Assembly: GCA_026545225.1 (NCBI GenBank)
Contig: CM048851.1
Coordinates: 33,107,956 to 33,171,955 of the forward strand
DNA: 64,000 nt
DNA from: Cornus controversa
Taxonomy: Eukaryota; Streptophyta; Magnoliopsida; Cornales; Cornaceae
Direction of reading: 5' to 3'
The notes below the pieces were generated by a model. The model worked only from the letters and a program-made list of their open reading frames with translations, made no database searches and was not told where the DNA came from. The translations under genes and the position numbers were made by a program. Shown one piece after another: positions 1 through 64,000 of the stretch (positions are counted from its first letter, which is position 1; every line of letters starts with the position of its first letter).

Positions 1-2920
1 AAAGAAAAGATTAAATACTATTCAAAAGTTAAAAATTTTCATTACTATTCTTGACTCAGAGTGTGTGTGTGAATAGCCACCAATAATATACTTCTCAATT
101 TTAAAGCAAATGCATTTTAGATTTTCTTAGAAAATTAGCTTTGATTTCAAATCTTACTTATGATATTTCACTCAAAATTGAACACTAAGAGATTGGCTAA
201 TTTTGCACTCAAGTATATGTGAGTAGAATAATGTAGAACAAATGCAAATTACCTCACATATTTTCAACAAAGAACGAATTTTTCAAGAAAATACATTGGT
301 CTCATGAAAGGAATATCAAATATTAAGAATTTATACCACACAACAATATACTCAGTCATGTCCATATCCGAACTATACTATCCTTAAGATCAAAAAGGAC
401 TTTTATTAGGATGTAACTTTAGGTAAAAGGAAGATAAAAAAAAGTGATAATGATAATGGTAAGGTGTATTCGAGAATGTTTGGGAAGAACTAACTCACTT
501 AGAGCATATTACTTTCAACTTTTTCTTCCAAAATTTTGTCAATTGAATACTTTCTATTTCACTTCTTTTTATATACACTTCTCAAAATTTCATCAACAAT
601 TATACTCCCTTCTTTTTTTTCTTTTTTTCTTTTCCTTCTTTTTTTTTTTCACCCTCTTGTACATTGATCACATCCATTCTCGGAAACCTAAAAATGGTTA
701 TAAAAGAAAGGCTAGACCAAAAAGTTTCATTGATTATCACATTCATTCTCGAAAAACCGTAACAAAAAATATGGTTATAAAAGAAAGAATAGGCAAAAAG
801 TTCAACTGGTTAACAAGTGGTAATTCATAACTAAGAAAAAAAAATTGAAAGGCTCAAATAATGAAAGATGGCCAAAAATCATTTCTGAAGGATAGGTATA
901 GTTCTTCAACATACATGAGCTTAAAAAATAAATTATGTGGCATAATATGGTGAATTCTTAATATTTGACCAAAAGAATGAAATAATGAGACTAATCAACA
1001 AAATTATGTGGATTTCAAGAAAAAATAGAGTAATTAACATATAACCCTCAAAATAAAAAGAATGGTACAATACCTCACTGGGTTAAATCTCCACTTTTAT
1101 TCGTCAAATCTTTAACATGCAATCACTTATCAATTTCGAATCGTATTACGGGGCTTTAGTGAATTTTTTTTTCTTCTGAGTTTTAGAAATTCATGAAATT
1201 GTTCTAACTGAAAGATAGGATAAAATCTTAACTTTTATGAACTTATTAATGCACTAATCCAATTAGAACTTAGAAAGATGAAGGAAAATATGGAATAAAA
1301 AAGAATGACTTGATTATATATAAGAGAGACATTTCTTTACTTAATCTGATGCACATTGGTTAGGTAAACAGAGGCAGGCATTCTTCGAATTACCATTATT
1401 TAGCAAACACGAAAAATCCTTCCTCTAATTTTAGAAAATAAAATCCAGAATAGAAGAGTAGAAGAATGCTCTTGGGAGGAAAAAGTAGACAAGAAAATAA
1501 AACAACTTACCTATACTTCAGCCATGGTGGCTTCATCACTCCCTTGAGAATTGTGTTTATAAGAAAAAGAAAATAAATACAAAAAAAAATATATATTTAC
1601 AACTACACTTTATTTTTTTCTACAATTTCTAACTCCCTTCACCATCCCCTAAGACCCCCTATTTATAGAGTTAGAGGGGAATGGTTTAGGTGGGAAAAAT
1701 TTAAAATACAAAATTCAAAATACAAATTTGAAATACAAAATTCAAAATTCAAAAACAAAAATTCAAAATACAAAATTTTGAATTTAAATATCTAATATTT
1801 GATCTCCATATCTTTAATTTGAATTCTGGACTGCAGACGTAAAAAGTATTTTGCAAAGTTTTGAACTTGAGACCTCTTGTGAAGTAGATTGCATAGAATA
1901 CCATCTCTTCTACAATTCTTCTGATGTTTATCTTTGGCTATATATATCCTTTTTAGGCCTTTTCTGCTGCTTTTCTTCTTATTTGGAAATCAACCCCTAT
2001 AAAACACAAAATGCAAAGATAAGAATATTTAAATAAAGTAAAAGAGTAATTAAAGACTTATTTTGAGATATAAAATAACATGTTTTGTGCACTTATCACT
2101 AGCCTCATAGTATGTCAGACTTCTAATAAATTGGGTGAATTCATACAAATGTATAATAAATGACGTGTTGACAAGTCTCACATACAACGACGTCGCCAAG
2201 AGAAAACACACACCTTAATATACTATAATCCATCTTCAAAAAGTATGATTTCTCTACCTACCTACTTACCTAATTATCTAGTTACCTAAATATAGCGAAA
2301 TCACCATCTCTAAGCATGGACTATGCAAATCTAGCTATGCATGTTATAGTGAAAACTAGTCTCAAGCCATCACTTGTAGTCTTTGTGAAACTTACAAGTG
2401 TTTGAAGATCATGTGAGGAATTTAAGCATTTCTAAGAAAAGAAGATAAATTACAACACATGAACATGAAGAATTTGTAAACTTATATTAATCCAAGGCTC
2501 AAGGCAAGAGACATATACACAGAATACATAAAAATACCCAATTCATTGAAGTTAGAAAATATTTACAAGATTAGGGTTTGTCAAAATCCTAGAGAAGGAT
2601 TAGTTTATCATGGTGGGTTGGAAGCACTCCATAAACAGAGATGGTCCCATGCTCAAAATGCTCTTCAAGGCCTTACAAAGCCCTCTTTGAAACTTTCCCT
2701 CTCTAGAACTTCACTTTCTCTCTCTAGAATTCTAAAATATGATCTCTATTATAAGAATTGTGATGATGATATATTATTACATATTTCCTAGCTATATAAC
2801 AGATCTGAGACTCAAAATATCATAAAAATTCCGTTCAAGGCTTTATCCAAGCAAAATTGGACAAGTGGTAAGTGAAGAAAATATCTACAGAAAAATATCT
2901 TCTGTAAGTTTAGGCGATGC
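1..2920. other. AT-rich noncoding stretch, no gene recognised
   Basis: No coding region with a recognisable family was found. Open frames here are short, and one at 444-830 runs through a poly-T tract. The stretch holds a two-copy tandem duplication (664-800, separate entry), a poly-pyrimidine block around 607-650 and an A-rich block of short degenerate words (about 1700-1780). A possible retroelement-derived leader around 2546-2790 could not be assigned. Confidence 0.6.
664..800. repeat. Two-copy tandem duplication, about 65 bp unit
   Basis: Two consecutive diverged copies are visible. Each has a 'cacatccattctcg' / 'cacattcattctcg' block followed by a 'atggttataaaagaaag' block. The copies start near 668 and 737. 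No function is apparent. Confidence 0.7.
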
Positions 2921-2985
2921 ATCAAAGTAGGGACGTTGATGCATCGAAGTAGGGACGATGCATCGAAGTAGGCACTTCGATCCAT
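2915..2985. repeat. Short minisatellite built on 'gatgcatcgaagtaggga'
   Basis: About three imperfect copies of an 18-25 bp unit (gatgcatcaaagtaggga, gatgcatcgaagtaggga, gatgcatcgaagtaggca) follow one another. No gene lies nearby. Confidence 0.7.
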
Positions 2986-3271
2986 TGATCTTCCTTCTTT
3001 TGCAAATCTTCAACTCTTTAACTTTCTGACTCCGGTTTTGATACGCCATTTACTATTCCTTAATATGAATTTTCCATGAAGCACGGCAGGACATAGAAAT
3101 GCATTGTTGAACTGATAAAGGAGTCAAACTTCGCCACATTCTGAGTTTAAACCTGAAATCATCAAAAACATAAAAACACGTAAAAACTCTACAATATGTG
3201 CAGCTATGGGATCAAAATACATAAGTAAATGCGCGAGAATGTATAACATTCAATGCTTATCAACTCTCTAC

Positions 3272-3612
3272 AAATTTCACGCATGAGGTGGCCAGTCTCA
3301 CACATTAAACGTAAGTTATATCTACAATTGATAACAAACAAGTATAGAATACAAGGACAAAAAGAAGAGATTTATAAATGCTGAAAGGAAAGTCTAACTG
3401 AAATAATAAATACATTAAATAAACATAATACTAGTCTGAATAATACAACTTGGAAGTCCCGTAACTCAAGTACCCCTTTAACCAAAAATCATAAAAGTAA
3501 AATACTTTATAAAAAGATCTAAGTCCCTACACTAAAGTCTGGTATGGAATAGATGACCGCCACGCTTTACAAACTCCACGCTCTAACCTCGAAGTGGAAA
3601 CTGCTTGGAGTT
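3272..3612 (+). repeat. Retroelement-associated unit, copy A
   Basis: The unit begins around 'ctacaaatttcacgcatgag' and ends around 'cctcgaagtggaaac'. The same unit recurs in the same orientation at about 4258-4580 and inverted at about 4581-4926. It flanks a Ty3/gypsy protease remnant and is probably untranslated or LTR-derived sequence of the same element. That origin is an inference, because no clean TG...CA ends or target duplication were found. Confidence 0.6.
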
Positions 3613-3699
3613 AAATCAATCATAAAGTCTATCTTACGACTCGGTGATAGCCCTGGAATTTCTGAAACACATCCATTGAAACTATAATTTCCTCCAAAG

Positions 3700-4090
3700 A
3701 CTCCTCACTAATAAAAAAAAATGGGTAAGCACTAGACCCTTCATTTGATTACGGCATAGCAACCAAATACATCTCTTGACCCGGTATAGCAAAAAGAATT
3801 ATCTTATCATGGCAATTGACCTGGGCATAATAATGCGATAACCAATCCATCCCGAGTATGACATCATATGATTTCATATCCAAGACCAATAGGCCTGCCA
3901 AGAATCTGAGTCTGCCAATGTCTATAGCGACCTAACTACAATGTTCCCATAAAATCGTACTAATCCTCAATGGTATAGCAATACTAAATGGAGAACTACA
4001 CGACTATTATACATACCAGATAGTCTAACTAATGACCGAGTTTACTCATTTATCAGAACTGACGCTAGTTTTGATTCACATTACTCCTCC
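3700..4090 (-). pseudogene. Ty3/gypsy polyprotein remnant (protease / linker region)
   Basis: On the minus strand, roughly 3890 down to 3750, the translation reads DVILGMDWLSHYYAQVNC and then continues with IILFAIPGQEMYLVAMP. This is the highly conserved segment after the retropepsin-like active site in plant Ty3/gypsy Pol proteins (usual form DVILGMDWLS, H, I/V-x-C, K, V-x-F). Upstream on the same strand (about 4090-3900) the frame shifts and contains stops, although a block reading LRFLAGLLVLDM is still gypsy-like. The reverse transcriptase and integrase are absent. This is a dead fragment and gives no evidence of activity. Confidence 0.75.
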
Positions 4091-4257
4091 TACAGGGTGG
4101 CATCTGAATAATACCCCAGTAATAGACTAAAACGTATGGAGTACTATGAGTCCTATACTTAGATTTTATTTATCAGAATATGCAATGCGGAAGATACCAT
4201 ACGACGAACCCTACAGACCCGAGAATACTTAAATTTGGAATACTCTAATACCAACTG

Positions 4258-4580
4258 AAATACCCCATACAAATTTTACGCATGAGGTGGCCAGTCTCAC
4301 ACATAAAATGTAAGGGATATCTACAACTGATAGCAAACAAGCATAGAATACAAGGACAAAAAGAAAAGACTTATAAATGCTGAAAGAAAGTCTGACTGAA
4401 ATAATAAATAACATTAAATAAATATAATACTAGTATGAACAATACAACTTGGAAGTCCCGTAACTCAATGACCCCTTTAACCAAAAATCATAACAGTAAA
4501 ATACTTTATGAAAAGATCTAAGTCCCGAATCTAAAGTCTGGTAAGGAATAGATGTCTGCCACGCTCCACAAACTCCAAGT
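4258..4580 (+). repeat. Retroelement-associated unit, copy B (left arm of inverted repeat)
   Basis: This is a direct copy of the unit at 3272-3612, with a short internal deletion near its end. It lies head-to-head with copy C, so the transcript of 4258-4926 could fold into a hairpin with arms of about 320 bp. Confidence 0.75.
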
Positions 4581-4926
4581 TGTTTCCACCTCGAGGTTAG
4601 AGCATAAAGTTCGTAGGCATGGCGGTCATCTATTCCTTACCAGACTTAAGTGTAGGGACTTAGATCTTTTCATAAAAAATTTTACTTTTATGATTTTTGG
4701 TTAAAGAGCTCCTTGAGTTACAGAACTTTCAAGTTGTATTGTTCAGACTAGTATTATGTTTATTTAGTATTATTTATTATTTCAGTTAGACTTTCCTTTC
4801 AGCATTTATAAATATTTTCTTTTTGTCTTTGTATTCTATACTTGTTTGCTATCAGTTGTAAGTATCCCTTACGTTTTATGTGTGAGCCTAGCTACCTCAT
4901 GCGTGAAATTTGTAGGGGGTATTTCA
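4581..4926 (-). repeat. Retroelement-associated unit, copy C (right arm of inverted repeat)
   Basis: Reading the complement gives the same word order as copies A and B: the tail block around 'tggaaacaac', 'ctaacctcgagg', the 'aatagatgaccgcca' block, and finally 'aaatttcacgcatgag'. It abuts copy B with almost no spacer. Confidence 0.75.
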
Positions 4927-4973
4927 ATGTTGCAGTCACTTCATGTGTTTGTCAAGCAATTTAGTTAAGGAAT

Positions 4974-5285
4974 TTGTTGAAAAAATTACATATTTCACAA
5001 GAAGAGTCAACGGAGATCTTTGTGGACAACAAATCGGCAATTGTATTGGCTAAGAATCCGGTATTTCATAATCGAAGCAAACATATTGACATAATATTTC
5101 ATTTCATTAGAGAATGCATAATCAAGAAGGAAGTGGAGCTCAAGTTTATGAAGTCACAAGACCAAGTTGTGGATATTTTCACCAAACCCCTCAAGTTTGG
5201 ATATTTTCACAAGTTAAGAAGTTTGCTTGGAATGGTGAAATCAAGTTTAAGGAAGGGACCGGAGTTGGAAATTAAACTTGAATAA
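4974..5285 (+). pseudogene. Ty1/copia polyprotein C-terminus (RNase H end)
   Basis: The 103-residue reading frame carries hallmarks of the last part of plant copia Pol. These are FVDNKSAIVLAKNPVFHNRS (usual form DNKSAI-LAKNPV-H-RSKHI), the HIDI-FHFIRECI block, the DQVVDIFTKPLK block (usual D-FTKPL) and the terminal LGMVKSSLR. Everything upstream of the RNase H (protease, integrase, reverse transcriptase) is missing. The abrupt left border follows the gypsy-derived inverted repeat. A putative 3' LTR follows at 5300. The frame is open, but it is a fragment of a retroelement and not a host gene. Confidence 0.9.
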
Positions 5286-5299
5286 ATTAATTACTATTA

Positions 5300-5679
5300 T
5301 GTTAGTAATTGTAATTGTGTTAGTGAAGCTATTATTGTGCTAGTGGAAGACATGGAAAAGTTGTGTTAGTGGGGCTATTATTGTGCTAGTGGAAGACATG
5401 GGAAAAATTGTGTTAGTGGAGCTATTATTATTGTGTTAGTGGAAGTCATAGGTAAGTTGTTTTAGTGAAGTGAAAGACATGAGAGTTAATGTTATGTTAG
5501 TGGGTGTAATGGCATATACATATAGATCTTACATATTTGTTTTGAAGCCTATATAATGCTATGTTTTCTACCAAAAAATGTCAGAAATAAAGTATCTTCC
5601 AAGAGTTCCTCCCTTCATTTTCTCTTCCATTTTTATTATTATATATGTGTACGTGTGAATTAGCCACTATTTTCCAACA
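5300..5679 (+). mobile_element. Putative Ty1/copia 3' LTR
   Basis: The block starts TGTTAG and ends CCAACA, an inverted TG/CA pair as in LTRs. It begins 15 bp after the copia RNase H stop. It contains an internal minisatellite (about 5310-5510) of three to four copies of a 'gtgttagtggagctattatt' / 'gtgctagtggaagacatggg' unit. No matching 5' LTR lies in the window, so the target duplication cannot be checked. Confidence 0.6.
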
Positions 5680-5939
5680 GCCAAGCCATTCATTAAACAC
5701 CTGCACAGAGAAGCATCACAAAATACAATATTAAGAGTAGAGGTATAAAGGAAGACACAATGCAGTTTGACTTATAATGACATTAGAGTACAAATAACAT
5801 AATAAAAAAACTATGATACAGTTATTCATCATCAGGCTGAGAGGGATCAAGTCGATACTAGAAAGATAATAAATAATGTGAAGTATAAAATAATATTAGT
5901 CATTGGTTTGTAGAATTTTTATTATTGTCTAAGCTTTGG

Positions 5940-6723
5940 TAGGGCTAGTTTGGTACGCAGGAATGAAATGGAATGAGAATGGAATGAAGCTGTGAATGGA
6001 ATGAGAACAATAATAAAATGGAATGACCATTCTCATTCCAATGTTTGGCTGCGGATAGAGAATGATGTAAGAATGAAATGGTAATACCTTCCAACATGTT
6101 ATACTTTTCCATAAAACATAATCAATTTTTAAAATGGGACATTTGGCCAACTTTAATTTAATTATCATGTAAAAAAAAATTTATTACTCATTCAATTAAA
6201 ACTTTCTAAATCAAGATATAATCCGTCTTTTTATTCTAGTCAAGAGATTAATATAATCTTTTATACAAAAAAAAATTAATACTTTATTAAAAACTGAAAG
6301 TGATAAAACAAGAACCTTCCTTTTATTTCACAACTTAAAATATAGCAAGTTATATATATGGGCATGTGACATGTATATATATATAGGCATGTGGCAAGTA
6401 TATAACGTACATATTATATATAGAGAGAAGGAGAAATTAACGCTAATTACCTAATATATATATATATATATATATTCTGGAGTGAGTTGTAAAAGAGGGT
6501 GAGAAATTAATGAAGAGAGAGAGGGTGATTTTAATAAGAAGTGAAAATGGAATGGCCATTCCATAGCTCAATAAAAAGAATGGTTGTTGGAATAAACATT
6601 CTAAGGGAATGACTAGGAATAGTCATTCCATTTCTATTGTAGCACAACAAACAAGAGAAAGAGAATCAGAGGTGGAATGACCATTCCATTTCACCTACAT
6701 TCATGCGTACCAAACTAGCCCTA
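5940..6723. mobile_element. Non-autonomous inverted-repeat transposon (MITE), 784 bp
   Basis: The left end TAGGGCTAGTTTGGTACGCA is matched by its exact complement at the right end (6704-6723). Inside both ends are clustered 'ggaatga', 'ccattcc' and 'attccatt' motifs, typical of subterminal repeats. There is no transposase. The 'GGGCTAGTTTGG' ends resemble plant Harbinger/Tourist and hAT-type ends. The target duplication is unclear (at most TA), so the superfamily is left open. Confidence 0.8.
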
Positions 6724-6916
6724 AATAGTTTACAACTCCACAATAAAGATAATTTCTCCAAAGAAAATATCAATGCATTAGCATAAAGTAAATAATTATA
6801 TAAAGTAGCAAATTTAGTTGTCCCCTTGAATTTGAATGGCCCCTTTCATTTAATATAAACATTTAAATGACGAAAGAAAGCACAACCAAAACATGAATTA
6901 AAACAACCTTTATACC

Positions 6917-8010
6917 TCAATCCATATCACTTTCATTATCAGTGAATAACAATTCTTCATCTTCCTCATCATTTTCAAATGATAGCAATTCTACATCTTC
7001 GTCATCACAATAATCAAGACGAACATTTCGAGGATCCTTGGAAAACCAATCGTGTTGCTTGTCAAAATCCTTCCAAGCTTCAAAATCTGTCGGATGCCTC
7101 AGTATACCGTCATCAACATGCTTCGCTTTGTGCCACACCATATCGGTAGCCATTTTTCTACACATAAACAATCTTTACAGTCTCGGTGTGAGTGGAAAGT
7201 ACCTCAAGACCTTTTGAGGAATCTTTTTCTTCTTTCCCTAATCTTCCTCAAACTTATATCTGGTTTCCCCACAAACCGAACAATGTTTATCTTCTTTGTG
7301 ATCCTTCCGTAATAAGATACAATCATTTTTACATGCATGTATTGACTTGTATCCAAGGCCTAACTCCTACATTATTTTTCTAGCCCCATAGTGAGACTTT
7401 GGCAATGTCTCATCATCTAGAAATGCATCCTTGAACCCCTGAAGCACCATATCAAAAGATTTAATTGTCTAACCATTCAGCACCTTCATATGAAGTAATT
7501 TAATCAAGAAAGACAACTTTGAAATATTCTTACATCCCAAATAAAGTTCACATTGCATCTCTCTTAATAATCTTGCAAATTTATTTGAATCAGGACTACT
7601 TAGATTTTTGACCTTCTGGAACGTATGAACTATTGTTGTCAGATGCTTTCCCCCAATAATCACGCATATATGTTCCTACGTGTACATCTTCCAATATATG
7701 CTGCATAAAATAGGTTCCTCCGCTTCATTATATGTTGTATAATCATCATTGTCATACAAGTCTACCTCATCATGCAACATATTCTCGCAATGATGTACCG
7801 ATTTTGTGTAGGTTCTGTGAAAGCCATAAACAAATAGATGCTCTTCCACATCATCTAAAAGCTAAAACAAGACATTAGAACAATTACGACATAGACAACA
7901 AGTTTTCCCCAGTGAATCCATATGATTTTGTGCCAAGTTCATAAATCTTTTCACCCCTTGTATGTACTCAACGTAGCACTTATTTCTATTTTGAATCCAA
8001 TTTCGATCCA
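6917..8010 (-). pseudogene. CACTA (En/Spm) transposase, TNPD/TNP2-type, decayed N-terminal part
   Basis: The minus-strand translation begins at about 8010 with MDRNWIQNRNKCYVEYIQGV and then KRFMNLAQNHMDSLGKTCCL. This is the transposase-associated domain found at the start of plant CACTA transposases. Further down come FARLLREMQCELYLGCKNIS / KLSFLIKLLHMKVLNG, a DDETLPKSHYGARKIM block, ELGLGYKSIHACKNDC, HCSVCG, and then KVLRYFPLTPRLKRLFM with a WH-x-DDGILRHPTDFEAWK block and DPRNVRL. Several in-frame stops and frame changes separate these pieces. The conserved sequence ends at DPRNVRL and is replaced by an acidic tail, so the catalytic core is missing. It is non-functional. Confidence 0.9.
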
Positions 8011-10981
8011 TTGATTTTTTCCTATCACAGGTTGAAGAAGTACTCTTAAATTAATCACTACCAAAAAAAGAAAAATCATTACTTAACTTACAGCTAAAAA
8101 CTCCATTTAAAATTATTAAATAATAGTATTCCAGTATTGAAACAATTTAGCATTAATATGAAGAGAAATGTTGAGAACAATTTAGAAGCATTTGTATAAC
8201 CCTTAAATAACACCTTTCCACCCATATACATGACACAAACCTGACAAGTGTAATGATGCAAATTTGAGTATTAGAGCAGGTACTTTATTCAAAATAAAAG
8301 GGGTAGGTGTGTTTCTACTCTTTCCCTCAAAGCACCCCATATAAGTTGGGACATACACTGGGTAGTTCACATTTTCTTAAGCATACCATCAAGACAAAAT
8401 TATAGGGGGAAAGATACATTACCTTTGACAATCAGTTAATGTAGCTAAAAAAACATAATTTTTTTTATTAAAAAAAAGAAGAAAGAAAATAGAAGCAAAG
8501 GTCCATGATCCATGCTATACTGTCAATGCAGCAGTTTTGTAACACAATATATATATATATGAACCATGCTCTAGCCACAAACTTCCCCCATTTAGGCTGT
8601 GACCAAAGTTTAGTATGTAGTAGTTTTTAAATGAAAACAACATAACAAGTGTTTTGGGGTCTTGAATCTGAAGATTCAGAAAGTATGAACAATTAACAGC
8701 ACCATCAAGGACATCAAAGTGTTGAGTCAAAGTCCGATAATACAATCAACTCTTAAGTTAAAACCTACTTTACCTATTAACAATATCGAGACATAATGTC
8801 GTTACGCAACCAAAAAGTAACAAGTGCATGTCCTTAATGATTAATGCATGTGTAGTTTATTTGTAAAAAAATATAGTTAAAGTCTCTTATGGAACAATAA
8901 ATCGTGGACTCAACACAAACTATAAACTCTTAATCATAATAGGTCATACCAACAACAAGGTCCGAGTCATTAGTATATGTATATGTTCCCCATAGCTAGC
9001 CACCTCTAACCTGCAAAGAATGCAATTAATGAACTCAATAAGTGGGTATAACATGGGTACAAGAAATAAGCAGAGAATGGAACTTTTTTCTTTTTTTATT
9101 TCTTCATTTTTAAAATGAACAGTAGTTATTCAAGGCATATTTTTTCTGATGCAATAGCAGTGCTAATGGAAGTGTAAAACTATTACTAGACAATTTGAAT
9201 AGAGACACAGAAAAATAATCACTACAATGCATCACCAATTACAAAAAAAAATTATTTTTTGCCTGCTGATTTTCTTAGTCTTCCTCGATTAAACTTCAAC
9301 ATAAATTGGCACATTTGAGGAAATTTAGAAGAAGTTCCATTTCAACTTAAATTGAGAATGTAATCAAATTGATAATAATATACTACTACAAAAGGAGGGT
9401 TCTCTTCCTTACAAGAAAGCCCTACCTTCCAAAACCAAAAATTCTCAATTTTTTTAAAATTACAAATATATACATATAACATAAGGTTTTGGCATTACAA
9501 AATCTACACACATATGGAGATACGAGAGAGAGAGAAATATGTAAGCTATGATGAGTTGGGTCTGGGGGACATGTAGATAGACGCTTTGTTATGATGAATG
9601 AGAAGTTCCCTAAAAACATGTGATTCAAACATAAAACCTTAAAGAAACAAAACATACTAATTTTCTTACTTACAAAATTGAAACCTAGCAGTAACTTCGA
9701 TGGTCTATGGTGATGAAAACTTAGCTGATCACAGTTGTGAGCTCAAACAATTTCGGTCGTCGAAGTAGCTGAATCGTCTTGTCATTAGTCGAAGGTTTTA
9801 CAGATTGAAACGTAGGGATACGAGAGATATTGAGAAGTGTCGATTCTATAGTGGAAACCAGGGTTTGAGTTCTGTCAAGATCAAAAGACAGAGAGAGCAA
9901 AAGGTTGGGTTTGGCAATTGAGATAGAGAGAAGGGGAGAAATACAAAAAGGAAATGAGCTATCTAGCTTGCAACAAGAAAACAACAATGTTTGATGTCCT
10001 TTTCCCAATAAATTCAGCGTGTGCAAGAGGGCTTAAGGGGCACGAATGTAAATTTTTTAGGTTTTTGGGACAAAATATGAAGTTATTGCAAATTTAATAA
10101 AAAAAAATTCATCTATTTATATACTAACAAATTGTTATTTTTATATTTACCATTATTATATAATTATCATCTTCTTTTTTTAAGACCTGCAATTGCTCTA
10201 TTAATAATTATTTATTAATTTTAACTCAGACAAATAAAGTTGATGAGATACCACGTGAACTTGAATTTTTTTTTTTTTTTGTTGACAATAGAGGTATCGG
10301 GTCTCTTATAATTTTATTTTTTTTAGGTCTCTTAGAACTTTTTTTTAACTAATTAATTCTTCTAAAATCATCTCCCATCAATGGAAATAGGTAATTTTAT
10401 CAAAATTTTCATATATTAAGAAATTGATGATGATGAAGGTTATGTGACCAAAACAACATAATTTTACTTACATGTAATAGTAATTATAATGTCATAAGAT
10501 TTAGAATTAATCATTGTATATATCCAACTTAATAATAAGTAATTAATTTCACTAAAAATCATCTCGATCTTGATCAATATTGATTCAAGGTGATTAATTA
10601 ATATATAATTGAACAGTTCATAGAATAATTTTATGATTTTTATATATGCATAAATATGTTGCACTATATGTGAAGACATAGAAGTCTATCTCAAAGTGAA
10701 AGACGTCTCTTTCATTGGCCTTGAGTTTCTCACTTTTGGTCATTTGAAATTCTAGAATCATAAGAGTCTTCCCAAAGTCACAAGATGTTACTCTATATAT
10801 ATATATTTCCAAACAAGGTAAAGCATAAGGCTATATGCACAATAGATGTTTGAACTAAGGCGTCTTGCTTTTCTTAAAATATATTACAGCTGCTCCAGGC
10901 CACTTGCTAGGGATAAGACTTATGTCTATAATAATAAACGTATGTCCTTATAATGTATTTGAAATTCTAAGTCCTTAGACC
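8011..10981. other. AT-rich intergenic stretch, nothing recognised
   Basis: Only short open frames of no recognisable family were found on either strand. There are small (AT)n and GA-rich tracts, including a gagagagag run near 9528. The left part may be the 5' flank of the CACTA remnant, but no terminal repeat was identified. Confidence 0.5.
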
Positions 10982-10989
10982 ATGGAGAC

Positions 10990-11449
10990 TAGGGGTGACC
11001 ACAGATCGGATCGGATTAGGCATAATCCTAATCCGATCCGCGATCTACGAATTGATAAATATGCAATCCGATCCGATCTGTGAGAAAAACTCAATCCAAT
11101 CCGTGAAATAACGGATTGGATCGAATTAGATTGACGTATTGGACTTAATCTAAATAACCCAATATAATTATTTTTTAACTAAGGCCCAATACCAATTTTT
11201 TAGCCTAAAATATATAAGATATTATAATAATATTATTAAAAGTTATAAGATATTATTATTATATATATATATATATAATTATATATGTATATAATAAATA
11301 TTATAAATTCTAACGGATTACCACGGATTGTAATCTGATCCGTGGCCTATGGATTCTTATTTTCTAAATCTACAACCGATCCATTAGTCATCTAATTCGA
11401 TCTAATCCGCATGGATCAGATCGGATTCATGGATTTTTGTGCACCCCTA
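10990..11449. mobile_element. hAT-type MITE, copy 1 (460 bp)
   Basis: The ends are TAGGGGTGACCACAG and, at the right, TTGTGCACCCCTA. Both arms are packed with 'cggatcggatt' / 'aatccgatccg' words. The flanking 8-mers ATGGAGAC (10982-10989) and GTGGAGAT (11450-11457) agree at 6 of 8 positions, consistent with an aged 8-bp target duplication. A second copy in the opposite orientation lies at 33075-33519. There is no coding capacity. Confidence 0.85.
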
Positions 11450-11457
11450 GTGGAGAT

Positions 11458-12280
11458 ATCTCCTTGATGTATTAGTCACTTAGATTATAAAAATATGAGC
11501 TTGTATAGCACATATTTACTATATTATAGTCAAAAGACTATTTTACCATTAAGAGATATCTAAGTTGAAGGGTGGTTGTCTAATTTTTAAAAGACTATTT
11601 TGCCCTTAAGAGATATTTCATTATGAGTTCAAGGGTCAAGTTATTCTAGGGTCCATGTGTGATATTTTGGCCCAAATACAATTAAAAGTGTCCTAAACAT
11701 GATCTTTCAATGTACAAGATACATTTACAACTTTACAATTCATGTCCTAGCACACGCCCACTTATACTACCCATGTGTTAAACCTTTGTGCTACATAATC
11801 ATCAACCAATGGTCTACATGAGCCTTTGAGTGCTTATGTGAATATGATATATCTGTGAATAACAACACTTAAGTAAATTGTTAATTATTTCACATTAATA
11901 GGTTGTTATTATCAAAATCATTGAATTAACCATGGATTGAAACCTTTGGGTCAACAATAGCATTTGGGGGAGAATTATTAGTTGAAAAATAACTTGGATC
12001 AAAGAATGTATAGGTACCTTAATGGAGAACCTATTATAACTATGTATGATCATTTTCTAACTTAATTTATAATGTTTTGTGATGTGAATTAACTCTATTT
12101 CAAATTGAGACTATACAAAATAGTACTTGATAAACACCTTAATCAATCTCTAAAAAATTAATTTTCATTAATATATATATACATGTATTATATTGGTCCA
12201 ACAAATCTTAATAAATTTGATATTGGTAGTAGCTTATGTCACTAAACTAAGTGAGCAAGACCTTGACGTCATTTTCATTA

Positions 12281-12314
<34 letters not shown>

Positions 12315-12619
12315 CATTGGTTGTTATAATTTATCATTTACAAATTTTTAGTTAATTGAAAAATATAATATGTGTAGAGTTTGTAAAGTTTAATTATTAC
12401 AATTACTTATAAATGTAGTTGTAAAGTTATTATTTACTTATCTATAGTTGATAGACACTTATTATGCTAAAAAAATAAGAAAAATAATTTTGAAAAAATA
12501 AATTTTTAATACTAAATTGATAAATTTTATTCAAAAAAATAAACTTTTGTTGTCTAAGGCATTAAATTATAGTAATTAGTATAAATCAACATTCGCAATC
12601 TCAAGAAACTAGACATTAG
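11458..12619. other. AT-rich intergenic stretch
   Basis: No gene was recognised. The stretch contains an (AT)n(AC)n microsatellite near 12280-12314. Confidence 0.5.
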
Positions 12620-13082
12620 CCAACAAATACAAATTTGTCCCAAAAACTAAAGCGCAATTTTTTGCAACAAACCATGTTTTAGTCGCACAAAATATCACAT
12701 TGGCAACAAACCAAAAAATTGTCTCAAAAACTCAAGAATTTGCTACAAATTATTTTTTGTCCCTAAAGCTATTTTTTTGCGACAAAGTTTTTGTCCCTAA
12801 AGTATAACTTATGCAACAAAAAAGATTTTTGTTCCTAAATACAATTTTTTGTGACGAAATTTTGCAACAAATAATTTATTGTCGTCTAAAATGGTACATT
12901 ATGGGACAAACTTGTATTTTGTTGCAAAAAATAAAATATTGGCAACGAATTTATAAGTTTGTTGCAAAAAAATTAAAATTAGGCCACAAATTCATAATTT
13001 GTCGCAAATGACCATCTTTTGCCACAAATTTGGCTTTGTCCCTAAAAATTTCGTGGCAAAAAACATAATTTGTTGTAGGAGT
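12620..13082. mobile_element. CACTA-like terminal region with subterminal repeats
   Basis: The block is made of degenerate repeats of 'tttgtccctaaa', 'tttgttgcaaa', 'tttgtcgcaaa' and 'ttgcgacaaa' on both strands. This is the usual look of CACTA subterminal regions. The right border reads 'tttgttgtaggag', whose complement CTCCTACAACAAA is close to the canonical CACTACAA-type end. No left end or transposase was found within the block. Confidence 0.55.
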
Positions 13083-13178
13083 TTATAATGTTGATGGAAC
13101 AAAATCGCCAAATCTTTGGTGGGAAACGACTCTCTTTTACTAATGTCCTCCAACAAACTCTGAAATCAGTAAGACTTA

Positions 13179-13572
13179 GGCTAGTTTGGATTGGAAGGAA
13201 AAGAAAGGGAGGGATAGTGTCTTTTATGTTTGGTTTGTTAAAAATAAGAGAAAAACAAAAGGACTAGGAGTGATTTGGAGGGATAGCTTATCCCTCTAAA
13301 TCTCTCATATGTTCTCCCCCTAAAACTAAAAAGAGTTGGAGAGAAATGATAAAGTTTAAGTAAAACTTTCTTAATACCAAAACTAACCCTAATATTTTAA
13401 AAGACAAATGGGCATGATAGTAAATTGATTAAAATGCTTTCTTTTTTTTTCTCTCCTTTAACTTTTTCAAACAAAAATGTTATTATTTTCTTTCTTTTCT
13501 TTAATAATCTATCCAAACATGAACACAACTTATTGATTTCTTTTCTTTTCTCTTGTTTATCCAAACAAAGCC
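13179..13572. mobile_element. Tourist/Harbinger-type MITE with TTA target duplication
   Basis: The left end GGCTAGTTTGGATTGG and the right end (complement GGCTTTGTTTGGATAA) are flanked by TTA on both sides (13176-13178 and 13573-13575). The interior is rich in 'aaagaaaag' / 'tttcttttc' and carries no transposase. A related element lies at 21591-22047. Confidence 0.8.
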
Positions 13573-13575
13573 TTA

Positions 13576-15190
13576 AGTTGATTTCTTGCTCCTTCCTCGA
13601 CAAATTGCTACTGAATGGGAACTATTTCCTTCTGTAATTCGTCCTCCTCTAAGGCCATTGGATTGATTGTGCTGCAGAGAATGATGAATTTGGTTTTGCT
13701 TTGTTCTGTTGTGCTTTTAGGAGTTAGCACCGGATTGCTTCGACCCATGTGTGTGTATATATGTAAATTTAAATGTAATAATGATATGTTACAGTGATGT
13801 CTACCATAAAAATAAACTTACTTTTTTGTTTCACAATATTGGACTTCAAAGGTAAAGCTAAAAGGGTTCAAGTTAAAATTTATATGAATTTCGAAAAACT
13901 ACATGTTATATTTATTTCCAAACTCACTATTGTCGGGCTAATAAGTAAATGCTTTAAAAAAATGATTTTCTTTACCTTCATTTTATATTTACAAAAGAGA
14001 TGTCCTTATATTTTGCTAGAAACAAACTTTGAGCATATATGATATTAAAATAAGAAGCCATTTAAAAAGTCATTTCAAGCAGTTTTCTTTCCATTTAGTT
14101 GATCTCTTCCCTACAATCTGTTGCTTTTAAGTTTTTTTTCTTTTAGATTTCTTGTGCTATAAACCTCAGATGAAATGGGTTATGTTCAATGAAACTATTG
14201 GATGTGTATGACCATCAGCTCTAGTTCTTACCTTAAATTTGTAAAACTGTAATTCTTGCCTCCATTTTTCTTCAAATGATCATCAACTTTGACCTAGTAG
14301 CTAGTAGCCTAATACTATGGACACATGTCTCCATTCTCGTTTGGTTTTTCGCAGGTGCCCTTGGGTTGAGAGTAGTTTTGCTATCTTTTAGTTTGGTTGC
14401 AGCTGTGTTTATCGGTTGCAGAATTAAAATTGATTTCAACAGTTCTTCAATTTTAATTCGATTCTGATTTTTTACTATTCCGGTTTCGATTCTGTGCATG
14501 CCTAGCCAACAAATAAACTATCGTGTAAAAATGAGCCTATGCCCTCACACACAAGCTAGGAACAACTAATTGCAGAAAAGTAAGAAAAAAAAGGAGCCAA
14601 TGCTGGGAGTTAAAAAACTTTCTGCAATGTAGATATTTGTTCATTACAATAGGTATAGTCAGGTCAAAGATAGTTTATAGTAAACATCCATGCATTAAAA
14701 CATCAATTAACTAAAAGATAACAGGTGTACAGTTAAACCATAATAGAAATGCATATATACTACACGCAAGATCAGAGGCCTAGGGGAACATGTTTAAAAT
14801 CTCCATTGAAAAGGCACATTTTCACCGGCATGGTAATGATAGATTTGAGATAAACATAGTATAACCTCTATAAATTAATACTTAATAAATTAATAAATTT
14901 TTTTAAATAATAAATTACGTCAGTCTTGATTCGGACCAAAGTATTAAATTAATAATTTTGTTCAATTGATAAGATAATACATTTCATAAATTCCCTTATA
15001 GGTTTCCATAGGTCACACTAGCTTATCATATAAATTAATAATTTAGTAAGAAGTACATATACAACTGTGTGTGATATTTTATTGAAATATGAATCTAGTA
15101 CTGCTCATCTTTTTTAAAATTAAAGTCTAGTTAGATCTCATTTCTAATTTTTCTTATGCACTCAAAAGTTCTGGGATCTCATTTCTAACA
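13576..15190. other. Intergenic stretch, no gene recognised
   Basis: Short open frames on both strands have no family resemblance. A block near 14866-15030 has 'acctctataaattaata' and related 'aaattaataa' words, which are common in dispersed plant repeats, but its borders are not clear. Confidence 0.45.
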
Positions 15191-15193
15191 ACC

Positions 15194-15412
15194 ACTTATA
15201 TAGCTAAGGTTGATGCACCAAAGGGTTCTGTGGTCAGAGTCTTGTCGAAGAAACTGGTTTTTAAGATGTATGAGAAGAAGAGCTACTCTTTGACTATAAA
15301 TTATATGAGTAACGAGAATTTTACGGTCACATTTGGTTCTGTAATTTGGGTAGAAGCTAGTGGTAAGCACAGTGTGAGGAGTCCTACAGTGGTCTCACCT
15401 ATTGTTTGGTAG
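15194..15412 (+). pseudogene. Subtilase pseudogene, C-terminal Fn3-like domain fragment
   Basis: The reading frame from about 15194 to the TAG at 15410-15412 gives YIAKVDAPKGSVVRVLSKKL, then VFKMYEKKSYSLTI, then FGSVIWVEASGKHSVRSPTV. This is the C-terminal fibronectin-III-like domain of plant subtilases. It aligns residue for residue with the end of the intact protease at 26150-28429 (LVFREKYEKQSYKLSI, GSLSWVESEGKHVVRSPIV). The 219 bp are free of stops, but the rest of the gene is not attached. An AATAAA near 15529 resembles the 3' end of the intact gene. It is a truncated duplicate, not a functional gene. Confidence 0.9.
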
Positions 15413-15580
15413 GTCCCTGTTTGAATTGTGCATGGGAGGACAGGGAATTGGCATTGGAAGTGCATTTATGTCATGAAGATTAGTGTTCCTGAAATATGCT
15501 AATAACTTAAGTTCTTTTGAATAGTGAAATAAAGTTTTTGGCATGACCACTGTTGGACACGAAAAACAACCCTCGTCTCC

Positions 15581-15611
<31 letters not shown>

Positions 15612-15864
15612 AATATATATATCTTTGTGTGTGTATATATACACTAGGGTATGGATGTGCATAGGATTATTTTCAACCATAAATAGATAATTGTATTTTT
15701 TGTCTTATTATACCAAACTTAAATGTAATATAAATATATGTGTGTAGATATATATATATTTCGAAAGTTAAAGCGAAACTGTACACTATCACAAGATTCA
15801 CATGTCTCTCTAGTAGTGTTTGAAACTCTCAATCTTTCCTTTGGAGGGAAGATATTACACCAAC

Positions 15865-15889
15865 AGGGCTAGTGGCCTAGTGTTCTCTC

Positions 15890-15937
<48 letters not shown>

Positions 15938-15972
15938 GATACACATAGAGAGAACACTAGGCCACTAGCCCT
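15865..15972. repeat. Near-perfect palindrome (hairpin) around an (AT)n core
   Basis: The left arm AGGGCTAGTGGCCTAGTGTT continues through ctctctatgtgtgtat into an (AT)n run. The right arm returns as atacacatag, an extra 'atacacatag', agagaacactaggccactag and ccct. The arms are about 36-44 bp and almost identical, which suggests a very recent snap-back element or replication-generated palindrome. Confidence 0.85.
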
Positions 15973-16043
15973 AAAAAGTACTACTCAATAAACTTAAGCA
16001 CAATAGCAAAAATTTGGGTTCACCTCTACTAATGTGTGCAGGT

Positions 16044-16124
16044 CAAGATCCAGGTCTAACATATGAGGCAACTGCACAAGATTATGTGAATCTCCCATGC
16101 TTCATGAATTATACTGAAAGGCCA
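16044..16124 (+). pseudogene. Subtilase pseudogene, internal fragment
   Basis: The translation QDPGLTYEATAQDYVNLPCF continues with MNYTERP. It matches the segment after the catalytic-serine region of the intact gene at 26150-28429 (LDPGLVYDMKTEDYVNLLCA LNYT). It lies downstream of the C-terminal fragment at 15194-15412, although in a normal gene it should be upstream. The two pieces are therefore rearranged or derive from two copies. The fragment ends in a poly-A-like run. Confidence 0.8.
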
Positions 16125-16139
16125 AAAAAAAAAGGAAAA

Positions 16140-16530
16140 TAATATTGCTTCGCTAGGATTAACATTCTATCCGTCATTTGTTTTTTGTTTGCTCTTACTC
16201 TAGGCCTATGTGGCTCTTCTTCAAGCATCTGTGTGGGATTGACTTGGATTCCGCTAACTGGGAGACTCTGGTCGATGAGTGTTCCAAAAAATGGGAATCC
16301 AATAACAGAATTAACCCATTTTTTGTGTACAAACTTTGTTTTGCAGGAATGTATGTATTACATATGGAGAGAAAGAAATCAACCAACCTTTGATAAAGCC
16401 CACTCGTCTGCAGCAACAACCACGACGCTTATCTTCCATACTATTCGTAATCCTTTGCTCTCAATCTCTAGAAGAAATTCTAGGGTTTCCAGATCCATTG
16501 CTGTGGCGTGGAAGAACCTTCGATCATGAT
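16140..16530 (+). pseudogene. LINE retrotransposon 3' fragment (zf-RVT / linker region)
   Basis: In one frame the translation has FFVCSYSRPMWLFFKHLCGI. A +1 shift then gives ECMYYIWRERNQPTFDKAHS and a HTIRNPLLSISRR tail. The FxxCxYSxxxW motif followed by YxIWRERN is typical of the reverse-transcriptase zinc-binding region and the stretch after it in plant L1-type LINEs. At least one frameshift is present. It is followed by a TA-rich tail into which the Helitron at 16560 has inserted. Confidence 0.85.
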
Positions 16531-16559
16531 ATGTGTATATATATATATACATACATACA

Positions 16560-19500
16560 CTAGTTTAAAGCACGCGATGGATAAAAAAATAAATTAAAAT
16601 CTTATTGTAATACTCAAAACATTCAAAATTATTTATTTTATTGTAACACCCAAAACATTCAATATTATTATAACACGTTCAAACACATTAATTAAAATAC
16701 TCAAAATTATTTCCATTATGTAACTTTGGTAATATAAGTTCAGTTGTTGAAAAAAAAATTAAACTAAACTATTATTCACATAGAATGAATCAAGTATAAA
16801 CTATAAGAAATCAAAAGGTATAATTCTAACTTTTCTTAAACAATTTATTACAAATCTTTTGAAAATTCTCAACACTTTATCCTTTTTATATTTTTGAATT
16901 CTTCTTCAAATAAATCATTCTCATGCAAGTGAAACTTCTTAGATAGCTCCCACCACAAAACTATTTTTGACTACGTCATTTTTACTGTTGCCTATCTTAA
17001 TCATAAAAAGAACAATTTTTCTTTGCAACTTGTCACTTTGTCGTAAAATTCATGCATCTTCTCGTCCTACAAAAAGAACAAATTTAATTTAGTAATATTG
17101 ATACATTTCAAATGAATTGTTTTATCCATAAATTTTATAAGTGAGGAAAAAAGTATTATCTAACTTTTTAACTGTATTAGCTTATCTAGGGAATAATTTA
17201 TTAATGATTGAGAATCATCAAATATTATTAGATATGTATTATTTGTTATATCTTTGACTCAAAATTGCATCATAAATTTGCATAAATGAATATACTTCAT
17301 TAACACATTATAATAATAAAGAATGACATATTTGTCGTATTGTAATTTTAAAAAAAAAATATAATGTTTAAATATATAATAATACATTTGAAAGCATTTA
17401 GCGTCTTTGTTTTGCAATTAGTACAACTGAATTCATCATTTCGTACTTCAATTTTCTTCTTGCATTGCTTACTTGCATTGTATTATGGTTCGGATGCATT
17501 TTTAATCTCTATAATTCTTGTTTCAAAAAAGTAGTGTGTTTTCTACAAGTTGAGTGACAAAATATATTTTTTTAACAGAAATTAATTATAATCATATAAT
17601 ATAATAAACAAAAATTAAATGAATATATAAAAAATAATAATAATTTAATACCTTGAATGCCATTACAAATTTTTTAATTATGTCTTCAAGTAAAAGTTTT
17701 TCAGACCTTCGAATAATTAATATTTTCAAATGAGAGCATCTATATCTTTGTCATTTACATTTTCTTCAAACTTATCAAAGCATAATAAATTATTGGAATA
17801 ATATGTTGTTGATATGTACAAATACACACACACACAATCATTAATTAGACCTTATTATGAATTACATGAACAAAGAAAATTATAATTTTTGTTTATTTTC
17901 TATTTAACTTTTTAACTATTATTTCAATTTTCTTGTTAATTTGTAATGTAGACCCAAACCTAAAATATAATATATTTTTTTTATTTTATGTTCATTTAGA
18001 TATAATAAAAAATATAAAATGAATAATCTCAATATTGTGTGATAAGTTACATTTGAATGTGTTGATTGACAAATGTGTAAGTGTGATAATAGGTCTTTCG
18101 TTTATTAGCTTTATTATCAAATTTTCTTCATTCTAAGCAAGATCATCCCACAATATCAAAGTAATTGTTCTTGAACTGTTATAAAAATAATTAGTTCAAT
18201 AATTTATAATGGTAATTATGAGCATTTAAGTAGTGTTGTAATGATATATCTCATATCCATTATAATGATGTCTCGCAATTTGGATGTCCCTCAATTTTTC
18301 TTTTTAGTTATGTTGAATGTAAAATATGCTTCAGTAACGATTCTCAAAGCATCTAGCAAAAGTAAAAATTAAACTTATAGATTTTATATATAAGAGAAAG
18401 TATGTATAAGGAGAGTAAAGAGTTAAAAGTAAACAAACCTATAGTTTTTTTTCATCAATGTACTTGTTTAAGTCCTTAAAGTTCACAAAATTATATTTTA
18501 TTTTTTCTAAACTTAAAACTTCAATAAGTATCCCATTATGCACTCAACTGTCATCACTAAACCTAAATTAAATTATATATATGTGTGTGTGTGTGTGTGT
18601 CACACATTACTTGTAGCGAAGTACAGTTCGATCACTCAACTTCATCTAGATCAAATTGAAACTTATTCAAGCATGAGTGTGAAAGAGCTTGTATTAATCA
18701 ACTAAGTAATATGTTTGATTTAAACTAATTCCAGGACATAATTGATCATTGAATTGGTCTCTTGGATTAATAGAAGAAGTTGCAATTATATATCTCTAAC
18801 TACTTTATGCATATAAAATCCAATCATATTTTGCTAGAATTAATATTCCAAGCTAGGCACAAAATTAGATGAAACCAAAAGCTTTCTAAGATAGATAAAT
18901 AAACAAATATTAATATTTAAACTTGTGGTTGTAGTTTATTGGTAAGAATTTCAAAAACAGAGGGCAGAGAGATGCATATTATATATAACTTCATTGTCTT
19001 GCCACAAATTCAAATTTTAAAAAATAGAGAGCAAAGAGCAATAACACAAATTTAACTACTTTGAAAATAACAAAAAAAAAAGCACGAAGAAAAATAAGAA
19101 CTTGGATGCATATTATATATAACTTCATTGTCTTCTAAAAATAGGGGGCAAGGAGCAGTAACACACATTTAACTACTTTGAAAATCAGTGCGCATGCTCA
19201 TCAGACGACCATTAAGAAGGAAAAAAAAAAACTCACATGTAAACTGAATTTTACTACTTTGAAAATCAATGCATACTCATCAAACGACCATTAAGAAGAT
19301 AAAAAGAAAGAACTCACATGTAAGATAAGACGAAATCGAATCGAATGGTTGTTGATGAGATCCGAGAGGAAGCTGAGGATCGTGTTAATGAGAGTCGAGA
19401 GGAAGATTAGAGTCATTTTTAATTTAAAAATAAAAAATAATGGACTGTCGAAGCCGAAAAGAACAGTGATTTTAGGTGTTTAAGGTTTTGTGGGATTTAG

Positions 19501-20016
19501 AAATAAAAAGAAATGATTTTGCTTGGGAAAAGGTTTTGCTTGAGTAATTCTATTTTTTTTAATTTAAAAGTAAAAAAATAATAGAGTCATAACCGAGAGG
19601 GAGAGTGATGTTAGCTGTTTAGGGTTTTGTGGGTTATAAATTTAGAAATAAAAAGAAAGGGTTTTGTAAGTTTTGCTTGGGATTTCTATTTTTAAATTTA
19701 GAAATAAAAAAAAAAATGGAGAGTCGTAGCCGAGAGGAAGAATGATTTTTGGGAAAGGATTTTGTTTGGGTAATTCTATTTTTAAATTTAGAAATAAAAA
19801 AGAAAGGGTTTTGCTTGGGAAAGTTTTGCTTGGGTAATTCTATTTTTAAATTTAGAAATAAAATAAATTAAAAAAAAATTTTGCTTGGGTAATTTTATTT
19901 TTAAATTTAGAAATAAAAAGAGATGATTTTGTTTCAGAAAGGGTTTTGTTTGGATAATTTTATTTTTTTAATTTAAAAATAAAATTACCCTTTCGTACTT
20001 TTAATAGTAGTATAGA
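16560..20016 (-). mobile_element. Non-autonomous Helitron, 3457 bp
   Basis: Read on the minus strand, the element starts TCTATACTACTATTAAAAGT, just after an A. It ends ...ATCCATCGCGTGC-TTTAAA-CTAG, just before a T. These are the plant Helitron signatures: 5' TC, 3' CTRR, A/T insertion site and a short GC-rich sequence about 6-10 bases before the end. No Rep/helicase reading frame is present. The minus-strand 5' part (about 19370-20000) holds several tandem copies of 'tttaaatttagaaataaaa' with 'gggttttgcttggg' spacers. The interior is AT-rich and contains a (TG)n at about 18583-18600. The host site is a TA-rich microsatellite. Confidence 0.7.
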
Positions 20017-21587
20017 TATAGATATAGATATAGATATATAACATATACATAAGAACACTTGATCGTGGTTTGGAACAGAGACATTCGTCTCTAGGGATTT
20101 CACACACTATTCCCATTGGGTATTTGGGTGTATTTTTTGTTTTTGAATTTTCCGTTTCATGCTAATGGTCTCTTCCGCTTATGGGCTTGGGCAATAAAAT
20201 TTGAATAGGTGTTTGGGTTTTGGTTTTCGGTCTGGATCCTAATGCTGAGTATTGGGTATTCCTCACTTGGGCCTAGTCTGAAAAAATTGCATTAGAGTCA
20301 TCTTGCTTGACCCAATACAATAACAGATCCACGGGGACAAATTCAATCAAGAGACAGGTGAGAGAGACTGAAAGTCATACCATGCCACGTGCCTTGGTGA
20401 AAAGACTGAAATTAACTTTTTCTATATTTCAATTTCAAAATTGAGATAATTAACATCAACTTCTACAAAGTAACGTAGCTTCAATGCTCAACGTACCACT
20501 CACATGAATGTGATTGTTACATTTATGTTCGAGGCCTATGTAATAGAATTAGAATTTTTTGTTTTATGTACATATGAAAGGATAAAATCACTTTACATGA
20601 CTTGTGGACTTTATATTTAGATTGAATTTTATCCGTATAAAATGATCTTTATCATGTCCTATGTACTGCATAGTATGGATGTATATAAAAGGATCCGAAT
20701 TTTCATATTATATGTCATGCTCGCCAGTTGTATTTTCTTTTTTAGCTTTTGATTGGCAATAAGAATGGGATATTAAATTTGACTATAAAAATAAGATATT
20801 TCCAATCATCAACGACAACAATAATAATGATAATTATTATTATTATTTCTAAAGTGTCCATTGAAACATATTGATATGAAAGGGCCTAATTGGTAGTTTG
20901 GTACACATTCTGCAACTGTCAAGGTGCTACTTTAGATGTGGATGGCTATGAAAATGAAAATATTAGTTCCTCTCTCTCTCTCTCTCTCTCTCTATATCTA
21001 TATATATATGTTCATCTTCATATCGTCATGGGCCAGCCATGTTCTTCTATTATGCCCATTTGATGTTGAAATGCATTTATTTCAACCATAAGGTCACGGA
21101 CCCTTTATATAATCTGGGTTACTTTCAATTACCTTTACTTTTGGCCCAAGTTATTGTAGCATTAATTGACATATCACGTCTAAAAATGGAAATGGTGGGT
21201 TACGATATTAATCAATTTATTTTCTTTTTGCTCGTGACCAATCGTTGCATGGTGACCCCAGCAATGCTTAAAGTCATACTGTATTATCTTTGATGTGTTT
21301 GCATATATAGTCACAGAGCACTTTATACAATATGATGATCTCATTTGTCTCAATAATTTCTTGTTTGAAACACAAATATAAAACTATGGGTTTGAGCGAG
21401 TGTTCTTACTATCAAGTCCGTTAATATTAAAGAAAACCACTTTCTTCTCGACTTGAATCTAGATAAGGACTGAGCTGACCCATGGCCAAACAGTGCTTTC
21501 CATTTTTCTTCTTCTTTTCTATCACCAAATAAGTGATATATCAGTGCATTATTGTTTTCCTTAGTGACCACTATTATTTAGCAAGCC
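20017..21587. other. Intergenic stretch, nothing recognised
   Basis: The open frame at 21039-21293 (84 codons) has no family resemblance. A (CT)n run lies near 20970-20994. Confidence 0.5.
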
Positions 21588-21590
21588 TTA

Positions 21591-22047
21591 GGCTATGTTT
21601 GGTATAATGCAAAACAAAAGAAAGGATGACATTAATAATGACAAGAAAAAAATGATAATATTAAACTTTTATCGTGTTTGGTTGATTTGTAAAGGAAATG
21701 ATAGTCAACATGTTTGGGAAAAGAAATGAAATAAAACTATATAAAAAAATTATCATTATACCCTTTTATATTTAAAATAACAAATTTTAGTTTTTATCAA
21801 AATAAGGGTAAAGTTGGTATTAACAAAGTTTCATTAAAAAAGTCACCCTTTCTTTTTCTTTTATTCCATTTCTTCTCATTTTTGGAAGGATAACAAAAGT
21901 AATTCATCCTTAATTTAACTCTCCAAATTCTTCCATTTCCTTTCCTTTCCTTTCCATTAAAAAATTTATACCAAACACAAAAAAAAACATAACCCTCCAT
22001 CTCCTTCCCTTTCTTTTCTTTTCATTTATTTCCAACCAAACTAGGCC
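21591..22047. mobile_element. Tourist/Harbinger-type MITE with TTA target duplication, second copy
   Basis: The left end GGCTATGTTTGGTA and the right end (complement GGCCTAGTTTGGTTGGAA) are flanked on both sides by TTA (21588-21590, 22048-22050). The interior is rich in 'aaaggaaatga' / 'tttcctttcc' words like the element at 13179. There is no transposase. Confidence 0.85.
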
Positions 22048-22994
22048 TTAGGTGATCAGATATGTATATATATGTATATATATATATATATGGTAGCTAA
22101 CATTGGTGTTCCAACACCATTAAATACATAATTCTTACATTTTTAATACTATAATTGTCCTCTCTTTAACATTTAACATATTACTAGTAGTTAGATAATA
22201 TAGAAAACTTACATTTACTCATTTGTATGTGATTAAGATAAAAAGATATGTGATTTGTATAAAAAGTAAAATTTATATGAATGAATAAAACATATCCCAT
22301 TAAATTGAAAGCAAACCAATCTCTATAATGAACAGTAATCTTTAATTTTTTTTTTGGAAACTATGTTTAATTGAATTGAAAATCAAATGAAAATCTTGTT
22401 TGATTTCACAAGTGAACTTTTAGAAATTATATTATTATGTGATTAAATTAATTACTTTTAAGTTATATATAATATAATGTACATATATTTATAATGTGTA
22501 TTTATTATATAAATTTGTGAATGCTGATAGTCAAAACAACAAAAAAATTATTTCTCAAAAATTTATCTTCACCCGTAGAGTAGAGCAGAGAATTGTGTTG
22601 CTCACGAGTTAAGAACTTTAACACTAAGAGAGAAAGTAGAGAAATGTTTTGATTAAGATTTGCTTCTTCATAATATTTAATTTATAATATTTATCTTTTC
22701 GTGCTCCTAATTTAACATATAAGAATAATTATGGTATTAAAAATGTAAGACCAAGTATTCTTTTAGTGAGAAACTCTTTTGTAATTGTATTTTGGGTAAG
22801 CTTCATTGATACTCCCTGAGATTTGATGTATTATCAAGCGGCTACAATTTCGTATTTTTTGTCATCAACACCCCCTGTCAAAATTTTTAATTTTTTAGTA
22901 AGTGAAAGTACCTAATTGCCCCTAATTATTTAAATAAATTTTAATATAAAAACATTAGAATTTGAAAATGACAAAACTGCCTTTCTCTCTCTAC

Positions 22995-23470
22995 ATTCTT
23001 CAACCACATAATCCCTAACCACCACCACCACCGCCGCCACTCTTATCTCCTCTTCCAACCACAGCCACCACCACTACCACCACAGCCGCCACTCACATCT
23101 CCTCCTCCAACCACAGCTGCCACCAACCAGAACCACAACCACCACAGTCGCCACCACCACCACAGCTGTCACTCTTATCTCCTCCTCCAACCACAACCAC
23201 AACCGCCACCAACCACAACTGCCACCGCCACCACAGCTACCACTCACATCTCCTCCTCCAACCACATCTGCCACCAACCACAACCACAACCACAACAACC
23301 ACCACCACCACAGCCGCCACTCTCATCTCCTCACTAACCACAGCCATCACTCACATCTCATCCTCTAACTACAGCCGCCACCAATCACCACCACCACAAC
23401 CGCTTCTTTCTCTCTCATTTCCTCCTCCAACCACAACCACCACCAACCACAACCACCGCCACCAACCACT
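22995..23470. repeat. CCACCA / 'tctcctcctccaaccacagc' minisatellite inside the Mutator-type element
   Basis: The stretch holds repeated 'actcacatctcctcctccaa' and 'ccacagccgccaccaaccac' blocks, about six to seven degenerate copies. The strong strand bias in C and A produces a long open frame on the minus strand (23074-23298) that reads as Trp/Leu/Val/Gly runs. That frame is not a gene. Confidence 0.8.
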
Positions 23471-23489
23471 AAAATTAAGACCTAATTAA

Positions 23490-23983
23490 ATATATATGTT
23501 ATATATATGTTAACATTAATATTTATAGAAATAAATAGTTAAATATATATGTTAACATTAATATTTATGGAAATAAATAATTAAATGTATATGTTATATA
23601 TATGTTAACATTAATATTTATAGAAATAAATAATTAAATATAGATGTTATATATAAGTTAACATTAATATTTATAGAAATAAATAATTAAATATATATGT
23701 TAACATTAATATTTATAGAAATAAATAATTAAATATATAGGTTATATATTATATTATAAATATATATAGCTAGAGAAAAAGGAAAAGAAACAGCTCATTT
23801 TTTTATTTTATGTTAACATTAGTATTTATGGAAATAAATAATTATATATATAGGTTATATATTATAGTGTGTATACATTATATATATAGATAGAGAAAAG
23901 AAAGACAATTTTAGTTCCCTTTTTTATTTTATGTTAGCATTAGTATTTATGGTAATAAATAGTTATATATATAGGTTATATTA

Positions 23984-24045
<62 letters not shown>

Positions 24046-24235
24046 CAGAAAAAGAAAAAAAATTAATTATTTTTTATTTTATGTTAACATTAGTATTTAT
24101 GGTAATAAATAATTATATATATAGGTTATATTATTGTGTGTATATATATAGAGAGAGAGAAAAAGAAAAAAAATTAATTATTTTTTATTTTACGTTAACA
24201 TTATTATTTATAAAAATAAATAATATATATAGGGT
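23490..24235. repeat. AT-rich tandem array, unit core 'gttaacattaatatttat'
   Basis: About nine copies of 'gttaacatta-tatttat-gaaataaataatta' are seen, with starts near 23509, 23552, 23605, 23658, 23699, 23812, 23931, 24081 and 24195. The spacing grows from about 45 to about 120 bp as (TA)n, (TG)n and 'gagaaaaagaaa' insertions accumulate. Three copies occur in the sister element (33.7-34.0 kb). Confidence 0.8.
23986..24046. repeat. (TG)n(TA)n microsatellite
   Basis: About 20 TG repeats are followed by about 10 TA repeats, inside the array of the Mutator-type element. Confidence 0.95.
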
Positions 24236-24499
24236 TAATGAAAGGAAAAATTTGGTCCATTAAACAAGGTTAAAAGAGTAAATTTAGTATTTAAATGTGT
24301 TAAATTAAAAGTTAAATGGTAGCAGGGTCATTTCACCATCAAAAATTAATATGACAGGGCGTACTATTGGTCGAAGGGAGTGTATCTAATATACGGTACA
24401 AACTACCGAAAGTGTTAATGACAAAATTGCACAAAGTTATAGCCGCGCAACAATACTTCAAATCTCAAAAGGTGTCAATAAAATTTATCTTTATATTTT

Positions 24500-26090
24500 A
24501 AACAGAAGAGAGAGTGAAGTGTTTAAAAAGACTAATGGAGCGCAAAATATAAGCAGTCACACATACATATATGTATATATATGTATGTATGTATATACAT
24601 ACATACATATATATACATATATGTGTATATATAAAAGCAGTCACTAATCATGATAGTTAGTGACCATAGAATGTGTGAATCACTGTACCCTAATAACTGA
24701 TCCTGGTATTTTGGCAGTACAGAAAAAAATTGATTTGATCGAAAATGACTTGCGCAAGTGCACAGCATTATAGTTTGTGACACTTGGTAAGTTATTGATG
24801 GTACATTTGTTAGCACATGGTGGGTTCCAAGTACCACAAACAAAGTTTCTTGTCTTGGACTCACTCAACAAATTAATTTGCTCCGGCATAGCGGACCTAA
24901 TATTGGCTAATCATATATATACACACGAGGGTCATGTCTGTTTCTAGTATTTTCCTCCAATGGAGTGATGTTGTGACACATAATTGTAATGAAAGAAACA
25001 AAAAAGTCACAAAATATATATATATAGTTATATTAGGCAACTGGCGTAACAATTATTTTTTTAACTATTTATGACAGTTTTTACTTTTTCCATCACAAAT
25101 AGCTAAATTCCCATTACCCCTAGCTAAAACCGTGTGCTCACTCAATTATTTGTTATGCCAGATATTTTGGGTTGTCAATGAGAATTATTAGATATCTTGG
25201 AGCACGGATACTTAGTGATCCAGTTGAATCTATGCTCTTCCATTTAAAAAAAGTTGAAGCGTGTAACAACATATTACCAAAAAAAATTAAAATTAATTTT
25301 AATTAGAGTGGACCATCAAGTAACAAATGATCCTCAACCATTTAATAATTTCTGATGAATTACATGCATAACAAATGATAAAACAATATAAGTGCGTTTT
25401 GGCTTTTTCTTTATTTGCAACCATCGTACTATGTTGTTTAATTTTTTATAAATAGATTGTACTATTTTGCCTAATTTTCTGATAAATAACTTCACACAAT
25501 AGCAAGAATGTCACAGTATAGAATCTGTGACTAGTAATAAGGTAACTGTGTTGTGCCGACAGATTTTCGTAGTTAAAACTTTTTGACTATAGAATACTAA
25601 GTAATAGCTGCGATTTTTACTTTCACAAATAAATTTAGTTGTTGTAGTTTCAACATCTTGTGTTGTGTAGGCTGAACATACACCAATAATGCACATCATA
25701 TATGTGTGTATATATATTAACCATATTAGTTTGATTACCCCAAGATTTAAACATTAGTAGCTGCAGCGTTGGACCAGGAAAGATAAGGTATTCCATTTCC
25801 CTATTTAGCAATCTAGATTCCAAGTTGGAGGTGCAAGTGGTTGGTTAATTTCTTTTACCAATCAAGTAGGGAGCCCCACCAAATGAAGGGCACTGATCAA
25901 GTTAGAGAATTGGGTAACGTGTAGGGAGGATTGAGTTAATCATAACCTTATTTTAGGAGTCATGTAGTCAACAACATGGGCTTAAATCATAGAGAGGAGG
26001 GTCCCCAATTAGAGATACCATATGAATATGCAATGGATACAAGTTGGATATATATATATAAGGAATGATTTGGCTTCCCATACCTATATT
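24500..26090. other. Upstream flank of the subtilase gene
   Basis: No gene was recognised. (ATGT)n-like tracts occur near 24565-24625. The proximal 300 bp probably contain the promoter. There are no other clear elements. Confidence 0.5.
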
Positions 26091-26094
26091 GCTC

Positions 26095-26102
26095 TATATA
26101 AG
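26095..26102 (+). promoter_or_regulatory. TATA box of the subtilase gene
   Basis: TATATAAG lies 55 bp (start to start) upstream of the ATG at 26150. A TSS about 30 bp downstream would leave a leader of only 20-25 nt. It is the best TATA motif directly before the start. A (TA)n run at about 26050-26061 is the alternative. Confidence 0.65.
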
Positions 26103-26149
26103 CACACCCCAACTAGTTCAAAAAATATCCCATTTTACTGCTCATATCC

Positions 26150-28429
26150 ATGGCTACTCATATTCCCTTGTATGTGTACCTTCTCTTAACCATAGTCTCA
26201 CAATTCATATCCATTTTGGCAGAGTCTGACATTTACATTGTTCATATGGACTTATCTGCTATGCCCAATGCCTTCTCTAGCCACCATAACTGGTACTTGG
26301 CCACACTTGCCTCTGTTACTGATAACTTCAAAGCAAGCACTACCACATCCTCTAATTTTATCTATGGTTATACTAATGTCATACATGGTTTTAGTGCAAA
26401 ACTCTCTCCTTCTGAGCTTGAAGCCATCAAAAAATCCCCCGGCTATGTTTCGTCAATCAGAGACATGCCTGTTAAAGTTGACACCTCCCATTCCTCCCAA
26501 TTCCTTGGCCTCAACTCCAACTCGGGGGCATGGCCAGCTTCGGACTATGGCAACGATGTGATCATCGGATTGGTGGACACGGGGATTTGGCCGGAGAGCA
26601 AGAGCTTCAATGATGAGGGATTATCTGAAATTCCATCTAGATGGAAAGGAGCGTGCGAGACTGGCACACAATTCGACTCCTCAATGTGCAACAAGAAGCT
26701 CATTGGAGCTCGCTTCTTCAACAAAGGCCTACTTGCCAAAAATCCCAATGTGAACATATCGATGAATTCAACCCGCGACATTGATGGGCACGGCACTCAT
26801 ACTTCAACCACAGCTGCTGGGAGCTACGTGGAAGGCGCGTCCTACTTCGGCTATGCCTCGGGGACTGCTCGAGGCATGGCTCCGCGGGCTCGAGTGGCCA
26901 TGTATAAGGCCCTCTGGGATGAAGGCAATTCTTTATCTGACATTCTTGCTGCGATTGATCAAGCGATTACAGATGGTGTTGATGTCCTGTCCTTGTCATT
27001 GGGCTTAGATGGTTTTCCTTTGTATGCAGATCCTGTAGCTATAGCCACATTTGCAGCCTTGGAGAAGGGTATATTTGTGTCTGCATCAGCAGGAAATGAA
27101 GGGCCTTTTCTTGAGACCCTACACAATGGGACACCTTGGGTCCTAACTGTTGCTGCAGGTACCATGGATCGCGAATTCAGTGGCACTGTCACTCTTGGCG
27201 ACGGAGCTTCAGTCACCGGATTGGCTCTCTATCCGGGGAATTCAACTTCAACCCAAGTCCCAATGGTTTTCATGGACACGTGCGAGAGAGATTTCGAGAA
27301 AATTGGGTACAAATTTGTTGTGTGCCAAGACAAGAATGACACTTTGGGTGAGCAAGTTTATAATGTTCAAAATGCAAAGGTTGCTGGAGGAATCTTCATA
27401 TCAAATAACACTGACCTAGAATTCTTCATTCAAAGCACGTTCCCTGCAGTTTTTTTGAATGTCCAAAAGGGTGAGACACTGTTGGATTACATCAAGACAA
27501 GCCATAACCCAAAAGCAAGCATTAAATTTCAAGAGACACAAATGGGTACCAAACCAGCACCAAGAGTGGCTAGCTATAGCTCAAGAGGGCCATCCCCAAG
27601 TTGCCCATTTGTCTTGAAGCCTGACATTATGGCTCCTGGTTCACTAGTCCTGGCTTCATGGCCTCAAAAAACTCCGGCAGCCGAAATTGATTTGGGGAAA
27701 CTTTTCAACAACTTCAACCTCTTGTCCGGGACATCCATGTCCTGCCCACACACTGCCGGAGTGGCGGCGCTCTTGAAGGGGGCCCACCCTGAATGGAGCC
27801 CCGCCGCAATCCGATCTGCCCTGATGACAACATCTGATTCAACCGACAACACTTTCAACCCTATCCAAGACATTGGATCCAAGAACCAACCTGCCATTCC
27901 TCTAGCCATGGGAGCTGGCCATATCAATCCAAACAAGGCCTTAGACCCCGGACTCGTATACGACATGAAAACAGAAGATTATGTTAATCTTCTTTGCGCA
28001 TTAAATTACACCATGAAGCAAATTCAGATCATCACAAGGTCATCTTCTTACCCTTGCTTGTCCCCATCATTGGACATCAACTACCCCTCTTTCATAGCCT
28101 TTTTCAATGTCAATGACTCGAAATCGGATGCTAATGTGGTACAAGAATTTCAAAGGACAGTCACTAATGTTGGAAATGGAATGTCAACTTATACTGCGAA
28201 ATTGACACCCATTGAAGGTTTGAAAGTCAGCGTTGTACCGGACAAATTGGTGTTCAGAGAGAAGTATGAGAAGCAAAGCTACAAGCTGAGCATAGAAGGT
28301 CCAAGATTGTTGTTGGACTTCGTAGTTTATGGTTCTCTGAGTTGGGTAGAGAGTGAAGGTAAACATGTAGTGAGAAGTCCCATAGTGGCAACAAGAATGA
28401 GTTCAAAGACACTGTCAGCTCAGACCTAA
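26150..28429 (+). CDS. Subtilisin-like serine protease, SBT1 family (SBT1.9/SBT1.8-like)
   Basis: This is an intronless reading frame of 759 residues, the usual length for plant subtilases. An N-terminal signal peptide (about residues 1-24, hydrophobic YVYLLLTIVSQFISILA) suggests secretion to the apoplast. An I9-type prodomain follows (about 28-112, starting IYIVHMDLSAMP). The catalytic triad is complete: Asp143 in VDTGIWPE, His214 in DGHGTHTS and Ser529 in SGTSMSCPHTAG. The oxyanion-hole Asn316 is in SAGNEGP. A protease-associated insert lies around 360-460, and a C-terminal Fn3-like domain around 655-750. The HMDLSAMP start and the overall pattern resemble Arabidopsis SBT1.9. The substrate is unknown; family members mature or degrade cell-wall and peptide-hormone substrates. 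A TATA box sits 55 bp upstream and an AATAAA lies at 28477. Two fragments of a related copy lie about 10 kb upstream. Confidence 0.95.
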   Translation: MATHIPLYVYLLLTIVSQFISILAESDIYIVHMDLSAMPNAFSSHHNWYLATLASVTDNFKASTTTSSNFIYGYTNVIHGFSAKLSPSELEAIKKSPGYVSSIRDMPVKVDTSHSSQFLGLNSNSGAWPASDYGNDVIIGLVDTGIWPESKSFNDEGLSEIPSRWKGACETGTQFDSSMCNKKLIGARFFNKGLLAKNPNVNISMNSTRDIDGHGTHTSTTAAGSYVEGASYFGYASGTARGMAPRARVAMYKALWDEGNSLSDILAAIDQAITDGVDVLSLSLGLDGFPLYADPVAIATFAALEKGIFVSASAGNEGPFLETLHNGTPWVLTVAAGTMDREFSGTVTLGDGASVTGLALYPGNSTSTQVPMVFMDTCERDFEKIGYKFVVCQDKNDTLGEQVYNVQNAKVAGGIFISNNTDLEFFIQSTFPAVFLNVQKGETLLDYIKTSHNPKASIKFQETQMGTKPAPRVASYSSRGPSPSCPFVLKPDIMAPGSLVLASWPQKTPAAEIDLGKLFNNFNLLSGTSMSCPHTAGVAALLKGAHPEWSPAAIRSALMTTSDSTDNTFNPIQDIGSKNQPAIPLAMGAGHINPNKALDPGLVYDMKTEDYVNLLCALNYTMKQIQIITRSSSYPCLSPSLDINYPSFIAFFNVNDSKSDANVVQEFQRTVTNVGNGMSTYTAKLTPIEGLKVSVVPDKLVFREKYEKQSYKLSIEGPRLLLDFVVYGSLSWVESEGKHVVRSPIVATRMSSKTLSAQT

Positions 28430-28476
28430 CTAAAGTTAATTGTCTGTATTAACATGTGATCATAATATTGGCTTTG

Positions 28477-28482
28477 AATAAA
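28477..28482 (+). terminator. Polyadenylation signal of the subtilase gene
   Basis: A canonical AATAAA lies 48 bp after the stop codon, in a T-rich 3' region. This fits a short 3' UTR. Confidence 0.6.
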
Positions 28483-28891
28483 GTCTTTACCTTTAAATTT
28501 TGCTAATTGGTTGGTGGTGGAGACTTCATGATCAGCTTATTTGGATAGGGTTTTGTGTGGTTCCTAATTGCTATGATGAAAAGTGGATTGTTCATCCAAC
28601 AAAAGATAATTTACAAACTATAAAATATATTGTATTTGAACTATTATATCACGAGGTCTGAAATGTGACATGCATATACAGCTACAATTAAAGGAAATGG
28701 TGCAGTTTAGGAAAGGAACAGATACAATTACAATTATTAGCTTATGGAGACAATCTCTCTCTTCTCTCTCTCCCTCTCTCTCACACACACACATACTGTG
28801 GCACCTAAAGATCCCTTGTTTTGTTGCCTTCTGCAGATGAAATCCTCGTGTTCAGATTATCATAAAAATATATTATTAGCAAGAATTGTAG

Positions 28892-29632
28892 CAGGGCCGG
28901 CCATGGACCTAGGCGGTAGCCTAGGGCCCCCAAATTTTGAGGGCCCTCAATTTTTATCGAACCTATACTACTAGGCCTTATTTAAAAAAAAAAAATTATT
29001 GGTCATCTTTTAAAAGAAATACTAATGGGGCCTCTTTTAAAAGAAATAGTACTAGGCCTCATTTTAAAAAAAAAAATTTTTACTAACTATTGATATAATT
29101 TTTTTATAAAAAAAATTTACTCTATACACATTTTCTTCTTTTTTTTTTTTTTTGGTTTCTTTTTTTTTTCTCACATGTCACAACTCATTTCTTCTTCTTT
29201 TTTAACGCCTGCACTCAACAGCAAGCTTTTCCTCTCATTTTTCTTCTTCTTTCTTCACGCTAGCAACAAGTAACTTGTTTTCTCTCATTTTTTCTCTTTC
29301 TCTTCACTTTAATTGACAATTTTGCAGCTCAAAATGTAAGACAATCACATTTACTTTGATATGAAATTTAATTTTGATTTTTGTGACTAAGGTGTGTTGA
29401 ATATTTTCTTTTAATTTTTTTATGTGAACTGCATCGTGCTATTTATAAAGTACCAAGACCAGAATTTTTTTATTTTCAACATTAACATATTTTATGTGCT
29501 TGTCGTCTCATTTTGATAAAAATTTTGCACTTCTATAAAATTTATGTGCATGTGAAACTTTATGTATAAAGGGTCCCATTTGAAAGTCCGCCTAGGACCT
29601 CTCAAATTTTTTAGAATATCAGGCTGGCCCTG
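28892..29632. mobile_element. hAT-type non-autonomous element with perfect 8-bp target duplication
   Basis: The left end is CAGGGCCGGCC, and the right end is its near-complement GGCTGGCCCTG. AATTGTAG occurs immediately outside both ends (28884-28891 and 29633-29640). The interior starts with 'ggcggtagcctagggccccc' and ends with 'gtccgcctaggacctctc', extending the inverted repeat imperfectly. Poly-A/poly-T tracts fill the middle, with no transposase. The perfect target duplication implies a fairly young insertion, 460 bp downstream of the subtilase stop codon. Confidence 0.9.
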
Positions 29633-29685
29633 AATTGTAGGTATCCTAGGGTACGAAAATAAAAAAATATTGCCATAGAATGGAT

Positions 29686-29725
<40 letters not shown>

Positions 29726-30157
29726 AATATTACCCTGGATTAGTTAGATAAAAATATGTTGTATAATCTCCTAATAGTTGTCAATCATGGCATTATCATA
29801 TACATGGTCAACACAACATGTATTGTGTTAAGGTAAAATAACACAAGAAGGTTTTGAGTTATTCTATTTTTCTTTTTTCAAATCTTTAATTTCTTCTTCT
29901 TCCATCTTCAATGTTAGTTATAACTATCCACCTTTCTATAATTGGCATACAAAGCCAAGAACTCATTTTGTATAGCCATATATATGTTTGTGTATATATA
30001 TATATATAGTGGTAAGGCATAAGGAAGTGGCCTCCACAATCATTAATTTCATGGCATGGCATCAATTTTAACCATTTGATCAATAAATAATTAGGCACAA
30101 GAAGCTTCCTAGACCATCCTGCATTCCCAAAAAATAAAATAAGTTGCATCTTTCATG

Positions 30158-30204
<47 letters not shown>

Positions 30205-30376
30205 CGTTATTATAAGTTGAACAAGCAACCAAATTATTCTTTTGGATAGCTTTTAATTTCTTTTAGATTGTACTAATAAATAGTAAAGGGTGGGTAGGCT
30301 TGCTATAAAAAGTATAATTCAATTCTCACTATAATTGTTGGCACAAGCAAAGAAAACCTAATTTCCTTGATTTAAT

Positions 30377-30379
<3 letters not shown>

Positions 30380-30423
<44 letters not shown>
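30380..30423. repeat. (TA)n microsatellite
   Basis: About 22 uninterrupted TA repeats. Confidence 0.95.
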
Positions 30424-30426
<3 letters not shown>

Positions 30427-32073
30427 CGCTAATGAAAATCTACTACTGTTTTCCTATGCATAACACGGTTAAGTTTGATTTCAGTAGTGCCATAATCTTT
30501 CTATTTTTTTCAAATGATAGCCACGTATAATCAGTTGAACAAGGAAGAACTTCCTTCAAAGCACTGATGTTATATAATGATAAGATAACGCGTTTTCCTT
30601 TTAAAATTAAAAATATGTAAAATTAAAAATAAATAAATAAATCATAACCTTTCCTTTTCTTTTATATTTAAAATTCAAAATAATTACATGTCATTTTGTT
30701 ATTATGTTACATTAGTGGTATTGAGAAAATTCTTCCTCACCGGTGTGTGTGTGTGTGTGTATACACGTTTGTACGTGGTTGCAATTAACCCAGTTTCTTG
30801 CACTATCAACCATCAACATCTTGGTTGCTATTTTTGTTACATTTATCCGGACTTCAATTCTTATATCTCCTTGAAAAAAAAAATCTATATCTCTTTTTCG
30901 GATTCCACCGAAACCTGAACATGAATTATGGTTGTTTTGGCACCGCTATGCACTCCCCTTTGAATATTATTGATTGCATAATTTCGATTCTGACTCCATG
31001 CTGCAATGTCAAGGGATCATATATATATATATATATATATAAGAATTGGCCTTTTAGATCATTCAGGACTTTTGAACCCCCAATTTTCTGGGAGGCATAT
31101 GTATGGGTCAAAATAATACAAACCTAGAATCATGGGAAGATCTTTTGCATAGTCTCTACATGGAGGCTTATAATTTTTTATTTTTTTCCTTTTATAGTTT
31201 GCTTAGTCCCGTTTCGTATGAGTTTGTGTTTTGTATTTTTATTTTTTTAGCCTAAAATAGAATTCCTATTTTTGTTACACAGTATTTTGAATAGTAATTA
31301 GAAATGTGTTTAAAGTTTTTTTTATCTTTTTATTTTTATATTGGCCGCTTAAGTAGTCAAAACACATAAAAACACCATTATAATGTTTCCAATTTCAACC
31401 CAAATTTTAAAATATTTTGACACTATTCAAAACACAACGAATGAACAGTACCAAACATGCTTTATTTCAATTATTGGTTATATAGAGTGCCAAAACAAAA
31501 ACAAAACAAAACGAATGCACAACTACTTAAATTTTTTGATATATACTTATTCTCAAATAACAGAAACATATAAAACAGTATTAACCCCCAAATACAAATC
31601 TCTCTCTCTCACACACACACACATTTATAACACATGAATTAAGAGTACTTACAAGAGCGAATCACCAAGGATAGTTCTCATAAACCAGCTTCAATGTTAC
31701 TCATTGAAAGCTCATAGAGTTTGGAATTTCTGTTTTGGACTCAATGTTCCTAGGAATGGGAATCACATCTCCATTTAGCTATTGTATACAGTATCCAAAC
31801 GAAGCTCGTGGAGTAGCATATGGCCCACAATGCAGAAATTTATCCACGTTTCCGGGTCCACAAGCCCTTATTTCCAATAATATTGATCAGAAACCACTAC
31901 AGTTTCATCCTTTTTGAATTGGAAAACCCATGCTATGCTCTCACGTTGCAGAGTCCAACCTCTCAAACCTGCAAGCAAACGAAATGCATGCTGCACTGTA
32001 TGGATCTTGAAGCTTTGCAAAGCTCCATCTCTCTCTGTCAGTTGATGAAAGTCTCAATCAGCCTTGCTTCTTT

Positions 32074-32076
<3 letters not shown>

Positions 32077-32126
<50 letters not shown>
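32077..32126. repeat. (AT)n microsatellite, the longest perfect run in the window
   Basis: About 25 uninterrupted AT repeats. Confidence 0.95.
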
Positions 32127-32130
<4 letters not shown>

Positions 32131-33057
32131 CCTCTTGTTTTTTGCTTTATTATACTCTAAATTGGTCAATTGTGTGATGTAACAGTATCTGATCTTCACA
32201 TTACTTTTGATGGAAAATGTGATCTCATTACTTATAAAATTTTCAGTGCCAAAACTGAATGGTATATAAAATATTTCAATCCATTAGTTTTTAAGTATTT
32301 ACGAGACATGGTGCTTTTTTTAAAATTTCACCGTTTATGGACAAAGGATAAAAGTAAAGAAGAGGAGTGATCAGAGATCAGATTTAGAGAAAGAGGATAG
32401 TAAAAGGAGGGAAGTCCTTTTCTAACCGTTATGACTCTCCCTCCAACTTTTGAGCGGAAAGAAGAAAGGAAACATCTTCTCTTTTCTCTACTCTCTTTAT
32501 ATATATATATATATATACTATTTGTTGCAACCCAAACATCTGAAGTGTTTGGAGCTACGGGTGCACAACAAACTGTTACATCCGATTTACTGAACTAGAC
32601 TGAATCAAATCATATTATTTATTTGGTTTTGTGATAGAATTGGTCAGTTCCGGTTCTAAAAATTAAAGAATCACACGAGTCCCGTTTTGTTACATCATGC
32701 CACAACTAACTGAATTGTTATACAGCACTACTCTTTAATATATATGTATTTTTATATTCTTATTTTTTACAAGAAAGTATTGAATCTTTTGAACAATGGA
32801 ATTTCTGGTGTTAAAATCAAATATTAATTTTCTTCTTTTCTTATTTCATTTCCATTCAACCAAACAAGATTGGAAGGGATACCTCTTTAACAGAAAAAAA
32901 TGATTGGACCTGTTTGCTACTCGACTCAATGGCACAAGTACAAAGTGAAAAATCATTAAATTTGATTGTTGAATGATGGGAGGATCCAAACCAAACCATG
33001 CGGTTTGCAACTAGAATTAAATATTACATCTTTTGTGCAACTAGGAATTAAATATTA

Positions 33058-33986
33058 GAATAAATATCACTCATTAGGGGTGCACAAAAAATTCGCGAAT
33101 CCGATCCGATCCGATCCGTTAGCTAATGGATTGGTGGCGGATTAAAAAATTAGAATCCGTTAGCCACGGATTCCGATCCGATCCGATCCGTGATTGAACG
33201 GATCGGATTGGATCGGATTGGCGGATTGGGCCTATACTCCTATTTGAATTTTTTTTGTTTACTTCAAAAATTTCAAGAGAAAAATTCACAACACTTTTTA
33301 ATTCACATCTCAAATGAACACAATTGTTAAATAAATAAATATAATATATATTGAATTTTTAGGTTTACCTATGTAAGTATGTAACATATTATATTATTAT
33401 ACATATAATTACTAATTATATATATATATATAGCCACGGATTGTCACGGATCGGATCGAATTTTTGTAATCCACGGATCGGATTAGGATTATGCATAATC
33501 CTATCTGTGGTCACCCCTATCACTCACACTCATGAGGTTTGATGTATTGACACACGGTTACAACTTTGTAAATTTTCTTCATCACCACCTCCGGTCAGCT
33601 TTTTCATTTTTTTTAATATGTGAAATGTCTTGATTGCCCCTGATTATTTAAATTTATTTTAATATAAAATATCATAATAAGAAAATGACCACAACACCCT
33701 TCTTGATTGTCATTTCAATTAATTTTTTATTTTTATGTTAATATTATTATTTATGAAAATATATAATTATATATATTAGGTTATATATATATTATAGTCT
33801 ATATATATAGATGAATAGAGAAAAAGAAAGAGAAATTTAATTACTTTTTTATTTTATGCTAACATTATTATTTATGGAAATAAATAATTATATATATATT
33901 ATAATATACTGTGTATATATATATAGATAGATAGAAAATTTTAATTACTTTTTAATTCTTTGTTAACATTATTATTTATGAAAATA

Positions 33987-34028
<42 letters not shown>

Positions 34029-34276
34029 AGGAATATTTTCGTCCATTAGACAGGGTTAAATTGGTAAATTTAGTATTCAAATAGATTAGGTCAGAAGTCA
34101 AAGGGCAACATGGTCAATTCACTGTCAAAAAGTACTCTGACACGGTGTACTTTTGACAGAAGGGAGTGTATGTGATATACGACACAAATCACATGGAGTG
34201 TTGGTGATAAAAATTTATAAAGTTATAATTGTGTGTCAATACATCAAATATCATGAAGTGTCAATGATATTTAGCC
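33058..34276. mobile_element. Mutator-type non-autonomous element, copy 2, interrupted by a hAT MITE
   Basis: The right-end complement GGCTAAATATCATTGACACT onward and the left-end GAATAAATATCACTC onward match the ends of copy 1 at 22794-24490. The 9-mer TAAATATTA is repeated exactly outside both ends (33049-33057, 34277-34285). The left inverted repeat is split after about 17 bp by the hAT MITE at 33075-33519 and resumes at about 33528 with 'atgaggtttgatgtatt'. The interior has three copies of 'gttaacattattatttatg'. There is no transposase. Confidence 0.9.
33075..33519. mobile_element. hAT-type MITE, copy 2 (445 bp), nested
   Basis: It starts TAGGGGTGCACAAAA and ends CTGTGGTCACCCCTA, which is the reverse orientation of the copy at 10990-11449. 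The flanking 8-mers TCACTCAT (33067-33074) and TCACTCAC (33520-33527) agree at 7 of 8 positions. The arms are rich in 'gatccgatccg' words. It has inserted into the left terminal repeat of the Mutator-type element. Confidence 0.9.
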
Positions 34277-34285
34277 TAAATATTA

Positions 34286-35669
34286 CTGCATCTTTTGTAA
34301 AAATTCATATGATGCCCACTGGGCTAATCAAATTCAGACCTAGGGCTATAAAGTCTGCCTAACCTTTTTAGCTTAGTATTTGGGCCCAAAATTGCACATG
34401 GTGAAGTAGTGTGCATTGGCTATTTATATAAAGCTAATATTGCACTCTCTTAGTTCAAGCTTGGGTTGGTTGCATTGCATTTTTTTAGAAAAGAGATCTA
34501 GAAAGTGCAAAATTTAGAGCCTGGGCTTCACTGTAATTTGGACCCAAAAAGGACCAGGAAATGGTCCAACACTGTTTACCAATATAAGCAATAAGCTACG
34601 ATTTTGGGTGAGGGAGCATTTAAATCATTGGCCGAAATGTTAGACTGAGTCTCGGTCCCACAAAAATATAAACTATAATGTTCTGTTTGATTGATGAGAA
34701 AACGTGAGAAAGATATCGAAAACTAAAAATTCAATGAAATATGGGATGGATTTTATAAGATCCCTTTTTTCTCTCTCTAGCAACTTTAAGCCTCAATTAT
34801 TAAACAGAGCCAACTTTAATTTTGGATATACATCACATGCACATTTTTTTTGGTGGCTCTTTATCTAAATTCAATAATACAATCTATAAAGAAGTGGCTA
34901 TTCTCAATTGGGCTTTTTGCATGAGTAGGCCCGATGAAATTGCTGGATTTTAGGTTCATTTAACACACCACTAATAAAAACTCTTCATAATTATCAATTA
35001 ATTATTAATTGGGTACTATATTTTTGATACTCCGGGTACTCTATACATTCTCATCATAATGGGTAACCTAGGAATTTATACTCATGCATTAAAACTAGTA
35101 AATCATACTGCACCGAACTTCTTCAATACTCCGAAAGTATCAACTATATAACACGATGCTAATAAAAGTTCTTCATAATAGAAAATATCAATTAATTATT
35201 AATCGGGTACTATATTCTTGATACTCCTAATACCTCCACACATTCTCATCAAACTGAATTATACGATTTGATTTGATTCTGTGATAACATATATCAGTTC
35301 CAGTTTGAAAAATTAATAAACCATTAATTACGATTCAATTCTCAGTTTAGGATCCAAAAGAATTGAACGAACAATTAATAATGCATAGATTTATGTGACA
35401 AATACACTTGTTCAATCTTTATGGGTAGGAAATACAACTTACTATATACCTATGTATAATCATATACGTACATGTAAACCCTTACAACGAAATCTTGCAC
35501 ACCCATAAGAATTTATCTTAATGAAGCCCAACTTCATATAAACTCTATGCATCCTTTCTTTATTGCTAATTTTGGATTTATGCATATCTTGGTGGAAAGT
35601 TTTTGTGACCGATACATCCTTCCACATGGGTTCACATGTTTTGCTGTGGCTCCAACTACGCAATGCTCC

Positions 35670-35706
<37 letters not shown>

Positions 35707-36382
35707 CACAAAACACTTTATCTAAGAACATGGCTTGCTTGTCATTCTTCACAGTTTTTGTTCCTTTCCCTTGTGGTCACACTAGTTAACCATCCATAAT
35801 AGGATATAAAAATTATTGTACCTCATATAACATCAAAAATATCAATGGAATGTGGAATTTTTTAGTTTAAATTTACAGAGTAATTCATAAATTTTCTTTT
35901 CTTTCAATCAAGCTAATAAATAAATGTGAAGGTATCACATGAACTCACAATAGATCATTCAAAATTTCCATGAAATATGAAAATAGTTATTGAGGAATAT
36001 CATCATTTCCAGTTCATTTTAGGAGGCGTAACATTTACTCTAAATGCAGATTCGTGGTGCCAACCGTGAGATGGCTGTCATGTGACTCATGTCCCCCTTC
36101 TAGTGTTCGTACTTTGTACAGTCGGTGGTTAATATACGCGTCTAAAGTCTCTCTTTCTAAATTTTAATCCTAAAAAATAAATAAATAAATTCTAATCCTC
36201 AACTATTAACACCGCCTTTCTTCTTTCTTATTAATCTTATAACTAAATAACAATAATTCATTTCACAAGCAAGCATACTCAAAAAGTACCACTAAAAACA
36301 CTCACTCCCCACGCTTTCTAGAGAGAGAAAAAGAAGCCGATTTAAGTGAGAGAAAGAGCGTCTGTGTGTCTGCAACGACGAA
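34286..36382. other. Intergenic stretch, includes the upstream region of the CC-type gene
   Basis: No gene was recognised. The stretch holds a diverged duplication (34972-35257) and a (TA)n run at about 35672-35705. The last 70 bp before the ATG at 36383 are GA-rich (gagagagaaaaagaag) and are probably the 5' leader. No clear TATA box was seen. Confidence 0.5.
34972..35257. repeat. Diverged direct duplication of about 90 bp, offset about 185 bp
   Basis: Both copies share 'ctcttcataatt' / 'ttcttcataata', then 'atcaattaattattaat', 'gggtactatatt-ttgatact' and 'acattctcatca'. The copies run about 34972-35062 and 35156-35257. Confidence 0.7.
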
Positions 36383-37554
36383 ATGCACATTCACGCAAAG
36401 ACCGATTCGGAGGTGACGAGCGTCGCAACGTCGTCGCCGACCCGGTCGCCACCGAGACGGCCGGTGTACTACGTGCAGAGCCCGTCACGTGACTCGCACG
36501 ATGGGGAGAAGACGACTACGTCGTTCCATTCCACGCCGGTGCTCAGCCCCATGGGGTCGCCTCCCCACTCTCACTCCTCCGTGGGCCGCCACTCCCGCGA
36601 GTCCTCCTCCAGCCGCTTCTCCGGATCCCTCAAGCCCGGCTCACGCAAGGTCTCGCCCAACGACGGATCCGCCGGAAAACACCACCGGAAGGGCCGCAAC
36701 CCTTTCAAGGAATGCGACGTCATCGAAGAAGAAGGACTTCTCGAAGACGAAGAGTCACAGAAATCCCTCCCTCGTCGCTGCTATTTCCTCGCTTTTGTCC
36801 TTGGTTTCTTCGTTCTCTTCTCTCTCTTTTCTCTCATCTTGTGGGGTGCTAGTAAACCACAGAAACCCAAGATCACCATGAAGGTTAGATCACATTTTCT
36901 CCATCTAATTACACTTTTATCACTCCCATTCTCTGTAATGGGTATATGATTATACGTCGAATTGCTTTTGCAGAGTATCACATTTGAGAGATTTGCGATA
37001 CAAGCTGGTTCGGATTTTTCAGGAGTGGCCACGGACATGATCTCCACGAACTCAACTGTGAAATTCACATTTCGCAACACTGCTACATTTTTCGGAGTCC
37101 ACGTTACATCAACAGCTCTGGGTCTATCATACTCTCAACTCACAGTGGGCTCTGGAACTGTAAGTACCCACAATTTAACACAAAAAATACATTTTTTTAT
37201 CTCAGTCATGAATGGGTTTTAATTGATTTCCTCTTCTTTTTTTCTGGGTTTGCGATTTGGGTATTGCAGATGAAGAATTTCTATCAATCAAGGAAAACCC
37301 AAAGATCGGTTGGTGTGTCAGTGATCGGAAATAAGATTCCTCTGTATGGAAGTGGGGCGAGCTTGAGCAGTTCAACGGGGACGCTGACGGTGCCGGTGCC
37401 TCTGAAACTAAGCTTCACGGTTCGATCGAAAGCGTACGTTCTGGGTAAATTGGTGAAGCCCAAGTTCTACAAGAAGATCGAGTGTTCGATAGTGTTTGAT
37501 TCGAAGAAATTGAATAAACCCATCTCGCTGAAGAATGCGTGTACGTACGATTGA
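36383..37554 (+). CDS. Companion of cellulose synthase (CC1/CC2)-type membrane protein
   Basis: There are three exons: 36383-36883, 36974-37159 and 37270-37554. All junctions are GT/AG and in phase 0, giving 323 residues. The cytosolic N-terminus (1-130) is Ser/Pro/Arg-rich and holds RRPVYYVQSPSRDSHDGEK, a motif conserved in Arabidopsis CC1/CC2 (At1g45688/At5g42860), whose N-terminal region is reported to bind microtubules. One transmembrane helix lies at about 133-155 (FLAFVLGFFVLFSLFSLIL). The C-terminal part (about 164-323) is the LEA-2/NDR1-like extracytoplasmic domain, with GTFFGVHVTS-like (ATFFGVHVTS) and KLVKPKFYKKIEC blocks. CC proteins travel with the cellulose synthase complex and support cortical microtubules and cellulose synthesis under salt stress. 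That role is inferred by family. Exon 1 is markedly GC-richer than the surroundings. Older annotations call such proteins LEA hydroxyproline-rich glycoproteins. Confidence 0.93.
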
Positions 37555-38544
37555 TCTATGAGTCGTTAGAGAGTTTCCTACTTCGCTCTTCACTTTTCTG
37601 GTGATGGAGATGACAGCTAAACGGGCAGGCTTTTGAGTTGTTCGGTCAGGGTATAGACGCGGTATTGGAACTTTTTTTGGTTGCCCGATTGCCCGGTGCT
37701 GTGAATTAATGACCTTTACTACCCACGAACATAGCTGAGAAGGGTATACTTTTTTCTTTTTCTTTTTTTCTTTTTATTTATGAATAATGGTAAGTAATAA
37801 TTTATTTGTTTTTTTTTTAGTAATAATTTATTTGTTACAATTACAAGTGATGTGATTTCATTTATTTGAGTTATATTGTTCATGTTGTTATTTATATACT
37901 ATACATTGGAGGGTTTTGGTCATTATTAATAACAACCTCGTTTTGTTGAATTGTCAATGCAAGAAAATGATCAATAAGTATTAATATGTTAAGAGACCAG
38001 CAGTGGCTGGCTAACCAAACGTGATTGTAGCTGAATAATAGGTTGGCTAAAATTATGGGACTCATCAACGATTAGCTAAGTCAGACGTACATTTCAGTTA
38101 CGTTTAATTCTACCGGCTCGGTTTAGAAAGCGATAGTAGTCAGAATAACACTTCACCTAATTCTTTTGAATCCCGGCCCGGTTTTTTCCCACTAACCAAT
38201 TACGTTACGACCACTGAACAAACTTAGTTGACGAACATGGTTTATGCACCGCTAATGTAGCGGCTTGTCAAGCATTTGACAAACTCACACCATCCATTTT
38301 AAATGGGATTTGTCCCGTGGACACACGAGCAATCCAATCCATAGGATTTCCTTTTCCTCTTCCCATTCTGACTTCTGTAGGTTTTTGGTAATAGAAAGAT
38401 CTACGAGAACTCTTACCATTTCTTCGGAATTGTCCGCTCATAGCACAATGGAAGCATAGCCAACCAAATATATTTTTTATTTTTGTTTTTGTTTTTACTT
38501 TTATAGAAATTCATGCCATGTATATATATATATATATATATATA
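37555..38544. other. 3' flank of the CC-type gene
   Basis: No gene was recognised. T-rich tracts near 37750-37850 may hold the polyadenylation region; no perfect AATAAA was identified. A (TA)n run leads into the MITE at 38545. Confidence 0.5.
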
Positions 38545-38725
38545 GAGTAATGATATCTTGGTCATCGGTGAGCAAGAAATTTTCTACACACTAAACATAG
38601 TAATGGTTGGATATAATCTAAATGTAAAAAATGTAACTTTTAAAAATAATTGCAATCATATTAATAGTTACCATACATGGTGTGGAAGAATTTCTTGCTC
38701 ACCGATGAGCAAGAGATCATTTCTG
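38545..38725. mobile_element. Small MITE with about 48-bp terminal inverted repeats
   Basis: The left end GAGTAATGATATCTTGGTCA continues tcggtgagcaagaaattt. It is matched by the right-end complement CAGAAATGATCTCTTGCTCA continuing tcggtgagcaagaaattc. The flanks are (TA)n on both sides, so the target duplication cannot be read. There is no coding capacity. The length of the repeats suggests a Mutator-type MITE. Confidence 0.85.
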
Positions 38726-41700
38726 TATATATATATATATGTATCATTTATTTAAATCTCAATAACTTTTACTACAAATTGAATTTTTTAATGAAACTAA
38801 TTTTGTTAGAAAGATAATTTTGAGAAATTTAATTTGAGTACCACTTAGGCTATTTTTTTTACTTAAAACGAAAAAATTATGAATTTTTTAAGTGAAAAAA
38901 TTATAAAAAAAATTTAACATATATATGTATATACATAAAATTTTAGATTAATTTAATTATGTGGGTAGTGAAAATCTAAAGAACCTGTTGTGGAGTCAAA
39001 ATTTAGAAATCCTGACATGATGATGTGGCTGGTTAAAATACTGAGATGGCTAGCTAAAATTTAAATTTAGAGAATCAAACTTGGCTAACCCACAGTAAAT
39101 GCCCTAACCATTTGAGGGCTTGGTCTTGATTAATATAATAAACTATGTTTTGTTGACATTAATTTATACTTGGAAGAAAATGATCAATAATGTGTCATTG
39201 GAGGTCAGTACTAAGGTTTATGATAAATAGTTAATGATAGGAGTAGTCTTGGAGTTTGATTTTTTATTTCGATTCGTTGGAAAATTGACAACTCTTCCAT
39301 GAAATGAGCTAATAACTTTTAGTTGTGATGGCTTAAAAAACGTTCGCTACACCGGTTGGCCTATGTCACAATTTGGGACTAGCTACATCAACCATTGTAT
39401 TGATACAATTTGTGGTCAGTTCAATCACATGATATAGTGCTGGTTAGACTTGTCACATTTATATTATTTTTTTATTTTAATAAATATTTTAATAAATTAT
39501 TTTTTTCATAAATTTTTTAATATATTTATTTATTTAATTATTTGTTTGTGTTTTTTTCAATGATTATTTTTCCAACCACCCATATCTAGATTTTTTTTAA
39601 ATTGACATTTTTGTTAACATAAACATGAAAGAAAATAAATATAAAGACATCACACATATTCTCACAAGTAACTAAATAAAATAAAGACATTACATATTTT
39701 ATCACAACTGTTATATTCTTAATGTTTAAATATCATTTTTTGGCCACACACATACGTACTGATCTTAACAAGATTCATAATGGAGATAACAATTTAAATC
39801 TTAGAAAAGATCTCATGGAACATTTGTGAAATAAATGTTGTGATGAATAAGTTTAAAGAAAATATTTTCTTTGATGTAATTTTTCATATTATTTGTGATG
39901 AATAAAAATTAATTTTTTTTTACTTTTTTCTCATATATTTGTTGACAATTTTAAAAGAAAATAATTCAATTGGCAAAGAGTTTTTTTATTAAAAAGAAAA
40001 ATCAAATGTTTAAATCAATAAAATAAAGTAAATATATTTCTTTATTTTATTGCCATTTTGGACAAATTCTTTATCATATAACCATTAGCAAATAAAAAAA
40101 TGTTAAAATAAAGAAAGCCAAAAGGCTGGCTCTTCGCAGCAGCCAGCGGTATAGCTAGAGCAATGGGGGCTGACCCACCTCTGGCCAGCCCCATATCATT
40201 CAAAATATTGGCTACATTGAGTAGCCAGCTAGCTCAAAAGGCTTTATACTGCTTGCCCTAACATGCCATCATGTTAATGTGCTAAAATATCATTTGAAGG
40301 TGGCTATTGTGATTAGGAGTAAGTATACATATGATACTTTTCAAATTTTGTAATCGCGAGAGTTTCATGCACTGAATGTGCATACCAAAAGTGCAACTCA
40401 AGAAATTTGGACAAGTTAAAAGGGATCAATTCAAAAACACCAAAGGGATCAATTCAAAAACACACCAAGTTGAATCACCATTCACCCGAGACTTTCAATT
40501 TGACAAAGTCTAAATTTAGTAATAGTGTATTATACAATGGCATTGATATTTTAGGTGCATTAAAGTATTTCTCTTCAAGTTGGTACAATAAAAAGTTTTT
40601 CTTTTTCTTTTTCACCCCCTAAGTTCGGTTAAGTTTGGGCTATTCAGTTATATTTGGATTAAGCTTAACTTAGTTAAACTTAATAATAATTCTTATAATA
40701 CGGAGTAGTATAATATAGTACTAAATGTAGTTGCGCTGGCTCAAGCTTATCCTGAACTAAAACTAAATTTTGGTTGATTTTTTTTTGAATAAGTTACTCT
40801 AATCTCTCTTAAGATTTTTGTCTAATTACCTTGGAATTAAAGTTTTAAAAATATGATGGTTAACTTTTTTCTGAGTTTTAAAAATAGGAATGTCATAGTA
40901 ATTTTGTAAAAACTTTAATTAAAAATTAATTAAGTCAAATATCACAAAACAAAAGTGTGGTCCTTGACCCAAAATAACAAGGCTAAAGCAGCCCAACATA
41001 ACTCGACAATACAGTGATGCAGCCCACGTTTGTACGGCCCATACTATGGCTAAACAGCTCTATGCCCCATACTCTGGCTTAACAAACAAAAACATAGGAT
41101 GATGTTTCATTTGGGTTGATCCATTCAGATTGCACTACTAGCGCCGAAGGAGGACTTTTCTGATTCTAAAATTCAGGTAAAGAAATTTAGAAGAAAAAAA
41201 TTGTTCGGTGAATGCATTTTTTGAAATTCCTTTCACAATTAACACATTTTTAACTTACAAATTTATCATTAATAATTACTCTCAGTAGACAAGTTTTACA
41301 GAATAAAATGAGACAAAATTGTCTATAAAATTTATTACTTAAAATAATTTTGGTTTCCTTCCAAAAATAAGTTTTTTTGACTAATTTTGTAGGACTTTGA
41401 CTTTCATTAAAAGTCCATTTTCTTTATTTCACCAAATATATATATTTTTTTAAAATGACTTCTTGAATTTAAAAGCGTGTTTCAATCTCTCAAGAAGCTC
41501 CCCAAATAGACAGCTAGTGTGTGTGGAGATAGAGCCAGTAGGGAGAATTTATGATTTATTAATTAATTTTTATCTTTAAAAAGAATGAAACATATTTAAG
41601 GGTACCAAAGGGCCTCCGGCCCAATTGTATGACCTCTCTGCCTTAAAAGACGATGGGAGGAGTTCGAAATCCTGATCCAAAATAATAAAACATGTTGAAG

Positions 41701-41959
41701 GGACAAAAGATAAAAAAAGGGAGTAAGAAAAAATAATAATAAGGTTTAAAATGTGAAAGTACATTTACTGAATTGTTTCTTAGAGGATATTTATTGCGAT
41801 AAAAGCTGAAATAATGAACATACAGTGCACTACACGCATAAATTTAACTTGGTTAGACTTATAGTCTATATTCAAGGTAAAAATTGATCAAAAGATTTTA
41901 CTATGCGAAAAAGACAAAGATGCATGTACAAGTCTTACAAATCCTAATTCCAATATAAC

Positions 41960-42001
<42 letters not shown>

Positions 42002-42459
42002 TCTTTAGAATTTTTAATGAATAATACATTGCAGAATTTTTAATTTTCACATATTATATATCATATGAATTTCATACTTAAATTCATTTTTATTTATTAA
42101 TTTAGTAAAAAGTATAATTTCTAAGCATTTTTAATAACAAAGACGACTTAAAATTCATTAATAGGCCACGTCTTCAAAAATTCAATAAAACTATTAAAAT
42201 TTAATAAAAAAAATTATTTTTATTGAATTCCATTTTAAAAAGTTATGTATCAGACCATTTTGGGTCCTATGTAAGAGGTCGAAGAGCATTCACGATCGTA
42301 ATAAACCGATTTTGTTACGTTACGTTGATATGGATCCAATTCTACTACATTGTGTTCGCATCAACATCCTTGACCCTGATTTCGTACCATGCTTGGTACT
42401 CACTCATTGGTAAATCCAATTATTTGTTATGCAACTTGTTTTGATCATATATACATATA
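38726..42459. other. AT-rich intergenic stretch
   Basis: No gene was recognised. Fragments with 'ggctggctcttcgcag' and 'tggctagctaaaattta' words (38985-39110, 40120-40262) look like degraded repeats, but paired ends were not found. A SINE-like block lies at about 41590-41670 and a (TA)n run at about 41962-41998. Confidence 0.45.
41590..41675 (+). mobile_element. Possible tRNA-derived SINE head
   Basis: The block 'cctccggcccaattgtatga' resembles a degenerate pol III A box region. About 45 bp further, 'gagttcgaaatcc' resembles a B box (GGTTCGANTCC) with one extra base. This spacing fits a tRNA-derived SINE. No poly-A tail or target duplication was confirmed, so the call is tentative. Confidence 0.4.
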
Positions 42460-42817
42460 CTAGCGTATTGCTCGTGCCTACGGCACTATAAAACAAAAAA
42501 TTATTGGATTGTCCATCCTACGATACTATGAAACAAAAAATTGTTAGACTAAAATAAAAATTAATTTCATATACTCAACGTGCAAATTATTGGATTGCCC
42601 GTGCCTACAGCACTATAAATAAATAAATAAATTGTTGAAGTAAAATAAAAACACCAATTGAATTAGCTCATTTGAAAAAAAAAATGGGCGGCTTAAAAAA
42701 ATAATTCCTAATGCTTCATTTTTTTGGAGAGAGATTATAATATATATTTCTTTCTCACTCCACACTTTCGGCTCTCTCCATTTCACGTGCTCTCTTTAAC
42801 AACAATATACATATAGA
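42460..42817 (-). mobile_element. Possible short Helitron-like element
   Basis: On the minus strand it would start TCTATATGTATATTGTTGTT after an A. It would end with the small hairpin GTGCC-GTA-GGCAC, then gagcaatacg and CTAG before a T. Diverged copies of the hairpin region are repeated internally ('gtgcctacagcac' near 42600). The left (minus 5') end lies in a sequence that also forms the target duplication of the MITE at 42822, so that border is uncertain. Confidence 0.5.
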
Positions 42818-42821
42818 TATA

Positions 42822-43071
42822 GGAAAATGCTACATGTCCCAAATAAATATTCTAAAATATATTTCGAATCTATGTGGTAGGTGATATGGTGGTTAGTTAA
42901 TCTAAAAATAAGCATCAACATGTATATTAGACCACAGGGACTCTGTGTATATGGGGAATCCCACCAATACTAACCATTTAATTTTATCAACTAAAATAAT
43001 GGGTTATGTCACCTGCTACATAGATTTAAGATATATTTCGAGATATTTACTCGTGACGTGTAGCATTGCTC
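42822..43071. mobile_element. Mutator-type MITE, copy 1 (250 bp), perfect 9-bp target duplication
   Basis: The left end is GGAAAATGCTACATGTCCC, and the right-end complement is GAGCAATGCTACACGTCACG. ATAGATATA is repeated exactly outside both ends (42813-42821, 43072-43080). The interior includes 'gacctgctacatagat' / 'tatgtggtaggtga' inverted blocks. There is no coding capacity. A sister element begins 25 bp to the right. Confidence 0.9.
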
Positions 43072-43096
43072 ATAGATATATGTATATTATTTCTTT

Positions 43097-43360
43097 GAGC
43101 AATGCTACACGTCATGAAATTATTTTATGATTTTGTATCATGAATGATGTGGCAGGTAACAATTCTATATTTATAAGAATTTCACTAACAATAAATATCT
43201 ATTTTTCATTATTATTTCTCATTATTTTAGGAGATAAAATTAAATGGTAAGTTAGTATTGGTAGGATTCCCCCATACACGGAGTCTCAATGATATCATCA
43301 CTTGCCACATCATTCATGATACAAAATTATGAAATAATTTCATGAAGTTTAGCATTTTCC
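43097..43360. mobile_element. Mutator-type MITE, copy 2 (264 bp), perfect 9-bp target duplication
   Basis: The left end is GAGCAATGCTACACGTCATG, and the right-end complement is GGAAAATGCTAAACTTCATG. The inverted repeat continues for about 60 bp through 'aaattat' and 'ttttgtatcatgaatgatgt'. TATTTCTTT is repeated exactly outside both ends (43088-43096, 43361-43369). The ends belong to the same family as 42822-43071, but the interior differs. Confidence 0.92.
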
Positions 43361-43369
43361 TATTTCTTT

Positions 43370-44694
43370 TCCTCATTCTTTTATTATTTTTTTCTCCACT
43401 CATACCCAATTATTTCTTCATTTCTTTTTATAGAAATCATCATTTCACATGGAGATGGCCATGGTAGCAAAAGGGTCTTCTTGAAGTTGGAAGGTGGCAG
43501 TGGGTCATGGTTGTGGGTATGTTTCCGTCGTCTTCACTCCCAAGCTCCACATCACCATCAACCACCAAGCACCAGCATTACAGTCATTGGAAGCCATCAT
43601 CCATGGAAGACTCACCTCACTATCACCATGTTTACATCACCATTGAAGACCCGAGAGTAGACAGTGTAGTGGGAGAGATGGTGGCAAAAAAAGAAAGTGA
43701 TGAATGGAGCTCAGTGGGGAGCTGTAATGATGCAATAACATAAAAGAAAAGAAAAACTTCAAACATAAAAATATATATTTTATTGAATTGTTCAACACCA
43801 AGTACATGTAACATGATCATACTCTCATGTTTTTACTTTTCAAAGCATGAAAACTATGCAAACACAAAAACAACCCATAAATTAATCTTTAATTTTAATA
43901 TATCTTTCCTACTAAACCATAATATTAATTTAAACATAAATATTACCAATATTGATATAGTTGACACTAGGCGATCTCACTCAAAGGTAGACAAAAGCTC
44001 AATCAAGGCACGAACTCATCCTGACTCTCTTGATACTCTTCTTGGTTTTGGTGTCCTTCCATAGAGTTGTTATACTTCCATGGAGTTGTTATACTTATAT
44101 GAGTTGTTGTTCTCATTTGGAACTTCTGACGTAGGTGGACTAAGCTCGACAGTGGTGCTTCGGGTGTTTGTTTGACGAGGAAGACGACCCAGTGATAGTC
44201 CGATTGATACCCAAACGTGTTGGAAGCTTAGTTAAAAGTGGTGGTTTTTCGAGAAAAAGATGCGGTAGAATGTGATGGCCAGTCGTGCATGGCCATGCAT
44301 AGTGAACATCGGGTGGAAATGGATGCTCACGGTTGTGCTAGAATGGTGGTGATGATGATGGTAAAGATGGTGGACAGTGCATGGTACTGGATGGTTAAGA
44401 TGGAAGGTGGAAGTGGGTTTTCGATAGTGAATAGTTTTTGGCAATGAAGAGGTGAGTGCTTGTGGGTCTTCTCGATGGTGATGGTGAAGCCAACTGGGAT
44501 GATGATAGAAGTGGGTCTTCTCTGGAGGAGCTCTAACAGAAAATGGTGGTGTATTGAGGGCTGTGATGGCGTAGTTTTGGTTGTGGCAGTGCTCCAATTT
44601 GAGCATGAATGGTGGCCGGAAAGCTTGGAAATAGGTATTCTTAATGCATGGTGAATAAATGGAGAGAGTGATAGGTGGATGTTTATTATGTGAG
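43370..44694. other. Noncoding stretch with ATGGTGATGG-rich blocks
   Basis: Blocks near 43445-43640 and 44260-44650 are rich in 'ccatcaccat' / 'gatggtgatggtgaag' words and give long open frames in several registers on both strands (e.g. 43507-43743, 44232-44771). The residues are His, Ser, Thr and Met-rich with no domain, so no gene is called. They may be internal parts of a further transposon whose ends were not found. Confidence 0.5.
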
Positions 44695-45735
44695 AGAACA
44701 ATACTTACCCACTCACTAGTGAGTAGGTGTCCTCTACTGACCAATGATATGGTCCAATTACATGTAAACACATATTTTTGTATTATAAAATATATAAAAA
44801 ATAAATAGAATGATCCGTTTCATTCGGGTAAAGCAGCAAATATCGTCTCTACTTTACAACCCCTTAGTCTTCTCTATACTCTTTTTCTCTTTCTCTAGCA
44901 CCTTGAAAAGTTGTGGGTGACTGGGTTCAACTATAACTTGTAGTGGAGGTGAATGATCCACTTCATTCGGGTAAAGCAGCAGACATCGTCTATGCTTTAC
45001 AATCCCTTCATCTTCTCTATGCTTTTTTTTTCTCTTTCTCTCGCACCTTGAAAAGTTGTGGGTGATTGGGTTCAACTGCGACTTGTAGTGGAGGTGTTCT
45101 CTTATTGTTCGTTTTGCATATTTAAGGTGTTTCTTTTTTTTATAAAGAAACTCATGTTTTACAAATGGATACCAACTAAAGATTACAAGACGATGTAAAA
45201 ATTATGTCTAAATATGAAATCAAAACCACTCCATTTATGCCCCTATCACTGCCTAATATAACTGCAAAATCTTATGAAGGAGCGAGAACTAGATAACAAA
45301 ATTTTCATTGACATCAATTCACGCTACTTTTCTTCATGGTTATCTACTCGACGTAGAGGGAATACTTCCTAAAATAAAGATTATTGAAGTTCTGTAAGGG
45401 CCAAAATATAGAAAAAAAAATATTGAACTGATGTGTGTAATGAGAAAGTAAAGAAAGACAAAAAGAGAGTAAGCAGGGTGTAGCAGAAAATGAGTATGGC
45501 AACCATGGTGGTTGGTGATGATGTCCACGGTGAGAGGGAGAAGAAAAGCCAAAAGGGCATAATTGTTTGTAACAAGACAGTTTTACCCGATTGAAGTGGG
45601 TCTATCCGACTTAATTTTCTTTATTTATTTAACATTTTATATTATATTTTAAGTTGATGTGTTTATATGTGATTGGACCACGTCATTGGTCAGTAGAAGA
45701 CACCTGCTAACTAGTGAGTAGGTAAGCATTGTCCT
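44695..45735. mobile_element. Large terminal-inverted-repeat element, probably Mutator-type (1041 bp)
   Basis: The left end AGAACAATACTTACCCACTC continues into 'actagtgagtaggtgtcctc'. It is matched by the right-end complement AGGACAATGCTTACCTACTC continuing 'actagttagcaggtgtcttc'. The inverted repeat extends about 150-170 bp inward with gaps (e.g. 'cattcgggtaaa' / 'caatcgggtaaa'). The flanking 9-mers TTATGTGAG and ATATGAGAG agree at 7 of 9 positions. A 143-bp tandem duplication lies inside. There is no transposase. Confidence 0.75.
44808..45096. repeat. Two-copy tandem duplication, about 143 bp unit
   Basis: The copies 44808-44950 and 44951-45096 both run from 'gaatgatcc-ttcattcggg' through 'taaagcagca' and 'ccttgaaaagttgtgggtga' to 'acttgtagtggaggt'. 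They differ by scattered substitutions and by the length of a T-tract. They lie in the left half of the element at 44695-45735. Confidence 0.9.
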
Positions 45736-45744
45736 ATATGAGAG

Positions 45745-45891
45745 GTAGAGAAAAAGAGCGGGAGATATAGGTGAGGCACATAGGGCGGCTAATGGACAAC
45801 AAATAAGGAGTTAAAAAAAAGAGTTATTTGTTTAAGAAAATTGAATGCACCAACTGTCAGCTCTCTCAAATGGTGATATTATATATATACT

Positions 45892-45937
<46 letters not shown>

Positions 45938-47022
45938 GTTATTTTATGTTTGAGGGTACGTTGATGTGTATATTAATTTAGGTGTGAATGTTGTGGGTGA
46001 ATCGTAACCACTAAATTGTAGATATATAGAGTAATTTTATACCACAGATAGACATAGATATTTTTAACCGTAAGACCGTTAGATGATTTTTTTTTTTTTG
46101 GGGGAGGGGGGGGGGGGAGTCAAACACAAAGCTTAAATGTAATATAGATAGTATTTACCTATTTCTTTTTTTTTTCTTCTTTCTTTTTATGGCCAATGTA
46201 CAATTTGTCTTCATTAAGCACAAGATAAAATTTCCTACCTCACGAGAAGTTATTGGCTATCCCTGGGATTCCTAACATATAGGAATCGCACCACTAGAAA
46301 CTTTTGATTTTCCATCATTATTGGACATAATTTGAAATAGAAATTTTCTAGTGGTGGGATTCCTACATCCAAGGAATCCCTTTGGTAACTAATAATTTTT
46401 CCTACATTACACTTTATTATTTCCTTAACAAAACAAAATTTTATCATATTTTCAACTTACCCAAATTATATACTTTGTACCATCAATCATCATAACTTGG
46501 ATCTTCTTACTAGGATATCAACCTAGCTACTCTAAACCATCTAGTTACGAGGAACAATAATAGCAACCTAATCTAGTTTTTTCATTCTTAAGCTTCTATA
46601 AACTTCAAAAGAAAGAGCAATATCCTTCAAACCATTGTGCTTCTCTTTCAAGATAGATACCTTATAGGAGTTTGCAAGCAAGGCAAGGAAGTAAATCTAG
46701 GTCTGATCAATTGGTGCTATAAAATAATTAATCCCAAGTTCAAAATAACAAAAAATCTCAACTCATGCCCAATCAAACTCATTTTTTTTATAAACTCTAG
46801 TTAGGCTCATAATAACAACAATAATAAATGTCAAGTAAGGTTGAACTTGCATAGTCATTTTATTTTTCTTTTTGATCATGAAAAATAACACACCTACTTA
46901 TATTGTTTATATAAGGACTTAAACCCTCAACTTTTTATTTGAATTCCTATACAAAGAGATAGTAGAGATCAATCAACCACTGTTATCTTATTCTTTTCTC
47001 ATTCATTTTCCTTGCTTGAGGT
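45745..47022. other. Intergenic stretch with microsatellite and small inverted repeat
   Basis: It contains an (AT)n at about 45894-45935, a poly-T/poly-G block at about 46088-46119 and an inverted repeat at 46252-46402 (separate entry). No gene was recognised. Confidence 0.5.
46252..46402. mobile_element. Small inverted-repeat element (MITE-like)
   Basis: The left arm TTGGCTATCCCTGGGATTCC continues 'aacatataggaatcgcacca' and 'ctagaaa'. The right-arm complement TTAGTTACCAAAGGGATTCC continues 'ttggatgtaggaatccccacca'-like sequence and 'ctagaaa'. The arms are about 60 bp. It is flanked by TA on both sides, but this is too short to prove a target duplication. Confidence 0.65.
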
Positions 47023-47760
47023 ATGGAAGAGCTGCACCATCTTCTTGAGAATGTTTCTCTCACCATAGAAGAAGCACAAGAAATTGAGCTATCCATAAAA
47101 GATACTCTACCTGAAATCCAAGATTGCCAACTTAGCTTATTTAGTAGGATATTATCTGATAAACCTATCAACTTTGGCGTATTAAAGAGAGTCCTCACAA
47201 AAAATGGTAGTGCAAAAAGTTGAAGATCTTCCAAATCTCTTACCATAATTTTCAATTTTCATTTGGTGACAACTAAGATCTACTCAAAGTCATTTAAAAT
47301 GGGCATTGGTTCTTTAACAAGAGCTTCATCATCCTTAAAAAATGGAAACTCGAAATGGAATCCAACGCCACAACTACACACACTCGATGATATGGATCTT
47401 TGTACTCCATCTCCCCTTAGAATATATTTACTTTAGAAGTTGGCTATAAAATTGCTTTTAGTTTTGAATCATATGATAAAGTTAAAATTAAAGATAAGGG
47501 TCAAGATGGAGGTAGAGTCCTTAGATTTTGGGCTCTTATGGACATCTCTAAACTTCTATGTTGGAGAATTCACCTAAAAGTCTCTGACTAATTCCACTTG
47601 CCTATGAGAGACTTCCAACTCTCTGTTATCTTTGTCAAACCCTAGGGCATATAATGAAAAATTGCAAGCTAATGTCATCAAACCCACCTCAAATGCCTCC
47701 TCTATATGGGCCAAAATTGAAAATTAAAAATTGAAGGAACTTGCGACAAACTCATCTGAT
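47023..47760 (+). pseudogene. LINE ORF1 remnant (DUF4283 / zinc-knuckle protein)
   Basis: The first 66 residues (MEELHHLLENVSLTIEEAQE, then LSLFSRILSDKPINFGVLKR) match the start of the DUF4283-type ORF1 proteins of plant LINEs. After a stop and frame changes, further family blocks appear: ILKKWKLEME, LRFWALMDISKLLCWRIHLK, and a zinc-knuckle-like LCYLCQTLGHIMKNCKL in yet another frame. At least three disruptions make this a dead copy. It is the 5'-most recognisable part of the LINE debris running to 55.0 kb. Confidence 0.8.
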
Positions 47761-48787
47761 CATCCAAATGTCTAGGAAACATACTAGTGTTAACATTAGA
47801 ATCTTCATCGAAAAGGGAAAGATCTAGAAACAACGGTGGTGGTGAAATGACCCTCTCATCTCTAACAAACACAAGCCTCAATAGACTACTTGGTTGCCAG
47901 CATACCCATCACACGTGCTCCACCAACTCTCACTTAGAGAAATCACCATTTACAGTCTAACATGTCACCAAAAGTAGGTCTTATATCTGTCTCTCTCTCA
48001 AGTACATGGATGTCATCAATACAAAAGATGGCACATCAACGTGAAGATATATTTATCTCTTAGGAGGAACCCCGTCGTGTTCAAGTAACTTAACCAGAAG
48101 TAACTCGAGATTAACCCATAACCCAATTGAACCAAACCAACTTTTTCGGACCAAACTTCTTTCTAAGCCTAAAAGTTACTTCCATGGTTATGAGGCATTT
48201 TTTAATTTATATCGCTCTTAAGTCCATCAAGCCCAAACACTCCAACCACCACACAACCTAATAAAATAAACCTCATTGCCTAAACCCATGGTACTATTTA
48301 CTATCATCCCTTGCAAAAACCCCCACTCTCACATGTCATTCATGTTGAACCTCGCACTGAAATAGATTGTGCCTTAGCACCCTATCACTGATTCATCTAA
48401 AGATTTTGGAAAAAGAAAGCTCGTAAAAAAAATCCCATCACCACCCCAACCAATGACCACTTCCTCTAAGTGAAGCTGGTCATGATCACCTATTGCAGGA
48501 TCCACTAAAGTAACCAAGAAGATAACTCTCTATGTGTAACTCAAATGGTGTATTCCAGAGCTCATCTCTCTTCAATGATTCTTTCCCAAACTTAAGAGTG
48601 GAAGCAGGCAAGTAGGCCAGATTGGCTCCCACCCCCCAATGATACTACTGATGTGAAATTGTCAGATGCGGGGAACCCTATGACAATTTCCAAGTTGAGA
48701 AGACTTGTCCATTTTCATTCCCCCTTTCTGATATGTTTGCTCAAGATAAAAAAATAACAATAACAACCTATATCACATCCCTCCAAT
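47761..48787 (+). other. LINE ORF1/ORF2 junction region, decayed
   Basis: The stretch lies between recognisable ORF1 and endonuclease blocks. The sequence is Ser/Thr/Pro-coding and full of stops. It is probably the variable C-terminal part of ORF1 and the start of ORF2, inferred only from position. Confidence 0.45.
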
Positions 48788-49062
48788 AGGCCTCTAAGGA
48801 GGCATTGCTCTTATGCAAAAAAAATATCTCAAAATAAAATTGGTTTATCAATCTAATTTTCAAATTAATTTCTTGATCAAAAGCATTGGCCGCAACGACT
48901 GGCACTTCACAAACATTTATGCCTCATACTTAGATAGCACCAAGCACGCTCGGAACACCCTTTGGAGATTTGGTGTGAAACAAAGGAAGATAATGGCAGA
49001 TAATTTTTTTCTCGTAACTATATTCATCAAATTCCAGAATCTTGGATAGTCCCTTATGGTAA
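48788..49062 (+). pseudogene. LINE ORF2 endonuclease fragment
   Basis: The translation starts GL-stop-GGIALMQKKYLK and continues NDWHFTNIYASYLDSTKHAR and LWRFGVKQRKIMADNFFLV. This fits the plant LINE apurinic-type endonuclease pattern (GGIALLW..., W-x-T-x-IYA, then LW-L). The stop replaces a conserved Ser/Gly. The sequence then jumps to a VID block that would read straight into the reverse-transcriptase ISHLL motif if the insertion at 49069 were absent. Most of the polymerase domain was therefore already deleted. Confidence 0.75.
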
Positions 49063-49068
49063 TTGATC

Positions 49069-51263
49069 TATCACGCCCCAATTTTTGAGTCATCGGAGAC
49101 TTTATCCCCGGACTCGAATCCCAAAGGTGAACCCGTCCATTAAGCCCTAATGAACCATCTTAACCTTTAAATCACTGCGGAAGCTTAATTATATTCTTGC
49201 ACATGCATATGTACAATCCAGCATCAACTAATCTCAGTGGGCCCCACTCGTAGTCACACATGCACATCCAATATAGTTGTGGACTGCAAGTTTTGATTGA
49301 GCGAAATATATCCTTCGATTAATCGAATAGGGTATTTCACTTAATTAAGATTGGTCTTTTGATTAATCGAAATGGTCAATTAATCGGTGGTCTATCGAAA
49401 TACTATCAAAATCTTACTGGAATTGGAGTCCATACTATCAAAATTATTTCGATTGAAGCTCGCTTAACCGAAAGCTTTCGATTAATCGAAAAGGAGTTTT
49501 TGATCAATCGAAATGCCCTTTGACTAAAATTCTGATACTTTACACTTAGTCAATTTCATGTCCAAATCACCCATCCAAACACACTCAAATTCTTAGATAC
49601 ATCCATACAACATTTGTAACATAAATGGAATATCAAACATTTTACATTTGTCCCAAAACATACGTATAATTGAATGTACTTCCAAAATTCACAAGTCATC
49701 CTCATTATATATACATAATGGTCTAAATGAAACACAAGTTGCATATAGTTCAAAAATAATTACAACTTCAACAAAATTCTCATGCCACAAGCCGACATGA
49801 TAACCATATACCCAATTCACTATACAATGTCTAAAAATATCCCTAAAACCACTAAGAGTTCTATTTAGCCACTCAAGTCCCGTCCGTCATTGATACCCTA
49901 TCTATAAAGGTTTGGAGAAAAAGGGGTGAGCAAATCAACGAGCTCAATAGGAATACCCTAACCCACCTAGGCATCGACCCGACACCGACCTACATGATAT
50001 GTATGTCAGTACACTACATGACACATTCAATGTTCTCATGTTCAACTAACATAATGTAATTCAAGAATAAATGCATTAAGTCTGTATATCATGTTTAACA
50101 ATTTAAACACATAAGTAACAAGATATATATACATCTTCTTCGGTCATAATCCAATATAGAGATATGATTGGTCAACTCTGACAATCATGTGACCTTGGAC
50201 ACCTCCGATGATACCCGTATGATTTGGACAATTTCGAAGAATCACACAACCCCGGCAATATATTGGTTTTGCCAAATATGAGTGGACAACTCCAATGTTC
50301 ACAAGGTTTATGGATAATTTTTGAATTTTTAGGCCTTAGTCTCGGTATAATGGGGCAACTTTGACTATCATACTATAGTAGATTATTTTACAACTTTTGT
50401 GATATGGTTGGGCAACTGTGAACTCACATGCACAACTCATTTACACAATTTTTCGGTAATTACTCATATATGCATATCAAATACATATATCACATAACAT
50501 ATAATTTTCATGCTTTTTCAATACACATTCTTAATACAATTAAGTCCAGCATACATTTCCACTACACATTTTCCATATAGCCATATATATGTTTAAAGCT
50601 AGGCATACATTTCATATATGCATATATTTCACAATACCCCACAATATGCTTGCATTTCATACATATCACATGTATACATTCAATACATCATATATATCAC
50701 AATATACACCATACTAGCATGTAGAAATTATAAGAAAAGAGGAAAACATAATACCATAGCTCCACCAATTCTCTCATACATGCTAACTAAACTAATACCT
50801 CTCCAAACCATAGAATCGATGAATAAAAGAGAAGAAACACCCCTACCTCAAATTTGAAGACTTTCTAACAAATCCTCAAAAATTTCACCAAGTTCTACCT
50901 TGCCAAAATTTAATTTTGTTCAGTTCAAACCGAAGCCCATAACCTATGCTACTAGTTGACCTTCATTCATAACTCCCGAATCCAAGCCTACGACCTCCGA
51001 AATGAAGAGAGAAGGAAGAGAGATGAAGTGGGAGAGAAGAGAGAGTTGGGTATGTGTTTTGGTCAAAAGAGATATGAGATATGTCTCTGTAATACAAATA
51101 TTTAAAATATCTAGGTTGCGAAATAACCAAAATACTCCCAGGTCACTTAACATACCCTCCCAAATTCTATTTTCAATTTCGAAAGCAGCTACGACTTCGA
51201 AATCGTTTTTTTAAATCTTTAAGCATTTCATTTGGTCTAAAATCAAAAAATTGCTTAAAGAGT
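49069..51263. mobile_element. LTR-like insertion 1 in the LINE (2.2 kb)
   Basis: The insertion begins TATCACGCCCCAATTTTTGA, close to the TGTCACGCCCC-type start of long plant Ty3/gypsy LTRs. It contains repeated 'gattaatcgaaa' words (49315-49520), a 'ggggtgagcaaatcaacgag' block near 49922 and no pol genes. TTGATC occurs at both borders (49063-49068, 51263-51268), consistent with a target duplication inside the LINE. The LTR interpretation is an inference; the terminal dinucleotides are not a clean TG...CA. It is related to the insertion at 51968-54503. Confidence 0.6.
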
Positions 51264-51967
51264 TGATCCCATCTCTCACCTCCTTTTACAGACGACGCTA
51301 TCCTTTTTTGCTAAGCCCTTCTTTGAAACTTTTACAGTCAAATCTATCATTGATTAATATGTTTTTCTTATAGGGCAATCAGATAACTTCCAAAAATCTA
51401 ACATTTTCTTTAGCCCAAATGTCAACCTGAATATTCAATCTCAAATCAGGAACATTATAGGCATTCATTCCACCACCTGGCAAAACTATTACCTTGGTCT
51501 ACCATCCATAATTGACAAGTTCAAAACCTCATCTTTCAAATTTTTGATTGATAATGTCTCTTCAAAAATGAAATCTCTCAAATGAGAGCTTCTTTCTAAA
51601 GCAAGCTGTGTGGTACTTTTAAAAACAATTTTAGCAACCCTTCCCAATTACTCAATATCTTACTATAAACTTCTACTCTTAACTTGCAAAAAAATTCAGA
51701 GTCTTATGATGAACTTTTGGTGGTCGAGGAACGAGAAAGGTTCTCATATTAGATGGATATCTTGAAAAAAATTATGTCATCCTAAATAAGATGAGAACCT
51801 TGCTTTCAGATGCCTTGAAGCTTTCAATATCGTATTGCTTGCTAAATTGGGGTAGAGACTTGAATGTACTAACCAATTTTTATTTACTAAAATTTTTAAA
51901 AGTAAATACTTTGCAAAATATTCTTTTCTCCAATCTGTTTGTTGCTCCAGGGTCGCAATAGGTAGTA
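51264..51967 (+). pseudogene. LINE ORF2 reverse transcriptase, C-terminal half
   Basis: Across several frames the translation gives ISHLL, then a DDAILFC block (the catalytic DD region), SLKSIID-like and FSPNVNLNIQSQIRNIIGIH. It continues with NYYLGLPSIIDKFKTSSFKF, LLKTILATLPNYSISYYKL, MNFWWSRNEKGSHIRWIS and KYFAKYSFLQS. These are standard consecutive blocks of plant LINE/non-LTR reverse transcriptases. Several stops and frameshifts are present. It is interrupted at 51968 by a second LTR-like insertion. Confidence 0.85.
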
Positions 51968-53812
51968 ATTGTCATGCCCTGATTTTTGACACCCGATTAA
52001 AAGCAAGGAAAATGGCTGTGAATAGTGAAAAATGACCAAAATGCCCTTCTAAGTTTAGCAAATGTCCAAACTCTAAGTTTCATAAATGCAGAAGCATCTT
52101 TATATACATATATATAGGTGAATATGTATAATCAATCATACTCCTTATCATTAAAAATCATTTGAAACAATTTTAAATCAAAAGTGAGTTTTCGGCCCCA
52201 GTGAATAGTACTATTTCATAGAAAATGTTGAAAAATTAATCAGACCATTGTCCTAGCCTATTATAGTCCCAAAAAGCTTAAAAAATAATTTAGACCTTTT
52301 GGAAAGGTCTGGAACCTATACTTTCAAAATTCTGGCAGTAGCTCCAAAGTTATAGTGCTTGCAAATTTCGATCGATCAGATTTATGTTTCGATCAATTAG
52401 ATTATGGAATCCGATCAATCGGATTTCCATTGATAGGAAAATCCTCAGATCAACATTTTTCTATTTGGAAGCCTAATCCTTAATCTTTAATATCCATACA
52501 TTCTCATTAGCTCAAACACATCCAAAAATCATCCATAGCATACGTATATAATGGTAATGTCATGAAACATCTTCAAATATAGAACTATATTTGAAATACA
52601 TACATTGGTCATGTCCAAATCGTGGCCACAATATACATTGAATCCAAATAATTACATTTCTCCAACACTATTACTTACATATCATTGAAACTCAAAAAGA
52701 GAGAAGATTAATGGAGAATAACATCCAAAATAAAGATACAATTGTTCATAGTCCTAACGTCCATTGTTCCACACCAATAACTAAGTCTTCTCTAAATGTC
52801 CAAACATGGCATGCACTAGCAAAATACACAAAAACTCAAAAGAGCGTCCAAGTACTTTCGACCATAGCACTTCTAATTGTCATCTGCCACCGGTGACTTA
52901 TTTGTAAAAAATGTTTGTGGGGGAGGGGTGAGCGATAACATGCTCAGTAAAGATGCTCAAACCAACCCAACAATGACTCAGGCAGTTATGAATGAATACG
53001 TCATGGTATACCTATCGATTACATGGCATACTTTATAATGCACATAAACATGACTTATTTAACATCATAAGCAAATATGAAATCATGTATGTCAAATACA
53101 TAAAAACAACTAAACTTGAATTCACGTTCACAATTAAAACTCAACACCAAGTATACACCAAAATCAACCAAAGTTCGGAGTAGCCGGCAATTGAAAACTG
53201 TAGTACATGCCTTATAGGCCAAATATTATTCTCTCAATTTACAAGCTACTAACCCGATGGTAATGACACACACTTGGCTAAGTCTTGGACTTTTCACCCT
53301 AGGACTCTTTTCCCATCTTACTTCCTACGACATTCTCCCAAAAATTAACCATCACATAGGTTTACAAATGCTTCAAATACATACAAATCTAGAAAATCTT
53401 CAAATTCACTCCAAGTGCATTACAAACATCATTAATTTAGTCAATGCATATCATACTCAAACCATGCATATTACAATGCAATGCTAATCAATTCATAATA
53501 TATCAAGTGTCATGTATTTCAAGAAAAACTTCCTTTCATGCATTTTATCAAACACATGGAGCACACAAATATCATATGATTCTAAAAGCATGAAAATGAC
53601 TCCAAAAGAAATATACATGCTTCTAAATCAACATAGACTACAAATACAATAATAAATTTAAGTATACAATATACTAGTACACAAAATATATACTTTCCAA
53701 CTACAAAGAATAAATATTGTGCACATTATACATATATACATCAAATAACAAGTATAATGGCACATAAAACTCATATAGGACATGAAGCAAACTTAAATTT
53801 CAAAGACAATAA

Positions 53813-53848
<36 letters not shown>

Positions 53849-54503
53849 TACTATAACACAATTTCAACAACTATATGACCTATAGAACCAAAGCTAAGAA
53901 GGAATTTACACCCCTACCTAAATTACAAACCTTTAAACACAAACCCTAGAATCACCAATCTTCAAACTTCACCAAATTTGGACTTTTTATCGTTTAGAAC
54001 GTAGAGGAAGTGAAGGGGAACAGCTTTAAACCTTGCTCCAAGAGCTCAATCAACCTCCAAAGCCTTTAAATCAAGAGAGAGGTGAAGAAAACGAAAAATG
54101 TTGGGAAAGGGAGAGAGAAAGAGCCAGCCAAGAGAGGGAGAAAGGGTGAGAAATTTGATTTATCCACCCACTTGCATCTATATATTAGATATTTTGCAAT
54201 ACTTTGCAACTTAATCCCTCAACTTTCTAATTTTTCTCTTCTACCCTTTTGAACTCTCACTTAATCGCGTACCAACGTTTCCTCTTTTTTCCAAACTTCA
54301 CTTATGTCCCTCTAAGTTTACTTATACCCTTACACCAACTTATAAGAGTTGTAGATAACTCCTAGGTAACCCGGATCTGTCTCAGTCCCACACCTTAAAA
54401 CACCAAAAAACCATTTAAATCATTAAGCATGCAATTAAAAAATTAATTATGGTTAAACTTAATTAAAACATAACTAAAAATAAAGAAAAAAATCCGAGCT
54501 TTA
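51968..54503. mobile_element. LTR-like insertion 2 in the LINE (2.5 kb)
   Basis: The start TTGTCATGCCCTGATTTTTG parallels insertion 1. It also has a 'gatcaatcgga' block (about 52370-52430), a 'gggaggggtgagcgataaca' block near 52920, and a GA-rich block near 54080-54150, in the same order as insertion 1. TAGTA occurs at both borders (51963-51967, 54504-54508). There are no pol genes. An (AT)n run lies at about 53816-53847. The LTR assignment is an inference from this layout. Confidence 0.6.
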
Positions 54504-55030
54504 TAGTAGCAACCACAAAAAATTCAAATCCCAATGGCAAGGAATTTGGAAATTCAAAACCAAATAAAAAATACAATTTTTTCTTTGGCAAAGCTCTTAT
54601 CATCAAATTCTAACTGGTTAATCTCAAGTCCAGAGTCATTGTTCACAAGTCCAAATGCAAGCTATATAGGGAAACTAAAGAAAATATTATACACATTCTA
54701 TGTAAATGTTCCACGACCTAAATGGTATGGAAAATCAGTCCCTTTAGTATTTATCCATGCTCTTATCTTCTCCCTCATGGTATCATCAGTGGAGTTCTCT
54801 CCTTGATTTTTGGAAGAAGTCAAATTATTCTGAAAAATTAATCAGCTTTGGGTCCTTTTTGTGTTAGCAAATCTGGAAGAGTAAAAACTCTTGGTATTTT
54901 CGAAACTCACAATGGCAAATCTGGAACAGAACAAAAGGATTAATTGATGGGAGGGGCATCATCAAAGACTCCTATTCAAATCGCCAGGTGTCTGCAAACA
55001 AGGAAAAAATAATATTATTAAAAGATAAAA
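54504..55030 (+). pseudogene. LINE ORF2 zf-RVT region, copy a
   Basis: The zf-RVT-type segment begins near 54530 (QWQGIWKFK-like in one frame, then SLAKLLSSNSNWLISS and SKCKLYRE in others). It is followed by a QIWKSKNSW-like block near 54860. It is the continuation of the LINE split at 51968. A second copy of the same segment lies at 56015-56310. Confidence 0.75.
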
Positions 55031-55615
55031 GAGATACAAAACCAAACTTTTAAACTATGTTAATTCTACAATGTGGGTAATTTTTTCGGTGGTTGCCCCT
55101 TTTTGCTTCATTCTTAAATGAATTAAAACAGAATTTGCATTTGACATAGTCAAGGTCCTCCTTTAGTTCTTTTCCTTTGTCGCCCTTGGGAGTCATCGTT
55201 GTTGGAAAGTGCATAACATATACTTCATTTTTCCCCAATGTATGTCGGCATATGCGTTCTACAAGAAAAAAATCTCTTATGTGGTTGATAATGATTTTTG
55301 CTTCATGAAAGTACATTATAACGTTAATCTTTAAGCAATCTACGCATGGATAATACTCTTTAATGTATTTGGGGTCCTTGAGCCTTTTTCGAAACTATTC
55401 ATCACTAAGTTTTCTCTTTTTTTTTTCGTTCATATGGAACCTTATCAAATGCAAGCTTTCTGGCATTTGGGTTAAGTTGTTTAGTTCCATCTATTATCTA
55501 CAAGGAAAAATAAAAAAACTTTAGAAAATTTCATCATACAATGCCTAGATACAATCATTTTTCTTAAACTAACAAATACGTTTGAGATATCACATAAAAA
55601 ATGACTTGACGTGAT
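55031..55615. other. Unassigned spacer between two LINE copies
   Basis: An open frame on the minus strand (55050-55316, 88 codons) contains a CKFC...H-x5-H arrangement that is loosely like a BED-type zinc finger of hAT transposases. With no other support it is left unassigned. Confidence 0.4.
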
Positions 55616-56790
55616 AAGACAATAGGAAGCTCATCGTCCACCGCAACCTCATCATGGAAGATTGCAAACGGTCAAAAAATCAACTGTTGGTTTAACCCAT
55701 GGTTATCTAATCCAAAAAATTTCTGTGTGATGCATAACCCTTAGAATTTTCAAGTTAATTCAATAACAAAAATGGTGGATCCCTTTTCTCACTCCTAGGA
55801 TGTAGCTAAAATCAACCAACACTTTAATTCCAGGGATGCTCGCCTAATCTTCCAAGTCATTCTTCGTCAATTTGGAGGTGAAAACATTGTTATTTGGTTA
55901 ATTTGGTTAGCTTTGACCAATGGCATCTTCTCAGTTATGAGTGTTTACCATTTCACATAATAACTTTTTCAGCCTTACAAACCTAATTAGAACAAATAAG
56001 TAGTAACAACTACCAAGAATTCAATTCACAGTGGCAAGGAATATATAAAAAAAAACCAAATAGAAGATTCAATTTTTTCTTTAGCAAAGCTACTACAATC
56101 AAATTTCAGTTGGTTAATCTCAAGTCTAGACTCATTATTCATATCTCTAAGTGTAAGTTATGTGGGGAAGTTGAAAAAAAATTCTATGTAAATGCCCCAC
56201 TACCCAAATGGTATGAGAAATCAGCCCCTTTTGTATTTATCCTTGCTTCTTCTCTTCTCCCCCATGGTATAATCAGTGGAGTTTTCTCCTTGATTTTTAG
56301 AAAAATTTGACATCTTCCTAGCGACATTATCCAATAATCTTATCTCCTATCAATCTCGTTGAACCCTGAGCTCAAATTGAACATGGACACCTTATTCAAC
56401 CATCTCTACAAAGACATAGGTGGAGGAATAATTATCCATGATTCTCAAGGTAACATTAAATTGGTCAAATCTATTTTCATAAGCCCCATATCGTTGGTAG
56501 AGATAATAAAAGCCTGGATTTTGAGAGAATCTTTCAAACTAGCTCAACTCTGGTCTCTTTCCAAGGTCACCTTTGAAGGTGACTGCAAAAACTTGATGAT
56601 TCTTCAACCTTTGGAGGTGTTGACCTCAGTCATTCTTGAAGGCATCAGAGACCTCCTAGCGTCTCACCTCCACTAGCTTCTCAAGTGGGCTCCTCGAAAT
56701 GAAAATTGCGTTGCTCATCCGATTGCCCAATTGGCCTCTTCTTGTAAAGTTAATGAGGGCATCTAAAAATAAAATAAGCATTACAAATCT
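55616..56790 (+). pseudogene. Second LINE copy, 5'-truncated (zf-RVT and RNase H end)
   Basis: The sequence carries the pre-zinc-finger region (INQHFNSRDARLIFQVILRQ, NGIFSVMSVYHF), the zf-RVT segment (SRLIIHISKCKLCGEVEKK) and a C-terminal RNase H-like domain. The RNase H part reads LNMDTLFNHLYKDIGGGIII, HDSQGNIKLV, FEGDCKNLM and then WAPRNENCVAHPIAQLASSC, the RVT_3 pattern of plant LINEs. It ends before an A-rich stretch at about 56766-56800. Frameshifts and stops are present. The duplicated zf-RVT segment shows it is a separate insertion from the LINE at 47.0-55.0 kb. Confidence 0.85.
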
Positions 56791-56799
56791 CTAAAAAAA

Positions 56800-57136
56800 A
56801 TGAATTTATCTTTAATTCTTGTTGTTTTATTGAAATTATACTCATAAGTCGAGTCTCAACTACAGGTCATGGAAAAGTAAATCAAAATTGAAACATTGAC
56901 TGTGAAAATTATAATCCTTCGTTGGTAAGCAACAAACATAATTAGCAAGTATTTGAAAAAAGAAAAGAAAAAAAAAGCAATAAACAAGCAAAACAGAAGT
57001 GGCCCTAAATCCTTCTAGATCAGTCTATGTCAAGCAGGTTAGGCCTTGCCACTGTTCGACCCAAATTTTCTACAATTTCAAACCAATCCACTCAACGCAA
57101 GAAATAATAGTGGCCCTTTCATTATTTTTTAGTGAA
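56800..57136. other. Spacer between LINE debris and Pack-MULE
   Basis: No gene was recognised in this AT-rich stretch. Part of it is probably distal promoter or intergenic sequence that originally lay closer to the SBP1-type gene. Confidence 0.4.
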
Positions 57137-57145
57137 TTTTTATTA

Positions 57146-57755
57146 AAGTAAACTACTCTGACCTGCCCTAAGGTTTGCTTTTATTACCCTCAGCTTAAAC
57201 TAGTAAAATTTTTTTTGTTAACCTCCTTTCAAGTTTGGTTGATCTAACTCCCACTACCCCTCGCATTAGTTGGCTGTTAATTGACCATTAGTTCAATTAA
57301 AATAAAAAAATAGAATGACAAAAATGCCCTCAAAATTAGAAGAATTATATCTCTAATCCAAATCAAAACACTAAAATTAACACACAAATCACATTCTGTT
57401 ATATATATATAATACGATTCATCCCACCACCAACCCCCATTGTCATGACCTCCACCACACCACCGTCGCCACCTCTACCACTACCCACCATATTTCCCAT
57501 AGAAAACACACCACCAAGTTTCCCTGCCTAGAATGACCACTAGAATCTCATCTAATCATAGGCAATTGCATTAGTCCACCATGTCTCCCTCTCTCGCTTG
57601 CTTCGATTCAATTTTTTGTGTGGGGATATTTTGTTGAATTTTATATGTATGTATATGAGTATATGTGCATATGTGTATATATATATGTAGGCATTTTGAG
57701 TTCAAATTTTGAGTTGAGTTCAGCCCTAATTCGAATTTGGAAAATTTGGAGGATT

Positions 57756-57795
<40 letters not shown>

Positions 57796-58576
57796 AGTGT
57801 GTCTATATGTATGTATGGGTATTTTGAGTTCCAATTTTGGGATTTCCAGAATCTCAAAATCGCAGAGAGGTGGAAGACAGTGGTGGAGAGGGGATAGGTG
57901 GGCATCGGAGGAGCAAACTATGGTGGCAATGGTTGTGGCGAGCTCGACAGCGGTCTTGGCGTGGACGATGACATTGAAGGTCTCACCAGCGAGGGAGAGG
58001 TTGATATCAGTGTCACGTTCAACCTTGTTGAAGGGGGTGGAGGAGACGAGGATGGAGGTGTTGCATCCCTCGATGAGACAGTTGTGGAAGAAGTTGCGGA
58101 GGGTGGTGGAGGAGGTGATTTGGTTGTTGGTGATTGTGTCTAACATAATCTGTTCCAATCTTGTGCATGTTTTCTAGTAATAGTTGAGGGTGAGCCAATG
58201 TGATAGTCCATGGGATTGTGTGGGAGTAAGGAAAGAGAAAATGGTGGTGGTGCAGTGGCAGTGGTGCTAGTGTGGGACCATGGAAGGGAAATACATATCT
58301 ATATCTATATAATATTTAAGCTTGAATCTTGCAGTCCAAAATGTCTTTCGCTATCTACGGTCTAGAATTACTTTATCTGATGATCACGGTTGCAAGTACA
58401 TGATAGTGCCGTAGACACAGGTATATATATATATTATATTTGTTTGTTGTTTATATCACCAAGGGCAAATAGTTAAGGATATCTTTGTAATTATACAACA
58501 AGCATTAGTTTTTTTTAACGAAGGGGCCTAAGAGTTATTTTGCGAAAGACAGCAGGGGAGGTCGGGTAATTTACCC
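57146..58576. mobile_element. Pack-MULE-like Mutator element carrying a peroxidase fragment (1431 bp)
   Basis: The left end AAGTAAACTACTCTGACCTG continues ccctaaggtttg. The right-end complement GGGTAAATTACCCGACCTCC continues cctgctgtctttcg. TTTTTATTA is repeated exactly outside both ends (57137-57145, 58577-58585), a perfect 9-bp Mutator-type duplication. Inside are a CCACCA-rich block (57425-57490), an (AT)n run (57758-57792) and, on the minus strand, a class III peroxidase fragment (57895-58196). No transposase is present. The right end is 127 bp before the ATG of the SBP1-type gene. The perfect duplication suggests a relatively recent insertion. Confidence 0.85.
57895..58196 (-). pseudogene. 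Class III peroxidase fragment captured in a Mutator-type element
   Basis: The minus-strand translation starts LTLNYY-stop-KTCTRLEQIM. It continues TITNNQITSSTTLRNFFHNC, LIEGCNTSILVSSTPFNKVE and RDTDINLSLAGETFNVIVHA, then KTAVELA and a IVCSSDA block. This is the N-terminal part of a secretory (class III) plant peroxidase, usual form LRLFFHDC-x-V-x-GCDAS with ERDADINLSLPGDAFDVVVRAK. The distal Arg and His remain, but two conserved Asp of the calcium-site region are Asn (FFHNC, GCNTS). An in-frame stop lies near the mature N-terminus, and similarity ends around 57895. The heme-proximal half is absent. It is non-functional as an enzyme. It may still be transcribed antisense to the downstream gene. 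Confidence 0.88.
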
Positions 58577-58654
58577 TTTTTATTACTACTGCACAAAGTT
58601 TCCATATTATCAGATATAGATTCACTCTCCTCGGTCACCTCTCTCCAGTATATT

Positions 58655-58698
58655 ACAGAAACTCTCTCTCTCTCTCTCCTCCTCTCTCTCTCTCTAGC
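58655..58698 (+). repeat. (CT)n tract in the 5' leader of the SBP1-type gene
   Basis: CTCTCTCTCTCTCTC-type runs lie directly before the ATG at 58704. CT-rich leaders are common in plant genes and can act as core-promoter pyrimidine patches. The role here is inferred. Confidence 0.6.
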
Positions 58699-58703
58699 AA
58701 GTC

Positions 58704-61506
58704 ATGGCTATGCCCCAACACCAGTTCCAACAACAACAACGATCAAACACCTTCAGGTATGTTTTGCGCAGGATCAAAATTATCATCTTTAAAACCCTAG
58801 CATCACCAAGATTTTAATCAACAGATTCTTTAAATCACATATTCAATCTTTTTTTTTTGGGCTTTGTTTTCAGAAACTTGTATAACATCGACAGTCAGAT
58901 TCCGCCGCCGGTTACCTATTTCAACGGCCCTAATCTCGCCGATCAGTCTCAGCATCCTCCGTACATTCCTCCCTGTACAAGCTCTCTCTCTCATCTCTCT
59001 CCAATTGAAGTTTATTTTACACCAATTACATAAATCATCCTCATTTTTCTGTTGGGTTCTCTGTTATTCCAGTTCACGTGGTCGGCTTTGCACCTGGCCC
59101 GGTTCCAGCGGCCGATGGCAGCGATGGCGGAGTCGATTTGCAGTGGAACAACGGTTTGGAGCCGAAGAAAAGGAGACTGAAAGAGCAAGATTTCTTGGAG
59201 AACAATTCACAGATTTCTTCTGTTGATATCTTGCAGCCCCGATCAGTCTCCACCGGGTTAGGTCTGTCGCTGGACAATGGTCGCTTGGCTTCGTCGGTTG
59301 ACTCGCCCTTTCTCGCATTTGTTGGAGACGACATTGATCGCGAGCTACTGCGGCAGGATGCAGAGATTGATAGATTAATCAAAGTTCAGGTTCGCTTCTA
59401 TTTAAAGCTTCTATCTTGGTAACTAATTAGTTATGCCTAATTGGGAAAATGGGGGTTTTTGTTTTACTTTCCACATTTATACAACATTTGTTTCCGTTGA
59501 TTGAATTTAATCTGAAGAGGGAAATTGGTGGATGATTATTTGTTTTGTATGTATTAGATGATTCTATGTGATTGTATGTGTTATTTTGTTCACAGGTCTG
59601 ATCGATTTACTTGCCAAGTAAATTGTCATTGTTTTTTCTTTTTAAATTTTATGCAAAATTTGATTTTCTGTTGTTACCACACAATTCGTGAATGATTGAT
59701 ACATTACATGTAATATGTTCTTTAATGTGGATACTAACTTGGAAGTGAGATTCATTATTTCTGCGGGGTCTGAGAATCCATGAAAATTTGTTGAACCGTT
59801 ACACTACTATGGACAGTTTGTGTTTTAATATGCACTTGTTAATTGTGGAGAGTGAGGACATCCTGCCAAAATTGAATAAGTTGTGTTTACCGGCTAAATA
59901 TTCAGTGCAACAAATACATGTCGTCTAGTTGACAGGGTGTCACAAAACAATCGTCTTTCCCTGCCAATGCATGTTGTCGCACTCACTGTGGTCCACTCAT
60001 TTTGCGAGGATTGAGAAGAGGGAAAGTGGAGAGAGTAAGTGAGTGAGTCTGTGAGGACGCATTTGCAAGGTAAGAATTATTTTGTTTTTGATACCATGCA
60101 AGCAAAATGACATGGTGTCACTGTTGCATTGATTATTTACTCATGTTTACCTAGAAGTCAAAATGCAGCCACTGAGTTCACTTGTGTTGATTTTTAGAAA
60201 GCTTACATGTTTTTTTGTTTTTAAATTATTGATTTGGTGGTGAGTGTATCCTGCCAAAAAAGGAGTTTGCTGCGTGTGACATAACTGTAAAAGGGACCAT
60301 TGAGTTTTTTTTAACTTTTAAAAAGTGTACAAGCTATTAATTCTACTTGTAAAAAGAAATTGTATCTAGGGGTTTAATGAGGTTTCCTCAAATTTGTTCC
60401 TTTTTATGGTAATTATGGCATCACATTGTCGTGCTGTAACACGAGCATTCAACTGCCATGGAAAACATAATGCCCCTAGGTTGCATCTCTACATCTCATA
60501 GAAACTATATGACTAATTGGAGTAGCATTAGGCAATAGAATTTGAGCAATGTGTATGTGGTCATTGGTTAAGGTTGCAACCATCATGCCAACAAATACAG
60601 TGAAAGTTTTTCCAATATTGCTATTTGTCATTTTTTATATTTATCTTCTAATGCTATTTAAAACTCGATGGTGCCATTAAAATTTCACGTGACACGCAAA
60701 TACAGACTGATCCATTTTCCATACAGCTTATGGATGTGACACAAATTAATGTTTTATTGAGTTAATTAAACTATTAAGCAAATGACCAAACTGCCAACTT
60801 CAAATAAATGTCGAATAATACCGAATTGATAACCCAGAAGCTGTTATCGTTTTCTTTTTTCTTTTCTAATTAGTTCCCCTGACAAAATATCAGCTTGGAT
60901 TTTTAGATAAAATATCCTTGTAAATTGATTATATGTCGATCTCTGAATTAAAACTACTTATCTTTCCTGGTTATAAAGGGTGATCGATTAAGGCAAGCAG
61001 TTCTAGAGAAGGTTCAGGCCAACCAACTCCAAACTATCTCACATGTTGAAGAAAAAGTCCTTCAGAAACTCCGTGAAAAAGAAGCAGAGGCAGACAATAT
61101 CAACAAGAAGAATTTGGAGCTTGAATTGCGGGTGGAACAGTTGGCTCTGGAAGCGGGTGCTTGGCAACAACGGGCTAAATACAACGAAAACATGATTAAC
61201 ACCCTTAAGTTCAATCTTCAGCAAGTCTATGCGCAGAGTAGAGATAGTAAAGAAGGGTGTGGCGACAGTGAGGTAGATGATACAGCCTCTTGCTGCAATG
61301 GTCGTGCCATTGATTTCCACCTGCTTTGCAAGGACAGCAATGAATTGAAGGAGTTGATGACTTGTAAGGTTTGTAGAGTCAACGAGGTGTGCATGCTTTT
61401 GTTACCTTGTAAGCATCTCTGTCTGTGTAAAGATTGTGAAAGTAAGCTTAGTCTTTGTCCCTTGTGTCAGTCCTCTAAGTTTATTGGCATGGAGGTCTAT
61501 ATGTAG
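58704..61506 (+). CDS. SBP1: RING E3 ubiquitin ligase, S-RNase-binding protein 1 (SBP1) / BOI-related
   Basis: There are four exons: 58704-58756, 58874-58974, 59073-59389 and 60979-61506. All introns are GT/AG, and the frame is preserved across the joins, giving 332 residues. The N-terminal region (about 30-150) has the family blocks SQHPPYIPPFHVVGFAPG, EPKKRRLKEQDF and SVSTGLGLSLDNGRLAS. A coiled-coil follows (about 140-240: RQDAEIDRLIKVQGDRLRQA onward). The C-terminal C3HC4 RING uses C286, C289, C301, H303, C307, C310, C317 and C320, and the protein ends GMEVYM. The sequence is very close to the petunia SBP1 type. Family members bind S-RNases or act as ubiquitin ligases in stress, cell-death and gibberellin responses. 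Intron 3 is long (1589 bp). A Pack-MULE ends 127 bp upstream of the ATG, and a CT-rich leader precedes it. The symbol is by homology. Confidence 0.95.
59390..60978 (+). other. Long third intron of the SBP1-type gene
   Basis: The intron is 1589 bp, from GTTCGC to TAAAG. It is T-rich like plant introns, and no nested gene or clear transposon ends were seen. Confidence 0.8.
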
Positions 61507-61764
61507 TGAGATACGTGAATGTCTAATGCTATATTGCATGCATTGTTCTTGTTGTTTGGGTAAATGCTTCATCTTGGCTTATTCTGTACTTTCCTAGCAC
61601 TTTATATCTCCTACATGTTTAGAGACTGTCTTGAACATCTGCAAATGTTGCATATCAGTTCCATTCCCTTTGATGGTGTAATATGTATTGCTCTGGTTAT
61701 AAGTCAATGCTTGCTTGAATAGATTGCTGCTTGCTTTGGGCCACATGGGGGGCTCAACTCAACA

Positions 61765-61858
61765 AAGCTCCATGTAACATACAAATACAGCGAGACAATA
61801 TTTGTATTTGAAGCTCCATGTAACATACAAACACAAGAAGGAAAATATTTTTATTTGA
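61765..61858. repeat. Two-copy tandem repeat, about 47 bp unit, in the SBP1-type 3' region
   Basis: Both copies begin 'agctccatgtaacatacaa' and end 'atttttatttg' / 'atttgtatttg'. The repeat lies 260 bp after the stop codon, so it may sit in or just beyond the 3' UTR. Confidence 0.85.
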
Positions 61859-62320
61859 ATTTTTGTAAGGAGAAATTGGCTAGTACTGACATTATTCCTT
61901 TTTCCCATGTGAATCTATGTATATCACATAGTTTTGAATCTTAGCATGCTTCATGGTGTATGGATCAAAATGTTATCTGAAAGTGCCAGGTGAGGGACTA
62001 TGCAAGTGTTCAACCATTTTTCGGTAATTACTTGTGGGTTTTTGTTTGAAGTTCTAAATTTTATTATAATGTTTCTTCTCTGTTAGGGAAGCCCTATTTT
62101 ATCAACCTTGAACAAATATTGGGGTTGTCTCTACCTATCTTGGGCCCAGTGCCTACTGCACTTGTACTAAACAACTTATTGAAGTACTCTCAATATCTAT
62201 ATCTCAAGATTGAATATTGAAGTTCATAAAATGGCTTTTTAACTCTGATAATAAATAGTAACTCGATATTTATCTTGGTAGGAAACTTGTGAAAACTTGC
62301 ATATGACAAGGAACACGAGC

Positions 62321-62860
62321 AAAACTGTTTAGGGGAGTTATTACTACTAAATTTTAGTAGTGTTCACTTCCAATCTTGCTATTTTTTTCCTAGTTGGTAT
62401 CCAATCTTGCTATTTGTATAATGCATAGTGAACTTGTAGTTAATGACATTAGTGGTGTACAGAATATCTTTTCATTGTGAATGAAGTTTGTGGAGTGAAA
62501 TGATATTCAATAATTAGTAGCTTGAATTGTTTCTATACAAAGCTAATTTATAATGGAGGAGCTAGAGGGTTTAGTGTGTAGTACATTTTTTCTACACAAG
62601 ATTTAGTTTCCATTCTTGTTACACTACTGTACGATACACTCCTTATTTTGTTACATTCTTTTTCAGCATAAATTGGTGACAAGATCTACTTATTGAAGTT
62701 GGAGCAAATAATTGCTTCAAACTTGATCATTCGACACTTCCAAAAATGTTTAGGAGTTATTACTACTAAATTTTAGTGTACACAAGATTTCCCTTCCAAT
62801 CTTGCTATTTACATAATGCATAGTGAACTTGTAATTAATCATTCGACATTTTGGTGACTA
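62321..62860. repeat. Direct duplication of about 120 bp, offset about 420 bp
   Basis: The copies near 62321-62450 and 62741-62860 share 'gttattactactaaatttta', 'ttccaatcttgctattt' and 'ataatgcatagtgaacttgt'. Borders and origin are unclear. Confidence 0.75.
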
Positions 62861-64000
62861 CAATTTAGCATTGTGTAAATACATGCATGAAGTATTAGAA
62901 AGCCTTGCTGTAGTGAATATTGAGATTCAAAAGAGCTACGTATTGCATCTTTATTAGTATGTGCAAATCTTTGCACCCTATTCTTTCAGCATTATGTTGC
63001 TTGGTCATACAAAATATTTGTTGCGAGCTATTTATCCTAGGTATGAAAGATGTTATTTACTTCTGGGACATCTGGAAAATTGTCATCTGGCAGTTGAGTC
63101 ATGAGTGCTTGATTGATTATTCTCATTCTTCTTAAACATTTTTAATGTTTTTTATTTTTATTTTGTGTGTGAGTGCGTGCATGTGTCATTGTTAGCATTT
63201 ATTGTCTGTATACTTAGATGGCACATATATTTTTAACATTTATATTGGGTCCTTGTACAACATGAAAGAGCTCAACTTGGTTATCTACCAAATGGAATTT
63301 AAGGTATTTTTTTGTGCATTGTTATTATTATTATTTTGTTTATGTTTTTCCTCTTTGTGAAATTGTTAGGGACTATTATAGGAAGAAAAAAATACAATTA
63401 TATTAAGAAACACTTGGTTGAAGGATCAGTTTGTTGCTCATGTATTAACATATGCTTACAATCTTAAAGATGACATTGGAATTGTTAAGACAGAAGATCT
63501 CTCTCTCTCGGAATTCACTTGTTGTGCCCTCCTTTTATTGTCTCATTTCTTTTCCCTCTTTCTCCCTCTTATTTTCTTCTCAACAAGAGGCTCGTATGAC
63601 ATGTATCACCCTATCTCTATCCTTTTTCTTCTTCTATCTCTTTCTTCCTATATTCTTTTCTTTCTTTCTTATCAACAGATCTTACTCATCACCATGTGTT
63701 TGAAGAGATTGTAGCTCATGCTAGGCCACATGGTTTAATATCACAGTAAATATCCATCAAAATTATTTAGGTGATGCAGTGAGCTTCTTGAAGAATCATG
63801 GAACTGGAATTTGAGTTCCCTTCAACAATCATATTGATATAGCCAACCCAATATCATAGGTTTTGTCTGTGTCAAACTTCAGCTTATTGATATATCTTTA
63901 AAGGCTTTTTTCCCCCATAGATTGATCTTTAAGGGCTGGTTTGACATGGCTCCTACGGCAAGATTATCTAGTAGTAAATATGTTTTTCATTATAAGTGTC

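Follow-up and report, generated by a model that had tools for sequence, protein, structure and literature searches.

Pack-MULEs of rice and other plants carry terminal inverted repeats, a 9-bp target-site duplication and a captured gene piece, occur in multiple copies, show a higher GC content in the captured part and take up 5′ positions at genes, and in all of these respects the element described here resembles them. It is unlike them in that its ends are decayed and part of its interior has been swapped for a second dispersed sequence. A 9-bp target-site duplication is a hallmark of Mutator elements. In maize and rice, Pack-MULE occupancy is highest just upstream of TSSs, according to PMC7337890, and PMC8903248 describes Pack-TYPE elements whose genic sequence derives from two or more loci. 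The interior of our element likewise comes from at least two sources, but differs in that the second source is a dispersed sequence, present partly in elements with the same ends, that holds no recognized gene.

The window analyzed here is a stretch of 64,000 nucleotides of Cornus controversa DNA. We interpret the 1,431-bp segment at 57146–58576, lying between two perfect copies of TTTTTATTA, as a non-autonomous Mutator-like Pack-MULE inserted upstream of an SBP1-type gene, where it is most likely a tolerated passenger, and we give this reading, together with the history set out below, a probability of roughly 0.87. This is an ordinary Pack-MULE, and the kind of event is already well known. 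The features are as follows:

57137–57145, no strand: left target-site duplication, 9 bp, TTTTTATTA
57146–57205, plus strand: left terminal inverted repeat region, AAGTAAACTACTCTGACC..., decayed from GGGTAAATTACTCTGACC...
57146–57488, plus strand: left arm, common in part or whole to loci L009, L010, L011, L012 and L015 (71–83% identity)
57485–57939, no strand: fragment X, replacing part of the peroxidase-type interior (87% identity to L016, 73% to L017, and in part 85% to L018)
57937–58253, minus strand: class III peroxidase fragment, N-terminal, broken (12-bp deletion and in-frame TAG common to the sister copies)
58304–58421, plus strand: nested copy of a high-copy repeat of about 131 bp, in TA-rich sequence, mostly absent from L009, L011 and L015
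58422–58576, plus strand: right arm, matched by L009, L011 and L012 to about 58515–58520 (83–85%), plus the terminal repeat
58547–58576, minus strand: right terminal inverted repeat, GGGTAAATTACCCGACCTCCCC
58577–58585, no strand: right target-site duplication, 9 bp, TTTTTATTA
58586–58703, plus strand: stretch between element and ATG, with CATATTAT at –101, TATATT at –55 and a CT-rich tract at 58662–58695 (–42 to –9)
58704–61506, plus strand: SBP1-type RING ligase gene, exons 58704–58756, 58874–58974, 59073–59389 and 60979–61506 (borders by eye)

The coordinates of the original prediction proved exact to the base, and the perfect 9-bp duplication that it had placed around the element is indeed present at 57137–57145 and 58577–58585. 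Only 1 of 62,551 window positions carries a 9-mer that recurs unchanged at a spacing of 1,440 bp, and this one is necessarily the TTTTTATTA pair. Taken by themselves, these borders would also be consistent with a chance pair of 9-mers around a decayed peroxidase pseudogene, with no transposon involved: TTTTTATTA consists of A and T only and is found six times per strand in the window, and the likeness of the element's two ends to each other (first bases AAGTAAACTACTCTGACC; right end read inward GGGTAAATTACCCGACC) is modest, with 57 of 30,000 placements drawn at random reaching its score and a cruder measure of end-to-end likeness being nonsignificant (1,509 of 20,000). Each end is, however, much closer to the typed family terminus, random 30-mers from the window doing as well as the left end in 0 of 30,000 cases and as well as the right end in 2 of 30,000, although the left end is too decayed to be picked up by the family pattern with up to three mismatches allowed, a search that does recover the right end. 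The strong evidence for the ends is thus the match of each to a genome-wide terminus rather than their mutual likeness, and the imperfect terminal inverted repeats that had been predicted stand in the sense that each end fits the family, with the element's own ends being only moderately alike.

This terminus is widespread. The end pattern GGGTAAATTACNCNNACCNCCC has 951 exact matches in the 771.7-Mb genome, 472 forward and 479 reverse, compared to 0 for the reversed pattern that served as the control. Among 100 listed end places (C1 up to 92.8 Mb) we counted by eye 12 inward-facing pairs less than 3 kb apart, spanning 321–1,764 bp, and no outward-facing pairs. The duplication test took in 10 of these 12 pairs, of which seven are flanked by perfect 9-bp duplications (two of them T-rich), one by a duplication at 8/9 and two at 4/9, such that 8 of 10 true pairs reach at least 8/9; among 90 mismatched end pairings used as a control, 8/9 was reached in two and 9/9 in none. 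Perfect duplications at end pairs peak at a length of 9. As 9-bp duplications recur across the end family, the element can be assigned to the Mutator superfamily, as had been predicted. A genome-wide end family of this kind, with both ends of the element near its terminus and the same ends and interior at three further sites, makes a coincidental 9-mer pair around a pseudogene negligibly probable; we rejected that reading, as the sister copies already contradict it.

The element appears to be non-autonomous. Among frames of at least 130 aa, the only one inside it is the frame running through the peroxidase piece and fragment X, and none encodes a transposase. The MULE transposase domain PF10551 is plentiful in the genome (150 matches scored out of 886 candidates). 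Unlike Pack-MULEs elsewhere, however, the window element has no transposase partner among the loci covered, with no family end within 1.5 kb on either side of PF10551 at 20 loci, and none of the 15 PF10551 domains listed on C1:1–92.8 Mb (from the 150 of 886 candidates) lying, by eye, less than 10 kb from the 100 listed end matches.

The existence of sister copies had been set beforehand as one test of the Pack-MULE assignment, and three were found that hold both the right arm and the peroxidase fragment. The right arm (58440–58576) has four genome matches, namely, the window copy, L011 (C1:67.638 Mb), L009 (C1:127.914 Mb) and L012 (C1:105.378 Mb), the sister matches covering its first 76–81 bases, and all three sisters also hold left-arm and peroxidase sequence. 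The flanking duplications are perfect (9/9) in the window copy and L012, as well as in L011, where the duplicated sequence is poly-T, and reach 7/9 in L016 and 8/9 in L043 (the latter by eye). No recognizable duplication flanks L009 (best 5/9), and that of L015 appears only with shifted, A-rich ends. We also observed a nested 744-bp element with the same end type and a perfect 9-bp duplication (TATATGTAT) at L012:4733–5476, as well as a match at 91% identity between L010:1010–3073 and L011:808–2835, about 50 kb apart on the same contig, comprising about 2 kb of flank and the left end of the element, which is cut short in L010.

The captured piece is a reverse-oriented class III peroxidase fragment, as anticipated: PF00141 matches residues 12–80 of the minus-strand frame P0001 (E = 9.8e-08), spanning profile positions 7–71 of 237, and nothing else in Pfam matches P0001 at an E-value of 0.1 or better. 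The captured part has a GC content of 0.50, compared to 0.39 for the whole element and 0.33 for the window. The assignment as a Pack-MULE is borne out by this captured, multicopy fragment of a host gene that has full-length counterparts elsewhere; the element also has the 5′-end position that is a tendency, though no requirement, of Pack-MULEs. Two full-length, single-frame peroxidase genes (L013 and L014, 86% alike), the loci being C1:125.63 Mb and C2:11.05 Mb, came out of the search for a parental gene, which had been proposed as a follow-up; they are candidate parents, if either is the parent at all.

In a tree of seven rows and 330 columns (the midpoint root serving for drawing only), the four transposon peroxidase pieces form one clade with support of 100/100, apart from L013, L014 and a third peroxidase; for L012, the distances and the tree used the distal portion of the peroxidase piece alone, leaving out what lies past the nested element. 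The same 12 bp are absent from all four pieces, in L009 within a longer gap. Given the shared clade and the shared 12-bp loss, a single capture followed by dispersal is the simplest reading, and the peroxidase piece was thus probably captured once. The pieces retain different lengths of the gene: 535 bp in L009 (against the L013 gene) and 317 bp in the window copy. The smallest K2P distance from the window copy to a sister is 0.153 (L009, 307 sites), and the peroxidase Pack-MULE family is therefore not young.

We observed no clear sign of constraint in the peroxidase piece when comparing codon positions with L009, L011 and L012. Differences at positions 1/2/3 of the window copy are 0.157/0.108/0.146 against L009, 0.155/0.169/0.169 against L012, and 0.205/0.167/0.274 against L011, where there is some third-position excess but the row holds a poorly aligned tail; between the L013 and L014 genes, they are 0.09/0.108/0.198. 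A coding function of the piece was considered and rejected, the domain being partial and the stop and deletion shared.

The fragment could instead feed antisense transcripts or small RNAs acting against the full-length peroxidase genes. Its longest exact matches are one of 30 nt to the L014 gene and one of 19 nt to L013, and the former could hold 21–24-nt small RNAs, so that targeting of L014 would be possible in principle; moreover, captured fragments in maize are described as siRNA reservoirs in PMC13317346. However, overall identity to L013 and L014 is about 78–80%, the longest L013 match is just the 19 nt given above, and the sister copies could do the same, and we therefore regard such a regulatory role as quite improbable.

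The interior of the window element is chimeric. Fragment X is a 455-bp stretch from another dispersed sequence, occupying the place that is taken in the sisters by more peroxidase and other sequence, and contains (TA)17 at 57758–57792 and an internal duplication of about 70 bp; no Pfam domain was found in the one ORF tested, which was taken from L016. Elements L016 and L018 bear ends of the same type as the window element, and X-like sequence with at least one family-type end is present at L016, L018, L043 and L049; at the X-like loci L017, L051 and L054, no family-type end was found. The two joints of fragment X show short overlaps, CCAC (57485–57488, 4 bp) and GGC (57937–57939, 3 bp). For animal Pack-TIRs, PMC8277862 gives microhomology (1–36 bp, median 2) at at least one breakpoint in 190 (67.6%), and reads junction microhomology as a sign of template switching. 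Fragment X may likewise have been gained through template switching during gap repair. The locus thus offers a clean case of stepwise Pack-MULE assembly, with apparently one capture, several transpositions, a partial replacement of the interior and short joint overlaps, and with copies beside the 5′ ends of three unrelated genes. It bears on how Pack-MULEs acquire cargo and on where their copies survive, and every one of these points has precedents.

The nested stretch in the right part of the element, about 120 bp in length, belongs to a repeat of about 131 bp for which the genome search gave 963 first-look candidates, 40 of them scored, with 51 matches. The eight copies inspected adjoin a TA or GT microsatellite, and one of them (L105) is in tandem. 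Five of the eight (L101–L105, but not L098–L100) have, by eye, a TC start and a CTAG or CTAA end between A and T, as well as a hairpin near GTGCCGTAGGCAC; in the window copy, the TC is present, the hairpin is weakened and the CTAG end is missing. Helitrons have a 5′ TC, a 3′ hairpin with CTRR and insertion between A and T as their hallmarks, and comparison with these hallmarks suggests that the repeat may be a mini-Helitron. SaTar and Micron are the microsatellite-targeted elements of guayule and rice described in PMC5907723. Like them, our repeat sits in or beside TA-rich microsatellite, singly or arrayed, but it is shorter and its ends are mini-Helitron-like (TC ... hairpin ... CTAG) rather than of the MULE type. 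Among the papers searched, none combined Helitron, microsatellite, CTAGT and hairpin.

Turning to the surroundings of the copies, the window element ends 127 bp upstream of the ATG, L012 ends 100 bp upstream of one, and L009 541 bp (523 bp should translation begin at an in-frame ATG located 18 nt upstream). At L012 (2775–5811), the last base of the element is 5710, and the first exon of a GRXS16-like gene has its ATG at 5811; this exon, of 128 aa, matches PDB 2lwf (E = 1.1e-17) and has no match in Pfam or NCBIfam. At L009 (1998–4470), where the element ends at 2540, a GXM-type gene on the minus strand, which matches PF21729 at full length (E = 3.2e-76), has its ATG at 1998. The survey of neighboring genes covered ORFs of at least 90 aa beside L009, L011, L012, L015 and L016 (19 ORFs, seven of which were given to Pfam), and recognized no gene beside L011, L015 or L016, so that the proportion is three of four in the peroxidase family and three of six among all copies examined.

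With three of four copies at 100, 127 and 541 bp from an ATG, the predicted preference for 5′ ends of genes is upheld. Random insertion would place three of four copies upstream of an ATG at no more than 541 bp with a probability of 2e-5 to 9e-5 (assuming 25,000–40,000 genes), and insertion into gene-rich space with a probability of 0.004 or 0.06 (hit probability 0.1 or 0.27, respectively), the 541-bp distance having been picked after seeing the data. Given the occupancy maximum of Pack-MULEs immediately ahead of TSSs in maize and rice (PMC7337890), this placement is the expected behavior, and it could reflect Mutator target preference, with insertions near promoters also being purged less strongly than those within genes. 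That the right arm is a portable promoter-proximal module, delivered repeatedly about 0.1–0.5 kb from the start codons of three unrelated genes (SBP1-type, GRXS16-like and GXM-type), we consider very improbable.

The neighboring gene, which we take to be an SBP1-type RING ligase, appears intact, as had been claimed: with the exons joined by eye, the frame is open through 332 codons over four exons, with PF13920 at E = 1.8e-09, and its ATG at 58704 lies 127 bp from the right end of the element, confirming the predicted distance. A partial, stop-containing copy of its RING exon is present at C7:33188484–33188732 (89%), about 19 kb downstream and about 16.5 kb past the right end of the window; this partial copy aside, the next genome matches are 41–44% identical across the C-terminal half. 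The 5′ region of the gene has no DNA match at the partial copy. Searches for an empty site returned only the left flank itself (56600–57145) in the genome, and for the right side (58577–59450), beyond itself, 12 short matches of 36–49 bases, all at query positions 73–125, in the CT-rich tract.

The earlier proposal was that the element had probably displaced the proximal promoter or leader of the ligase gene or was now providing part of it, and the right part of the element would in the latter case be the working promoter or 5′ leader. In keeping with such a role, the element ends close to the ATG, two sisters present the same end to genes, TATATA/TATATT motifs lie within the element at –398 and from –282 to –269, and PMC8277862 states that Pack-MULEs possibly contribute to 5′ UTRs of host genes. 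However, the motifs from –282 to –269 lie in TA microsatellite, no scanned motif occurs from –263 to –102, which includes the last 136 bp of the element, and the orientation shared by the window copy, L009 and L012, in which the right end faces the gene, has a chance expectation of one in four. Moreover, the CT-rich tract and the two TATA-like motifs (–101 and –55) lie outside the element, are also present in the joined empty-site view, and separate the element from the ATG, such that a core promoter outside the element is the more likely arrangement; there is no upstream ATG in 58586–58703. A promoter or leader role of the element is thus unlikely, if less so than the small-RNA role considered above. 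Judging from these motifs, transcription of the RING gene would start between the element and the ATG.

In our preferred reading, that of a tolerated Pack-MULE passenger, the RING gene would retain a core promoter of its own past the right end of the element, and distal promoter sequence would have been moved 1.44 kb farther away. That distance now separates the proximal stretch from whatever sequence formerly preceded it. Of the two proposed effects, the displacement of distal promoter sequence therefore follows from position, while the supply of a proximal promoter or leader is unsupported, the TATA-like and CT-rich features lying outside the element.

Rfam, at gathering scores, returned no match across 56000–62000. 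Upstream of the element, a reverse-transcriptase-like remnant (RVT_3, PF13456) is present at 56338–56676, and farther away in the window, a 770-codon open frame at 26117–28429 has, by eye, the appearance of a subtilisin-like protease.
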